Assembly: GCF_905475395.1 (NCBI RefSeq)
Contig: NC_058337.1
Coordinates: 11,272,983 to 11,336,982, forward strand
DNA length: 64,000 nt
Source of the DNA: Chrysoperla carnea
Lineage: Eukaryota; Arthropoda; Insecta; Neuroptera; Chrysopidae
Direction: 5' to 3'
Part shown: piece after piece, positions 1-64,000 of the stretch
Layout: every line of letters starts with the position of its first letter
How positions within the stretch are numbered: position 1 is the first letter of the stretch
The notes under the pieces: generated by a model
Seen by the model: the letters and a program-made list of their open reading frames with translations, nothing else
Told to the model about the DNA's origin: nothing
Databases searched by the model: none
Translations under genes and position numbers: made by a program

Positions 1-938
1 CGAAAAGGCGTACACTATACTGTCGTGATGAATTCGTTGTCTTAATGTGTATGAACAAGCAATTAAGTAAAAAAAACTATTCAACAAAGGGCAGCTTTTA
101 TCTTAATGAATTAAAAACTGGGAATTATATTTTCATTGAGCCATCTACAATCTTTATGCGTCGTCTTTACTGCTATGCGGATTTTTATGGTCGAAGAGAA
201 GTCAAACTAAGATATTTAAAAAAACCATATATTTTTTAAAATTAGTTGTATAAATCTTGCGAATTTTGATAATGAATTCGATAAATTTTTACAAATGGCT
301 AATTTTTTTTTTAAATGTTTCTTTTGTTGTAAAAATACAGAAAAGGAGTTTTCCGGTTTTCTTGAATATCTCTGCTTCTATTAATCGAAATGAGGCGAAT
401 AAAAAAAGAATTGTTTGTTAAGAATTTCTGCTATTTGACCTTACATGCTATTGAAACCTGAACATAGTAAAGAATATCAAAATCTCGAGAAAGCTACTGT
501 AACCTCACATTTTCAACTTCCTTTGATATTCGAAAATTGAAAGTGGTAAATTTTAGCCCGATACACAGCCGCAATTTTGAGAAAAACAAATTTTTCTGAA
601 AAATTTCAACAGCTTTTCTGTTCATTCAACAGTTTCAAATGAGCAGTTTCAAATGAGCCCTCCACTAAGGGCATGACTGCACGCCGTGCGCAGATGTTGC
701 GAGGTTATCGAAAAACATACGTCAAACACAAAATGAAAACAATCCATTTTTTCCTATTAAAAACATTTTGCCTATCGCTTGAACAAAAAGGAGGTACCAA
801 AATAATCAGGAGAATTTCCTGAACAAGATGCATCTAAAAAATAGGTTGAAAAAAAAAGTTGTGGTTGCTTGAGTTAAAAAAAAGTAAAGTGAATAATAAA
901 AACAATGAAATGGAAATTGTTAACAAATGATTACTAAC

Positions 939-1685
939 CAGTGGCGTAGCAAGGGGTGGGCGAGGGGGTTCATCATGTCGGCGTGCTACTCACAAGAGGC
1001 GCCAACTGGTTCGCAAAACAAAAAATTGTTGGATATTTTTTTTTATTATACTTAATTGATATCTGGAAAATATATTTTAAAAGTGCCAGCGTAATATAAC
1101 AAATGTTAATTCGTAAATAAAAAGGAAAAAAAGAAGCACTAATAGTCTAAATCAAACTGTGATAATATATCCATAATAGAAAAAGGACGTCTTTTCTACT
1201 GGCAGGGCTGACTCGACCTGTGTCTGCCAGCACTTCTTTATGGAATCTACGCTGTGTGGTTACATAAATTATCTCCTTTGTTGATTTGTGTGATAAAATA
1301 TGTAATATATTAGATATGGTCTTGAATCATGAGCTCCGTGAATAGGCAATAGAAAAAGCAAAGTCTCTTGTTAAAAATGAAATTTTGATGCAACAATAAG
1401 AAAACGCCGCAAAATGCCCAAAGAAGTGGAAAGAAATAAATAATAGGTATCTTTTTAACTAATTCTAGATGATCATATACATTTCCAAATCAAGTCTTGT
1501 TTTCTCAACTACATTTTTTGTCTCAAATTTAAAGCCTAGCTTAAGCCTATGATTTTAATTATTTTACTTTATTTATTTATTCATTGCGAGTATATTTGAC
1601 ATATAATATTATATGGTTTTCGAAAGAAGAGGAGCGCTAAGAAAATATTGTGCCCCGGGCACGCGTTAAGCTCGCTACGCCTCTG
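939..1685. mobile_element. hAT-superfamily DNA transposon, short non-autonomous copy with perfect TSD
   Basis: The element starts CAGTGGCGTAGCAAGG and ends in the complement of CAGAGGCGTAGCGAGC, giving terminal inverted repeats that match at 12 of the first 13 bases. The 8 bp on each side are identical (TTACTAAC at 931-938 and 1686-1693), the duplication length of hAT elements, and the CAGTGGCGTAGC-type end is common in animal hAT families. The 747-bp interior has no open transposase frame, so it would have been mobilised in trans. Ends are exact. Confidence 0.9.
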
Positions 1686-1693
1686 TTACTAAC

Positions 1694-2309
1694 TAATGTA
1701 TATCATACAAGAACAAAGGATTATATAATTTCACTTGATATATTTATTGTTATTAATAACATTGATTCCTTTTCAAATAAATTTTTAGACAAAATGAGAA
1801 ATATAATATCGAATAGAAAGTTACATAAGTCCTAATAACAACTTTATAAGGGTTATAACGTATAAATGTAGATATTAATAATTAAATAAATTTCAATCCT
1901 TTCCGTCATAAATTTTAATATATCATAAAAGTTTACCTCATAAATATGTACTACCAGAGATTTTCATATTACTTTGAGAATGTAAATATAAATATATAAC
2001 ATTTCAAAATTAAAATAAGTTGAGGGTAACAACAATTGACTTTACATAATTTAGGTCCGATTTTACAAAGTTTTAGTGAAAGCATATGAATGGTAAAATT
2101 AAATGGATTGTAGTAAAAATAAAACGCTTACCTTAATTTCTGGAACATACACCCATATTCACAGAGTAAAGGGATAGGAACAACATGGAATACTATGGAT
2201 GCAAATGTTTGTTGCAGAAAGTTTTTTTCAAAAGATCATTCGCCGACTGTTAATAGTTTAGATTTTTTCTGGTTACGCTTATCCTGTATTCACGGTCTAA
2301 CCTTAAATT
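1694..2309. other. AT-rich interval, no gene seen
   Basis: Between the hAT element and the AACCGACTTC repeat. A 61-codon frame overlaps the hAT end by chance. No motif, RNA or repeat end was recognised. The 1-930 interval on the other side of the hAT element is likewise empty to inspection. Confidence 0.5.
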
Positions 2310-2701
2310 ATTTTTTAACCGACTTCAAACAAAAAAAGGAGGAGGTTCTCAATTCGACTGTATTTTCTTTAATGTTTGTTACCTCAGAATTTGCGACTGG
2401 ATGAACCAATTTTGAAGATTATTTTTCTACTTGAAAGCTGATGCTTCCCGAGTGGTCCCATTTCAATTTAGTCCAGTTCTGACAATCCAGTCCATACATG
2501 AGACATCGAAGAAAAAAACTATTCCAAAACAAATTAATATACACTAAAAAGTAAAAAATAACGATAATATAATGTAGCTACAATCATTGTTATTTTTTGA
2601 GTCGGTGTCAGCCGAAGTTAATGCAACTGTTCTGTCACAGTTGTCTCCTTGGCTGACACCGGCTCCAAAAATAACAATAATTGTAACTACATTATATTAT
2701 T
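2310..2701 (+). repeat. AACCGACTTC-type interspersed repeat with terminal hairpin
   Basis: Begins near AACCGACTTCAAAC at 2318 followed by AAGGAGGAGGTTCTCAATTC and a CCCGAGTGGTCCCATTT segment. From general knowledge this sequence type is widespread in insect genomes. It ends in a long imperfect inverted repeat: about 2563-2615 pairs with about 2649-2701 (AATATAATGTAG...GGTGTCAGCC) around a loop of roughly 35 nt. No protein is encoded. A related AACCGACTTCCAAAA start sits near 58,660. Confidence 0.6.
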
Positions 2702-2734
2702 AAATAAAGAGAATTGAAAAAAATACACACGAAC

Positions 2735-3845
2735 CCGGACTTCTTGGATTCATGTCAAGGGCCCTACCAGGCCATTCGAGTTCTAGACACAGAGTGCAAT
2801 TTGAACCGATATCTTGAACCGCTTTCTATATTCGCCAAAGTAACCATGTCCTCTCAGCGCCTGTGCTATATAAAATTCTACTTCTCCATGCGATGTCATG
2901 TTCCATTTAATGCCATTCGGTATAAGTCTCTTTGTCCAAGCAGCCTTTCCGGTATTTGTCCCCAATCTTTCCTGCCATCATTCTTTGTAATTATTATCAA
3001 TCTCATCGGTGGTTTCTCTGTACCATGCTAACCGTTCACGCACTATCAAATCAATCGGTGGAATTCCTGCTAGTACCAGGGCTACCTCCGTCCAAAAAGT
3101 CCCAAAGCCAGAACAAACCCGAAGAGCAATCCTTCGTTGCACTTTCTCCAGTATATCGAGATTGCACTTGATTGACAGTTCATGGCCTCATATTGGACAT
3201 GCATATAGCATAATAGAATGGGCCACACCACTAAGAATCCTTCTTGACGAGATTTTTCGTCCACCAAAACATGGTATAAATCCTTACAGTTTCATAGCTG
3301 CCTTCTCCGACTTTATTGCGAATGCTTGGATCTGACGACTTGGATCTTCATACGAAAACTTATCCCAAAAACAACTCCTAGATAATATATAATTTTCTTT
3401 TTTGTGTCAATCTCTATCCCATCCGTATTAAGATGAACCATTGTAAGCCTCCTTCCGTCGTATAAAAGAACCGCCTCACATTTCTCTGATGCAACCTTTA
3501 GCCCCTTACCCTTTACTGCTTGAACTACATTAACGATAGCAGTATTAACATTTCCAATTAGTTCTTCTGTAGTTTTCGCCTTTATTGTTAGTACAGTATC
3601 ATCCGCATATCCGATAATACTGACTCCTTTACGCACCTCAGTATCCAGCACACTTTCGTAGGCCACGTTCAACAGTATTGGACCAAGTACGGAGCCTCGC
3701 GGTACACCCGACGTTATGTTAATAGTATGTTCGCCCACTATCAACTCGCTTTCTTCGCAATTCAGACATAATTACCGATCATGGTGCCGAGGAAAAAGCA
3801 TTCTTAATGTCTAGTGTAACTAACAAACAAAATTTACTGTTATAA
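2735..3845 (-). pseudogene. R1-clade non-LTR retrotransposon, reverse transcriptase remnant
   Basis: Read on the minus strand. Fragments in order: LVTLDIKNAFSSAP (RT block with the first catalytic Asp, near 3840-3780), SGVPRGSVLGPILLNVAYE (near 3711), GYADDTVL (catalytic YADD at about 3609-3598), then ALVLAGIPPIDLIVRERLAW, and the C-terminal ALRGHGYFGEYRKRF near 2850. VPRGSVLGP with YADDT and the GHGYF tail is typical of R1/Jockey-group elements. There is an apparent deletion between the first two blocks, plus in-frame stops and frame changes, so it is dead. Confidence 0.85.
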
Positions 3846-6800
3846 GATAAATTAATGCCACAATTTTTGACAACAAAATTTTGATAATGAATTAAATAAA
3901 ACATTAAAATTATTGTTTTTATTTTAATTTTGGTCACCGTGTCGTTTAAATATCGCTGTACAGTGTGCTAATGTGCAATTCTAAAAAAAAAAGTTAATCG
4001 CAGCTTGAGTATATAAAATTATATGTACAAAATTTATATGAGAACACAAACTATAAAGTTTGTATAAAAACCTAGGAAAACTACCGAAATTATAAAAAAC
4101 AGTGGTAAGCAAATATGACAAAAAACATTAAAATGTAAAATAAAGCAGGTAACTTTGATATTTTTATTCAATGAAAAAAGTCTTACAGGTATTCGCTCCG
4201 TGCGTGAGTTTCGTTTCCATGGTAACGATACACTACTCTAATTATAGAATTGTATGGACGCATATATAATTGTATGGATTGCATTTAAGACTTACATTTA
4301 AAATTTAATATTCTTGTTTCACAAATTTAAATAAATAATTATGATAATTTACATTTGAAAAATAATATTTGTTCAATTTGATTTCTTATTTTCACAATTT
4401 TTAATGCATTAAGTTTAATTAATTCGTTTTTTTCAATAATTTTAATTTGACATTTCTATTACATTAACATGTAAAGAATTGCAAATTAGTCATAACAGCC
4501 CCCTTTAACTCCAAAATTTTTCACTTAAAGCGCTGGCATCGATTTTATTGTCCCTACCATGACTACGCACACAACGAATAGTTCACATGTCTTTTACGCG
4601 TGGTGTCGTCCCATAAACATCTGAATATGTAAAAACGTCATAAAATTGTTTATTTTGTATTTCAGGATAAAAACAATAACTTTATGCCAGAAAGCCAAAA
4701 TATATTCACTTAAAGACTTCATTGTCAATTATATTGTGTTTTGATTATAATTTTATACAAATAAAAATAGAAGCAGATGTGTTATACATACAGTACATAC
4801 AAAATAAACACGTAATAATAATGGTAGGTACAAAAAAAATAAAAAGGACGCTCAGAGATAATATTGTTTAGTTTGATATTATATAACATAACACAACAGA
4901 ACAGAGTATTTAAACATTTATACATAAAACCATACTTTTTATGTGTGACTTTAATATGTATCTTTACTTGTATATTATTTATCTTTGGGTAAGGATAGAA
5001 GGTGGTTTTACATTTTGAAGTATGTACATGTCATAGAAGATTTTATTTAGTTTTTATGCCTCTTTAAAAAGCGACATATCATTATGAGCTAAAAGTTCTT
5101 TACTCTTTTAATGTGAATATGTACCTACCTTCATACAGTTCTTGATTATCAGGCTTTTGTCTCATATAAGCATTCACTCTTTTTGAACGTAAGATAGGGA
5201 TAGAATTTGTTGCTTTCTTTTCTCAATTAGTGTAGTACGTTATTCCGGGAGTTTTTTATTTTGATCAAAAAATAAAAAACACTAAATAAATTTTTTATTT
5301 TAAAAAATCACCGAACCCCTAGAATTAAAATATGAACCAAATAATCGACTTTTGAACAAACCTAATCAATTAAATACTAATACCGATCTCAAAATTTGAA
5401 CGATCAGTTAACATCTAGCTTAATACAAACATTTTGTCTGTTTGCGTAAGGTGATAGTGTTGCATTGTTAAGGTTTTTTTTAGTTTACAAATAAGTTTAT
5501 CATATTTAAATTTGTAAAACTATTGATTGGAATGAATAAATAAATCATTTTAAAGCTTTTTCAAATTATTTTCTTTAAATTATGTTCTTAAATCAGTGAT
5601 GGTGAACCATACTACGGAAGTCTAACGAAATTATGGAAAATAAGAAATTATTATTTTTAACTTGGTGATCTCATTTTAAATTGGTGTTATAGTTATTAAA
5701 ATATTTTATACCAATAGAAGCAGTAGATACTGTAGATTTTTGTGAGGTTATTACGGGACATGTTTGTTTTCCGGTTTTATAATTTGTCTAATTAATTCTA
5801 AAAGATTTGATTTTTATGATAAGCATCTACTGTGTTTTTAATTCCCGAAATAATGAGCAGGGTTGAAATTTGATTTGATGAGTATCACATTGTAAAGGAG
5901 AAAATTGAAACTGCGTTTTCAATGATTATTTGTGTTAAAATAACTTTTACTAGTTGTAAAAAATCAGGAAATAATAATTTCTAGTAACTTAATTAATTTA
6001 ATAACCATAATATATATAATACTTGTGATTTATTACTATCATTATTCAGCTATATAATATTTATTTTTTTCTTATTTTTAATTATTAAACATTAAAATTT
6101 TTTGTTTTTTAATCAAATTTTATATAAAAATACTCAATAAACTTACTTACGTTTAACAAAACAATTATTTTTAATTTATCAGGTTCAAAGCCAAATTTTA
6201 TCACGGAATTAGAGACAAACTAGAAGTCAAGAAAATTAACTTTAATACTATAAATTAAAGACTAAGGCGTGAACAAACGTACCAAACTAATTGTTAATAA
6301 ATCATTTTGTACGACAAACATTCATTTTTATAGTGGAAATATTTATATTAAATTCAATAATTAGCTACAAAGTGCATAATGTCTAAACATCCCATAATAT
6401 GGTACATTTACAATTATTTCATTTACAATGAGAAAAAATCGTATTTCATTTTTAAGATCCTCAGTCCTATTTGGTTATTTTCGTATAGGTATAGATCAAA
6501 CCAACTGTTCAGCATGCATGAAACAAGAAGTGCAAAAAAACAACATTGAATTTCACGAGAGAGAGTGAAAAAATATGTTTAAAGTTCTAATCAATGATAA
6601 AGAAATTTAATTATTTTTTGAAGCGATATTGCGGAAAAATACACGAAAAAGTTTTTTGAAGAAATATTAATTTTGAATAAAGATAACATAAAATTTAAAT
6701 CAGTTATTGAAACTTTCCATCAACGTCATCTAATATGTACTGAAAATGAATTATCGATAAGTCAGTTGTCAAGTCAATTATCGACCAATCAAACAAACAA

Positions 6801-7360
6801 ACAAATCAAATCTAAGTTAATATAAAACACAGGTATTCTAATCTTGCAATGCATGATGAGAAATGTGTCCATGTTTGACATATCAACTGTCAACTAAAAT
6901 ACTTTCATGCTAACTCCCATAATAATAACAAATATTTGTATAATATTTGAGAGATATCTAAAGTATTCTTAATACCGAGAACAAGTAAATTAGGAATGTT
7001 GTTATAATATTATTTCAAAAATCTAAACAATTTATTTGCAAACAGTCTTTGTAGAAGTACACATATATGCACTTCGAGAACTATAAACAACTAGATTTTG
7101 GTTCTCTGATTGCACCGTTATATGTTCATAATGATTTTCCATAGCTAGTGAAGACTTCTTCGGCTTTTTTCAACAATTGATATACTGGCCCACTAAGATG
7201 TTTAAAGTGACCACATTTGTTGCATTTGTGCATTCAGAGCTTGCATTTCATAAGTGTACTGAAGAATTAATTGCACTTCCGCATACTTCGCAATCAAAGG
7301 ACGAAAAAAAACTGCCCAACCACAAAGCTAATATAGTCCGTATATTTGAATTTCTGTTAA
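3846..7360. other. Long AT-rich interval, no gene seen
   Basis: Low-complexity A/T stretches, scattered TATA-like runs and no frame with recognisable protein content. I looked specifically for receptor exons (transmembrane segments 1 and 2, Cys-loop) and saw none. If the receptor gene's earlier exons are here they escape reading by eye. Confidence 0.5.
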
Positions 7361-8008
7361 TCTATATATATAAAAAGAGAGTGTTTGTTTGTATGTCCCC
7401 GATTTTCCCTAAAACTAACCATTGACCTTCGGTAGGGGATTATGTCATTGGGTAGCCCTTAGGCTCCCATTGTGAATAAGGGAGTTTGGTGGGGGTGCAT
7501 TGTGAATAAGGGAGTTTGGTGGGGGTGGAATTAAAAATGATCTAGGAATTCATAGAAAATAGATTAAAAATAGTTCTAATAATTTTCAATAGATGGCGCC
7601 ACTGTCAATAGTACAATTTTCACTAGATGGCGCTACTGGCGCAAATGTCTTTCGATTTTTCTCGAAAATTCTGGAATGTTCCATGGATTTCTATCGAATT
7701 TTCTAGAATTTTCTCGAACATTCTGGAATGTTCTATGGATTTCTATCGAATTTTCTAGAACTTTCTCGAATATTCTCGAATGTTGTATGGATTTTTATTG
7801 AATTTTATCAAACTTTCTCGAACAATCTGGAATGTTCCATGGGTTTATGTCTAATTTTCTAGAATTTTCTCGAACATTCTAGAATGTTCTATGGATTTCT
7901 ATCGAATTTTCTAGAATTTTCTCGAACATTCTGGAATGTTCTATGGATTTCTATCGAATTTTCTAGAACTTTCTCGAATATTCTGGAATGTTCCATGGGT
8001 TTCTATCG
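7361..8008 (+). repeat. Interspersed repeat containing a 52-bp minisatellite array
   Basis: The left part starts TCTATATATATAAAAAGAGA at 7361. It contains a 30-bp exact tandem duplication (7468-7497 and 7498-7527, CATTGTGAATAAGGG...) and two ATAGATGGCGC/CTAGATGGCGC motifs. The right part is the 52-bp array annotated separately. A TC start after A plus an internal minisatellite would fit a Helitron-type non-autonomous element, but I could not find a convincing CTRR end with hairpin, so the class is left open. Confidence 0.45.
7659..8008 (+). repeat. 52-bp minisatellite, 6.7 units, each a run of heat-shock-element blocks
   Basis: Units begin at 7659, 7711, 7763, 7815, 7867, 7919 and 7971, exactly 52 bp apart, and the last is partial. 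The best-preserved unit junctions hold eight consecutive alternating GAA/TTC triplets at strict 5-bp spacing (GAATTTTCTAGAATTTTC, then TCGAACATTCTGGAATGTTC). That is the nGAAn arrangement bound by heat shock factor trimers. The remaining 12 bp of each unit is ATGGATTTCTATC-like. Unit 3 has changes that break one block, while units 2, 5 and 6 are nearly intact. Confidence 0.92.
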
Positions 8009-8118
8009 CTCTTTCCCTTACTTTTCCGTACACACAGAGAGTTTAACAGCTAGTTCACAATTATTAAGGTATTTTGACGATATATTCTGTTTCATCAACT
8101 AAACAATGTATCAATGTG

Positions 8119-8232
8119 TCAATTTTGAAATAAGTTCCAGAAAACACATTGTCAACATTTTTGTTATTGTTGACGTTTGAACAATAACAAAAATGTTGAC
8201 AATGTGTTTTCTGGAACTTATTTCAAAATTGA
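8119..8232. repeat. Perfect inverted repeat, 53-bp arms, 8-nt loop
   Basis: 8119-8171 and 8180-8232 are exact reverse complements (TCAATTTTGAAATAAG... and ...CTTATTTCAAAATTGA) around GACGTTTG. Pairing stops abruptly at both outer ends. A transcript would form a fully paired hairpin. It lies 110 bp after the heat-shock-element array. It may be the end of a foldback element or a recent inverted duplication. Confidence 0.95.
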
Positions 8233-8350
8233 AGACTTAGAAAGTAAAGGACTATACCTAAAAGCTGTTAGGGTCGTGCTAGAAGATAGAAGAAAAATAT
8301 AAACCATAAAAAACAACATGAAAATGATAGAAATTGAGTCCAATAGCTGA

Positions 8351-8640
8351 TTTTTATTAAAAAACTCCTTTATGCATCTCCCATCCCTTTCGGGGATCTG
8401 AAAGGCTCAAAATGAAATGGAGCATTTTTTTTTTGCGAGTTAAGACTTTTAATGGCGTATAAAAGGGTTTTTAGAGCTGATCTGGACTTTTCAATAAAAA
8501 GGTTTAATTTGTTACCCCTCCTCATCTTTTAGCCCACATAAGTAGTCTTAACTAGCAAAAACATGATCTAGTTCGTTTTGAGAGTCTTTCAGACCCCCGA
8601 AAGGGAGGGAGAGGTGCATAAAGGAGTTTTTTAATAAAAA
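8351..8640. repeat. Foldback element (palindromic, about 290 bp)
   Basis: The left arm starts TTTTTATTAAAAAACTCC at 8351; the right arm ends in its complement near 8640. Both arms contain the CTCCTTTATGCA segment followed by CCCTTTCGGGG-TCTGAAAG, and the pairing continues imperfectly to the AGTTAAGAC near the centre, giving arms of roughly 110 bp. There is no coding potential. Confidence 0.75.
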
Positions 8641-9592
8641 TATCTTAAATTTCGGGTTATTTTAGCATTTTGACCATTTTAAAATCCTTTAAAAATATAC
8701 AATTTCCTTTACGATGTAAACACCCTTCACTCCAATGGCGCGGAGGGGGGGAACTCAAGTTCCGCTTTAATTTTTTAGGATACTTTTCTGAACCAATGCA
8801 AAAAACCGCAAATCAATATACCTACCAAACAAGTTTTTCGTAAGAATAGAAAAATTCTAGGTTCATTTATTGTACCAAGAACAGTACAATGCGAATGATT
8901 GATTACATACGATTTTCTCTATAATGGTGTATATGTGAGGTATCGCAATCTTGTATGTGCATAGAATATTGAATATTCAAATTATGGATCATATCTTTTA
9001 TTGATACCAAGCTTTAATATATTGGCTATAAAATAGTAATTGAGAGTTATAATTTACGACGTACTTCAATTGTAGTGTAGTACCTAGAATTAAATTTAAA
9101 TTTGCATACATGCATTAGTCCAGTGCATGTAGGAAAATCGAAGAGTGGTGGCCCAAAAGTTTTTGACACCAGATTGATTAATTATTCATTCAATAGGGAC
9201 CTTAAATCTTAATTTTTTTGTCGCTATCTTGAAAATTACTGGAATAAAACTAAAAAAAGGCTGTTATATTGATTAAAAGTTTGGGCAGCGAAACTTTGGG
9301 GTTTTTCTTTTCACATCAAAATAAGTATTTTTTGAAATTTTTTACTTTTGCGGAGTGGTGCAACATGTCTTACCAACAAAATCGGAATCGGAATTTTGAA
9401 ATGGACTTTTTATAGGTCATTTTTTATAGCCCAATAGAGATAGTTTCGGTGAAAAAACTTAACTTAGATTTTTTAAGCAGATCGACTTTTTTATTGAATT
9501 ATTTTTCTGGGCTATTTACCTTCCTGATAAGTAAAATACTCGATTCTTCTTAATATAAATACTCTAATAACATTTTTACATTATTTTTTCAG
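8641..9592. other. Receptor intron sequence upstream of the first readable exon
   Basis: AT-rich, ending in a pyrimidine tract TTATTTTTTCAG that serves as the acceptor of the exon at 9593. A GGAGGGG-rich patch lies near 8,738. No coding exon recognised. Confidence 0.5.
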
Positions 9593-12500
9593 TATATGTG
9601 TAACAGTCGTCGTATTAAATGTACATTTTCGGTCTCCACAAACACATCGTATGGCGCCTTGGGTGAAGAGGGTATTTATACACATATTACCAAGATTATT
9701 AGTAATGAGAAGGCCGCAATATTCTTTTGAAACAAATAGGTAAGGAAAAATATGTTTTTTTCCCTGCAAATTTTCTTATGATATAGTTACCAATTTTCTA
9801 CTTTTAATAGGCTACTTCTTCGAGGTGCATTACGCAGTGGTACAACAGGGAGAACGACAGCAAATCAAGCAGCTGGAAAAAATATGGCTGCATGTTTCTA
9901 TCCATATCAACCAACGTCGCAGAGTGATGATGATTCTTGTAGTCCAAAACGATATTCAAGTCGAACACCCTCGAAAGAAGATTTGTCACCAGGAAGGTAA
10001 ATACATTTATAACCAATCTATTTATTCAAATTACTCCAAACAAATAATAAAAAATGGCTAAGTTTTGTGTTGTTTTATAGTGCATAACTTTAAAAACCTC
10101 GAACGAGAATCCATAAAAGTATACATTTTAAACAATGTTGATGTTACAGTGAAAACTTGTATCCGGTCAAAACTACTGTTAGCTGGCGAAATTAGTCAAA
10201 AGTACTTTTGACTGCAGACTTTCGACAATAATAACTTAATTTTGTTTACTTTTACTTCAATTACTTTATCTTCAATTAAAGTTAATAAGCTTGAAAAATA
10301 GTTTTATCTCCATTCACAACAATTAAAAGTAAATTCGGCTTACTCTCTAGCGAGTTTATAACTAGAAATCTAAAACAACTTGGCCATTACAAAAAACGAC
10401 TCGTACACCATTCAACAAAGTCGTACACCACGGTATGAGTGAAGGTTTCTAAAAATGCACTTTTTACATTAAAATGAGACACCTTCACGTTTAAGGAAGG
10501 GAGAAAGTTGGGGAAGGGGTAGGGGGTAGGATTGGGGCCATAGTTGTATTAAACTGTTGATATTGACGTGCGATTAATATAATTAACACGATATGATGGT
10601 AATAAATAGTTATAGGGACAAAACCTTCATGTTTCGCTTACTTTTTTACATTTCGAGTAACTTTGATCTACCTTTGATCAGCTGTATCTCGGGCACTAAT
10701 GAGTCTAGAAAAACCTTTTAAATACCAAATTTTAGCCAATTTAATGTTCTACAACTTTGTAACCGAATATAGAACACAAAATTGGCTTAAGTAAGGAGAT
10801 ATAAGCGAAAAATTGTAAAAAGTTCGACAATTTTGGTGTTTTTGCTCCTCCCCCTCAAGTTAGCACAGGGTCCTCAAGGTCGAAAACTTATTATAGACAT
10901 CCTAGAGTACCCTCAAATAGCCTGTAAAAATTTCATTAACTTCGGAGTACTTTCCAGGTAGAAAGTACATGTCTACTGGAGTATGTACATTACGTGCAAT
11001 AAAGGATTTCAAAACAGGCGCTTCTTTTGTAATGCGTATAATTCAAAAACTACTTGACGGATTGTCAAGCTATTTTTTTTTTTTTTTTTTTGTAGCTAAT
11101 CTTAACAGGTTTTATTTAAATAAAAAATTATGTGACCATATCAACGGATATTTAGTTGTTATTTTCACTAGAATGAAAAATTTTATGGAAAAATGACATA
11201 TTTTTTTTAATATTCGGCCGTCATCTTTATTTATTTAAATGGTATGTTTTTCTTTTGATTAGAGATGTCAAGAAGAAACGATTGACACCTCAATCACTTA
11301 AATCGGTGCAACCGTTTTGATTATATAAATGTTTTAAATTATACAGACGCCATTTTGGAAAAGGTCCGCCATCTGGAATTCCAATGGATGAAATTTGTGT
11401 TTCCTCGGATGAAATCATTCATATTGGTCCCTTGTATCACTGTGTAAAGTGGCTTGCTTTTTTTGCATAAAATGCAGCTTCCGATGAAAATATCACCGTA
11501 AGCCCTAAGGCTATAATTGTACACAAAGATACCTCATTCTTATTGGTCCCTAGTATCACTGTGTAAAGTGGCTTGCTTTCTGCATAAAATGCAGCTTCCG
11601 ACGAAAATATCACCGTAAGCCCTAAGTCTATAATTGTACACAAAGATACCAACATAATGTTTTAAAACGAGATAAAAAAATATTTTATATTTAAAAAAAA
11701 AAATTATTTTCATTTTATCACTCTTTTACATGGGACTGAGAAATGTGACATGATTGTAGAGTGCGTACATTGAATCGTACACATAAGCGTCAACTTTTTA
11801 TAATTAATCTCTTACTGTGAAATAATCTTTGTACCAGTGGTCTTTAACATTTCCAATCTAGTTACTCTTTCTTGAAGGGAATGGGCAAAAATCAAATATC
11901 AAGTGTATTGGAAATGAATCAAGGACAGAGGTTGTCATTTGTCGGCTTTACTATTTCTCATATACATTAATGATTTGAACGCTTGGGTGGAAGATATACA
12001 GTTTGACAATCATCTCCCTAGCCATTTATAATATACTAGCGACCCGCCCCGGCTTCGCACGGGTGCAATGCAACGTTGAAGGTGCAATGCATAATAGATA
12101 GACATATACCATCACGGACTTTTCTGTAGACCTTTTCAATGTGTACAATATACATTATTTTGATAAAACTATTTACCATAGCGGCGCCATCTATTGATTA
12201 CTTACTCAACCCAGTCGAAAGGTATCGACATCTGTTAGAATCATTTGGAGTTAACAGATAATTGTGACTGTCAAATAATAACAGACAAATAATTAGCAAT
12301 AAATTAAAATTGCGACTATAATTTGAGATTTAAACTATCCTATCTCTCAAGTTGGATCGAACTGCACATGGTGTGCGAATTTTATTATAATCGGTTAAGT
12401 GGTTTAGGAGTCCATTGAGGAAAAACATTGTAACACGAGATTTATATATATTAAGATGAAGTAAGAAGAGTATAATATATAATATGCTTGAATAAAGCAT

Positions 12501-14766
12501 GAAAGCTGTCAATAAACACACCAAACCGACCTGGCTTTGTAATTGCTATTGTAATTGTAACACTTCTGTATTGTTTTCTTTGTTTTATTCATAAGAACGT
12601 CTTATTTCATATATTATACTCTTCATTTCAAATACACTTGATACTGATTTTTGCCAATTCCTACGCAACAAGTTGCACTTTTGTATATTGACTGTAAAGC
12701 GAGGATCATATCTTTATTTAGTCCTATTTTATATAGTTTCAGCTATAATAAATTCCTATCGACTTTATCAGCCGCTTTTTCAATATCTATGAAGCAAGTT
12801 TGTTGACGTTAGAAGTAAGTGTCAATCCGCGATAATTTGTTTGATCTCGAGTATCTCCTTTTCCTTTGTGCAGATTAACTATCAGTCGAGAAATGGAACG
12901 TTATTTTAAGATATTGTAGAAATAAATAAATAATTTAGTGGACGTCTATGATTTGACAAAGGACAAACTAACAAAGTTTTGAGGACAAAAAAACCATATG
13001 TGAGCTTCTATGTGTATATTCTCTGAGTTATCTTTTTAAATATTGAAGAAGTTTATTGACAGTACCTTTAACTTAAATAAATAACAAAGTCGCTTTATTT
13101 TTCTGCTATTTTAAAAATCAATTGAAATAATTTTGGTATTCATAAGGGCTTATTATTAATTTTATACATTTCAATAAGTTTCTACCCACTGGAAAAATGC
13201 TATACAATTCTTTGAAAGTTATTTCTTCTTTTTCCGTTTCTTACTTTCATTGTGAAAAATCTTTCTGATGAGTGAGATTACTACAGATTACACCATTTCT
13301 ATTTATCAACTTTCCACCTGCGTGGTTATACCAAATTTAATTCGATATTCAATGGTAATTATACCACATTCAATTGTATTATTTTAAAATATATTGCTTT
13401 TATTTTTTTCAGGATCTTGTATAAGACAAAATAATTTAAAAGAAAGTTTTTAACTTAAGGGGACTGATCACCTTGAGATTTTTTTTTCTTATATAAAACG
13501 GTTTTAAACCATTAGTATAATACCCACCCTAAAATTTCAGAAAAATAAATAAATATGTTTTTAAGTTATTCATATAATTTATATTGAATATGTATCGTAA
13601 ATTATCGGGTTTCATTTTCTTCAAATTTTTGTCAGCTTCACGTTTATAAAAATGTTTACCCTGTTAACTCGATGCCAAGCTTATCGATTCTTTCTCGATT
13701 GTCTTTATTTGTTCGTCTTGAGTTTCTTCAAGTATTGACTGGTCAAAATTTTGTTTTTTTTCTGTTGTTGTTAGTTTTTTTCAGCGTTTTGAAGTCAAAT
13801 TTTGGAAAAAAAAATCGAACAAACAAAATTTTCATTTTTATTATGAATCAAACTTTACATAATTTTTTATTTTTTTATTTCTAGTTTAGTAGACGGTGGA
13901 CCTTTTGGTGGAAGTTGTCAAATTCATGGACCAGTTGTTGGGGTACCACATTCAGAATCTGAAGATTTAAGTATGTCATGCGGAGGAATTGATGATGAAA
14001 TCAAAAGTCCAGTTTTAAGAAATCCAGCTTTTTCACATTCAAGATGTCCGCCAGAAATTCATAAATCATGTTTTTGTGTACGTTTTATTGCGGAACATAC
14101 AAAAATGTTAGAAGATTCAACAAAGGTAAAGCAATAACGTAGAAGATTTTTAATTTTTACCAAAAGTATTTTAATTTTGAACCCGTCGACTCTATTAACT
14201 CAGTTTTTTAAAAAGGGCGTAAATTCTTATTTTAACTAACATGAAAAAACTAGCTCTGGAAATCTGATATAGATGAAATATGGCAACCAAAAATATAGGT
14301 ATGGCCACGAGCTCCCAAAATTAAAATAACTTTTAAAATCGATAATTATTTTAACATTATATCCGGATAGAGTGCCAGTTGTCAGCTTGATACTCGACCA
14401 GAAAATGTTTCTTAGGGTACCTTTTAAATATTTCCGAATAAAAAACGTCAATTCTTGATCTTTCTTACAGAACCTACAAATCAGTTCGCAAATCGTCGTC
14501 CGTCAGTTATTGTTCTTCCCCGTGCTATCTAGTGATATAATAGGCTTTCCAGAAGGAAATCAAATACTTTTGAAGTTATTTCATCTCAATTAATTATGTT
14601 TCAGGTAAAAGAAGATTGGAAGTATGTGGCAATGGTATTGGATAGACTATTTTTATGGATATTCACATTAGCTGTATTTGCTGGAACAGCTGGAATTATT
14701 TTACAAGCACCAACATTATACGACGATCGTATACCCATTGATGAGAAATTTTCAAATTTTGGGTGA
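9593..14766 (+). CDS. Nicotinic acetylcholine receptor alpha-type subunit, C-terminal four exons (partial)
   Basis: Subunit of a neuronal acetylcholine-gated cation channel of the pentameric Cys-loop family, acting in the plasma membrane. Four exons are read: 9593-9739, 9811-9996, 13885-14125 and 14605-14766 (stop TGA at 14764-14766). Each is bounded by AG/GT and the phases agree. Exon one gives the end of transmembrane segment 3 and the start of the cytoplasmic loop ([20 protein letters not shown], then [20 protein letters not shown]), both nAChR hallmarks. Exons two and three are the variable intracellular loop, ending in the amphipathic [19 protein letters not shown]. The last exon is [20 protein letters not shown] (start of transmembrane segment 4) and a short extracellular tail after [13 protein letters not shown]. 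The 3.9-kb intron between exons two and three carries LINE scraps and repeats. The ligand-binding domain and segments 1-2 were not found in the preceding 9.6 kb, so the gene probably starts outside the window. The loop resembles the alpha1/alpha2/alpha3 group; I cannot settle which from this part. Confidence 0.93.
11416..11650. repeat. Tandem duplication, two 119-bp units
   Basis: CATTC-TATTGGTCCC opens the units at 11416 and 11535. Both contain GTATCACTGTGTAAAGTGGC, TGCATAAAATGCAGCTTCCG and AAAATATCACCGTAAGCCCT. They differ by a few substitutions and a short T-run. It lies in a receptor intron. Open frames here are by-products of the repeat. Confidence 0.85.
11880..12015 (+). pseudogene. LINE reverse transcriptase scrap, plus-strand piece
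   Basis: Plus-strand translation gives [19 protein letters not shown], matching the QG..LS.LLF..YINDL block of non-LTR reverse transcriptases. It is preceded by nucleotides GCAAAAATCAAATATCAAG that recur inverted near 12,640, so this and the next fragment derive from the same LINE family. It ends just before the repeat at 12,033. Confidence 0.7.
12033..12450 (+). repeat. Repeat family C, diverged copy C1
   Basis: Starts ACTAGCGACCCGCCCCGGC, the same end as the complement of the right end of copy C3 at 39.8 kb, and continues TTCGCACGGGTGCAATG. It includes GCGGCGCCATCTATTG and ends around a TTTATATATATTAAG tail. The ACTAGC...CCCGC...TTCGC start is a common insect repeat end. It sits in the large receptor intron. 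Confidence 0.6.
12600..12890 (-). pseudogene. LINE reverse transcriptase scrap, minus-strand piece
   Basis: Minus-strand translation gives [16 protein letters not shown], a stop, then [20 protein letters not shown] and [15 protein letters not shown]. This matches the F.DFEKAFD.V.R catalytic block and the stretch after it of non-LTR reverse transcriptases, but with an AAD substitution. It belongs just before the plus-strand piece at 11,880-12,015 in protein order, so the two halves now face each other. Confidence 0.75.
12891..13884. other. Receptor intron, 3' part
   Basis: T-rich sequence ending in the TTTTTTATTTCTAG acceptor used at 13,885. No repeat family from elsewhere in the window recognised; the 70-codon frame at 13,672-13,884 is T-rich noise. 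Confidence 0.5.
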
Positions 14767-14858
14767 CGGCAAACATCATAAGGTGATCTTCGTTCACGAC
14801 GAACGAAACCTTGATTTTCTAAATTAAAGGTCACCTTATGATTGATTCCTTAAATAAA
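14767..14858 (+). promoter_or_regulatory. Receptor 3' UTR start with a nested stem-loop and a poly(A) signal
   Basis: Directly after the receptor stop codon, ATCATAAGGTGA at 14775-14786 is perfectly complementary to TCACCTTATGAT at 14831-14842. Inside that loop, TTCGTTC and GAACGAA form a second 7-bp stem around a 5-nt loop at about 14789-14807. An AATAAA follows at 14853-14858. In the mRNA this would be a two-tier hairpin just downstream of the stop codon. A role in stability, localisation or translation is inference only. Confidence 0.5.
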
Positions 14859-15954
14859 CAAACAGACTGTATAAAAACAATGATAATATGAAGAAAAAAA
14901 AACACGATTCTTATATACAATGCCTTTTTTTAAATAAATCAATTTAAAACATAAAAAAATTGTCACGAATAATAATTTATAAGATCATCATATCATCATC
15001 AAAGCGGAAATTTAACAAAATCACATTTACAATATTGTCATCGCAAAACGTATTTTGGAAAAGTGTGTGCAAATTTTTGTGTGAATCTAAGTGTTGATAG
15101 ATGCATTGTACTTTAGTAGAAAGGACGATTTTTTAAATAACTACCGTAAATATAATTCGTTCAGTCGATAACCATTAGTTGGGTTATAAGAAAAAATGTC
15201 GAAATGAAAATAAAAAATTGTATAAATTGTAGATATAATTTCTAATTTTGAAGATAATCTTGAATCAAAAACAGTGGCAGAAGTAAAAGGAAACGTCAAA
15301 GCTTTCATCTATTGGATTTAAATGTTATTTCGGAAGCTGTAAGGCTTGTATCAAGTGGACATTTTGTGTGTGATATTCAACTGCATCAGTTACACCTGTA
15401 TGTAATTTACATCTGCAATTAGATGTCAATTACATACAGTTGTAACCAGCCAAACAAAGCATGCAGTTTGGATTTAAACTGCATATTGTTGACACTCGAC
15501 TGTAATAAGTAGTAACTACAACGGCTAAGAACCTAATATATAGACTGTATTCATTGATTAGTGCGATTTTGACGCTAACCTCGCTGGCCACAAGTTTCGA
15601 GCTGACAAACATATCGATCTTGCTAAGTCTCTCACAGCTTCTTATTGATAATTGTATAGAAGTTTTTCTGCAGCGATTTCGTTGGTGCTAACTTCAACCT
15701 AAAATTCACCAATTTTCTGCTCCCAATTTCGCCAGCCAGGCAGCCTCCACATTTATTTTCTCAATAAGGTTGTGAATCTAATGTATTCATCAACATTGCT
15801 TCGTCTTGCCACCTGTAACGCTATGCATTTTATTGCACCTTGGGTATCTAATTGATCTATAACGAACCTGGGTGATCTAGTACTTTGATTCAGAGTCAAG
15901 TTACCTTTATTATTAATTTGATGTTTACTAACGCAGGTGACTGGGGGTTATTTA
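14859..15954. other. Intergenic, downstream of the receptor gene
   Basis: May contain remaining 3' UTR. TACATACAGTTGTAACCAGC near 15,433 pairs partly with ACACCTGTATGTAATTTAC near 15,392. No gene recognised. Confidence 0.45.
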
Positions 15955-16492
15955 ATGATATACACAACCAAAGTATTAATTAAAGGAAAATTTTGTTAAC
16001 ACAAATTTTTACCATAATTTCAAACAGTTGTAGCTCGTTTGAAAACTTGTACTTTCTAGCTTTGGTACTATTGTTCGAAATTTTGTATCATCGCTTGCCA
16101 CTTTTCACAGATGTTTAAAAGAGTGAAAAATGTTAACCATAAATTTGATATGACGTTTAGAAGCGTACCAAAACTTATTTTATGATAAATTCGAAAACTT
16201 ATTTATGTTTTTGTAGTTTAAAAATTTCCGTACGAGCTTTTTGGACCAAGATATTCGTTTTCCAAGCAAAATTAGCACTGGGTTTAAAATCCTGTTTCTA
16301 TTAAGCCCTGGCATATTGTTTTGTAAAAGCTTTTATCACTATCCCACTTTTCGATCAATCTTATTGTGCTCATTAGAAAACTGCTATCTTCTAGTTTTTG
16401 AATCTATTTCTCTAGCTATTGCGACTGTTGGTAAATGGTAAAATTTTTTGACAACAAAATATTCGTTTAATACTTTGGTTGTGTATAATCTT
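15955..16492. repeat. Foldback element M
   Basis: The left end TATACACAACCAAAGTATTA near 15959 is matched by its complement near 16460-16488, and similarity continues inward through a diverged ACCAT-AACAGT-GTAGCT segment. It lies 1.2 kb downstream of the receptor stop codon. No coding sequence is visible. Confidence 0.7.
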
Positions 16493-17439
16493 AAAAGCAT
16501 ACTAACCTACAACCATTAAAATGACAAAAAGGAATGAAATATTTGAATAACTAAAATAAACATAAATATAAGAGCATCCGGTAGTAAACAAATGAATGTT
16601 GCCGCATTTTCTGCAAAATAAAGTTATAGTACGAAATAAAGTTATTGAATTGGAAACAATATCATATTGTCCCGCAAAAATAATTGGATCTAAAAAATAT
16701 AAATATCACCCCATGGGCATAGCTTATAATTTCCAGTTTATTTATCAGATCTCAAATTTTCTTATCATACCTTCCTTCATATTGTATGCGCAGGGCTGAA
16801 ACGATGAAAAAATTTATTTAATAATTTGAATTTTGAAAGCGTGCACGAGTGTATAAGTATTTCTACAAGAAATTGGAATCAATCAAAAACTTGTTTATTT
16901 CTCTATAATATGCCGACAAAGAAAAATAGACTTATAACACTAAACGGTAAACAACTTTCGCAAATAATGACCTTATAGCAATAAACACGGACTCATTTGA
17001 AAGCTTAAACCTTTATATTTTTCAAACAACAGCTAAAAAATGCATATCATATCTTACTGCTTTGTGACGAAGGTTCAAATTATGGAAAAATTTTTTTTAA
17101 TTTTTCATAGACTTTGAACGGGTCTATGAGATCCTAAAAGTTTTTTTTATAAGTAATTAAATAAAATTACTCGAAAGGTTGTTCGTTTTTCTTCAAAACT
17201 CGCTACTATTATAGCTCGTTCGAGCTTTCTTGGCTGATCTAAATAATCAATTTATCAACAAAAAAAGCATTTCCAAAAAACCGATGTGAAAGTTTTGTAC
17301 TAATTATATAAAAATTAAATTCTAGGATTTTTATTATATGCCTAGGGTTTATTCGAATGAAGAAATGCTAATTAGAATAAAATCTTTATTTGCACTTGTA
17401 ATGCCCGGGGGAAAGGTATATTTATGTATACTTAGACAA
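16493..17439. other. Intergenic, no gene seen
   Basis: AT-rich sequence between foldback M and the LINE remnant. The 60- to 67-codon frames show no recognisable motif. Confidence 0.45.
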
Positions 17440-18560
17440 AAGACAAAGACTTCATTTATCTCTTGTGGGAGTATAGGTCACCCAGAAGAGCTCTCCACCC
17501 GTCTCTATCTCCAGCAATAACCTTCACCTCGCCCGAAGTATTTTTCACTTCCTTCCCTGCCCTGGTTCTCGGGGTTTTCCTTTTCTTCAGGCTTTCTCAA
17601 AGTACACCTTAACAACCTGCATTTCTTCTCACGAATCTGCAGTTTAATTTGTCGCTGACTTGTTTCTCTCCACAAATTTTCTTTTGTAATAGTATCTGGC
17701 CAGTGAATGTTCATAATACGGCGGGACACCTATTGATAAAAACTTGGAGCTGAGACGTAATGGAATTTGTTCGATTAAGTTACTATTAAAGATGCGGGAC
17801 TTTGTCTTCTTTGAGATATTGTGACTTCTCCAGATGAGGTAAAACTGTACAAACGCAACATTGGTTTTCTTAATAGGAGCTTACGCATCTTCTTCGGCTC
17901 CACCTCTTGTTGATATAATGCTTCCCAAGTATGTGAAAGAATCCACTTCATCTATTTCTTCACCTCCAAAGTTTAAAAGTTGTCTGTTTAATTTATTCTC
18001 ATTATTTAAGTTGTTAATTTTCAGACCTGCCGCCTGCCATATCTTTTATAAAATTGAATTTAAACTGCATATTTGTTTACCTTTGGGAGAGTGGACGTAT
18101 GACATCTGCATAGACTAGGTCTTCGAGACGATCATTTATTCCCCACTGACTGAATTCCTCTTTTCCTGCCGCCTATTGTTTTAGGCACTAACAGGAAGAG
18201 GGTTGGGGACAAAATACATCCCTGACGAACACCTGACGTACCAGAGATGGTCTGCAACAGTAGCCCTTAATGAGGTACTTGTCATTGACAGCCGTCATCG
18301 AGATTTCTCATAATATTGATAAATTTTAACCATAATCCTCAAGAATATTTAACAAGACTCTGTGAATCACTGAGTCAAATGCTTTCCCAACAGCTTGAAA
18401 TTCCATATTTTGTTCCAAAATTATCCTAGGTGTGTTTATCAGGGTCCTAGATGTGTTTATACACAGCTGTGCTCTAAAACTCAACTGGCAACTTGATCCG
18501 GTTCTTTTCTTATACTGGATACAAAAATTTTTAAGCAAAGTTTAATCTATTCGTTTATGA
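17440..18560 (-). pseudogene. RTE/CR1-like non-LTR retrotransposon, decayed reverse transcriptase and C-terminus
   Basis: On the minus strand, in order but in shifting frames: FQAVGKAFDSVIHRVLLNIL (catalytic AFDSV block, about 18,400), SGVRQGCILSPTLFLLVP (near 18,220), LEDLVYAD (second catalytic motif, near 18,110), GGEEIDEVDSFTYLGSIIS (near 17,950), then RRIMNIHWPDTITKENLW and RRCTLRKPE-like sequence down to 17,505. Motif order is that of a complete RT C-terminal half. Frameshifts and stops show it is inactive. Confidence 0.85.
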
Positions 18561-20700
18561 GATGTCATTTAAAACCAAACGAAAATTTAGTCGTATCCCT
18601 CTTACTTTCGCCACAATTTTGAGAAGTGTTCATTTTGCTTCACGTTTCAGTAAATCGAGACAAAGTCTTGACGTAATTTGTTTACATTTCGATATTTTTA
18701 TCTCAATCAACTTTTAGATATTTTTCATCGACTGAACTAAATTATTTGGAAATTTTTTTAATATGCATATTAAATTAAATGTTTTCAAATTAATCATTTA
18801 AAAAAATGTTACATATTTTTCGAAAATAATAATATTAATAATTTCTAAGTAATAAAATTTTTGTTCGGTTAAATTTTCATACAGAAATAGGGTACATACA
18901 ATTTTGAATGGACGATAAAATTTAATTTTTTATTGGGAAGATTTGGGAATAGTTTTAAGATATTAAGTAAATACTTTTATAATATTTACTCTTTCAGACC
19001 CAAAATATTAACTTTACTACCAATGTTTTATAGAATTCCGAAAACAGTTTTTGAATTTTTCGTCACAGAATTGTTAGTTTTGTATTAAAGCAGGTATTTG
19101 ATGCATATAATCCCTATTTCTAGAAACAAAAGCATTATGTTAGTGTTGCCTTTAAACTAGTACAACTTCAGCCCCTAAGAATAAATTATAGTCCTTAGAA
19201 TGAATATATCTAATAGCAAAATAAAACATTAAAATTTTTTTCTCCCCAAAAATATAAAATACAGATAATATAAGCTGAAGTCCTTATAAGGTAACAGGGT
19301 TGTACAAAATTTAATAATTGTATATTGTACAAAGTAAGCCAAATAGTGGAAAATCATAATTTATTAAATTAGTTAATAAGAATTAAATATAAATGACTAA
19401 TTAATCTAAACTAAAAATCTTGCCATTAGTATTTAGAGAATATCTTATTTTTTTTTAAAACGAACAAAAATTTTATTATTAAATTATCTTATTTTTAATT
19501 ATTAAAGGGCTTTGATTTTTAAATAATTTATTTATATTGCATGATCAAATTGAGTTTTTTCGAATTATTTTTAGACCAACCCTGATATAAAGGTCTGATT
19601 CAATCCAATTTAACCCGATTCAAAATTTTAATCGAAATTAAAATGACATGAATCGGAAATTTTTTCCAATCGAATCCTATTCATTCCTACTCACTAATCA
19701 GAAATTTCCAATTGGTTCCAATTCATGAATAGAATCGAATTGAAAATCTCAAATTGGGTTCTATTGGATTGAATCGGAATTCAATCGAAATGAATTGGAA
19801 ATTTGAATCGGACTATTTTATCAGGGAAGAAAAAACTCGCAATTTATTTCTTAGTTTTTTACGGTTTTAAGGTTTTATTGTTATTATCAAAGCTCTAAAA
19901 AGCTCAACAAATAATTAAAACACATATCCCAGTTTGCAATTAAAGATTTTATTTTTTTATATTTGTTGAATTATTTAAGGCTTAAAATTATTTTTCATTT
20001 AATAAATTCCTGAAAAAAATATAAAATAAATATTTATTACCAAAAACAATATAATTAAAATAGACTCCAAAAGCCTTACAAGGTAAGAAAAACGAGCGAA
20101 TAAGAAAAATAAGCAAGAATATATTTTAGGACAAATAAATTTAAAAAGATTATAAAAAGATAATTATTAAAAACATTCAAAATGCACAATTCTATTTAAT
20201 ACTAAATTTATAATAATTACGAATTATATAACCAATTTATATTGAACAAAATGAAAGGAAAACAATTTAAATAATTTAAATAAATAAATTAAATAAAATG
20301 GCAAAGCCATGTGTGCACTTTATGAAAGATTTTAATAACTAAACAAAAATAATTGTTTATACAATTTTTTTATATGTTTAAATATAAACAAAAACAATAA
20401 TGAACAAATAATAATTCATTAATTGTAGGCCAACCAATATTGATGTTGAATTAAATATTACTGAATTATGAAAGAAAATTATCCCGAAATGTCTTACATA
20501 AAGTACTTGCATATGTACATGCATCGAATAATAGATGAAGAAACGAAGCACTAAAAATGATCAAAGTTCGAAAAATTTGAGCAGTAAATCGGATTTGAAT
20601 GCGGTTTTCGGCATTCAATTCGTTAGAGTGACCTAATTTGATTTATAAGAAATTAAAAATATGCTACAAGCATACTTAATATGCATTTTAAATTGACAGA
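18561..20700. other. Intergenic, includes a degenerate GAATCGAATT-type simple region
   Basis: No gene. From about 19,585 to 19,825 the sequence consists of short variants of AATCGAATT, AATTGGAAAT and GGAATTCAATCG on both strands, i.e. a decayed quasi-palindromic simple repeat. The rest is A/T low-complexity DNA. Confidence 0.5.
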
Positions 20701-20758
20701 AATATTAAATTCTCAGTCTGTTATTAGTGATGAAAATGATTCCAAACTTGTTTCATGG

Positions 20759-21200
20759 AGGTTTTTGGGGTCGCTGAACACGAATATCGACAGAATTGGC
20801 TTCAAAGTACCTAGTTCCCAGGGACAAAGGTTCCCCGTCGTCTCCTGGGGCTTCAGGAAATTAGTATATAATCGGTCCAAACTCGTTATTTGAGGGTTTT
20901 CGGGGTCGCTGAACACGAATATCGCGACAGAATTCAATTTATTCATTCTTTTTTAACAATACAATATTATACAGAACATGTCATTAAAGAGGATAGGGAA
21001 AAAAGAAATGAAGGGGAAGGTTTGCAGCTATGGCTGACTTTGTCAGGAATTGGTCTCAGAGGTACCTGGTGCCCAGGGTGAACGATATCTCCGCCGCCTC
21101 CTGGAGTTTTCCAGAAGTTCGTCATATAATCAGTTCCAACTCGTTACTCAGGAGTTTTTGGGGTCGCTGAATACAAGTATTGCGACAGACAGCTGTATAT
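20759..21200 (+). repeat. 132-bp satellite (family G), three monomer starts with one interruption
   Basis: The GGGGTCGCTGAACACGAATA segment occurs near 20,766 and 20,898, 132 bp apart, and in altered form near 21,156. The rest of the monomer includes a GTACCTAGTTCCCAGGG-like part, CTCCTGG-GTTTTC and ACTCGTTA. The second monomer is split at about 20,935 by about 103 bp of unrelated sequence and resumes at about 21,040. Long open frames here are by-products of the repeat. Confidence 0.8.
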
Positions 21201-21420
21201 TTTGTTATTTTAGTGATTTCTTAGTTCGAATCCAGCAGCAGTCACAAATTTTTTTTAAATTTATTATCATATGTAACTCTATTGGATTTTTTTATTTATC
21301 TATTTAATTTTTGTTATCTGGAACGTTTCTTTATATTTTGATAACTTCGTATTGTTTTAATTACGAGTTAGTTGAGTTGATACCGTTCACCATGTGTTCA
21401 GCGAAACTAAAAACTCACGA
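21200..21420 (+). repeat. Family G flanking repeat, uninterrupted copy
   Basis: TTTGTTATTTTAGTGATTTC, TTCGAATCCAGCAGCA and TTTATTATCATATGTAACTC recur at 23.4-24.2 kb (plus) and 24.2-25.3 kb (minus). Here the sequence is continuous, so this copy serves as the empty-site reference for the insertions at 23.53 and 24.38 kb. Confidence 0.75.
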
Positions 21421-21894
21421 GTAACGAGTCTGAAATCGTTTTCATCGCTATTAACAGAATTGTGAATTTAATATTTACGGTCAAATGCATATTAATTATA
21501 CTAATTGCATATTTTTAATATAGTGATAATGTTTTGCATCCAAAAATTCGATAATGGTTTTTCATTGAAACATTAAATTTTAAAGTTCTCCAAAAATACC
21601 ACTTTAAATCTTTTTGGGCTCAGCTGAATTTGTTTCCAGTTAATTTATAACGTCTATTATTTGCGAAGCCGGTAGGAAATGATAAAAAATAATGGTTTTT
21701 TTTTCAGTATTTTCATTATTTTCCCTTCTTCAACCGACCCAGTAGTGCGCCAGCTGAAATTAATTTCTAATAAAAGAATTTGTTTTCATACGAAAAGGCC
21801 TGGCCTTTGGATAGTAAAATGAAGTTAAATATTCAGCTTAAAATTTCGAATGTTACGTATTCATGGTATATCGTCTTCTCCGATGGAATTAAAC

Positions 21895-23205
21895 TCATAT
21901 TGGTATAAAGGCCCATAATAGAAAAAGGCACCCATCTAACTTCTCAAAATTATAAAGTGGAAATGATTGAAAAACATGTAAAAAACATTTTACCTGTTTG
22001 AAACTTAAATAATAAATTTGTCAGACTTAATTTTGAAGGCGCTGAAAATGAACCTCTGTCATAGTCAAAAACATTTTTTCGCTGAAAGACCAATTTTTAT
22101 ACCATGTATATATGAAATATACATAGTATATTAAGTTTAGTCTCAAGTTTGTAACGCTTAAAAATATTGATCTTACGAACAAAATTTTGGTATAGGTTAT
22201 AGAAAATCACCTAATTAGTTCATTTTCGGTTGTCTGTTCGTCTGTCCGTCTATCTGTCAACACGATAAATCCAAAACGATAAAGGATATCAAGCTGAAAT
22301 TTACAAGCTAAAAAAGGTGAGGTCGAGTTCGTAAATGGAAAACATGGATCAATTGAGTATTGGTCCATAGGACCCATCTTGTAAACCGTTAGCGATAGAA
22401 CAAAAGTAAAAATAAAAAATGTAAAAAATGTTCCTTATAAAAAAATAAACAACTTTTGTTTGAAACATTTTTTTGTAAATATCACTGTTTACCCACGAGG
22501 GTGCAAATTAGTATCAAATTTTATAGTATGTATTATATGGGAATATCAGTTATGAATGGGTGGCCATCTAAGAGTGGATATTTTTCTTTACTTACGTGAC
22601 GTCAAAAAAACAAAAGGATGCGCAATCAACACTATCTATACATGTTATTTCAACAATTAACTCAGTCAATTGTTTGTTTTCACTTGTTATGCATAAAATA
22701 GATGTCAAACATTCGTTCAGAAAAAAATGTATGGTGATGTCTTGACATGTGCGTTCTTTGAAAAAAAGAAGCTTTTACAAGCTTCATGTCCAAACACCAT
22801 CCCTTTTGGGTCATGTTCAAACACCATCATAATTTATTTCTGAACGAAGGTTTGGCATCTATTTTATGCATAAAAACTGGTCTGTCAGCGAAAAAATGTT
22901 TTTAACTATGACAGACTTCATCTAGTTCTAACAGATAGAAGGTATCTTAAATTTTTTTTTTTAAATTCAAGGAAATGTTATGAAGTGCATTTATCGTAAA
23001 AAAGTATATATTAAAAGGTCCTTATATTATTAAAAGTTAATTAACAAAAATTGTAAACTAGACAAATTTTTTCAAAATTCATTATTTACAACAAATTGTG
23101 TAAATTTCATATTTTTAAATTGTTTTAAGTCATTTTCACTTTATAATTTTGAGTTGTTAGATGGGTGCCTTTTTCTGTTATGGGCTCTTATACCATACCT
23201 CAAAT
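21895..23205. repeat. Foldback element N, 1.3 kb, interrupted by repeat A1
   Basis: The left arm (GCCCATAATAGAAAAAGGCA then CCCATCTAAC, near 21,910) is matched by its complement near 23,160-23,190 with few mismatches. Arms extend inward through a CTGTCATAG-AAAAACATTTTTTCGCTGA segment and an AAAATAGATGTCAAACATTCG segment on the two sides of the centre. Repeat A1 occupies the left arm. The right arm (GCGAAAAAAT near 22,890) shows the same sequence unbroken. Confidence 0.85.
22094..22690 (+). repeat. Repeat family A, copy A1 (nearly full length)
   Basis: Starts with a self-complementary segment (ATACCATGTATATATGAAAT, then ATACATAGTATA). Next come AAGTTTGTAACGC, a GTCTGTCCGTC microsatellite, AGGACCCATCTTGTAAACCG, GATAGAACAAAAGT and CATCACTGTTTACCC. 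It ends CAACAATTAACTCAGTCAAT then TGTTTGTTTTCACTTG. There is no open reading frame. The same order of segments is found in A2, A3, A5 and A6. Confidence 0.85.
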
Positions 23206-23533
23206 TAAAAGGGAAAAGTAGAGCTTGTTAAGGAGAATAATGTAAGAGAAGTGACAAACTATTTTTCTTTTTCCAAATTGCCTTGAAAGCCGTTCCGAAT
23301 ATTAACTAGCTTAATAACATCACGATAATTTGTTTTAACAAATTAATGTAAAAGCATTGTAAACTCAAATCAATAATTTTTTTATAAACAATACTTAAAT
23401 AATTACCAATAAAAATTTATTTCTATTTATCACAAGATAGCTGTGAGCACTATATCGCAGCTATGTGTTTTGTTATTTTAGTGATTACTTAGTTCGAATG
23501 CAGCAACATAATTTTTTTTAAATTTATTATCAT

Positions 23534-24017
23534 ACTAGCTGTGAACTACCCGCTTTGCTGGGCAACATCCCCACTTGCACCCCTCCCTCCACATTTCCTT
23601 GCGTGGGATAAGTTTTGTAATGTACACGTCATGCTCTTTTATTTGATACCCCACTTAGGTATATTTGTAAATATTCGATAATTCCTTCCCACTTTCTCGC
23701 TACACCTTTCTACCCTCCGAAGGTTAAAAGTAGATAAAAACAATAGATCTTTGAAGCTGGTTGTATATCGTGTCAATATTAGAGCTTAATCGATGCACAA
23801 CTTTTTTAGTTTTTGAAGCATATCCCTTTCAACCCCTATTTCAACCCCTTACTCTACTATAATATGGATGTATTATACATAAAAACCTTCCTCTTGAATC
23901 ACTCTATCTATTAAAAAAAAACCGCATCAAAATCCGTTGCGTAGTTTCAAAGATTTAAGCATACAAACGACATAGGGACATAGGGACAGAGAAAGCTTCT
24001 TTGTTTTATACTATGTA
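23534..24017 (+). repeat. Repeat family C, copy C2, inserted in family G
   Basis: Starts ACTAGCTGTGAACTACCCGC and ends TTCTTTGTTTTATACTATGTA. It contains AATCCGTTGCGTAGTTTCAA followed by an AAGCATACAAACGACATAGG-type 3' region. Copy C4 is nearly identical over its whole length on the other strand. The interrupted host sequence is continuous at about 21,270. Confidence 0.85.
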
Positions 24018-24380
24018 TTGATGATGATATTGATGTAATTGGATTTTTGAGCTATTTCATTTTTGTTGCCTTGAACATTTATTTTTTTATTTTTCTGTAT
24101 TGTTGTAGTTACGAGTTTGTGGACTATTGAAGAGTTGATTTGAGTTCTGAAGTTAAAATTTTACATTCATATATTTAACTTGAACTGTAATAGTGTCCCA
24201 TTTTTTAACGCAAGGGCTTAAAACTTCATAACCCAACCAACTCCTCTATAGTCAACAAACTGAAGATATCAAAATTATAATTACAACAATACAGAGTTAA
24301 CAAAAAATAAAATAAGAAATGTTCAAAACAACAAAATTGAAATAGCTAAGAAACTTCAATGGTGCTAGATATGATAATAA

Positions 24381-25175
24381 TTTTTTTTTAACTTCCCGCT
24401 AAGAAAATAGGGAAGTTATTGTTTTCACCCCGTTTTACCAAAATCGAGTTTTCATCAGATCTCGACGTTTTAAGGTGTCAGGAAGCTTCCCTGACTACTT
24501 CCGCGAGGGTGTCTGTATGGCAGTATGTATGTATGAGTGTGTGTGTGTGTGTGTGTGTGTGTGGATGTAGGTAAATCTCTCATAACTCTTGAACGGCTTG
24601 TCCGATTTGATCGCGGTTGGTGTCATTCGAAAGGGCTTGATCAAACTTAGATTTGGAGGCCTATTTGGACCGATTCGATAGATTTCGAGAAATCTCAAAA
24701 AACCTGCAAAAAAAAATTTTTTTTTAAGTGGTTTTTTTTGAATAACTTTTAAACGGCTGTATCGATCAATTCCAAAAACTAATCAGTTTCAACATCAAAA
24801 AACCACGTCGATCACCACCAGTCCGGTCAAAATCGGTTGATTCGTTCGTGAGTTATCGTTGACGAAAGAAAACCCAAAAAAGCGTTTTTTCGGAATAACC
24901 TCAAAATTTTTTGTTCTATCAATTGAAACTTAAAGATTCTTCATGAAGCTTCAAAAACTGCGTCGAATGTTACCAACCGCGTGAAAATCGGTTTATTCAT
25001 TCTAAAGTTATCGCGACTTGAAAATTAAAAAAATATTACGAAGATCACATCTAATTACAATAAAATGCGAGTGGATATAACATCAGAATAGATAAAATTT
25101 TTTACACGTTATGAGTCAATACTTAGCGGGAAGTTACAGGGATGACCTGCAGGGTCAACCGTTTTCCAAATTTTT
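24381..25175 (+). repeat. Repeat family B, copy B1, with internal (GT)n
   Basis: Begins AACTTCCCGCTAAGAAAATA then GGGAAGTT, an 8-bp-stem hairpin. Near the end, CTTAGCGGGAAGTT is the complement of the start, followed by ACAGGGATGACCTGCAGGGT. The interior has CGACGTTTTAAGGTGTCAGG, a GT microsatellite at about 24,537-24,561, and repeated AAATCGGTTxATTCxTTC motifs. Copy B2 lies inverted at 50.27-50.88 kb. Confidence 0.85.
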
Positions 25176-25794
25176 TAATTATGTATCTGTTGCTGAATTC
25201 GAAATAAGTAATCACTAAAATAACAAAATACAAAGACACGATTTAGGGCTCACATCTATCTTGTGCTCACAGAAATGATCATAATTTAAGATATAAATAC
25301 AAATGTCAAATACTGTGTGTGCGATGCACGCGTATATATTCATCAAGTACTCGGGCTAGAAGTAAGTAAGACAATAAAATCTACCTAATTTGACAGCTAT
25401 GATCACTACTTTAAACCACTGCCTGCACGGGATAAGTTAATTTCATATGTTATAAATTTGGTTCATTGTTAGGCCTAATAATGGTTGCATTTAGCCGAAC
25501 TGTGCGCTCTCAGTCGATCTGAGCACTCAGTTCTGCAAGTTCACCAATTTTTTCTTTATACAAGACAAGCAATTTGTTTATTAAGTAATTTAATTGATTT
25601 TACAATTTTTTTTGAGTGTACTACAACAGACCTAGTGTGTGTGAAAAGTATAACAAAACTATATTATGTTATTGTACACTCATGGTAGTTTTGACGAATA
25701 TGTTTACAAATTTGATACTATGGTTTGCTTTTAAATAAATTGTAAACTGCAATTGGTCCGCTTAAAATAATGTTTTTGCATGGACTTATTCAAA

Positions 25795-27130
25795 GGCAAA
25801 AAGCAAACTAAAAAAAAAGGTATATTTCGGCATCTAGTTTAAAACCCAACTAGCGCGCCGTCTCAGAATTGCTGGGGTTGCGATAATTAATGCTTCAAAT
25901 GCGATTTTTGTCCAATATCTCGGAAACCATTAACCTTATGAAAAAATGGTTTAAAACAAAAATTGTCGGAAATGTACTTTCCTAAGAAAAATGTCGAATC
26001 AAAAATTGTGATATCTTCAGCAAAAATCGGGAAAAACGGTCAAATATATGTATTTATATGCTTATTAACAATATCTTGAAACTAATTGATTTTATAACAA
26101 ATTTTTTCAAACTAAAGTTGTCTAAAGTTGGACTGCACCGGCCATCAAAATAGTAACATACATAATAAGAGTAATTACGATAAGCTAATTCATACTGATG
26201 ATGGCAACTTGGTAGTCGAAATACGTATTTATAAAATACAAAAAACTGATCTAGGAAATTGGGGCAGAAATCGTAATTTATTTCGAAATACCCTAGAGTT
26301 TTTATTTATTATCTTCGATAATATCTGTATTTTTGTAGTTATCTAAATCTTGAAAGGTCTTGAATTTGTATATACCTACAGTTTTTGTGTTAAGATTAAA
26401 ACAAATTTTTTTAATAAATAAACTTGATGATATTTAAAATTATTATCAGAACATATGGGAAATAGTGCTTCACGACATTCGATGATGTAGATAACTAGAT
26501 GAAGGTGTCTTAATTTTACAAGGGCCAAAGATCGGGTAGTAATCCCTATAGACGACGTCGATACCAGGGCGTACAAACCTGCAAGTGCGCTTTGGTTCTT
26601 TTTTATCATCATATTCGCAATCAGCGAGTAACCACAAAAACCCGCGAGTAACAACAACTTTCAGGACTCTTTTCACATAATTCAAGGCTCAAGTTTGGAT
26701 AATTAACAAAAAATATATATATAATTAATTTTTTTTAAAACGGCTAAAGATATCGAAATTGTTCATTCAACATTTTATAAAAAAAATTTTCAACATCTTT
26801 TGTTTAAAATTTTTTTTTTTTTTTTTTTTTTGGTTTTAAGATACTATTAATTGGCATATATATATTTGGCCGTTTCCGATTTTCGGAAAAACGGCTGATG
26901 ATATTACAATTTTTGATTCTACATTTTCTTAGGAAAAAAAAATTCCTACAACTTTTGGTTGAAACTTTTTTCATAAATTTGGTGGTTTCTGAGATATTTT
27001 CCCAAAATCGTTTTATTATGTATATATAGCGTTAATTGTCGCAACCCCAGCACTTCTGGGACTGTGCGTTAGTATGGTCTTATATTAGATGCTGAAACCT
27101 TCCTTTTTTTTTAAGTTTGTTTTTTCCTTT
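25795..27130. repeat. Foldback element, 1.3 kb, with about 300-bp arms
   Basis: The left arm near 25,830-26,100 (GCTGGGGTTGCGATAATTAA, then TATCTCGGAAACCATTAA) is matched by its complement near 26,850-27,110 (GTTAATTGTCGCAACCCCAG). Outer ends pair through AAACAAACTTAAAAAAAAAGG-like sequence. The loop, about 26,110-26,830, includes the ribozyme-like motif annotated separately and two overlapping short minus-strand frames that I do not recognise. Confidence 0.85.
26187..26236 (+). ncRNA. Hammerhead-ribozyme-like core (Penelope-like element type), probable remnant
   Basis: CTGATGA at 26,195-26,201 is followed by a stem II candidate (GGCAAC, loop TTG, GTAGTC; one A-A mismatch, one G-U) and GAAA at 26,218-26,221. 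ATAC/GTAT then forms a 4-bp loopless stem III and the cleavage-site residue follows. Upstream TTCATA can pair with downstream TATAAA as stem I with one mismatch. Hammerheads with such tiny stem III are known from the pLTRs of Penelope-like retroelements. One extra U separates the CUGAUGA box from stem II. Activity is unproven. Confidence 0.45.
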
Positions 27131-28553
27131 TTCCAACTAAAAGAACCCCTTGATAACTGATAATAAAAAATATTTTTCGATATTTTGTCAGTTACGAACT
27201 TGAGTTGACTTTTAAATGGAATAAAAACCAAAACTAAATATAATACTAAAACTAAAGCAAACTATAAATTCATATAGGTATTCAAATTCCATTGAATGTT
27301 ATAATTTTTCAAAATATATTAACATAATTAAACTGCCCTATCGAAATTAAATATAGGATTATTATAAATAAATAAATATTATAAGAAAAAAATAATAATT
27401 TTATATGATGTATTTAGTAAATAAGTAATAATAATAATAATAATAAAATCGGTTTTTAGATATCTATAACAAAAAATAACCAACGATTTTTAGGAAAAAA
27501 AGCTTTTTGAAAATAAATGTATATAAAGAAATATACAGATTGGTTAAAAAATATTAGGAAGCCATCTATCATATATTTTTTGAACGATACAAAACTTGGA
27601 AACGATATTGGATTAGCAGCCCCAATATCAACATCCGTATATTTCATAAAATTGTAATAAAATACCCAATTTTTTTTTTAAAGTCTGCATATAAAAATTT
27701 TAAAGCAAGTTTGTAAATACGATTAATTTTTTTTAGTAATTTGTAAAAAAAAAAATTGCAGCTTCAATTTAAAATATTAACGTATAATCAAATTTCACAA
27801 AGAAAAACCTTTTTTAAAACGATAAAATTAATATATTTTAACTTGAGGCTGTTCATAATAATTATATTGTCTAAATATTTACAAACGCAGTTAGTACTAT
27901 TTAAATTTAAAAAAATAAAAATTAAATAAAAAAAAAATTATTAAATGTAACTAATTAGTCAATATTTAAATTATTGGCACTAAAAAAAATTATTAATAAA
28001 AAATACTTTTTTATTAAAAATAAAAATTAAAAAAATACTCGCCTAACGGATACTAAATATCTTTCTAACAGATGTACTTTATATTTTTAATACTTTTTTT
28101 TAAAGAAATTTATATTATTTATAGATACATGGGATAGTTAGGAAAACTGGATATTCATTTTGGGAAATAGAAGAAAAATATATTTTATTTATCAAGAAAA
28201 TAAATAGTTATTCCAAGTTGATGCAATAGTGAGCCCCCCAATTAGTGAACAGGTCCAGTTTTACTAATTACAACCCATAATAATATTAAATTTTTAGTTA
28301 TTAATGCTTTTAACTTTGTTTTTTTTGTTGTATGTAATTACTTCACTGTAAAAGCATTAAAGGCCAAGAGATTAAGAAATTTTTATTCTACAGACATTCT
28401 GAATTTTCAACTTTCAACTGAAGATCTTTGAACGATTTTCATTTATACAGTTCATGCCGGAAGAGTGTTATTTCAATATAACCACTGGCAATTTTAAAAT
28501 TTTTTAAAAATTATAGTCTTATTGGGGTTTATGGACTGCCAAGAATTTAGATA
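27131..28553. other. Intergenic, AT-rich, no gene seen
   Basis: Includes a (TAA)n microsatellite near 27,424-27,446 and long A/T runs. The 63-codon minus-strand frame at 27,456-27,647 is not recognised. Confidence 0.45.
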
Positions 28554-28561
28554 CGTCAAAA

Positions 28562-29468
28562 CAGGTCCGTACACAAGCGAGGGGTTTTGAGGGGGTCAAC
28601 CCCCCACCATTGAGAATCTGTTTACATAAATTTTGAATTAACAATTATGGTCCTGCAAATACATCCATTTATGAGACGCATTTTCAGTGACAAATCAAAT
28701 ATCCACGCATATTCTGAGTTTGGTACATTCTTTGATTTTGTCTTTGAGCCGAGTACTTCAAACAGAAGAGGAAACGCTGGTGAATTGTTCAGTAAAATTT
28801 TCAAATTCATGAGATATCTGCGAAGAATACGACATAGAAGTGCGGCAGCGAAGATTCGCGTCATAGCAGACTCAACTTTCTAATACACAGACTGATTCAG
28901 TTGAAGATTATAGTTCGATTTTAGAGTCATCGCAGTATTTTATTAAATTTAATCCCTTTCGAAATAAAATGAAAAAGTTTGATGAAAAATCTTGCTCAAC
29001 TTTTTTAACAAGAATATTCAATTTTACACATAGTTTTCCCGGTCGACAAAGTTCACCTTTGGCAACAACGCATTGCCAGACAGGGTACCAAAAATTCTTT
29101 TGAAACACTTGATTGTAATAAAGATAGGTTTTCGAATGTCTACCAAATGCTTCGCGTTCTGGTAGTTTTGCCTTTGACAACAGCGACGGGTGATCGCTTC
29201 TGTTTTCAACCCGTGTCGTATCAAAACATACATTAGATCGACAATGTCTAAAGACAGGCTAAATGGTTTATTTTTCGCACAATATTCATCGCGATCGAGT
29301 CACACAGGGTTTTGGAAAAGTTTTTTTCCTGTACCTCGCCGAATTATCTTATTGAAAAATAGTGACTGAATATCACATTTTGATCTACTTAAATGTTCTC
29401 TTACTCGAACAAAGAATTTCTTTTTTTATTGACTTTTTTGCTAGTTGATTATCCTGTGTACGGGCCTG
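28562..29468. mobile_element. hAT-superfamily element with terminal repeats and near-perfect TSD
   Basis: Starts CAGGTCCGTACACAAG and ends with the complement of CAGGCCCGTACACAGG, so 14 of 16 terminal bases match. Flanking 8-mers are CGTCAAAA (28,554-28,561) and CCTCAAAA (29,469-29,476), one mismatch apart. The CAG terminus plus 8-bp duplication is the hAT signature. The interior of about 900 bp has only broken short frames (a 78-codon plus-strand frame at 28,647-28,883; none recognised), so this is an internally deleted copy. Confidence 0.85.
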
Positions 29469-29476
29469 CCTCAAAA

Positions 29477-30434
29477 ATAGGTCTCTTGTTTGTTAACATG
29501 CCCAGTCAAGTAAAATGATTTAACAGTAGGTTGTAACAGCAACATTCACGAAGATGAGACTAAAAAGACTAAAAACACTTACCTGCTTAGTTCCTATTAT
29601 ATTAAGTAAATGCAATAATAAAAAATCTAAACTATTTTCAGTCCATAATCGCCCTAAAGCATTTATCTGGAGCATAAACATTGATCTTTTAAAGGCCTAA
29701 AAATTCAAAGTATACATCCAAGTTTTTTCTAGTGGACTTCAAAGTACAAAATTCTGGTGATTTCTTCCTAAATTTCCGATTTCTGCGGGGATTTACGAGA
29801 TAACTTTTCCTATGCCCGCAAAGAAGTGATATCTCTTACTGCACAGGGTAAAGACGATCATCATCACTGTATGTATAGCTTTTATTCTTTAAGCCAATCA
29901 ATTGTCAAATGTACTTTTGGTAAATCTATGTCAAACGACTTTTTCCAAGAGTTTCAGATCACCACTTATTAGAGTCAGACCAGGCACCTTGAAATAATGT
30001 ACTTCCGATTATTCAATATTGAAATCGTTTTTGTTCACTGGTTTTTTTAAACTTTTTGCACACGTATAATTTTTGTTCGATTTTTTATTGGATTAACTTG
30101 CCTTATCTAACTAAATAAAAGATTCACGAATATCACCTTAACTGGAAAACACGAAAAGACTCCGTAAATTTGACATTTAGATTTTGCTTTTGGTTAATTT
30201 TTATTGATATTCTCAATATTGAACAGTATTGCCTTCCTGATCAAAAGTTCAAAGGGGAACCATATAAAATCATTCGTTGCGGGATTAACAGTCCAGTTCT
30301 TAAATCAGGAATAATCAAATTTCGAATTTCTATACGAATTAATCATTTGAATAGATTATTTTACCTATAGGCAAGAAACGCCTCGAACCATTCATTCAAT
30401 AGTTACCCTTAAAAGATGGAGGATAAGGTTTGCA
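29477..30434. other. Intergenic, no gene seen
   Basis: Between the hAT element and foldback D1. Weak 66-codon frame at 30,170-30,370 without motif. Confidence 0.45.
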
Positions 30435-31010
30435 TTAGCTCAATTTTTGTATAAATCTTTATTTTGGTACTGCAAATGCTGTCTCAAAAGTCACATATGG
30501 TTACATGTGTGTGTCCTTAGATATTTTTTTTGTACGTTGAACCGTTTTTGAAATAGAGGGCGCAGAAGATAGAGCGCCAGCTTGACGTAATTTAGTACTG
30601 GATCATGGTTAATCGTGGATTCCAGTCTATTATGCGTTTAATTATTCTTTAAATACTACTTAAATAATTATTTAAAACCTTTTAATACCTTAAATTTCTG
30701 AATATTGACCCTGGAATAAGGTATGTATAGCTGTGCACTCTATATCTCTGTGACCTCTATTTCAAGTTTCAGACAAAATTTATACAGAATTTTATCTTCT
30801 ACAACTTTTATAAAAAATGTCAATGCCTTTGTATGCAAAGGAAACGAAATATTTTAAAAAAAAAAAAAAACTGATTTAACGACCTTTGACCTCGAATGTC
30901 TTTAGAAACGCACACGTGAACATATACGACTTTTAAGACAACATTTGTGTTATCAAAATAAACGTTAGTACAAAAATTGAGCTTATTTCGTTAGATTCCG
31001 AGGTTAACCA
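30435..31010. repeat. Foldback family D, copy D1
   Basis: AGCTCAATTTTTGTA-AA, TTATTTTG and ACAAATGTTGTCTCAAAAGT-type sequence near 30,440-30,500 is matched by its complement near 30,930-30,985. The centre holds GAGGGCGCAGAAGATAGAGC and AT-rich ACTACTTAAATAATTATTTA. The same arms occur in D2 at 39.0 and 40.6 kb. Confidence 0.75.
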
Positions 31011-33039
31011 CTTTTTTTGACTAAGATGATCGGGTTAATTGGCTTTTGACAATTAATCATGCAAGAAATAAACTTGGATTGGTATGATTAGCATCAACAA
31101 ATAGAATTTCTTAATCTCTAACGAGCTTATTCATTGACGCATTAATTTAAAGTAAAATAAAAATCGACATTAATAGTGGTATTTATTTACCAATCGCAAT
31201 TTAATTCGTACTTTTATTTAAAAAATTAAATTAAAAAAAATAAGTAAATAAGAAAAAAAACTTTAAAAAGTAATTTATTAAAAGAGGACATTTGAACATT
31301 ATAGTAAAAATACAATTGAAAACTTAAGCCTACTTGTTTGAATCGAAGGATTATTACTTAAACTGTGTGTCAAAAACTGTTATAACCATTACCTTAATAA
31401 AATTAAATGTTTTTGCCGAAGTAAATTTTTTTATGAAACTTACGACTTATGGCTCAATTAATTAAGCTCATTAAGTTTGTACGGACCTCATAGTGTAGAA
31501 AATTGTATTATATGTTTTTTTAATGAATTTTTCGAACTCCGCCATACCCAGGAGTTGGAGTCGATGAACTAAACTGAAACCTACCAATCAGATTTCTAAC
31601 AAAAAAATGATTTAATTTAATGATTTTTATTTTTATTACTATTCTTAACAACCGTAAAATATAGTCCAGAAAACAAGGTCCAACATCGGAAAAAAAATGC
31701 TACAGAAATTTTATAAAACCTAAAACTGCCATAAACTTAGTACTACGAGATATTTGAAAAAACCTATTTTCGCCAACTTTGTCCTTGAACAATTTTTTTG
31801 TTCTTATCATTTTGCAATGAGCTTTTTATTCATTTTCCGAATAAAGATAATACCGATGGAAAAACTTATCTTGCATGTTTTAAGCAGAAAAACCTTTTCC
31901 ATGTTTTCCAGCATAAACTAACTTGACGACATAAGCTAATGATCCTTCATGATTTAAGACTTATGATCATAAATTACGAATCACAAGCTAGATATATAGG
32001 TGTGCCATCATTCTGGTTTCAGAAAAATACTTCTAGGACCACTATCTTTATAGCAAATACAATAACGTTATGTAATCTCTCGTCCTTGGGATATTGTGTG
32101 CTAAATTTCAAAATATTCAAATATTTTGGGAATATTAAAAATAAAAATATCCTTTTTTCTAAAATTAGAACACCTCGTATGTAGGAAAGTACGCTTTCTT
32201 AACTATAATTACCATTTGATATCTAACATTTGATGTGAAACCCGATGTGACGCAAAGATTTATTTGCGCAATATTAATTTTTCACAAAAATATTTTAATA
32301 ATGTGTAAATTTATTTATTTTTACAAGATTTATCACAAAAACATTTTAAATGCCCTCTTTTAATATTATGTAAAATTAAAAATATTTAAAAACAAAAAAA
32401 AGAAGATAAATTTTGCATATTTAATGTAAATGTGCAGAATAAAACAAATATAATCGTTAATAAGTGGCACCCTCGTATATATTTCACAAAAAAAATAAAC
32501 AAAGAACAAAAATATTTTATTAATATTAATAAAAATAAATCAAACTATAAATCAAAACAGAGTTATGAGAAAACCTCAATTTGGATACAAACAAAATCCA
32601 AAGAAAAAAGGGGTACCTAATACATAACTTAAACATGGGATCATTTATTATTCATCAAATATTACATTCTTCATACAATATATAAAAATAAAAATAAAGA
32701 AAATGATATAAAAAAATTTTAATCTAAAAAATGGATATATAATAAAAATTGTAGAGAGAAATTATACTAAAAAAATATGTTTAATTATTGTTAGACGCAA
32801 AAAAAAAAAATAATGCGTAGTTAAAAATAAAATGAATAAAATAAAAAAAATCATAATAAAAAAAAAAAATGTTGTTAAAATATTGTTGCTTCATGATTTT
32901 ATAAATACTCTTCTTGCTTCACGAATTATAAATAAAAAGAAAATCATTTGAATATTATTTATTTACTTCTTTTATTTAACGTCCTGATAAGTACAGAGTG
33001 GCGTTGCAGTCGCTTTCAATTTAAAAAAAAAAAATAATA
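31011..33039. other. Intergenic, AT-rich, no gene seen
   Basis: Extreme A-rich stretches (32,390-32,880). No motif or repeat family recognised; frames of 62-81 codons are low complexity. Confidence 0.45.
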
Positions 33040-33175
33040 ATTAAAAAAATCCGACTGCGTTAAATAAAATCTGAAAAGAAAAAAACAAGTCCAGTAGTTT
33101 TCAATAGATACTTTAACAGTAGGACTCGTTTCATTCTTTTCAAATTTTATTTAACGGGCTTTTTTATTTTTTTTA
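33040..33175. repeat. Short inverted repeat
   Basis: AACTGCGTTAAATAAAATCTG-like sequence near 33,050-33,085 pairs with its imperfect complement (TTCTTTTCAAATTTTATTTA then ACGGGC) near 33,135-33,165, around a loop of about 50 nt containing AAGTCCAGTAG and CTACTGTTAAAG-like pairing. It lies 280 bp beyond the 3' end of the downstream phosphatase gene. Confidence 0.6.
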
Positions 33176-33450
33176 TTATTTATTTTATTTTAGACTTTTT
33201 AGTGTCCCAGCAGTAAAAAAAATCCTCTTGGGGTTTTTTATTTTGAAGCTTGTGGTGAAGTCCCCAAAATCCTAAGTAATGATACCCTTCCCAATCCAAC
33301 AATACAACAATTACCAATTTTAATAATTATAAATATTAAAACTCAAAATAACGCAGGGATTTAAATAATTTATTCAGGTAGTTGTTATAACCACTTAACA
33401 CTTTATTCTTAAAAAAAATAGTACAAAAACGAATTCGAATATTCTTTGTT

Positions 33451-36400
33451 TCAATATTTTGGAAATGTATGGATATCGACTTCAGATCCACATTCCAAAG
33501 TATAATTATCTGGAATAATATCTTTGGCTACTTCAAGGAATCTATTAATTTCACAAAAACTGCCTAAACATCCAGGAATTTTTATAAGTTTGGGATAATC
33601 CGATCGTTGATCGTGGTAGTAAATCTGGAAAAAATATTGATAGTTAAACAGGTCGCAAACATCCTTTAGTATAAATCCTGACCGAATGATGCTTGGTAAG
33701 TTTATTTAATTGGTGGTAAAACAGTAATTTTGTTTTATCTACACTTGTCAAAAATAGATCTTAATAAATTACAAAAAAAACTTTCTAGCCTCAAAATTGA
33801 CCGAGATATGCCAATTTTGCGATCGTGCATTTTTGTTGCTCATTCAAGCACGCGCGAAATCCTCTTATTTAAATATCCTGCAGTCAACTTAATATTAAAA
33901 ATTTACATATAATTTAAGTCACTCATAAAGAACAGGAGTGACGAAATTGGTTACGTCCTAGCCCGGATATCTAGAGGGCCCTGTGTAATTTTTTCGTTAA
34001 TTTCTATTTTTTCAAATGAAAATACAGTCTAACCTCATATGTTAAGTGGTATAATGTGTTGCGATAGAAAAAGCTATTAAAATTATCATGTACGAGAAAC
34101 TTTCGACTTATATAAAGTACACAAAAGTTATGTAAAAATTTAGTTTCAAATTAAAAAAAAAAAAAAGTATAATTTAAGAAAAACGTTATAAGATTTAACC
34201 AAATCGTTATAAGTAAAAAGATTAGCCCATCTCTTTACTGAAGGAGTTTCACCATTTATAATTAATTATTTTTATTTAGCTCAATTCTTTATTTAAGGTA
34301 GTACGAGCACCAATTGCAATTTTAGCACCAAGCAATTTTAGATTTAGGGTGACAATTATTTGTACCTTATTTTCAACTTTGATGATGTATTTTGTTAAAT
34401 CTTCATGAATGGGGATGAAAACTAGGAATAAAATTTTTCGATATCTGCCTTGGTTTTCGAAATATTGAATGCTAAATAATTAAACAACATTTTCAATTTC
34501 CGATATTTGGAAAATTACTCCAGATATCGAAACATTGTATTCTTACTTTTTATCTTATATTGTCAAGTTATAACATAATTCACCATCAAAATTGAATGTA
34601 TATATTTTTTTAAATTAGTGTTCCCGATACCGTGCTTATAAATCCTTAATTAGTCGGACAAAACGGTTTTTTCGTTTTCAATAATTTATTCAGCTTTAAA
34701 TTTTAATTTAAATATATATTTTTTTTTAATTTTCACCGACCGTTTTTATAGAAATCTATGAAAACATATCATCTATCTACCGTTTTACCATAAAACCAAT
34801 GTTAAAAATGCCCGCTTTTGAAGTCATCAGAATGGATTTAGACTTATAGACTTATAGCTGATATAAAATTGCCTTGGTGCTCGTACATCCTTAATATGCA
34901 CCTAAATTATACAAAACTTACTCTCAAACCATATTCATTGCTTTGAACACGATGAATTAATTCAATAATTGTAGCAGAACTAAATAAAGGCACTTGATTA
35001 TCCCAAACATCCAATGCTACTAACATGTTAACGGCATTTGTCTCATGTCCAGAATATAAATATATCTTACGACCCTGAGGTTCTAAATTACCATCAATTT
35101 TATCTTGAATATCTGTTATTATTTTACGGAGGAAATTACCTGTGAATTATCAATTCATAAATTAGTTTTTTTCTGAGCATAATTTACCTTAATTAATCCT
35201 TACCGCCATTTAAACGTTTTAATAGTGGGGTATAGCTTTCAAGTTCAATTTGTTTCGCTGCCAATGTGCTCAATGGCTCTGGATAAATATTTCTTACCCA
35301 ATTTGGTAATGTAAGATTCATTTGTTCCTAAAAAAATTGAAAAATTTCTTAAATTTCATTATTTTTGTCTGTGAGCAAGCATTGATGAATTGGAATTTTT
35401 TAAAAAAACATTGCTTCCTTTTTTTGACAAAAATGGAAAGATCATGATAATTTTAAAGTTACAGGCATAAGTTACATAATGTTAATAAATAATTGTATAC
35501 AGTGTATACTATTCGGCTAACATTATTACGTCACAACGATGTTTTCCGAACATTTTTTTGTCGGGCGTTTTCGTTTATCTTTTGAAAAGTTCTTTTAAAA
35601 CTGTCTATAATTTTAAAATTATCATGAAAAAATAAAAACAGTTCTGTTATAAAACTTATAAAGTGTGTCGCATTTAAGATGAAGACACCCTACTACTTTC
35701 GTCATTTGTAGGAATATCGATTTGAATATTTGCACAGTCATACAGGGGGATGGGTCACATTTTTTAAGATATTTAACCGAAACCTGAACCTTTAACTTCG
35801 TCTAATACAAATTGACAAATAGGACAGATTCTTAAAATTTTGCATAGCGCCAGAGATGGTTAGAGCTATCGAAAAAAATTATTTGAAAAAGTTGCTTAGA
35901 ATATTTTTTTATGCTCATTTACCGCTTTTCATGACAAAATTCGCATTTATAATTTTTTCATTATTTTGGTCTGCACTCAAAATTATTACAAGCTTATTGA
36001 AATATTTGAATACATAACACTACTAAATTATCAATTTATCCAGTTTTTACATACCATAGTCATAAAATTAAAAAACAAACTTGAAATAAATTTGAGTAAA
36101 GACTAAAAATACGATTTATTTTATAGCATTTCGGCTAGGATTACTATATAATATAAGCTATCTGAAGTTTTTGCTCTCTAGCAGCAACTTTGGTGAAGGT
36201 GAACATATTCTAGATAAAGCAATTTTGTTTGCAATTGGTCAAACTGCATCTTATTGGAAAATCTTAAACTTTCTTTAATTTTTATTGATGATTTATTCAA
36301 CTTACCTCGACATATTGAGTTTGTTGCATATTAAACAAACTGTGAATGCTAGTTATACGTTTGCCTGAATTTTCATAAATATAATCCATTAAATCTTGAT

Positions 36401-39400
36401 TTTCTGTCAAAATATCCTCACTGATTGCTTGGGAAAATTTTAAATATTCCTCACGGTAAACTGGACAATATGTGATGGGCCGATCAAACCACTAAAAGTT
36501 GATTTATGAATTAATTCATTAATTGTTTCAAATCTTAACTTTTAACCCTTCGATTGCCTGTTGGCGTGTGATAGACCTCGGAAGGTCTTCTAATTTTTTA
36601 ATTTAGTCTCTGGCAATAGTGTGCGCCTGGGCAGCTAAAACTAGAAAGGGTCAGCCAAACCACCCGTATCACCGCTTAAAAAAGTTGAAAATGACTTCAT
36701 TTGTAATTTGATCTGCTCTATCGATTACATAATAAAATCAGCCCCCTGCTCATAATGGAAGGGATGGTTTCAATCACACTCCCAAACCACTCCCAAAATG
36801 TACGTCGGATCATTCTGATCAAAAGCTGTTACGGCCACAAATCTTTTTAACGAGTAGTTTTCGAGTTACGGGCGATCTTTTGATCAGGACGATTCGAAGA
36901 ACATTTTGGGGGCGGTTTTGAAAAAGTTTCACAAAAAACCGTTTTAATATCTAATCTTGCAGGTTTCTTTTTGCAATTGGGAGAGAGGAAAAGTGTCAAA
37001 GTATCAATTTTATTTTGTCTATTCTTCAAAGATTGTGCATTGGTGGATAAGTCCTTATGAAAAGAAGCCCTTATTATGGAAAAGTATACATATGCATTGT
37101 ATATTTTAAATAGCTATAATAAAATTTCACTACTAATATTTTTTTCTCATTTTTTCACGAGGCAAACGAAGGGTTAAACCAATTAATTTACCGTATCTTC
37201 TTTTTCTGTTATATATGCTGTTGGTATTGGTTGCCACAGCAGCCGATGATCCCATTGTTGAGCTTTTACGGGTGGAAATAATCCAGCCAAAACCAATTGT
37301 GCACTCATTTTTGTACGATCATAATCAGTTGATATTGTTTGAACAATTTCTGAATTATAAAATTCACCCAAAAAATTGTTATAACGTTTACGCAGCATTT
37401 GACCTAAACGATATGCTCGAAGTTTGCCATTCTAAAAATATCGTAAATTGAAATAAATCATATTATTTCTTACTTCTTTCTCTATTTTTACAAATTTTAT
37501 TAATATTATTATTATTATCTCGTTTAGTGATCAAAAAAGAAATAAAAAATGATGGCTAAAAATGTCGAGCTTACGGCACTATCGTAAAAAAAATAAATAA
37601 ATAACACGCTTTTGTAACAAGCAGAACTAAAAGGTAGAGAATAATTTCTTTAAATTCAAAAAAATAATTTTATCGTAAAAAAGCGTGGGATGCTAAATTT
37701 CAATTATTGTAAATTTTTTATTAATATTGGTAAAAGTAAAGTCTTCATAAAATATTTTAAAAAGCACCCCACTTTTTTTACGAGAAAATAATTTTTTTGA
37801 ATTTAAAGAATTATTCCCTACCTTTTAACTCAGCTAGTTACAAAAGCCCGTTTTTTAGTTTTTTTAGACTATTATTTATTTATCAAAAATTCATTACAAA
37901 TATGATTATTCCTGAAAATCCTGCTCAAGATAATCAAATAAATTTACTAAATTATTATATTGTCACCGGTCTTCGTTATCGTTATTCAGTGTGAAATTCG
38001 GCATAGCAACACTTTTTCCAGTTATTGCTTAAGGGATTTCCAGCATGGTAATTGCAGTTTCTATGCTAAAACTATGATATAACCCGCTTTTCGACAGAAT
38101 TTAACGAGAAATTATATTTAAGAACTTAATAGGGCTTACTATTAAATCCCGAAGTTTCAAAAATTTTGACCCTTTAACCAATTTACGTTAAAATTAATGT
38201 CTCGAAAACGAAAATTAATATCAAACATTATTTTTATTTATTTTATTTCAAAAACTTTCTTAAACAAATTTCTTATCGTACCTACTTTCTTCAATTCTGT
38301 CGAGATAATTTTTTAATATCATAAAAAATAGCTGGGAAGACAGTGAGTTTTACATGCTTTGAATGAGAAAATCGCGAAGATTGTAGCTGATTATCTAGGA
38401 ATCTAAAGTAACAAAAATTTTGCACCTTCGAGATCTCACAGCTAATATTTTTCTGTGAAAAAAATAGGCAAAATCTCTCGACAAGTGCTCTCATGCTGGA
38501 AATACCTTAAGAACACGATATAAAATTAAATTAGCCCATTTATATAAATAATTTGAATTGTTACCATTTCCCAGAATTCAATGATAAATTCCGGCAAAAC
38601 GGTGATGATAGAATAAGTTAAATATAAAAAGAATTTTCGATATTGAAGCTATTTACATAGTTGAACTGGTCACTTCGACTCGGCTATTAAGTGTATGAAA
38701 CTAATTGAATTTTTACTTACGTTTGTCAGTTGTCCAAGTGATAATGGATAAAAGTCGATATTTATATTTGGATCATTTGGGTAGGATTCAGTTTCATCAA
38801 TCATTCGGTCTCCATGTCGAAAAATCTATTACGAAAAAAATATATATAAAAGCTATCTTTGTAAATTATGTTCGATTACAAAATTAGTCAATTGCTAAAA
38901 CGACAAAATATTTTTACTCGTATTTGAAATTTTATATTCTCTTGTATTATACAGACGCTCGGATATAATTAGGTACTTTACTAATTAATGAATCATCCAA
39001 TCATCTTAGGGTTTCATCTCGGAATCTAACAAAATAATCTGAATTTTTGAACAAACTTTTACTTTGATAGTACAAATGTTGTCTCAAAAGTCACATATGG
39101 TCTTAGATATTCAAGGTCAAAGGTCTCGAAAATCAGTTTTTTTTAATATCTCGTTTCTTTTGCCTTCAATCGCATTAACATTTCTTATAAAAGTTTTAGA
39201 AGATGAAATTTTCTACAAATTTTGTCTGAAACATTTATTTGTACGTTGAACCGTTTTATATAAAATAGTGCGCTCAGCTTAACGCACTTCAGTGCTGGGT
39301 CAATATTTATAAATATCACTATCACTACATAGTATAAAACAAAGTCGCTTTCTCTGTCCCTATGTCCCTATGTCCCTTTGTATGCTTAAATCTTTGAAAC

Positions 39401-42400
39401 TACACAACGGATTTTGATGCGGTTTTTTTTAATAGATAGAGTGATTCAAGAGGAAGGTTTATATGTATAATAACATCCATTAATGTGATGTGTAAAAATA
39501 AAATAAATAGTTAAAAATGTAAAAAGTAAATAAGTAAAAATGTAGTGTATGAATTTAGATATTCCAAAGATAGCAGGAAATCTTCATGGTATAGGGAAAG
39601 GGGGATTGTTTTACTCCAAATTTAACGCGTGCGGGCCACGGGCAGTAATGAATAAATCAAAAGTACTGGATCGATTTTAATCACATAGGCTATATATTTC
39701 ATACCCGTGCGAGGCCAGAGCGGGCCGCTATGTTTTTATATACAACGTTCACAGTTTTTCTGTAGTGTATTTAGTATCAGCATTGGACCGGAGCGAAGCC
39801 GGGGCGGGTCGCTAGTAAGGTATAAAGTAATTATTTAAGTAGTATTTAATGAATAATTAAGAAAAAAAACCGCTTATTAGACTGGGATGTACGTTTGACT
39901 CTGTTTATTATATGGTTTTTTCACTTAATTTGATTTGGTTTATATTGACACTGCGTTTAGGTGCGCATAGCTGAGCGCTCCAATATCTGTGCCCTCTATT
40001 TCAAAAACGGTTCAACGTATAAAAAAAGCCTTCAGACAAACATTATCTCAACGATACGTATTTAAGTGCAGGGTCAATATTTATAAATTAAAGGTATTAT
40101 TAAATAATTATTTAAATAGAATTTAATCGATAATTAAGTGAAAAAACACAGGACAGGATCTATCGTGAATCCCAGTTTATTATGCGGTATTTTCCTTAAA
40201 TATTGTTCATTAAATACTACTTAAATAATTATATAATACCTTATATTTGTAAATATTGATCCAGCACTGAAGTGCATTAAACAATGTACACCATCTTCTG
40301 CGCCCTCTATTTCAAAATCGGTTCAACATACAAAAAAAAGTTCGAGACGAAATTTGTAGAAAATTTTATCTTGTTAAACTTTTATAATAAATGTTAATGC
40401 GATTGAAGGCAAAGGAAACGTGATAATCACAAAAAACTAATTTTCGAGACATTTGACCTTGAATATCTAAAGACGCGCACGTTGACCATATGTGACTTTT
40501 GAGACAACATTTGTACTTTCAAAATAAAGGTTTGTACAAAAATTCAGCTTATTCCGTTAGATTCCGAGGTTAATCACTTATTTTGACCAAGATGGTCGGG
40601 TAATGATGATTCAATCTAATTATACATAAAAGGGGGTTTCATGCATAATTTGAGGGTTGAAAGGGAACCTTTCTGTTTTTTTATATGTTGTTTGGGTTGT
40701 AAAGGCAGATCATGCCGAAAAATGAGGAAAACTTCGAAAATTTTGACTTTATTTCAGTTTTTGCCAATTTTGACCTAGAAAGATTGATTTTTCATCGAAC
40801 ACTGTAGCATTTATTTTCAAGAAGGTTAAATTTGCAACAATTTGAGATCAAATCGGCTTTTATAGAACCAATAGTTTCGGAGGTACAGCTTTTCAAAGTT
40901 TGTCTATTTTTTCAAATTTTTCGTATCTTGTAAACCGTGAGAGATAGAACAAAAGTTTAAATATAAAAAAATATAAAAAATTATCCAAATTGCCCTGACG
41001 CTCGTTCATTCTTAGCTAATGGAACTAATAATATCTATTGAATAAATTTAAAAAAAAATAGTAGTTAACTACGAACCTTGACCCTTTTACAACCTTAATA
41101 AAATTCAAAATATCTTAAAAAACATATTTCTTTTTAAATAATTTAGTTAGTTTTCATTAATTAAAAAAAAAAAAGAAAGTTTTTTATAATAATTAATTTA
41201 AGTTTAATTGGAGTCAGACTAATTATATAATTATAAAATTGACATGAGATAAGATATTTTTTATATAAATAATTTTGTTAAAAATTAATTTTTACAAATT
41301 TTCCATTCGACAACAAACAAATAATACTTCCGGACAACTAGCAACGGAGATACAGTAATGCACAATAACATTAACAGATAAAAAAAAATTAAACTCTTGT
41401 GCTACAAATTCATCACGAAATTTCGGATCTCTTCCATTTTTCGATGCGATGTACTTAGAATTAATAATAGGTTATAGGAATTTATAGGAATTAAATAATA
41501 GGTTAGAATTAATTAAAATAGGCAGTAAATCAGAATTATTGTAACTAAAAATTTAAACCTCTCGACTCTGACTGAGACTGATAGGCCAATAACCGGGTAT
41601 TTTTTTTCTGCAATTTACTGTAGAAATTTTTTTCGTAATGGAATATGTTCAAGGGTATTATCCGAGTGTAAACCTTAATCCAATCTTGGAAAACACATTT
41701 TATAAAATATCTCGTAAACCATCTCGGGCATAGTACAACAAAAATATTAGGGATCATTTTCATAGAGAATAACATTTTCTATAACTTTTATTCAATTTTT
41801 TTTTTTTTTTTTATATAATGCATAGATTTTTATTTATACAACCCCAAACTTTTCTTAATATGATGATATAAAAAAGAAAAATTATGACAATAAATATAAA
41901 TAATAAATATTTCAGTTTTTGTCGATTCTGAACTGGAAGGACTGGTTTTTCATCAAAAACTGTAATAGTTAATGGAGGGTTAAATTTGCAATCATTTGAA
42001 ACCAAGCCGATTTTTATAGGACCGATAGTTTTAGAGATACAGTTTTTCAAAGTTTTTCTATTTTTTCAAGTTACACTATTTTACGCAAAATTTCATCAGA
42101 GAGATATTTAAAATAATAACAACGATTCTTAAACTAGAACAAATTTGCAATTTTCTAATATATATAATTCTGTGAGGTTTTCTTTCACTTAGGGCTCGGT
42201 TTCAATATATAAACTAATAATGGGCCGGAATAATGATAAAACTGAATACTTACAATCGGGCTAGTTTCGTTGATATTACATAAAACGTATTTTTATGTGC
42301 ATAACATTAAAATATGAAAACAATGTATTTGTTTATAACAATTTTTTAAACAACAATTGTAAAAAATTTGAAAAAATTATTTTTATGTAGCTTTTAACTA

Positions 42401-43646
42401 TAAAAAATTAAAACAATTAAAAAAATTTTTTTCATGACTTTTTTTCATTTGTTAATTTTCAAATGTTAATAACAAATTGAAAAATCAAAATTTTAAAATT
42501 TTAAAAACGGTAGTTTATTTGTAAGCCTAATAAGAATAACTTCACGGAGGGAAAAAAATTCTGGGGTTTTAATTTAATAATTATCGGAGATTTTATGTTA
42601 TATGTTAACATTCTGTATAGAAAAAATTGTTAGTTAACAATTACATAACTAATGGAAAATTTGGGAAAAAAATTTTTAAACCACGGATTATTGTTTATTC
42701 ATGTATCTCAAAACTACATTAATTTTTTTATTTTTTAATATTGATATTTTATATGTTTAAATAATTTTTTTTGTTAGTAGGTCTCAGAGACAGAACGCGC
42801 GCGAGAGACAGACTGGTCGTATTTTGCGCTATTTTCAAGGCTCTGTAAAAATTATAAATATTAGAGATACAATTTCGTTGTCGGAACTTTATTTTAGGAA
42901 ATTTCTTCATCTTTTTGGACCTTCTTTCAGACTTTGAAAATTTTCAATATTTTTTGAGTTATTCAAAAAAAACTGAGCCCCCTATTTTATTTTTCACTTA
43001 ATTGTTTATAACTTTTGCAATTTTTTTCAGCGCCATTTCGGATTTTTCAGTAAACTTTCTACATAAAATTACGAATCGAATGACACCTGTTTCGTAATTT
43101 TCGGAGAATATACAAAAAAGTTAGAAAAAATCGTACATGTGAACTGGACTATAGTCGTATCAAGAGGAATAAAAACAGAAATATTTGTTTTTTGATGTAG
43201 AATAAAATGGTAAAAATTTTGTTTATTAAAATTTTCAATAGTTTTGGAAATGTGGCCATATAAACAATTAATTTGTTTATAACAAATCCCCCCCCCACTC
43301 TGAGGGATGAGCAAGTTGAAAATTCAGATTCAGCGGGTCAAAATACGTCGAAATACACCTTCTTGTTCGGTGGGACCTATAAATGTATTCAAAACCGACT
43401 CAGCGCTGAAAATGATCAAAATAATATTTTGATTTTAACCAGCAATTTCTTATTGTTATCATTGTAGAATAAAAATAACTTGAAATTACTGAAATATACA
43501 AAAAAGAATTTACCAACCACATGAACTTGAAGCACAGTTTCACTTAAAATATCACTTTCGTCACCATAAATTAATTTGATTGAACAATATAACGTAATAC
43601 CAAATAAACACAAGAGAAGCATACGTGTTACTGTCATCTTTAACAT
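33451..43646 (-). CDS. Secreted histidine acid phosphatase, downstream tandem copy (venom/lysosomal acid phosphatase-like), 7 exons, 391 aa
   Basis: Predicted to hydrolyse phosphate monoesters by a phosphohistidine mechanism, in the lysosome or outside the cell. Exons, 5' to 3' on the minus strand: 43646-43518, 38825-38721, 37431-37192, 36491-36306, 35327-35204, 35139-34922 and 33624-33451 (TGA at 33453-33451). Splice sites are AG/GT throughout, though the first donor (GTTGGT) is weak. A hydrophobic N-terminus (LLLCLFGITL) suggests a signal peptide; a second Met at codon 4 is an alternative start. Catalytic RHGDR is at residues 46-50, with Met where many relatives have Pro two residues on. 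DYDRTKMSAQLVLAGLFP supplies the second phosphate-binding Arg. The acid/base motif is SGHETN (His293-Glu294), so Glu replaces the family's usual Asp. Cys in TYCPVY, PGCLGSFCEI and TLECG fit the family disulfides. NLT and NYT are possible glycosylation sites. No membrane anchor is seen at the C-terminus (HTFPKY). A poly(A) signal lies at 33407-33402. The next gene upstream is its paralogue. Confidence 0.93.
34022..34145 (+). repeat. Repeat family L, copy L1
   Basis: ATGTTAAGTGGTATAATGTG then AGCTATTAAAATTATCATGTA and ACTTATATAAAGTACAC recur with scattered changes at 58,968-59,085 in the same orientation. It lies in intron 6 of the downstream phosphatase gene. Confidence 0.7.
34294..34898. repeat. 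Foldback element in phosphatase intron 6
   Basis: TAAGGTAGTACGAGCACCAA near 34,294 is matched by the complement of TTGGTGCTCGTACATCCTTA at 34,874-34,893. Pairing continues inward over CAATTTTA and weakens. The element fills most of the last intron, ending about 25 bp before exon 6. Confidence 0.7.
35660..35790 (+). repeat. Repeat family K, copy K1
   Basis: GTGTGTCGCATTTAAGATGA, TCATTTGTAGGAATATCGAT and CACAGTCATACAGGGGGATG are the inverted counterpart of 56,230-56,355. It lies in intron 4 of the downstream phosphatase gene. Confidence 0.7.
36775..36925. repeat. Short foldback in phosphatase intron 3
   Basis: CCAAACCACTCCCAAAATGT and GATCATTCTGATCAAAAGC (36,782-36,826) pair with the complement of GATCTTTTGATCAGGACGAT and ACATTTTGGGGGCGGTTTTG (36,870-36,919). 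Confidence 0.7.
37600..37850. repeat. Foldback in phosphatase intron 2
   Basis: CACGCTTTTGTAACAAGCAG and AAAAGGTAGAGAATAATTTC near 37,604-37,650 are matched by the complement of ATTCCCTACCTTTTAACTCA and TAGTTACAAAAGCCCG near 37,810-37,850. Pairing runs inward through TTTAAATTCAAAAAAATAAT and the AAAGCGTGGGATGC segment. Confidence 0.8.
38022..38515. repeat. Foldback in phosphatase intron 2, next to exon 2
   Basis: TTGCTTAAGGGATTTCCAGC near 38,026 is complementary, with few mismatches, to GCTGGAAATACCTTAAGAAC near 38,494. Inner pairing is weaker. Confidence 0.65.
39010..40600. repeat. Foldback family D, copy D2, interrupted by C3
   Basis: CTCGGAATCTAAC and GTACAAATGTTGTCTCAAAA then GTCACATATGG near 39,018-39,100 are matched by the complement near 40,490-40,575. 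Arms continue over CCTTCAATCGCATTAACATT and ACGTTGAACCG. The middle repeats the GGTCAATATTTATAAAT segment near 39,300 and 40,072. Repeat C3 splits the left middle part. It sits in intron 1 of the downstream phosphatase gene. Confidence 0.8.
39324..39816 (-). repeat. Repeat family C, copy C3, nested in D2
   Basis: On the minus strand it starts ACTAGCGACCCGCCCCGGCT and ends AAGCGACTTTGTTTTATACT then ATGTAG. It shares the conserved 3' region (AATCCGTTGTGTAGTTTCAA) with C2 and C4 but has a different, C1-like 5' end. D2 sequence on either side is contiguous at about 40,080. Confidence 0.85.
40750..40925 (+). repeat. Repeat family I, copy I1
   Basis: AGGTTAAATTTGCAACAATTTGA and AATAGTTTCGGAGGTACAGCT, TTTTCAAAGTTTGTCTATTTTTT recur at 41,910-42,075. 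It is followed by TCTTGTAAACCGTGAGAGAT, a module shared with families A and H. Confidence 0.6.
41910..42075 (+). repeat. Repeat family I, copy I2
   Basis: Second copy, same orientation: CAGTTTTTGTCGATTCTGAA, GGGTTAAATTTGCAATCATT, ATAGTTTTAGAGATACAG. Both copies lie in intron 1 of the downstream phosphatase gene. Confidence 0.6.
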
Positions 43647-46077
43647 TTTTTCTTTAAATACTAATAAACAACAACATAAACAAGTTTGTTTTTAATTATC
43701 ACCTACAAGTCAAATTAAATCGTAAAATCAATCTACAAACAAGAAACTGTAAAGTGTGTGTGTAATACCTTGTACGTTTATAGGCATATTAAATTAGATC
43801 ATAGACAATATTATCAACTTACAAAGTAATTAATAATATAGTACAATTATTCATTTGTTGCAACAACAAACAATTTAGACCGTGGGACATCACGATTTAA
43901 AAAAAATGATGAATACTACTCCAGTAAACGATGCTTACACCTCCAAATTGTTTTCTACAGTTACGATTGACCTGGAAATTTGGAATTAAGCTTTGTTCAC
44001 CCTCTAGATCAAAAGTTATATGGTGCCTAGTGGTGCTTTTGCCCAGGGGGTGATAACTACCAATTCTAAGGGGGGGGGGTATATATGTTGAAAATGGTAA
44101 CGGAAATCGATAAAGCGGTGAGATCAAAGCAAAAAATGTCATTAGAATATAATTCGAAAACTCAAAACTTTCTTAATTATGGCGATTGATATTAGTATTG
44201 AACGTTAATTAACTGTAAACTTGGACGTTGGACGTTTTTTGAAAATATCATATACTTTTTAAAATACAATAAATTATCTTGAAAAGGAACAAAGTTTCGA
44301 ATCATTGGCACGAAAATTAACGGAGTTAAAATGAAAAGAAAAGTTTCTCATACCCTTTTTTTAGATTTATTCAGCCAAAACTGATAAATCCTCCTCTGAC
44401 GAAATATTAGGGATGGTAAATTTCTGGCGAATCTATTCAGGTTTCGAAGGGTCTATTCCGAAAATAGGGTTTCTATCATTTGTCTTCATTCAAAACCAAT
44501 AATTTCGATTCAAGTATATTATTGATTAGGGACTCCTACGTACTCAACACCGTACTCAAAAAGGCTACGTAAATGAGTTCAGCCGACATAAAGTTTTATT
44601 TGAAGCCTAAGCCACTTTTTCGCTTACAGAGTATGTAAAAAGTCCAGGTCACCTTTTCGAATATAGAATTGAATAATCATAAAAGAGGTAACGACTTGAA
44701 TTTCAAAAGGTTTTCATGCAGCCCTTAATTATAATATTAATTTATCAATATTAAAACATTGTGTTAAAAAGATAGCAATTTGCTAAAAGTTCAAGAACAT
44801 AGTTATTCTGTAGATAGCATAGATATTCGGTAGAAGACCTTCAAAGGAATCAACAGTCTATTTTTATATGTTAGGAAATGGTGAATAGTATCACCATCTA
44901 TATTTCAACAAAATACTCTGTCAAAAAGGTTGCAGGTAAGATTTCAAGTATTTTTTTTCCATGGATTGGCTCCTAGACTATTATATTTGATAACATTTAA
45001 CCGGTATGTTTTTTTTTACAGAATAATAAAAATAAACAAAGGAAAAACAAATAAAAGAGATGATAATGTTGTTTGATTAGAAAATATATAATTAATTGAA
45101 CTTATTATCTGTTTAAAATTATTGGATAGGTTGTAAAAATTCTGTACTGTGAAAACAACTCGCACTGATAAAACTACTGCTCAGTTAAAAACAATCACTA
45201 ATATATTATATAATACATTTGTATAAGAATCCAAAATAATCAACTATTTAGTCGCATAAAGGAATACATAAAATAACCATTCTTAGGGAGTCCTTTGTAA
45301 CAGCTCCGATTTTGCTGATTTTATTTTTCAATATGAGTCTTTTTGTATATATATATTATTGGATATTATTTAAAATCAGAGACATTTCAGAGGGGGGAAC
45401 TAATCTGGAGGGGGGAAAGGCAATGTCTCGACTAATATATCGACACCCAGCCTAAATCGCTAATGATAGAAGCTTAAAAATTCGTGGGAATATTCATTTT
45501 ATACTGTAGGTGTCATTTAAGAAAGGATTTTTCGAAATTCATCCCCTAAAGAGGTGAAATAGGGGATGAAAAATGACATGAAAATATTAACCGGTTTTAA
45601 AAATTCCTTCACCTATAAAATTCTACATAATCCGAAATGATCCGAAAAGAATTTCATAACATTCGGTCGAGCCGTTTCGAGTCGGTCTAGCTGTTTCCTA
45701 AATTTTATACTTATCAAAAACAAAAAACAAAAACAACAAAAAATGATAACAACTTCGTTGAGGTACCGATCGAAGCGTATTAACGGCAATATGATCCGAA
45801 AAGAATTTCTTTACATTCGATCATAGTTTTTATTTTTTGAAATTTTATAATCTTATATTATGCTGGGAAATTATTCGTGTTGACATCAAGGGTCGCACCA
45901 GACTCTATTCAAGGGTTGTTTTTATTTGAGTCTCAAAAAAAATTCTTAAAAATATAAACACTATATACAGGTGATCCATTTTAACAAGACATTTTTCTTA
46001 CCTGTTTTAATTTTATCAGCGGTTTCTTGTTTGGAAACAATTTGATTCCTTGGAGTTATTTGTTGTAATTTTTGGGA
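43647..46077. other. Interval between the two phosphatase genes
   Basis: Would include the promoter of the downstream copy near 43.7 kb and the 3' flank of the upstream copy. No convincing TATA box or initiator could be chosen. Contains a G-run at about 44,070 and G-rich AGAGGGGGGAAC/GGAGGGGGGAAAG near 45,390-45,420. AATAGGGGATGAAAAATGAC near 45,560 is repeat-like. Confidence 0.45.
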
Positions 46078-46799
46078 TATACAGGGTGGACCATTATAAT
46101 CTATAATGGCTAATAGCTCGTTTTGTAGTTAGCCAATGAAAAATAACTTACCCAAAAGTTGCAGAGTTTGATGGGAGACATCATGTTCTGACATCAGATT
46201 GGAGATTAAGAGTCAATTTAGTTCCTAAAAGGTAAGAGATATTTTTACACTTTAAATTAGAAAGTTGACCCTCATAAAAAATTATCATTTTTTATTTAAA
46301 ACATTTTTTCGAAAATCGATAGCTTTCGTAAAAATATGTCATTATTGCATTAAATCGAAAGAAAACTCGCTATCTACCGAAAAATTCTTTTACCAAAAGT
46401 TGTCAAGGACAATAGAGTACATTCGCTTGTGTCCATGACTTTGATCTGAAATTCTAGTTTCAAGGTCATTTGGACCTTGATCTACAAATTTACCTGAAGA
46501 ATTATCTTGAAAATTTACCTGGTCTTAAAAGTTATTAGTACAGACGAATAACCCTTTTTGCTCTTGATAATTTTTGCCCATAAAATTTTTCTAACAGACG
46601 CGTATTTTCGATGAAATGCAATAATAATCTATTTTTCCGAAAGCAAACAGCTTTCGAATAAATGTATTAAATAAAAAAAGGCAGTTTTTTATTAGAACCA
46701 ACTTTCTAATTTAAAGTGTTATTCTATGTCTCGCCTTTTCGGATCTACATTGACTATTATTATTAATCATCTTATATTAAAATGGTCCCAACCTGTATA
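46078..46799. repeat. Foldback family J, copy J1, with terminal inverted repeats
   Basis: Left end TATACAGGGTGGACCATTAT and right end, complemented, TATACAGGTTGGGACCATTT. Inner arms also pair: ACTTTAAATTAGAAAGTTGA near 46,250 with its complement near 46,710, and CATTATTGCATTAAATCGAA near 46,340 with its complement near 46,610. It lies immediately beyond the 3' end of the upstream phosphatase gene. Confidence 0.75.
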
Positions 46800-46857
46800 G
46801 GTAAACAAAAGAAACTTATAATTAAGGAAACTTCAAAATAAATAATAAATAATTTAT

Positions 46858-49800
46858 TTATTCCCAAGGGAACGTATGAATGTCTATTTTGGAATTACAT
46901 TCCAATGTATAATTTTTAGGTACTACATCTTTAGTAACTTCAATAAATTTGTTAATTTCACAAAAACTATCACCACATCCTGGCACTGTTAATAGAATTG
47001 GTTCTTCAGCGATTTGATTATAATAAAATACCTAAAAAATTAAAATAAAATTTTAATACATATTTCAATTAAAGAGAATTGAAAAAATATACTTATATCA
47101 CCAGGAATCGAACCCGAGTCTCTTGTAATCTCAGGGCCGGATTAACAAGTAGGCAGAAAAGGCAGTTGCCTGGGGTCCCCGATTTTAGGGGGCCCCCAAA
47201 AAATGAAAAAGACTTCTAAAATTTTCTTACAAACATAAAATTCTAGAGAGTGAAAGGAAATATAATCAGAACTGAAAATAAATTTTACTCAAATAAATAA
47301 AACTCAATTGGCCGCATTCAAAAGGCGACGACCGACGAACTAGACAAAGTTCCTAAAGAGGACATTTCCGACTACTTTGACAAAACTTATAGTCATTTGT
47401 ATAAGATTCTAATGGAAGATCAATTAGCCGATGTATTTCCTAACACAGAAATAGCTCTTCGGATTTTTTTAACATTAATGATCACAAATTGTTCTGCCGA
47501 ACGATCCTTCTCGCAATTAAAAAAAAATCAAAGCTGCTGAAAGAGCTACAACGCGACAAGAGCGATTCGAGATGTTAGGTATACTTTGCATTGAGTCAGA
47601 TTAAGTTTGTATTTTTTAATCGAAAAAAGAAGGGAACGGGCGTGAAAAAAGGGCCCCCAAATTGATGATTGCCTAGGGCCCCGTTGAGGATTAATCCGGC
47701 CCTGATTCAAACCGTCTGAACTTTATAATATTCTCTCAGCTCTAAGCATAATGTACAATTTTTATACCATGTATATATTAAATATACATAGTATACTAAA
47801 TTTAGTCCCAAGTTTGTAACGCTTAAAAATAATGACGCTAGGAAAAAAAATTTTGTCATAGGTGTTCATAAAATCACCTAATTAGTCCATTTCCGGTTGT
47901 CCGTCCGTCCGTCCGTCTGTGGACACGATAACTCAAAAACGAAAAAAGATATCGAGCTGAAATTTTTTCAGCGTACTCAGGACGTAAAAAGTGAGGTCAA
48001 GTTCGTAAATGTTCATCATAGGTCAATTGGGTCTTGGGTCCGTAGGACCCATCTTGTAAACCGTTGGAGATAGAACAAAAGTTTAAATGTAAAGAATGTT
48101 CCTTATCAAAAATTAAACAACTTTTGTTTGAAACATTTTTTCGTGAACATCACTGTTTACCCGTGAGGGCGCCAATTAGGCGGAAATTTTATAATATGTA
48201 CTATACTTGATTATCAGTTATGTATGTGTCACATGTTTGTATGTGTAATGTGATAAAGAAATCAACACTGACTATGCATGGTATTTCAACTATTAACTCA
48301 GTCAATTGTTTGTTTTCACTTATTTCAAATCAATTTAACTTATTTATTTATTATTTTTGTTTGTGTACATCAAAGACTTTTTTATTTAAGTTCGTTGTGT
48401 TATGATCCAGTTGGTTAGACTCTTAGCATGAATCAAAGAGACTTGGGTTCGATTCCCGATGTATATGTTACATTTTTCAAATATCTTTAAGATTTACTCG
48501 AAAAGTTATTCGTTATTATAGTGTACGCTATTGCATCATAAACATTGATAATTAGTTAGAATTTTAGTTTAAATTTCGATGTAGTTGGGGGGTTTTAATC
48601 AGTTTTTTACAAATTACAAAAAAACTAGGCGTCAAGTAAAAAAAAGTTTAGTTAAAAGTTCTAGCTGAATTTCTGCACATTTTCGTTTTTTTTCGACTTT
48701 CTAGCTTCAAAGTTGACCGAGATATGTCAATTTTAAAATGTAATTTTTTGCTCATTCAATCAAATGAAAAAGTATCCATCATGTAAACCGGTGGAGATAG
48801 AATAAAAAGTTAAATGTAGAAGTTATTCCTTATACAAAAATTTACCACTTTTATTTGAATCATTATTTCGTAAACATCACTGTTTACCCGTGAGGGCGTA
48901 ATTTTAAAAAAAAAAAACTTTGGTGTCCATTTTCTAAAAAACTAAAAAAAAAAAGTGTGTTGAGTTTCCAGAAAATACTTTCAAAAATTTCGAAAATTTC
49001 AAGAGGAATAACTTTTTCATTTAAACTTTGGTTCTATCTCTAAAGGTTTACAAGATGGATACTTTTTCAATTTATTGAAGGAGCAAAAAAATTCCATTTT
49101 AAAATTGGCATATCTCGGGCAACTTTAAAGCTAGAAAGGCGAAAATAAAATGAAAATGTGCACAAATACTTCAGATAGATTTTTTTTATTTGATACACAA
49201 TTTTTTTGTAATTTGTAAAAAAACTGACTAAAACATCCAACTACTCCCCAAAAAAGAGGACTAGGTACGCCCCTGAGAGGTCACTTTTCTTACGAAGTAT
49301 TTACACCCTAATAAAAAAATGTAAAATTTCAAAGATGCATTAATTTTTTCTTTTAGATATTTCTAGATAGTTAGTTTAGATAGTTAGTAAAATAGCCTAA
49401 ATGGCCGAGCGGTCTAAGGCGCTAGCCTTTGGTCGCCTATTTAGAAGTTGCGGGTTCGAATCCAGGCAGCGTCAGTGTAAACAATTAAAATTAATAAGGG
49501 CGGTAAAATTGATCACATTGTCGTCGCTTGGATAAGAACGAAGTAACCGAATCCACCCACATCAAAGTGCAATTATAAATATGTATGTAGTTAAATAAAT
49601 AAAGATTAACAAATAATGATGTGGGTGGTCTCTGTTATAGGCGTGTATGTCAGAGAAACGGAGGTTAAATCCCAGTATTATTATTTATTACTATAATATG
49701 GATTCTTAAAACCATATAAAAAATTTTACTTATGGAATATGAGTATTTTCTAAGAAAAATTTACGTCATTCTGTTATTTATATACTTTGAATATGGATGA

Positions 49801-52800
49801 CTAGTTCGAAGCAAACCAATACCTTTATTCCATTTTCATTTGTTGCATTACGATGAACTAATTCAATAATAACTGCTGAACAAAATAATGGTATTTTTTG
49901 ATCCCATACATTCAAAACACCTAATACTTTCATGACATTTGTTTCATGCGCCGAATATAAATAAATTTTTCGTCCTTTTGGTTTTAAGGTCCCATCAAGT
50001 TTTTCTCCAATATTTTTTAACATCTTTCGTAAACAGTTACCTAAAAGTAATTATGAATATAGTTACCAAGCTCCATTCTCTACCGCGAGCCCATAGCGAA
50101 GTGAAATTTTTATGAACATTCAAGATAATGGAATCAAATGCTTATTTTCTTAAATTAAGTATTAAGATCGTTGACTCGAGAAATATTTACTTGTTATAAG
50201 AACATCCACAGCTAAATAAACGCATCTACTCCAATCCAATAAGTTTTTTTTTACAATATAATAAAAAAAATTTGGAAAACGGTTGACCCTGCAGGTCATC
50301 CCTGTAACTTCCCGCTAAGTATTGACTCATAACAGTTTTTGAAGCTTCATGAAGAATCTTTAAGTTTCAATTGATAGAACAAAAATTTTGAGGTTATTCC
50401 GAAAAAACGCTTTTTTGGATTTTCTTTCGTCAACGATAACTCACGAACGAATCAACCGATTTTGACCGGACTGATGGTGATCGACGTGGTTTTTTGATGT
50501 TGAGAGCTGATTAGTTTTTGGAATTGATCGATACAGCCGTTTAAAAGTTATTCAAAAAAAACCACTTAAACAAAAACTTTTTTTGCAGTTTTTTTGAGAT
50601 TTCTCGAAATCTATCGGTTCGAATCGGCCTCAAAATCTAATTTTGGTCAAGCCCTTTCGAATGGCACCAACTGCGATCAAATCGGACAAGCCGTTCAAAA
50701 GTTATGAGAGGTTTACACACACACACACTCATACATACATACAGCCATACAGACACCCTCGCGGAAGTAGTCAGGGAAGCTTCCTGACACCTTAAAACGT
50801 CGAGATCTGATGAAAACTCGATTTTGGCAAAACGGGGTGAAAACAATAACTTCCCTATTTTCTTAGCGGGAAGTTAAAAAAAGATGATTTCGGACAGACT
50901 ATAGGAATATAAATAAGTAAATTATACAATACCTCCATTCAACCTTTTCAGAAGTGTAGTGTAACTTTCCATTTCTAATTCTTTGGCAGCCAATGAACTA
51001 ATTGGTTCTGGGTAAACTCTTTGTACCCACTTTGGCAAAGTTAAATTCAAATGTTCCTAAAAAAATGTTGTTTATTTTTATAAAAATTTAATTACAAGTG
51101 CAATATTATAATTACCTCGACAAGAAATGTTTGTCTCAAATCAAATATCTCTCTCAATTTATTTAATTCTTTTCCAGAATTTTCTTCAATATATTTAACT
51201 AAATTTTCATTTTCTTTCAAAACTTCCGAATCGATTTCATTAATAAATTTATTACGAATTTCAATATATTTTGGACAATATGAAGTAGGATCTACAAGCC
51301 ACTGAAAATTATGTAAAAAATTGATATAATTATTATAATCAATAAAACAAAGTCGCTTTCTCTGTCCCTATGTCCCTATGTCCCTTTGTATGCTTATATC
51401 TTTGAAACTACGCAACGGATTTTGATGCGATTTTTTAATAGATAGAGTGATTCAAGAGGAAGGTTTTTATGTATAATACATCCATATTATAGTAGAGTAA
51501 GGGGTTGAAATAGGGGTTGAAAGGAATATGCTTCAAAAAATAAAAAAGTTGTGCATTGATTAAGCTCAAATATTGACACGATATACAACCAGCTTCAAAG
51601 ATCTATTGTTTTTATCTACTTTTAACCTTGGGAGGGTAGAAAGGTGTAGCGAGAAAGTGGGAAGGAATTATCGAATATTTACAAATATACCTAAGTGGGG
51701 TATCAAATAAAAGAGCATGACATGTACATTACAAAACTGTTATCCCACGCAAAGAAATGTGGAGGGAGGGGACAAGTGGGGATGTTCACAGCTAGTGTTA
51801 TATTAACCGACAAAAAATAATGAATCAGTGGCTAAGCGGTCTAAGGCGTTAGTCTTTGACAGATTGTCTACTTAGACTTAGGTTGCGGGTTCGAATCCAG
51901 GCAGCGGAAATGTCAACGATTATAATTAATGGGGGCGGTAGAACTGATCACATTGTCGTCGCTTGGATAAGAACGAAGTAACCGACTCCACCCACATCAA
52001 AGTTGTAATTGTAAATATGGAGTAATAATAAATAGTAGTTGAAACGACATAAATAGTTCTTAAAAAACAATTATTTTTAATATCGTAATATTTTTTCCAA
52101 TATGTCACTTATTCTACACTAATTATTTTTCGAAAATAAAAATATTTACATAATCTTCATGCAATCGTAAAAAATTGACTGGTATTGGTTGCCATAATAA
52201 ATCCTCGTCCCATTGTTGAACTGAATTTGGTGGGAATAATCCAGCCAATACTAATTGAGCAGTCATTTTTGTGCGATCAAAATCAGTAGAAACTGTTTGC
52301 ACTATTTCCGCATCATAAAATTCACCCAAAAAATCATTGTAGCGTTGTCGTAACATTTTACCCAGTTTATAAGCTCGTTGTTTGCCGCGCTGTAAAAAAA
52401 ATAGAAAAGTTAAATAAAAGTTAATGTTATTTAAGTGAAGTATTTTTACATTTGTCAATTGTCCTTGAGTAACAGGATACAAATCAACGCTACGATGTGG
52501 ATCATTTGGATATCCTTCTCCGGGATCCTCTATTGTGCGATCACCATGACGAAAAGTCTAAAAAATATATAAAAGATAAGTTAAAGCTTAAAGTTAATTA
52601 ATGCATGGATTAATAAATAACGGTTTTAAAGACTTGGTTATAAATAAATTACATTGGGTAACGAAATGCAAAAATTGGATAATAATAAAAATTTCATCAG
52701 ATTAAACTCTCTTGGTTGAGACGTTGGCTTAGTGCCTTTTCTTCTATTAAGCTTACTGAGTTTTGTCATCTTTCTTGCTTAGTAGCATCAGTTAACCGTC

Positions 52801-55800
52801 CATGGTTGAAAAACTGGCCTCGTGTTAACATAATAAACTAAGAGAAAATTTAAATTTTTTTATTGTTAGTATTCGCAGTTACTTTACTTGGAAAGATCGT
52901 TAAGATTGATCATATTTTTGGTGTTTATCTACAGCCTTGCAGCTTTCGTTTAAGAAGAAAACTGGATATTCCCAGTATATTGTTTCAAGTTGTATAGATG
53001 TGAGAAGTAAACAATAGCAAACAAGTGCAAATAAACAATTAACTTGAGTTAATTGTTGAAATACCATGAATAGACAGTGTTGAATCGCAATCGTTTGTTT
53101 TTTTACGTCATGTAAGTAAAAGAATATAGTCACTCTTAAATAGCCACATATACATACATGTCACACACACATAACTAATATTTCCACGTAACACATACAA
53201 TATAATTTGCACTTATTTCGAGTCAACAGTGATGTTTACGAAAAAATGTTTCAAACAAAAGTTGTTTAATTTTTGATAAGGAACATTTTTTACATTTAAA
53301 CTTTTGTTCTATCTCTAACGGTTTACAAGATGGGTCCTACGGACCTAAGACCCAATTGACCTATGATGCTCAATTACGAACTTGACCTCACTTTTTACGT
53401 CATTAGTGCGCTGTAAAAATTTCAGCTCGATATCTTTTTTCGTTTTTGAGTTATCGTGTCCACAGACGGACGGACGGACAACCGGAAATGGACTAATAAG
53501 GTGATTTTATGAACACCTATGACAAAATTTTTTTCCTAGCATCATTATTTTTAAGCGTTACAAACTTGGGACTAAACTTAATATACTATGTATATTTCAT
53601 ATATACATGGTATAAAAAATTTAATAATACTTTAATTTACGAATAATAACATTTCTGATGTGACATATAATAGTTCGTTTGGTAGTTAATCAATGAAAAT
53701 ATAACTTAAACAAAAGTTGCTGAGTTTGATGGGGGACATATACTGACATCCGATTAAGCATGTTTATTTGAAAATCGATGGCTTGGGGAGGAAATGCGAC
53801 TTACGCCATTATTGCATTAAATCGAAAGAAAACACAATGGCTACAGAAAAATGCTTATGCCAATAGTTGTCACGGGCAATATTAACAAATTATTAACACA
53901 GGCAAATGACCTTTTTTGTCGTTAATAATTTTTGTGTAAAAATTTTCTTTCGATTCAATGCAATAATGACATATTTTTAAGTCACATTTCCTCCGTAAGT
54001 TAACAGTTTTCGAAGAAATGTTTTGAATAAAAAATATTAGTTTTTTTATGAGAATCAACTTTCTAATATAAAGTTTTATTCTTTAATGGGTTACAATTGT
54101 CGAGTAAATACATACTGTTAATATTAGTAATAAATTGTTTATAATAAATTATCGATAAATAAAATTCAAATGGAAGTTGGAATTTTTACAGAACGTGTTA
54201 AAACAAAAAATAGAGTAACTTGTGCAGTTAGAATAAGGCAAATAAAAATTTAAACGTAGTTTTCCATAAATTTCCATAAGCAAGCGATCGTACAGTGTTA
54301 TTAGAAAATTTTTTTAATAACAATTTTTTGTTACTACAAATATTATAATAATTATTTCGAAGTTAAATTTGTATAATAATAATAATAATAAATTAATTAA
54401 ATATTTTATCGACAGTGTAATACTTTGGGCATTAGTAAGATCTATAAAAAATCTTTGTTTTTCCAGTTTCCAGACTGCAAACACTTTAGTTTATATTTTA
54501 TTTCGCAACTAATTCTGTCTGCCGCTTACATAACATTCAATGTGACTGCCAGGTATTATCTGGTTATTATAATTATTCTGAAGTTGATGGATTTTTGTTT
54601 TTGAGTAAACACGCCTCATGTAAAAATCGTTCAAAAAACGCCAACTTTAAAGCTTTGAGCATAATTTTTTCGTAATTTTCATTATAATCTATATTAATTA
54701 TAAATAAATTTTCATCAACAAACGACGAATAGAAAACGAAAAAGGTTTTTTTAACGTTTTTTTGACTATCACATGGGTTAAACATTTAAAAGTGTAAGTT
54801 ACTTTCCGACATGTTTTTTAAGCCACGCCTTCATGTCAGTTCCCAATAAGTCATAATAAATTAAAATGATCCACCCTGTATTAGCATATTTTTATGTAGT
54901 TGACTATAACGGACATTCTATCTCACAATGTACAAAAGTAAATTAAATTTTGAAAATAATTTGTCTTTGTATTTTATTTCTAAGGTCAATGGTTATCGAG
55001 ATATGCAGGAGGTAATTTTTTAATAAAATTAATGACTATTATTAATTGACTTCATAAAATTGAAGTCAATTTTTAAAAGAAATTTTGGTCTGTGTCAATA
55101 GCGACGCGAGATAACATTTTTGATTAAATAGCACAACAAAATTAAATAAAAAATATTGGAAATAAAGAAAAATCTCATGCATCGTTGAAATTTTCCACAG
55201 TTTATTAAATTGTAAAAACTTCGTAACAAAAAATCGACCACTGAGTGATGTGCTTATAACCTCCTTTTGTAAGGGGAGTTGGGGATTTTAATCAGTTTTT
55301 TAACATATTACAAAAAAAACCATGCATCAAATAAATAAAAGTACTAACTGATCTAATTGTAGACATTTTTTTTCGATTTTCTAGCTTCGAAATTGACCGC
55401 GATATACACAATTTTCAATTTGAATTTTTTCACTCATTCAATCAAATGGAAAATGATTCATCTTATAAGCCGTTAGAGACAGAACAAAAGTTTAAATGTA
55501 AAAGTTATTCCTTATAAAAAAATTAACAACTTTTTTTTTAAATATTTTTTCGTAATCACCATTGTTTACCCGTTAGGTCGTCTCAAAAATATTTATTAGA
55601 CTTTCGAAAATTTTGAAATTTTCGTCAGTATTTTGTAGATTTTTTTTCGTTTTTCGAGAATGTTTCTCAAAACCTCTAGTTGAGTTATTTAAAAAAAATT
55701 TCAACTGTCTATCTTTTATAGCTTTGGAGAAAATGAACACCAAAGTTTTTTCCTAAGTTGCGCCCTCACGGATAAACAGTGATGTTTACGAAAGAATGAT

Positions 55801-56683
55801 TCAAACAAAAGTTGTTCATTTTTTTTATAAGGAATTACTATTATATATAAACTTTTGTTCTATCTCTAACGGTTTACAAGATGGATTATTTTTCATTTGC
55901 TTGAATGAGCAAAAAAATTCTATTTTACAATTACCATATCTCGGTCAATTTTGAATTTTGAATGTGCACAAATAAATCATCTAGAAATTTTATTTAAACT
56001 TTTTTTTTTTTTTTGATGCATGGTTTTTTGTAATTTGTAAAAAACTGATTAAAGCCCCCAACTACCCCAAAAAAAAGGAAGTGAACCTAATCCTGAGTGG
56101 CCGATTTTTTGGTACGAAGTTCCTACAACCTAATAAACAATTGTGAAAAATTTCAAAATGCAACATTTTTTTCCTTTTAAATATTTAGTTTCATTGTACT
56201 TAAATATTAGTTACGAATTAAAAATGCACCAATATTAAAAATTAACTAAATATCACACATCCCCCAGTATGACTGTACAAATTTTCAAGTCGCTATTCCT
56301 ATAAATGATAAAAGTGTGCGGGTGTCTTCCTCTTAAATGCGACACACTGTATATAATTGTTAAAGAAAAGGCTAATTTTATTATCTTAAGAGGTGATTTA
56401 AAATGTAATAATTAATAATTTGTTTTTTTTTTAAGACGTTTTCCCACGTTCCCCTTACTAATGTGCTAACATTAAAAAATAAGAAATTTGCTGTTATTTA
56501 CTTTTACAGGCTTACCAAATTTTACGGTCAAATTTTTGACTTTAAGTGTTGAAAAAATTAAATTTTTGTTTTACTTACGACATGAACTTGGAGTATTGTA
56601 TCAGCATTGTTATCGGCAGATTGACAAATTTTAATACTGATTGTTGAAATTAAAACTATAAATATACATTTAACAGCAAACAT
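46858..56683 (-). CDS. Secreted histidine acid phosphatase, upstream tandem copy, 7 exons, 384 aa
   Basis: Same enzyme family and predicted location as the neighbouring copy. Exons on the minus strand: 56683-56579, 52557-52450, 52389-52150, 51301-51116, 51056-50933, 50040-49823 and 47031-46858 (TAA at 46860-46858). Exons 3-7 have exactly the lengths of the paralogue (240, 186, 124, 218 and 174 nt) in the same phases; exon 2 is one codon longer. The signal peptide is MFAVKCIFIVLISTIS and following, ending near CQSA. Catalytic RHGDR is at residues 38-42, followed by Thr-Ile rather than Pro. DFDRTKMTAQLVLAGLFPP carries the second Arg. The acid/base motif is SAHETN (His286-Glu287), again Glu in place of Asp. 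Conserved Cys occur in SYCPKY, GNCLRK, VPGCGDSFCEI and TLECN. Glycosylation candidates are NLT, NAT and NYT. AATAAA overlaps the stop codon. Introns carry repeats absent from the paralogue's introns. Frames are open in every exon, so both copies look functional; tissue of expression is not visible. Confidence 0.93.
47132..47704 (+). mobile_element. hAT-superfamily element fragment with hATC-like coding remnant
   Basis: Ends are CAGGGCCGGATTAACAAG and the complement of CAGGGCCGGATTAATCC. The interior encodes DVFPNTEIALRIFLTLMITN then CSAERSFSQLKK, matching the hAT C-terminal dimerisation domain (the NCSAERSFS signature), before a frameshift. The flanking 8-mers do not match, so target duplication is lost or the ends are offset. 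It lies in intron 6 of the upstream phosphatase gene, inside a tRNA-like sequence read on the minus strand. Confidence 0.8.
47758..48330 (+). repeat. Repeat family A, copy A2
   Basis: Same order as A1: ATACCATGTATATATTAAAT start, TGTCCGTCCGTCCGTCCGTC microsatellite at about 47,898-47,920, GTAGGACCCATCTTGTAAAC, CATCACTGTTTACCCGTGAG, and a CAATTGTTTGTTTTCACTT end. It lies in intron 6 of the upstream phosphatase gene. Confidence 0.85.
48402..48465 (+). repeat. tRNA-like sequence, probably a SINE head
   Basis: TCCAGTTGGTTAGACTC resembles an A box region and GGTTCGATTCC is a perfect B box, but no clean cloverleaf acceptor stem can be drawn. The same AGAGACT-GGGTTCGATTCC occurs inverted at about 47,095-47,125, split there by the hAT element, followed by GAATTGAAAAAATATAC-type sequence that also occurs at 2,710. 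This suggests a second tRNA-derived SINE family. Confidence 0.45.
48582..49352. repeat. Foldback family H, copy H1
   Basis: AGTTGGGGGGTTTTAATCAG at 48,583 is matched by the complement of CTGACTAAAACATCCAACTA near 49,225. Inner arms carry the CATCATGTAAACCGGTGGAG / TTTACAAGATGGAT module and CATCACTGTTTACCCGTGAG, both shared with family A. Confidence 0.75.
49396..49600 (+). mobile_element. tRNA-Leu-derived SINE, copy S1
   Basis: The head ATGGCCGAGCGGTCTAAGGC is a tRNA-Leu A-box region, and GGTTCGAATCC at 49,453-49,463 is a perfect B box. The unique body includes GATCACATTGTCGTCGCTTG, GATAAGAACGAAGTAACCGA and TCCACCCACATCAAAGT, which is nearly identical in S2. The tail is AAATAAATAAAG. The long variable arm region is too divergent for a functional tRNA. 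It lies in intron 6 of the upstream phosphatase gene. Confidence 0.85.
50270..50880 (-). repeat. Repeat family B, copy B2
   Basis: Inverted, shorter copy of B1: starts on the minus strand AACTTCCCGCTAAGAAAATA and ends in GGGATGACCTGCAGGGTCAA then CCGTTTTCC. A shorter (GT)n plus TATG repeats sit at the same internal position. It lies in intron 5 of the upstream phosphatase gene. Confidence 0.85.
51342..51796 (-). repeat. Repeat family C, copy C4
   Basis: Close relative of C2 in the opposite orientation, from the AAGCGACTTTGTTTTAT 3' end at 51,342 to the ACTAGCTGTGAACATCCCCA 5' end at 51,796. The 5' end lacks about 15 bp present in C2. It lies in intron 3 of the upstream phosphatase gene. Confidence 0.85.
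51823..52020 (+). mobile_element. tRNA-Leu-derived SINE, copy S2
   Basis: The head GTGGCTAAGCGGTCTAAGGC and B box GGTTCGAATCC at about 51,889-51,899 match S1, with a longer anticodon/variable region. The body carries the same TGTCGTCGCTTGGATAAGAA segment and ends near TTGTAATTGTAAATATGG. It lies in intron 3 of the upstream phosphatase gene. Confidence 0.85.
53035..53617 (-). repeat. Repeat family A, copy A3
   Basis: Minus-strand copy with the full series of family A segments, from ATACCATGTATATATGAAAT near 53,613 to the TTTATTTGCACTTG end near 53,026. It lies in intron 1 of the upstream phosphatase gene. Confidence 0.85.
53640..54100. repeat. Foldback family J, copy J2
   Basis: AACAAAAGTTGCTGAGTTTG, CATTATTGCATTAAATCGAA (53,810) and its complement (TTTCGATTCAATGCAATAAT, 53,948), and CAACTTTCTAATATAAAGTT match J1 in order. 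A GATCCACCCTGTA end-like sequence near 54,870 suggests it may extend to there. Confidence 0.65.
55178..56165. repeat. Foldback family H, copy H2
   Basis: AAACTTCGTAACAAAAAATC near 55,217 pairs with its complement near 56,115, and AGTTGGGGATTTTAATCAG near 55,278 with its complement near 56,046. Inner arms hold TTTTCTAGCTTCGAAATTGA and the AAGCCGTTAGAGACAGAACA module. The arms are longer than in H1. Confidence 0.75.
56230..56355 (-). repeat. Repeat family K, copy K2
   Basis: Inverted relative to K1: complement of GTGTGTCGCATTTAAGAGGA, TCATTTATAGGAATAGCGAC and CATACTGGGGGATGTGTGA. It lies in intron 1 of the upstream phosphatase gene, 225 bp from exon 1. Confidence 0.7.
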
Positions 56684-57049
56684 TTTTTAAATAATTTTTA
56701 AAATATAATTAAATGATATTTAATGATAATTATTGTATTTTAATATTAACTTGTTGATAATAATATGTTTTTGGTAGCACTGTATCTTTAGTGTCCATTT
56801 AAGTTTTAAAATATAATCACAATTTAATTATGCTTTTATATTTGATTTACTAATGAATTATTTTCATTTAAAAATTAACATATTTGTACCAAAAACAAGT
56901 TAACAATTCTTAAAAGCATAAAACACATCAAATAACTTCCATTACATGTTTTACTTTTCCATGTTTTCTTCTAAAAAGATTTACTTTAAAAATTTTCTAA
57001 TAAATTTAGTAAAAAACAGTCGGTAACCATAAGTGTCAAACGAGAAGAT

Positions 57050-57370
57050 ATTTTGAGCAACATAGGTCAATTGGGTCTTGGGTCCGTAGGACCCATCTTG
57101 TAAACCGTAAGAGATGGAACAAAAGTTTAAATGTAAAAAATCTTCCTTATCAAAAAATAAACAAATTTTTTTTGAAACATTTTTTCGTAAACATCACTGT
57201 TTACCCGAGAAAGCGCAAATTATGCGCAAATTGTATAGTATGTATGTTATGGATATATCAGTTATATATGTGTGACCTGTATGTATGTGTAATGTGACAG
57301 AGTAATCAACACAGTCTATACATGGTATTTAAACAATTAACTCAGTCAATTATTTGTTTTCACTTGTTTT
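57050..57370 (+). repeat. Repeat family A, copy A4, 5'-truncated
   Basis: Begins within the element at AACATAGGTCAATTGGGTCT and continues through CCGTAGGACCCATCTTGTAA, CATCACTGTTTACCC and the AACTCAGTCAATTATTTGTT end. The left hairpin and microsatellite are missing. Confidence 0.8.
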
Positions 57371-57642
57371 AACTAAGTTTTATAGAAATTGCAAAGCGGA
57401 CAAGTTTTTACTCTTGCTGATTATTAACCCGTCAGCACCCCCGTCAACCGTCTATTAATCTTTAGTCCCATGATGAGAGATTTGCTCATGCGTCACCTAT
57501 TTCGCGCGTTAAAATATTCTTTTTAACGAGTACGAATTTGAATAAGTGATAATTCATACTGTAAATATTTAGTGAATTAAGTCTTTGTGCGTATGAAAAA
57601 TGACGATTTTATGTAGAAAATAAATATACTTATAGGTTATAT

Positions 57643-57968
57643 CATGAAGGTTATAAAGAAGGAGAACGATCGCTACGTGTTAAAGCGTAAGCGCGTCTGT
57701 CCCTGAAAATTTGTAGAATTTATAGTTCATTTTTCAGCCACCAGCCGCGCTGTCATCATTAAGTAGTATCTGCGAAGTTAGCTGTTTATGAGTACAAGTA
57801 GATGAAGTTAGTTGCATAATGTACAAATTGATATATCATTTCAAATTAGCGCACAGCAGCCCGCTTTTATTGATACAACTTAACGATCGCAGCGCCTCAC
57901 TTATTTTATCCATATTTCGGGGACAATATTTTCTATAGCGATCGTTCTCCTTCTTTATAACCTTCATG
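57643..57968. mobile_element. MITE with perfect 33-bp TIRs and 8-bp TSD, P-superfamily-like
   Basis: 57,643-57,675 and 57,936-57,968 are exact reverse complements beginning CATGAAGGTTATAAAGAAGG. Flanking 8-mers are GGTTATAT (57,635-57,642) and CGTTATAT (57,969-57,976), one mismatch apart. Roughly 31-bp TIRs starting CATGA with an 8-bp duplication are characteristic of P elements. The 326-bp element is non-coding; ends are exact. Confidence 0.85.
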
Positions 57969-58967
57969 CGTTATATATAAGTAAGAATGCTTTCAATCAA
58001 AATTATAATATAAGTAAATCATAAAAACAACTACTTACAACAACGTCATTGTTACAATTATTACTTATTGTCACTCAAATTATTACACAATTAAATATTA
58101 TGATGACATTGTAATAATTTTGACAATCATAACGATTTTTACCGTACAGAGCCGAATATCCGTAAACTAAAGAAAGTAGTTGCTTACATCTTTAGTCTCG
58201 TGATAAAAAAGTTCTCAAAATTTCTGAATGAAAAAAAAAAAAAAAAAAAAAAAAAAGTTATTTATGTTGAAAACGTGTAAAATTATATATAAATGTAGGT
58301 ATATTATTCTGAAAATACGAAATACAGAAAAAATCATAGAACGCAAATCGATAAGAAACTGCATGCTAGATAACTTTGGACTGACCCAATTCAAAAATGT
58401 ATAATTTTTGACTAAATTAAAAAAAACTGCAGCAAAATGTAGATTTTTTCGAATTAACCTTTTTTATTCTTCACACATGCAAATTTTAGCTTTACAAGTC
58501 ATATTTTCATTTATTAAAATTATTTGTTTCCGATACAATGTATCACCACTTGGAAGTATCAAAGTAGAAAAAAAAAGTTGACTTAATTTCGATCGGATTG
58601 AAAAAGTAGGAATATTACTGGAAGGCTATTTTGGATTATAAATGTGATTTTTTAAATTTTAACCGACTTCCAAAATGGAAGTGCTCCGCTCTCTTAATAC
58701 GTTGCTCTTCTAATACGCACATGCTAATACCCAAAAACCGCTTATTAATGTGGTTCTCGTCAACAGATTGAACTACTTAGCAGGAAATTTTCATTGTAAA
58801 AGTAAAATATATACATACCAAGTATCGAATTTTCAACAAACCGGTAAAATTTCCAAATTTTGCAGATTTCCAGCATAATTTTCAAATCAAAATTTCATCA
58901 TGGAAGGGCTTTTGAAACCTGGGTCCGCTAGATAATGAAAATACATAATATACATTAATCCATTTAA

Positions 58968-59085
58968 ATGTACAGTCTCACTCTCGTATGTTAAGTGATA
59001 TAATGCGTTGAGATAGCAAAAGCTATTAAAAATATCATGTATGAGGGACTTTGACTTATATAAAGTATACAAAAACTTTAATCAA
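58968..59085 (+). repeat. Repeat family L, copy L2
   Basis: CGTATGTTAAGTGATATAAT, AGCAAAAGCTATTAAAAATATC and ACTTATATAAAGTATAC match L1 at 34.0 kb in the same orientation. Confidence 0.7.
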
Positions 59086-59196
59086 ATGTAAAACTTTGGT
59101 TTCTGAATAGAAATATGTAACGCCTTAACTTTTTCCAATAAAAGTTGTTATTTTATAAATAAGTACATTACTTGAATTTTCAAAGATTCTGAAAGT

Positions 59197-59930
59197 CAGG
59201 GTCCAATTTAGGCCACTGTGAGATGGCCGCCTAAAAGTAGGATAAATCAGGAGCGAATCCAACAATAGGCATGTCCATCAGCTAAATAAATTAATGATTT
59301 AATAAATTTTAATAAAATTTTTTTTTAATGAATTACTTCAAATAGTTAGTGTATTGTTCCTAAATTTATATTAAGCCCCCATCTGCTAATTTTTGAGAGA
59401 ATATTTATATTGTTTAAATCATGTAGAATTAAAAAATCGAAAAACATCATAACGAAATCGGTAGAAGACTGCTTTTGGAAATCAATTTTCATACCCCTAT
59501 TAGATTCTGTTATCATGATTTGGGGCAAAGATTGTCTCCGGAGGTACTCGACCAGTTTCAGTTGGGAGTTTTACTCGAACCAAATGTCGGTGTCAAGGGC
59601 TTGAATATCGATATCCAGGTAGTGAAAAAAAGTGATTCAGATGAACCGACGATTCATTTATGATAGTGAATCTGTATGGCCAAATGGAAAATTAAATGTG
59701 AAAAAAATTCCGCCATACTAGAGTCGATAGCTCATGTCATTGAAGCATGCGATCAAGATTTGAACCCTAATATAAAAATGTTCTTACAAATACTGACAAC
59801 TTTTCCGGCGAGTGTGGCTACCAGATCGTTTTCTATACTCCACTTCTAAACATCAGGATATCGATGGCATTATCACGAAAAATAAACGAAAGCTTGAATT
59901 TGTCAATTAATTGAGTACCTAAATAAAATT
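59197..59930 (+). pseudogene. hAT transposase remnant
   Basis: CAGGGTCCAATTTAGGCC at 59,197 looks like a hAT-type left end, though no partner was found to the right. Plus-strand translation in shifting frames gives SVEDCFWKSIFIPLLDSVIM (about 59,460) and LKMFLQILTTFPASVATRSF then SIL (about 59,775). The latter aligns with the LL.LPVSTATAERSFS signature of the hAT C-terminal domain, with decay of the AERSFS core. Stops and frameshifts throughout. Confidence 0.75.
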
Positions 59931-60837
59931 TTTTAATGTAAAATGTATATCTACTGGCTTTTAATTCAATTTGAAGTTGTAAAAATTGCATCAAAATTTG
60001 TTGGTCAATAGCTTAGAGTCTAAATGTGACGACACTGTGATGTGCAAACATGCACACATTTACCTACTTTTGTAATTTTTGTGAGCGAACAAACTAACAT
60101 CTTACAGATTTATTAAAATCTCCACCTGCGCAAATACTCTACATACACTCTACAAAATTTTGTTCAGGGCGTCATATCTTTGAGTCATGCGTGAGTTCAT
60201 ACTCCAGTTCGCATTCGGCCGATTTTCGGGTGGCTGTGCCGTGCTCATCACTGGATTGTTTAAAATGAGACATCTGATACTTCGCTTAGCTATAAATAAG
60301 AGATTATATATTTCAAGTGTTAGTAGAGAGAAAAAGGCAATAAATGTATTATTAAAAAAAATCTAATATTATATAATAATTTTTTTATTTTTAGTTATTT
60401 AATTTTTTAAGTTGATTATTTTTGTTTTTAAAACTTTTAAAAATTATTTTTTATATGTCGATATAATTTTTAATTATGTAGATTATGATTAACTTAATTA
60501 TGAAGACCGGTTTTTTGGCATTACCAATAGTTCAATTTTTTTTAGACATTATGGATAACTCTTTTAAAACAAGTTTAGTAACAAAAACAATGAATTTTAT
60601 TTTATTCAAATCAAAAAATGTTAAGTTGTCAAAAGAAACAAATCAATATTATTTTAAGAATTATTAAAATTGAAAGAAAATTTTTCTCACGTCCTTTTAA
60701 CTATTAAATTTTGATATCTATTGTAAAGAAAATAACTTATTTCCTGTATGTTAATGTAAATACAATTATATGAGTATTTTAAAAAATTTGAAATTATTAC
60801 TTCCTATTTTAAGCTTATTATCTCTAAAAGAACAACT
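59931..60837. other. Intergenic, no gene seen
   Basis: AT-rich; a GC-richer patch at 60,180-60,250 (GCATTCGGCCGATTTTCGGG) may be a transposon end. The 60-codon frame at 60,485-60,667 is not recognised. Confidence 0.4.
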
Positions 60838-61372
60838 GAAAACAAACAATTGACTGAGTTAATTGTTGAAATACCATGCATAAATAGTGTTGATTACTAT
60901 ATCACATTGCACATACATATAAAATTTATATAATACATACTATACAATTTACGCCTAATTTGCGCCCTCACGGGTAAACAGTGATTTTTCCAAAAAAATG
61001 TTTGAAACAAAAGTTGTTTATTTTTTGATAAGGAACATTTTTAACGCTAAAACCTTTGTTCTATCTCTAACGATTTACAAGATAGGTCCTACGGAACCAA
61101 GACCCAATTGACCTATATTGTTCATATACGAGCTCGACCACAGTTTTTACGTCCTGAGTGCGTTGTAAAAATCAGCTTGATATCTTTTTTCATTTTTGAG
61201 CTATCAGGTTGACAGACGGACGGACGGACATCCGAAAATGAACTAATTAGGTGATTTTATGAACACCTATACCAAAATTTTGTTCGTAGTATCAATATTT
61301 TTAAGGATTACAACTTGGAACTAAACTTAGTATACCTTGCATATTACATATATGCATGGTATAAAAATGAGT
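60838..61372 (-). repeat. Repeat family A, copy A5
   Basis: Minus-strand copy from ATACCATGCATATATGTAAT near 61,365 to CAATTGTTTGTTTTCAGTTG near 60,836, with the GTCCGTCCGTCTGTC microsatellite near 61,215. Confidence 0.85.
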
Positions 61373-61639
61373 TACTGTTTTTGTATCGATCGAGATGCCG
61401 AAATTTCAAATATAAATATTTTTTTAGTAAGGGAGAACTGGGTAAGCGAGAAAATTCTAGTGAGACAGATCTCTCCTGTACCTCTAAGAGCTAGAAACCT
61501 CTATAAGCGAAAAAAAAAATCACGGTCCCTTCAACTCGCTCTTAACCAGGTTTGACTACTGCACATTATTTAAAGATGATCCTAAGAAATAGTAATTTTT
61601 GGAAACGTCCATAAGCTGTTTTTGTTATTGGTTATATAG

Positions 61640-62640
61640 CTCGCTAATATCTCGTTTTGTATCTAACCAATCAAAAAATAACTTAAACAAAAGTTGCTGA
61701 GTTTGGTTGTGGACATCATGTTCTGACATCAGATTTGACCCAGTTCTGCGGGTTTCTTTAACAGCACACTTACGCCCTAAACGGTAAGAAATGAAATTAC
61801 ACTTTAAATTATGAATGTTTATTCTAAAAATAAAGATAAACAAGTGAAAACAAACAATTGACTGAGTTAATTGTTGAAATACCATGCATAGTCAGTGTTG
61901 ATTTCTTTATCACATTACACATACAAACATGTGACACATACATAACTGATAATAATCAAGTATAGTACATATTATAAATTTTCCGCCTAATTGGCGCCCC
62001 CACGGGTAAACAGTGAAGTTTACGAAAAAATGTTTCAAACAAAAGTTGTTTAATTTTTGATAAGAAACATTTTTTACATTTAAATTTTTGTTCTATCTCT
62101 AACGGTTTACAAGATGGGTTCTACGGACCCAAGACCCAATTGACCTATGATGCTCATTTACGAACTTGACCTCACTTTTTACGTCCTGAGTACGCTGTAA
62201 AAATTTCAGCTCGTTTTTGAGTTATCGTGTCCACAGACAGACGGACGGACGGACGGACGGACGGGCAACCGGAAATGGACTAATTAGGTGTTTTAGTGAA
62301 CACCTATGACAAAATTTTTTCCTAGCATCATTATTTTTAAGCGTTACAAACTTGGGACTAAACTTAATATACTATGTATATTTCATATATACATGGTATA
62401 AAAACTAACAATTTTTGTTTTAAACATTTTTTCGAAAAACGTTAGCTTTCGGAAGAAAGGCGACTTAAGAATACGTTACTATTGCATTTAATCGAACAAA
62501 AATACTCTTAAATTAAATTAAGTGGAAAAGGGAAAAATTATTTATAAAAATTTGTATTTTCTATAACTTTTACGTTTAATTTTTTTCGATAGAATGCACA
62601 GATTAACCAGAATTCGCGGAAAACTGTTTTCAACCTCTAA
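61640..62640. repeat. Foldback family J, copy J3, interrupted by A6
   Basis: TATCTCGTTTTGTATCTAAC and AACAAAAGTTGCTGAGTTTG, then ACACTTTAAATTATGAATGT match J1 up to about 61,830. Family A sequence follows to 62,402, after which J resumes with AAACATTTTTTCGAAAAACG and TTGCATTTAATCGAA. Confidence 0.75.
61845..62402 (-). repeat. Repeat family A, copy A6, nested in J3
   Basis: Complete minus-strand copy, ATACCATGTATATATGAAAT end near 62,398 and TTTGTTTTCACTTG end near 61,845, with an expanded CCGTCCGTCCGTCCGTCTGT microsatellite near 62,240. J sequence on each side is continuous in J1. Confidence 0.85.
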
Positions 62641-62959
62641 AATCAATCCCATTTCATCCTGCATAGCAGCAGTCGGTTAGATTTATTTTTTCCTGTTTTA
62701 CAATAACTTTTTCGTCAATATTTCGCTGACAGATTGTTGTAACGACTTTTTTGTTGCTCAAACCTTATTTCCACTGATCTACAACAGGATAATAACGGAA
62801 GGTCCAAAACATTTACACATGAATGCTAATTTGGCCTCATTAGAAGCATGGTCAACAATATTTTTAATATGATAATTAAGCGCTGTAGTTAGATATTTAT
62901 TGCTTAAATTAATAAAATCAATAAATCTTTAATTAGTGTAGCCCATTTGTTCTTTTTTA

Positions 62960-63190
62960 TTTGATACATTTTTTCGTAAACATCATTGTTTACCAGTCAG
63001 AGCGCAAATTAAAATTAATTTGCTAAATTTTCGAAAACCAAAGGGCGCAGAATTGCCATAATTGTGTTGGCTTATTAAACTTGTCTCTTTTCTAATGTAT
63101 TAAAATTAATGCAAGCACTGACTTTCAACACTTTCTTTACAGGGTGTTTTAACAATTGACTCAGTCAATTGTCTTTTCTAAAACAAATAT
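62960..63190 (+). repeat. Diverged family A 3' fragment
   Basis: TTTTTCGTAAACATCATTGT then TTACC and GCGCAAATTA resemble the right third of family A, and AACAATTGACTCAGTCAATTG matches its right end. The sequence between is not conserved. Confidence 0.5.
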
Positions 63191-64000
63191 ATATCCCTTG
63201 CAAAATTCGATTGATTTACCTTTTGTGAATCGAAAAGTCAGTCAGCATCTCACTGATAGACACACGAATAAAATTCTAGGGTACTTTTAGACGTGCTAGA
63301 AATCTTGCCTTCGACGTAGAATTGCATGAAACCTACGAGAGACATTTATAGGAAAACTTCAACTTTTTTCATTGCAACCCCCTGGAAAATCGGAATAACA
63401 CGCCTAAAAATTACGTTTTTCTGTTCCATATAAGCCAGAAAAATGTTATTTTCACCATCAGACCCAAAATAATGTCAAATTAACGGAATGCTTGGAAAAA
63501 TTTCATTACCCCCATGTCAACCTCCCGGAAATTCGGAAAAAGTATCACTTTTCTTTTATACCTGCTAGAGGGATACGGTTTTTTTGCATTCATGAGATCA
63601 AAGGGTCACGGTAGAACCTACTTGGGAACAACGCGAATACTAAACAATCATGAATTCGAAATTTATAATTCCTTAACACGTTAAATTAAGGAATTCTAAA
63701 GAATCAGGCAACTAGTGTTGAATAATAAATCCATTTCACGAGGTAATGAAGGAAGGAAGTGCAAGTAGAAATTTATTTCAGAAACTGACGCAAAAAGCTA
63801 AATTTATTCTTACAGCACAATTTGGGGGATTATAATTGACACAATCTTTTATGATTCCTTAAAACATTTTTCCCGCTTTAAGTATTTTTGTAAATGTACA
63901 CATAAATTCAATTTTTTACTTTAAGCTTGATGTTTTTGAAAACTTGTATAGCTTAATAAATTAATAAATGTAACTGAATTAATTTTCAAAAACTTGTTTA
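63191..64000. other. Right edge of window, no gene seen
   Basis: Contains two related stretches about 170 bp apart (CAACCCCCTGGAAAATCGGA near 63,376; CAACCTCCCGGAAATTCGGA near 63,519), probably a short diverged tandem repeat. No coding sequence recognised. Confidence 0.45.

What the first reader, a model, noticed from the sequence alone, without database searches (positions are those of the whole stretch)
7659..8008. Minisatellite whose 52-bp unit is a near-continuous heat shock factor binding platform
Seven units at exactly 52-bp spacing, each with up to eight alternating GAA/TTC triplets at 5-bp spacing, give dozens of contiguous HSF sub-sites in 350 bp, far more than a typical heat-shock promoter. 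HSE-bearing Helitrons are known in Caenorhabditis; here an insect repeat with a TCTATATATATA start carries a comparable array. It could be a decoy, an enhancer for a nearby transcript (the receptor gene is 1.6 kb away) or a heat-inducible repeat.
Basis: partly seen in the sequence, partly recalled or inferred. Interest (0 to 1): 0.85.

Follow-up and report, generated by a model that had tools for sequence, protein, structure and literature searches.

The report
Lacewing jumping DNA carrying heat-shock switches
A mobile DNA element present in hundreds of copies in a green lacewing carries a ready-made array of likely binding sites for the heat-shock regulator, and a related element in the same genome has such sites in front of its transposase gene, which suggests that heat could switch these elements on.

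Summary
Confirmed and extended. The 52-bp array (7657-8008) holds 31 perfect heat shock elements (HSEs), with runs of up to 8 in-register subsites; 2000 dinucleotide shuffles gave at most 2. It is part of a 693-bp non-autonomous Helitron (7361-8053), apparently intronic in a nicotinic receptor gene of Chrysoperla carnea. About 300 copies exist (301 places match the 3' end, control 0). Thirty copies picked by their 5' part, window copy included, all have an 8-subsite run; 29 have at least 10 HSEs. Family ends are canonical: A|TC, a 3' hairpin, CTAG|T; the window copy has lost its hairpin. Three hsp70 upstream regions of the same genome have at most one perfect HSE each. A putatively autonomous Helitron (promoter region listed at 100% in 16 places) has a four-subsite HSE 19 bp before a TATATAAG box upstream of its Rep/helicase frame, placed much as in those hsp70 genes. 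HSE-rich Helitrons are published for Caenorhabditis, whose authors found no enrichment in other surveyed genomes. HSF binding and heat induction are inferred. HSE cores show no constraint after insertion, so a host enhancer or decoy role is unsupported; a hitch-hiking minisatellite is the main rival.

The parts
7361..8053 (+). Non-autonomous Helitron copy, A|TC...CTAG|T; lacks about 127 bp including the 3' hairpin found in sister copies
   Evidence: 30 loci (window copy and 29 others) share the 5' boundary region, and 28 of 30 end in CAGCTAG followed by T; closest sisters L061, L071, L073 are 820-822 bp against 693 bp here; the window 3' end does not fold
7361..7378 (+). Helitron 5' terminus TCTATATATATAAAAAGA
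   Evidence: its first 13 bases (an A+T-rich stretch) are also the start of the putatively autonomous Helitron (by reading)
7468..7527 (+). 30-bp duplication inside the element, present in some copies and absent in others
   Evidence: present in the printed L060, absent in the printed L070; other copies not checked for it
7590..7600 (+). CTCF-core-like motif 1 TAGATGGCGCC
   Evidence: 3 matches in the window against mean 0.2, maximum 2 in 60 shuffles; that this is a CTCF motif is recalled, not from a call
7624..7634 (+). CTCF-core-like motif 2 TAGATGGCGCT
   Evidence: at least one match to the same pattern in 26 of 28 copies with both ends
7657..8008 (+). 52-bp x 6.8 heat shock element array, 31 perfect three-subsite HSEs
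8009..8053 (+). Helitron 3' end with the hairpin segment missing, ending TTTAACAGCTAG before T
   Evidence: sister copies read CCCAGCGAAGCGGGTTTAACAGCTAG|T, hairpin -4.4 kcal/mol, z -2.0
9594..9740 (+). Downstream exon of a nicotinic acetylcholine receptor subunit gene; it begins inside the transmembrane domain, so the element appears to be intronic
   Evidence: Pfam Neur_chan_memb 1.8e-12, profile positions 73-116 of 233; a second exon at 14608-14763; the preceding exon was not found in the window by a scan for a few protein motifs

Best explanation
The array is the HSF-binding module of a young, high-copy, non-autonomous Helitron family in Chrysoperla carnea. SHOWN: the Helitron ends, the copy number, the presence of the HSE array in the sampled copies, and a putatively autonomous Helitron in the same genome that starts with the same 13 bases and has an HSE just upstream of a TATA box and a 1462-aa Rep/helicase frame, at a spacing like that of three hsp70 genes of the genome. 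INFERRED: on heat or proteotoxic stress HSF trimers would load on the array and keep copies in open, transcribed chromatin, while HSF also induces Rep/helicase from the partner's promoter. Source DNA and transposase would then be available together, so transposition is coupled to heat stress. A side effect would be to scatter strong HSEs near host genes, including this receptor gene. The 52-bp unit probably arose by duplication of a decamer HSE, possibly copied from a Helitron promoter HSE.
For: Helitron identity: common 5' end and CTAG|T in 28 of 30 loci; hairpin; 301 3' ends with up to 2 mismatches, control 0. HSE specificity: TTC-N2-GAA 18 and GAA-N2-TTC 21 times, all other gaps from 0 to 8 nt 4 in all; within runs of 3 or more, T follows TTC in 20 of 22 and spacers are self-complementary in 8 of 37, about chance. 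Kept in the family: 30 of 30 copies picked by their 5' part have a run of 8, 29 of 30 have at least 10 HSEs, mean 24.6 (L103 among them is the window copy). Compared with hsp70: upstream regions L141-L143 (3 of 9 full-length single-frame hsp70 matches) have longest perfect runs of 3, 3 and none. Partner: L131 has HSE GAAATTTCTCGAATATTC ending 19 bp before TATATAAG; all 3 hsp70 regions carry a one-mismatch HSE at -28; its promoter region scored at 22 candidates, 16 rows listed at 100% over all 420 bases, 14 of them at the top score. Array and partner HSE match at 21 of 23 bases; 18 of 2000 random-spacer HSEs score as well as the 20-base core. Precedent: HSF-1 and Pol II gain and up-regulation near Caenorhabditis Helitron HSEs (PMC6927752: abstract, sections 6, 8, 9, 12, 26 read, passages).
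Against: No functional data. HSE cores show no constraint after insertion. Ten-bp tandem repeats give long alternating runs in prokaryotes. The array lies near the 3' end of the element, not at a promoter. The 3' ends of this family and of the putatively autonomous Helitron differ, and the shared 5' bases are A+T-rich, so cross-mobilisation is assumed. Its promoter shows no significant similarity to the three hsp70 regions, and its TATA-to-ATG distance is 440 bp against 180-206 bp, so capture of an hsp70 promoter is not shown. Counting one-mismatch HSEs, one hsp70 region (L142) has seven, so hsp70 promoters are less poor in HSEs than the perfect count says. Twenty Rep/helicase loci showed no HSE within 1.5 kb of the domain, though that range misses the L131 promoter too.
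Confidence: 0.5

Rival explanations
1. Hitch-hiking minisatellite: a decamer happened to expand inside a Helitron, as tandem repeats often do in this superfamily, and the HSE resemblance has no role in transposition, even if HSF sometimes binds it.
For: The unit is five decamers; 50 prokaryotic and viral stretches with 7-subsite runs exist, the three richest being plain 10-bp repeats; no core constraint between copies; within the array, shifted masks look as conserved as the HSE cores; tandem repeats are usual in Helitron relatives (PMC7492417 abstract, PMC4067079 and PMC12692304 passages).
Against: Between decamers cores are kept (21 of 24 lag-10 matches) while spacers differ (5 of 12, partly by construction); T follows TTC in 20 of 22; a separate HSE stands at the promoter of the putatively autonomous Helitron.
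Confidence: 0.33
2. Host-co-opted regulator: this copy is an intronic heat-responsive enhancer of the receptor gene, or the family is a decoy that titrates HSF.
For: Apparent intronic position about 1.6 kb before an exon; about 300 copies with about 25 HSEs each would be a sizeable HSF sink.
Against: No constraint on HSE cores among 30 copies; this copy lacks the family's hairpin segment. Whether copies lie near stress genes was not tested.
Confidence: 0.07
3. The array is a structural or Rep-binding repeat whose palindromic triplets form hairpins in single-stranded Helitron DNA.
For: One part of the array (7657-7800) folds better than shuffles (z -2.6, 1 of 200 as good); imperfect inverted repeats at 71-74%.
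Against: Spacers between triplets are self-complementary in only 8 of 37 cases, about chance, although palindromes would need them to be; the canonical 3' hairpin is separate.
Confidence: 0.1

Closest known systems
HSE-bearing Helitrons of Caenorhabditis (HelitronY1_CE, HelitronY4_CE and others; Garrigues et al. 2019, PMC6927752)
   Same: Helitrons carrying dense HSE clusters (their mark is more than 10 HSEs per 1-kb window), dispersed genome-wide, mostly non-autonomous
   Different: Insect (Neuroptera), a 52-bp unit of five decamers; their survey of UCSC metazoan genomes with annotated Helitrons found HSE enrichment only in its three Caenorhabditis species; HSF occupancy untested here; sequence homology to nematode Helitrons not tested
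Non-autonomous Helentrons/HINEs and DINE-1 with central satellite-like repeats (PMC7492417 abstract, PMC4067079 passages)
   Same: Rolling-circle elements that carry and disperse short tandem arrays
   Different: This one has canonical Helitron ends (TC, CTAG, A|T), and its array is an HSE; the parts of those papers that I saw speak of no transcription-factor site
ISY Helitron of Drosophila miranda carrying MSL complex binding sites (review PMC7168160, passage)
   Same: A Helitron that spreads many copies of a site for a host chromatin factor
   Different: Dosage-compensation sites, not HSEs
gypsy insulator, 350 bp with 12 Su(Hw) sites (PMC7168160, passage)
   Same: Array of about 350 bp of repeated binding sites for one host factor inside a transposable element
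   Different: Retrotransposon; insulator protein, not HSF
ONSEN of Arabidopsis (search-listing abstracts PMC8376061 and PMC9340270; passage in PMC9032817)
   Same: Heat-activated transposable element
   Different: Copia-like retrotransposon of plants; details of its HSEs recalled, not read

Membership tests
Helitron (canonical, non-autonomous) | 5' TC and 3' CTRR termini | tested here: met
   CTAG in 28 of 30 loci (none found within 400 bp in L062 and L063); TC in 26 of those 28 by reading (L053 and L071 lack it); both present in the window copy
Helitron (canonical, non-autonomous) | 16-20 nt palindrome about 11 nt before the 3' end | tested here: met
   Hairpin sequence in 23 of 28 copies by strict pattern; folds at -4.4 kcal/mol, z -2.0, ending 10 nt from the end. 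Not met in the window copy itself, which lacks the segment
Helitron (canonical, non-autonomous) | Insertion between A and T | tested here: met
   T follows CTAG in 28 of 28; the script's fixed position gave A in 24 of 28, and allowing for shifted starts A precedes TC in 26 of the 26 copies that have TC, by reading
Helitron (canonical, non-autonomous) | No target-site duplication; empty sites | not tested
   No allelic or sister-species empty site was available
Helitron (canonical, non-autonomous) | Rep/helicase source in the genome | tested here: met
   64 matches to PF14214, seven of the first twenty with an open frame of 1462 aa; that it mobilises this family is not tested
Heat shock element array | NGAANNTTCNNGAAN in perfect 5-bp register | tested here: met
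   31 in 352 bp; array shuffles mean 0.05, maximum 2
Heat shock element array | HSF occupancy and heat-dependent transcription | not testable with these tools
   Needs ChIP or CUT&RUN and RNA-seq
Caenorhabditis-type HSE-Helitron | Helitron with more than 10 HSEs per 1-kb window | tested here: met
   31 in the window copy, 29 of 30 copies picked by the 5' part have at least 10 (lowest 9 and 11, so the same 29 have more than 10), counted over the element rather than a fixed 1-kb window
Caenorhabditis-type HSE-Helitron | Common descent with nematode Helitrons | not tested
   No nematode genome was searched

The most novel reading that the evidence does not exclude
Helitrons of an insect have independently wired themselves to the heat shock response at both levels: a putatively autonomous element drives its Rep/helicase from an hsp70-like HSE/TATA promoter, and its small relatives carry an amplified HSE platform as an accessibility and amplification signal. 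HSF would then coordinate transposase and substrate, and the platform itself would be a tandemly multiplied Helitron promoter HSE.
Probability: 0.3. Interest if true: 0.88.

Novelty: new variant of a known kind. Interest (0 to 1): 0.74.

Why it matters
In the published survey, HSE-loaded Helitrons were confined to Caenorhabditis. A second case in an insect, together with a recently amplified element that has an HSE-type promoter at its transposase gene, would make stress capture by Helitrons a recurrent strategy. It also gives a direct, cheap test: does heating lacewings induce Rep/helicase, load HSF on about 300 copies, and rewire nearby genes? Chrysoperla is used in biological control (recalled), so heat-driven genome variation in it is of practical interest.

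Tried and rejected
Exact unit patterns in viral contigs and genome contigs, and blastn of the element against plasmids: no match. Translated array ORF against the protein collection: no candidate. 5' end pattern and CTCF-like pattern in viral contigs: none. STAT-type TTCN3GAA: 0 in the array; TTCN4GAA: 4, so STAT rejected. Palindrome pressure rejected. Purifying selection on HSE cores: within the array core columns carry 5 mutations in 24 columns against 18 in 28 (permutation p = 0.044), but shifted masks do as well or better, and between copies there is no difference, so not claimed. Capture of an hsp70 promoter: not supported by alignment. Early view that the missing 3' hairpin argued against a Helitron: overturned by sister copies. 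A count of 5' ends and of five-subsite HSE runs in the whole genome was asked for and never answered.

Full report
Observation. The array at 7657-8008 is real: 6.8 units of 52 bp. It contains runs of 5, 8, 7, 7, 8 and 8 in-register alternating GAA/TTC triplets plus two runs of 2. With the HSE definition in the methods of Garrigues et al. (PMC6927752, section 26; their section 9 prints the motif differently) it holds 31 of the 34 HSEs of the 64-kb window. Shuffled arrays never exceed 2 such HSEs in 2000 trials, and none of 5000 arrays of shuffled units reaches the observed count, the largest being 7. GAA and TTC stand at the HSE gap of 2 nt 39 times; all other gaps from 0 to 8 nt give 4.

A caution about chance. 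The unit is five decamers, TTCTAGAATT TTCTCGAACA TTCTGGAATG TTCTATGGAT TTCTATCGAATT, the last with two extra bases. Decamer repeats make alternating runs by themselves: the 7-subsite pattern was found in 41 stretches of the prokaryote collection and 9 viral stretches, and the three richest of these 50 are plain 10-bp repeats; 3 of the 50 exceed 10 HSEs per kb and none reaches 31. In the host genome of 559 Mb the same pattern has 914 matches on each strand and none with the reversed control. Only about 100 places were listed. The 58 positions that I retyped from them, up to 9.66 Mb of contig C1, form 17 clusters; 14 of the 17 lie within 500 bp of a 3' end of the family described below, 3 do not. 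Of the 15 listed 3' ends in that stretch 14 have a cluster and 1 has none.

Host. A gene of the window, exons joined by eye, matches a protein of Chrysoperla carnea at 100% over 219 aa, on a contig of 139,979,878 bases, the length of contig C1 of the window's own assembly. The assembly has 559,487,470 bases. Exons at 9594-9740 and 14608-14763 belong to a nicotinic acetylcholine receptor subunit. The first begins inside the transmembrane domain, so the element most likely lies in an intron of that gene; the preceding exon was not found in the window by a scan for a few motifs.

The element. Thirty loci fetched by the array (the window copy and 29 others; 312 first-look candidates, 40 scored) share the 5' boundary at 7361, A|TCTATATATATA, with shifted or changed starts in a few. 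Twenty-eight of the 30 end in CAGCTAG, each time followed by T. The full family reads CCCAGCGAAGCGGGTTTAACAGCTAG|T; the hairpin folds at -4.4 kcal/mol, z -2.0, and matches a strict pattern in 23 of 28. These are the canonical Helitron features as given in PMC4067079 and PMC6544945 (passages). The window copy is 693 bp against 820-822 bp in its closest sisters and lacks the hairpin segment; a passage of PMC6544945 says that changing the hairpin had little effect on the bat Helitron Helraiser. The 3' end pattern with up to 2 mismatches has 301 places and 0 in the control; this counts 3' ends, so relatives that share the end would be included.

HSEs in the family. Because the first sample was picked by the array, a second was picked by the 5' 296 bp only (30 loci of 40 scored, 313 candidates). 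It includes the window copy (L103) and overlaps the first sample. All 30 have a run of 8; 29 of 30 have at least 10 HSEs, range 9 to 32, mean 24.6 (the mean is my sum of its rows). Two of the 30 (L110, L122) had no 3' end found and were scored over 1000 bases. Both samples are the tool's best matches, so old and decayed copies are under-represented. Between the 30 array-picked copies there are 25 substitutions in 10,560 bases, and core positions are as variable as others (10 of 132 against 13 of 220 sites, p = 0.66). The sampled copies are young and, once inserted, not visibly constrained. This counts against a host function of individual copies.

Comparison with the host's heat-shock genes. 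Regions of about 800 bp upstream of three hsp70 genes (the + members of three head-to-head pairs, 3 of 9 full-length single-frame matches; L141-L143) have longest perfect runs of 3, 3 and none. Each has an HSE with one mismatch 28 bp before TATATAAG; counting HSEs with up to one mismatch there are 2, 7 and 4. That these genes are heat-induced was not tested. In perfect HSEs the array is far denser than these promoters.

A putatively autonomous relative. PF14214 has 64 matches in the genome, and a group of nearly identical copies has an open frame of 1462 aa or close to it. In L131 the sequence before that frame reads HSE GAAATTTCTCGAATATTC, 19 bp, TATATAAG, with one-mismatch HSEs at -61 and -27. 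A perfect run of 4 or more turned up twice in 60 shuffles of the 64-kb window, so one here by chance is unlikely. The 420-bp promoter region had 22 candidates, of which 16 rows are listed at 100% over the whole length, 14 at the top score. The element starts A|TCTATATATATAA, like the non-autonomous family (3 copies compared), and in L131 ends CCCGGGCGAAGCCGGGTTTTTAAGCTAG|T (one copy read). Its length is about 5.3 kb. The other Rep/helicase loci fetched showed no HSE within 1.5 kb of the domain (20 loci, this group among them), but the L131 promoter lies just outside that range, so absence there says little; one other element, L132, has none in 6 kb. Array and promoter HSE share 21 of 23 bases; 18 of 2000 HSEs with random spacers score as well as the 20-base core. 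There is no significant homology between this promoter and the three hsp70 regions, and its TATA-to-ATG distance is 440 bp against 180-206 bp.

Mechanism. Shown: a high-copy Helitron with an HSE platform in the sampled copies, and an HSE/TATA arrangement at the transposase gene of a recently amplified relative. Inferred: HSF binding (cooperative binding of the isolated DNA-binding domain to four- and five-site HSEs is reported for C. elegans HSF-1, PMC9148306, passages), heat induction of Rep/helicase, opening of copies, and coupling of transposition to stress. Garrigues et al. proposed the same selfish logic for Caenorhabditis. The main rival is a hitch-hiking decamer minisatellite.

Novelty. 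Garrigues et al. report that enrichment of HSEs in Helitrons was limited to the three Caenorhabditis species among UCSC metazoan genomes with annotated Helitrons. Ten literature searches in the held library showed no insect HSE-Helitron among the titles and abstract starts listed, which were capped at 8 to 15 per search; a search for Chrysoperla with Helitron gave 0 papers. Most subscription papers are not held.

Noticed in passing
L131:101-640 (own genome C5:68390500-68391039): Upstream of a 1462-aa Rep/helicase frame: four-subsite HSE 19 bp before TATATAAG, the region listed at 100% in 16 places; the transposase of a recently active Helitron may be heat-inducible.
   Followed up: partly
7590-7634: Two CTCF-core-like motifs TAGATGGCGC 34 bp apart inside the element; at least one in 26 of 28 copies with both ends, and two inverted AGATGGCGCC motifs upstream of the promoter in L131. 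A third match in the window is at 12183-12193 (-).
   Followed up: partly
23535-24021 (-) and 51339-51795 (+): Two copies of another non-autonomous Helitron family, A|TCAATA...CACAGCTAG|T; the second lacks the segment with GCCCAGCAAAGCGGGT, much as the window's HSE copy lacks its hairpin. The 3' piece of the first did not fold better than shuffles as tested.
   Followed up: partly
own genome C3:3767553-3797102: Six Rep/helicase domains at a regular spacing of 5813-5815 bp, which look like head-to-tail tandem Helitrons.
   Followed up: no
own genome C6, about 4-13 Mb: Many of the 64 Rep/helicase matches lie on one part of contig C6.
   Followed up: no
8119-8232: Perfect 53-bp inverted repeat with an 8-nt loop just downstream of the element, a likely foldback element.
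   Followed up: no
11415-11650: 117-bp direct duplication, 94% matches, between receptor exons.
   Followed up: no
about 37.2-37.4 kb and 51-52.5 kb (-): Two paralogous venom acid phosphatase Acph-1-like genes; the second matches a Chrysoperla carnea protein at 100%; the first seen by reading only.
   Followed up: partly
3316-3744 (-): Reverse transcriptase fragment, RVT_1 4.7e-13.
   Followed up: no
L004 (viral contig), 10-subsite run: An imperfect decamer array with spacers much like the lacewing's in a G+C-rich viral contig; probably coincidence.
   Followed up: no
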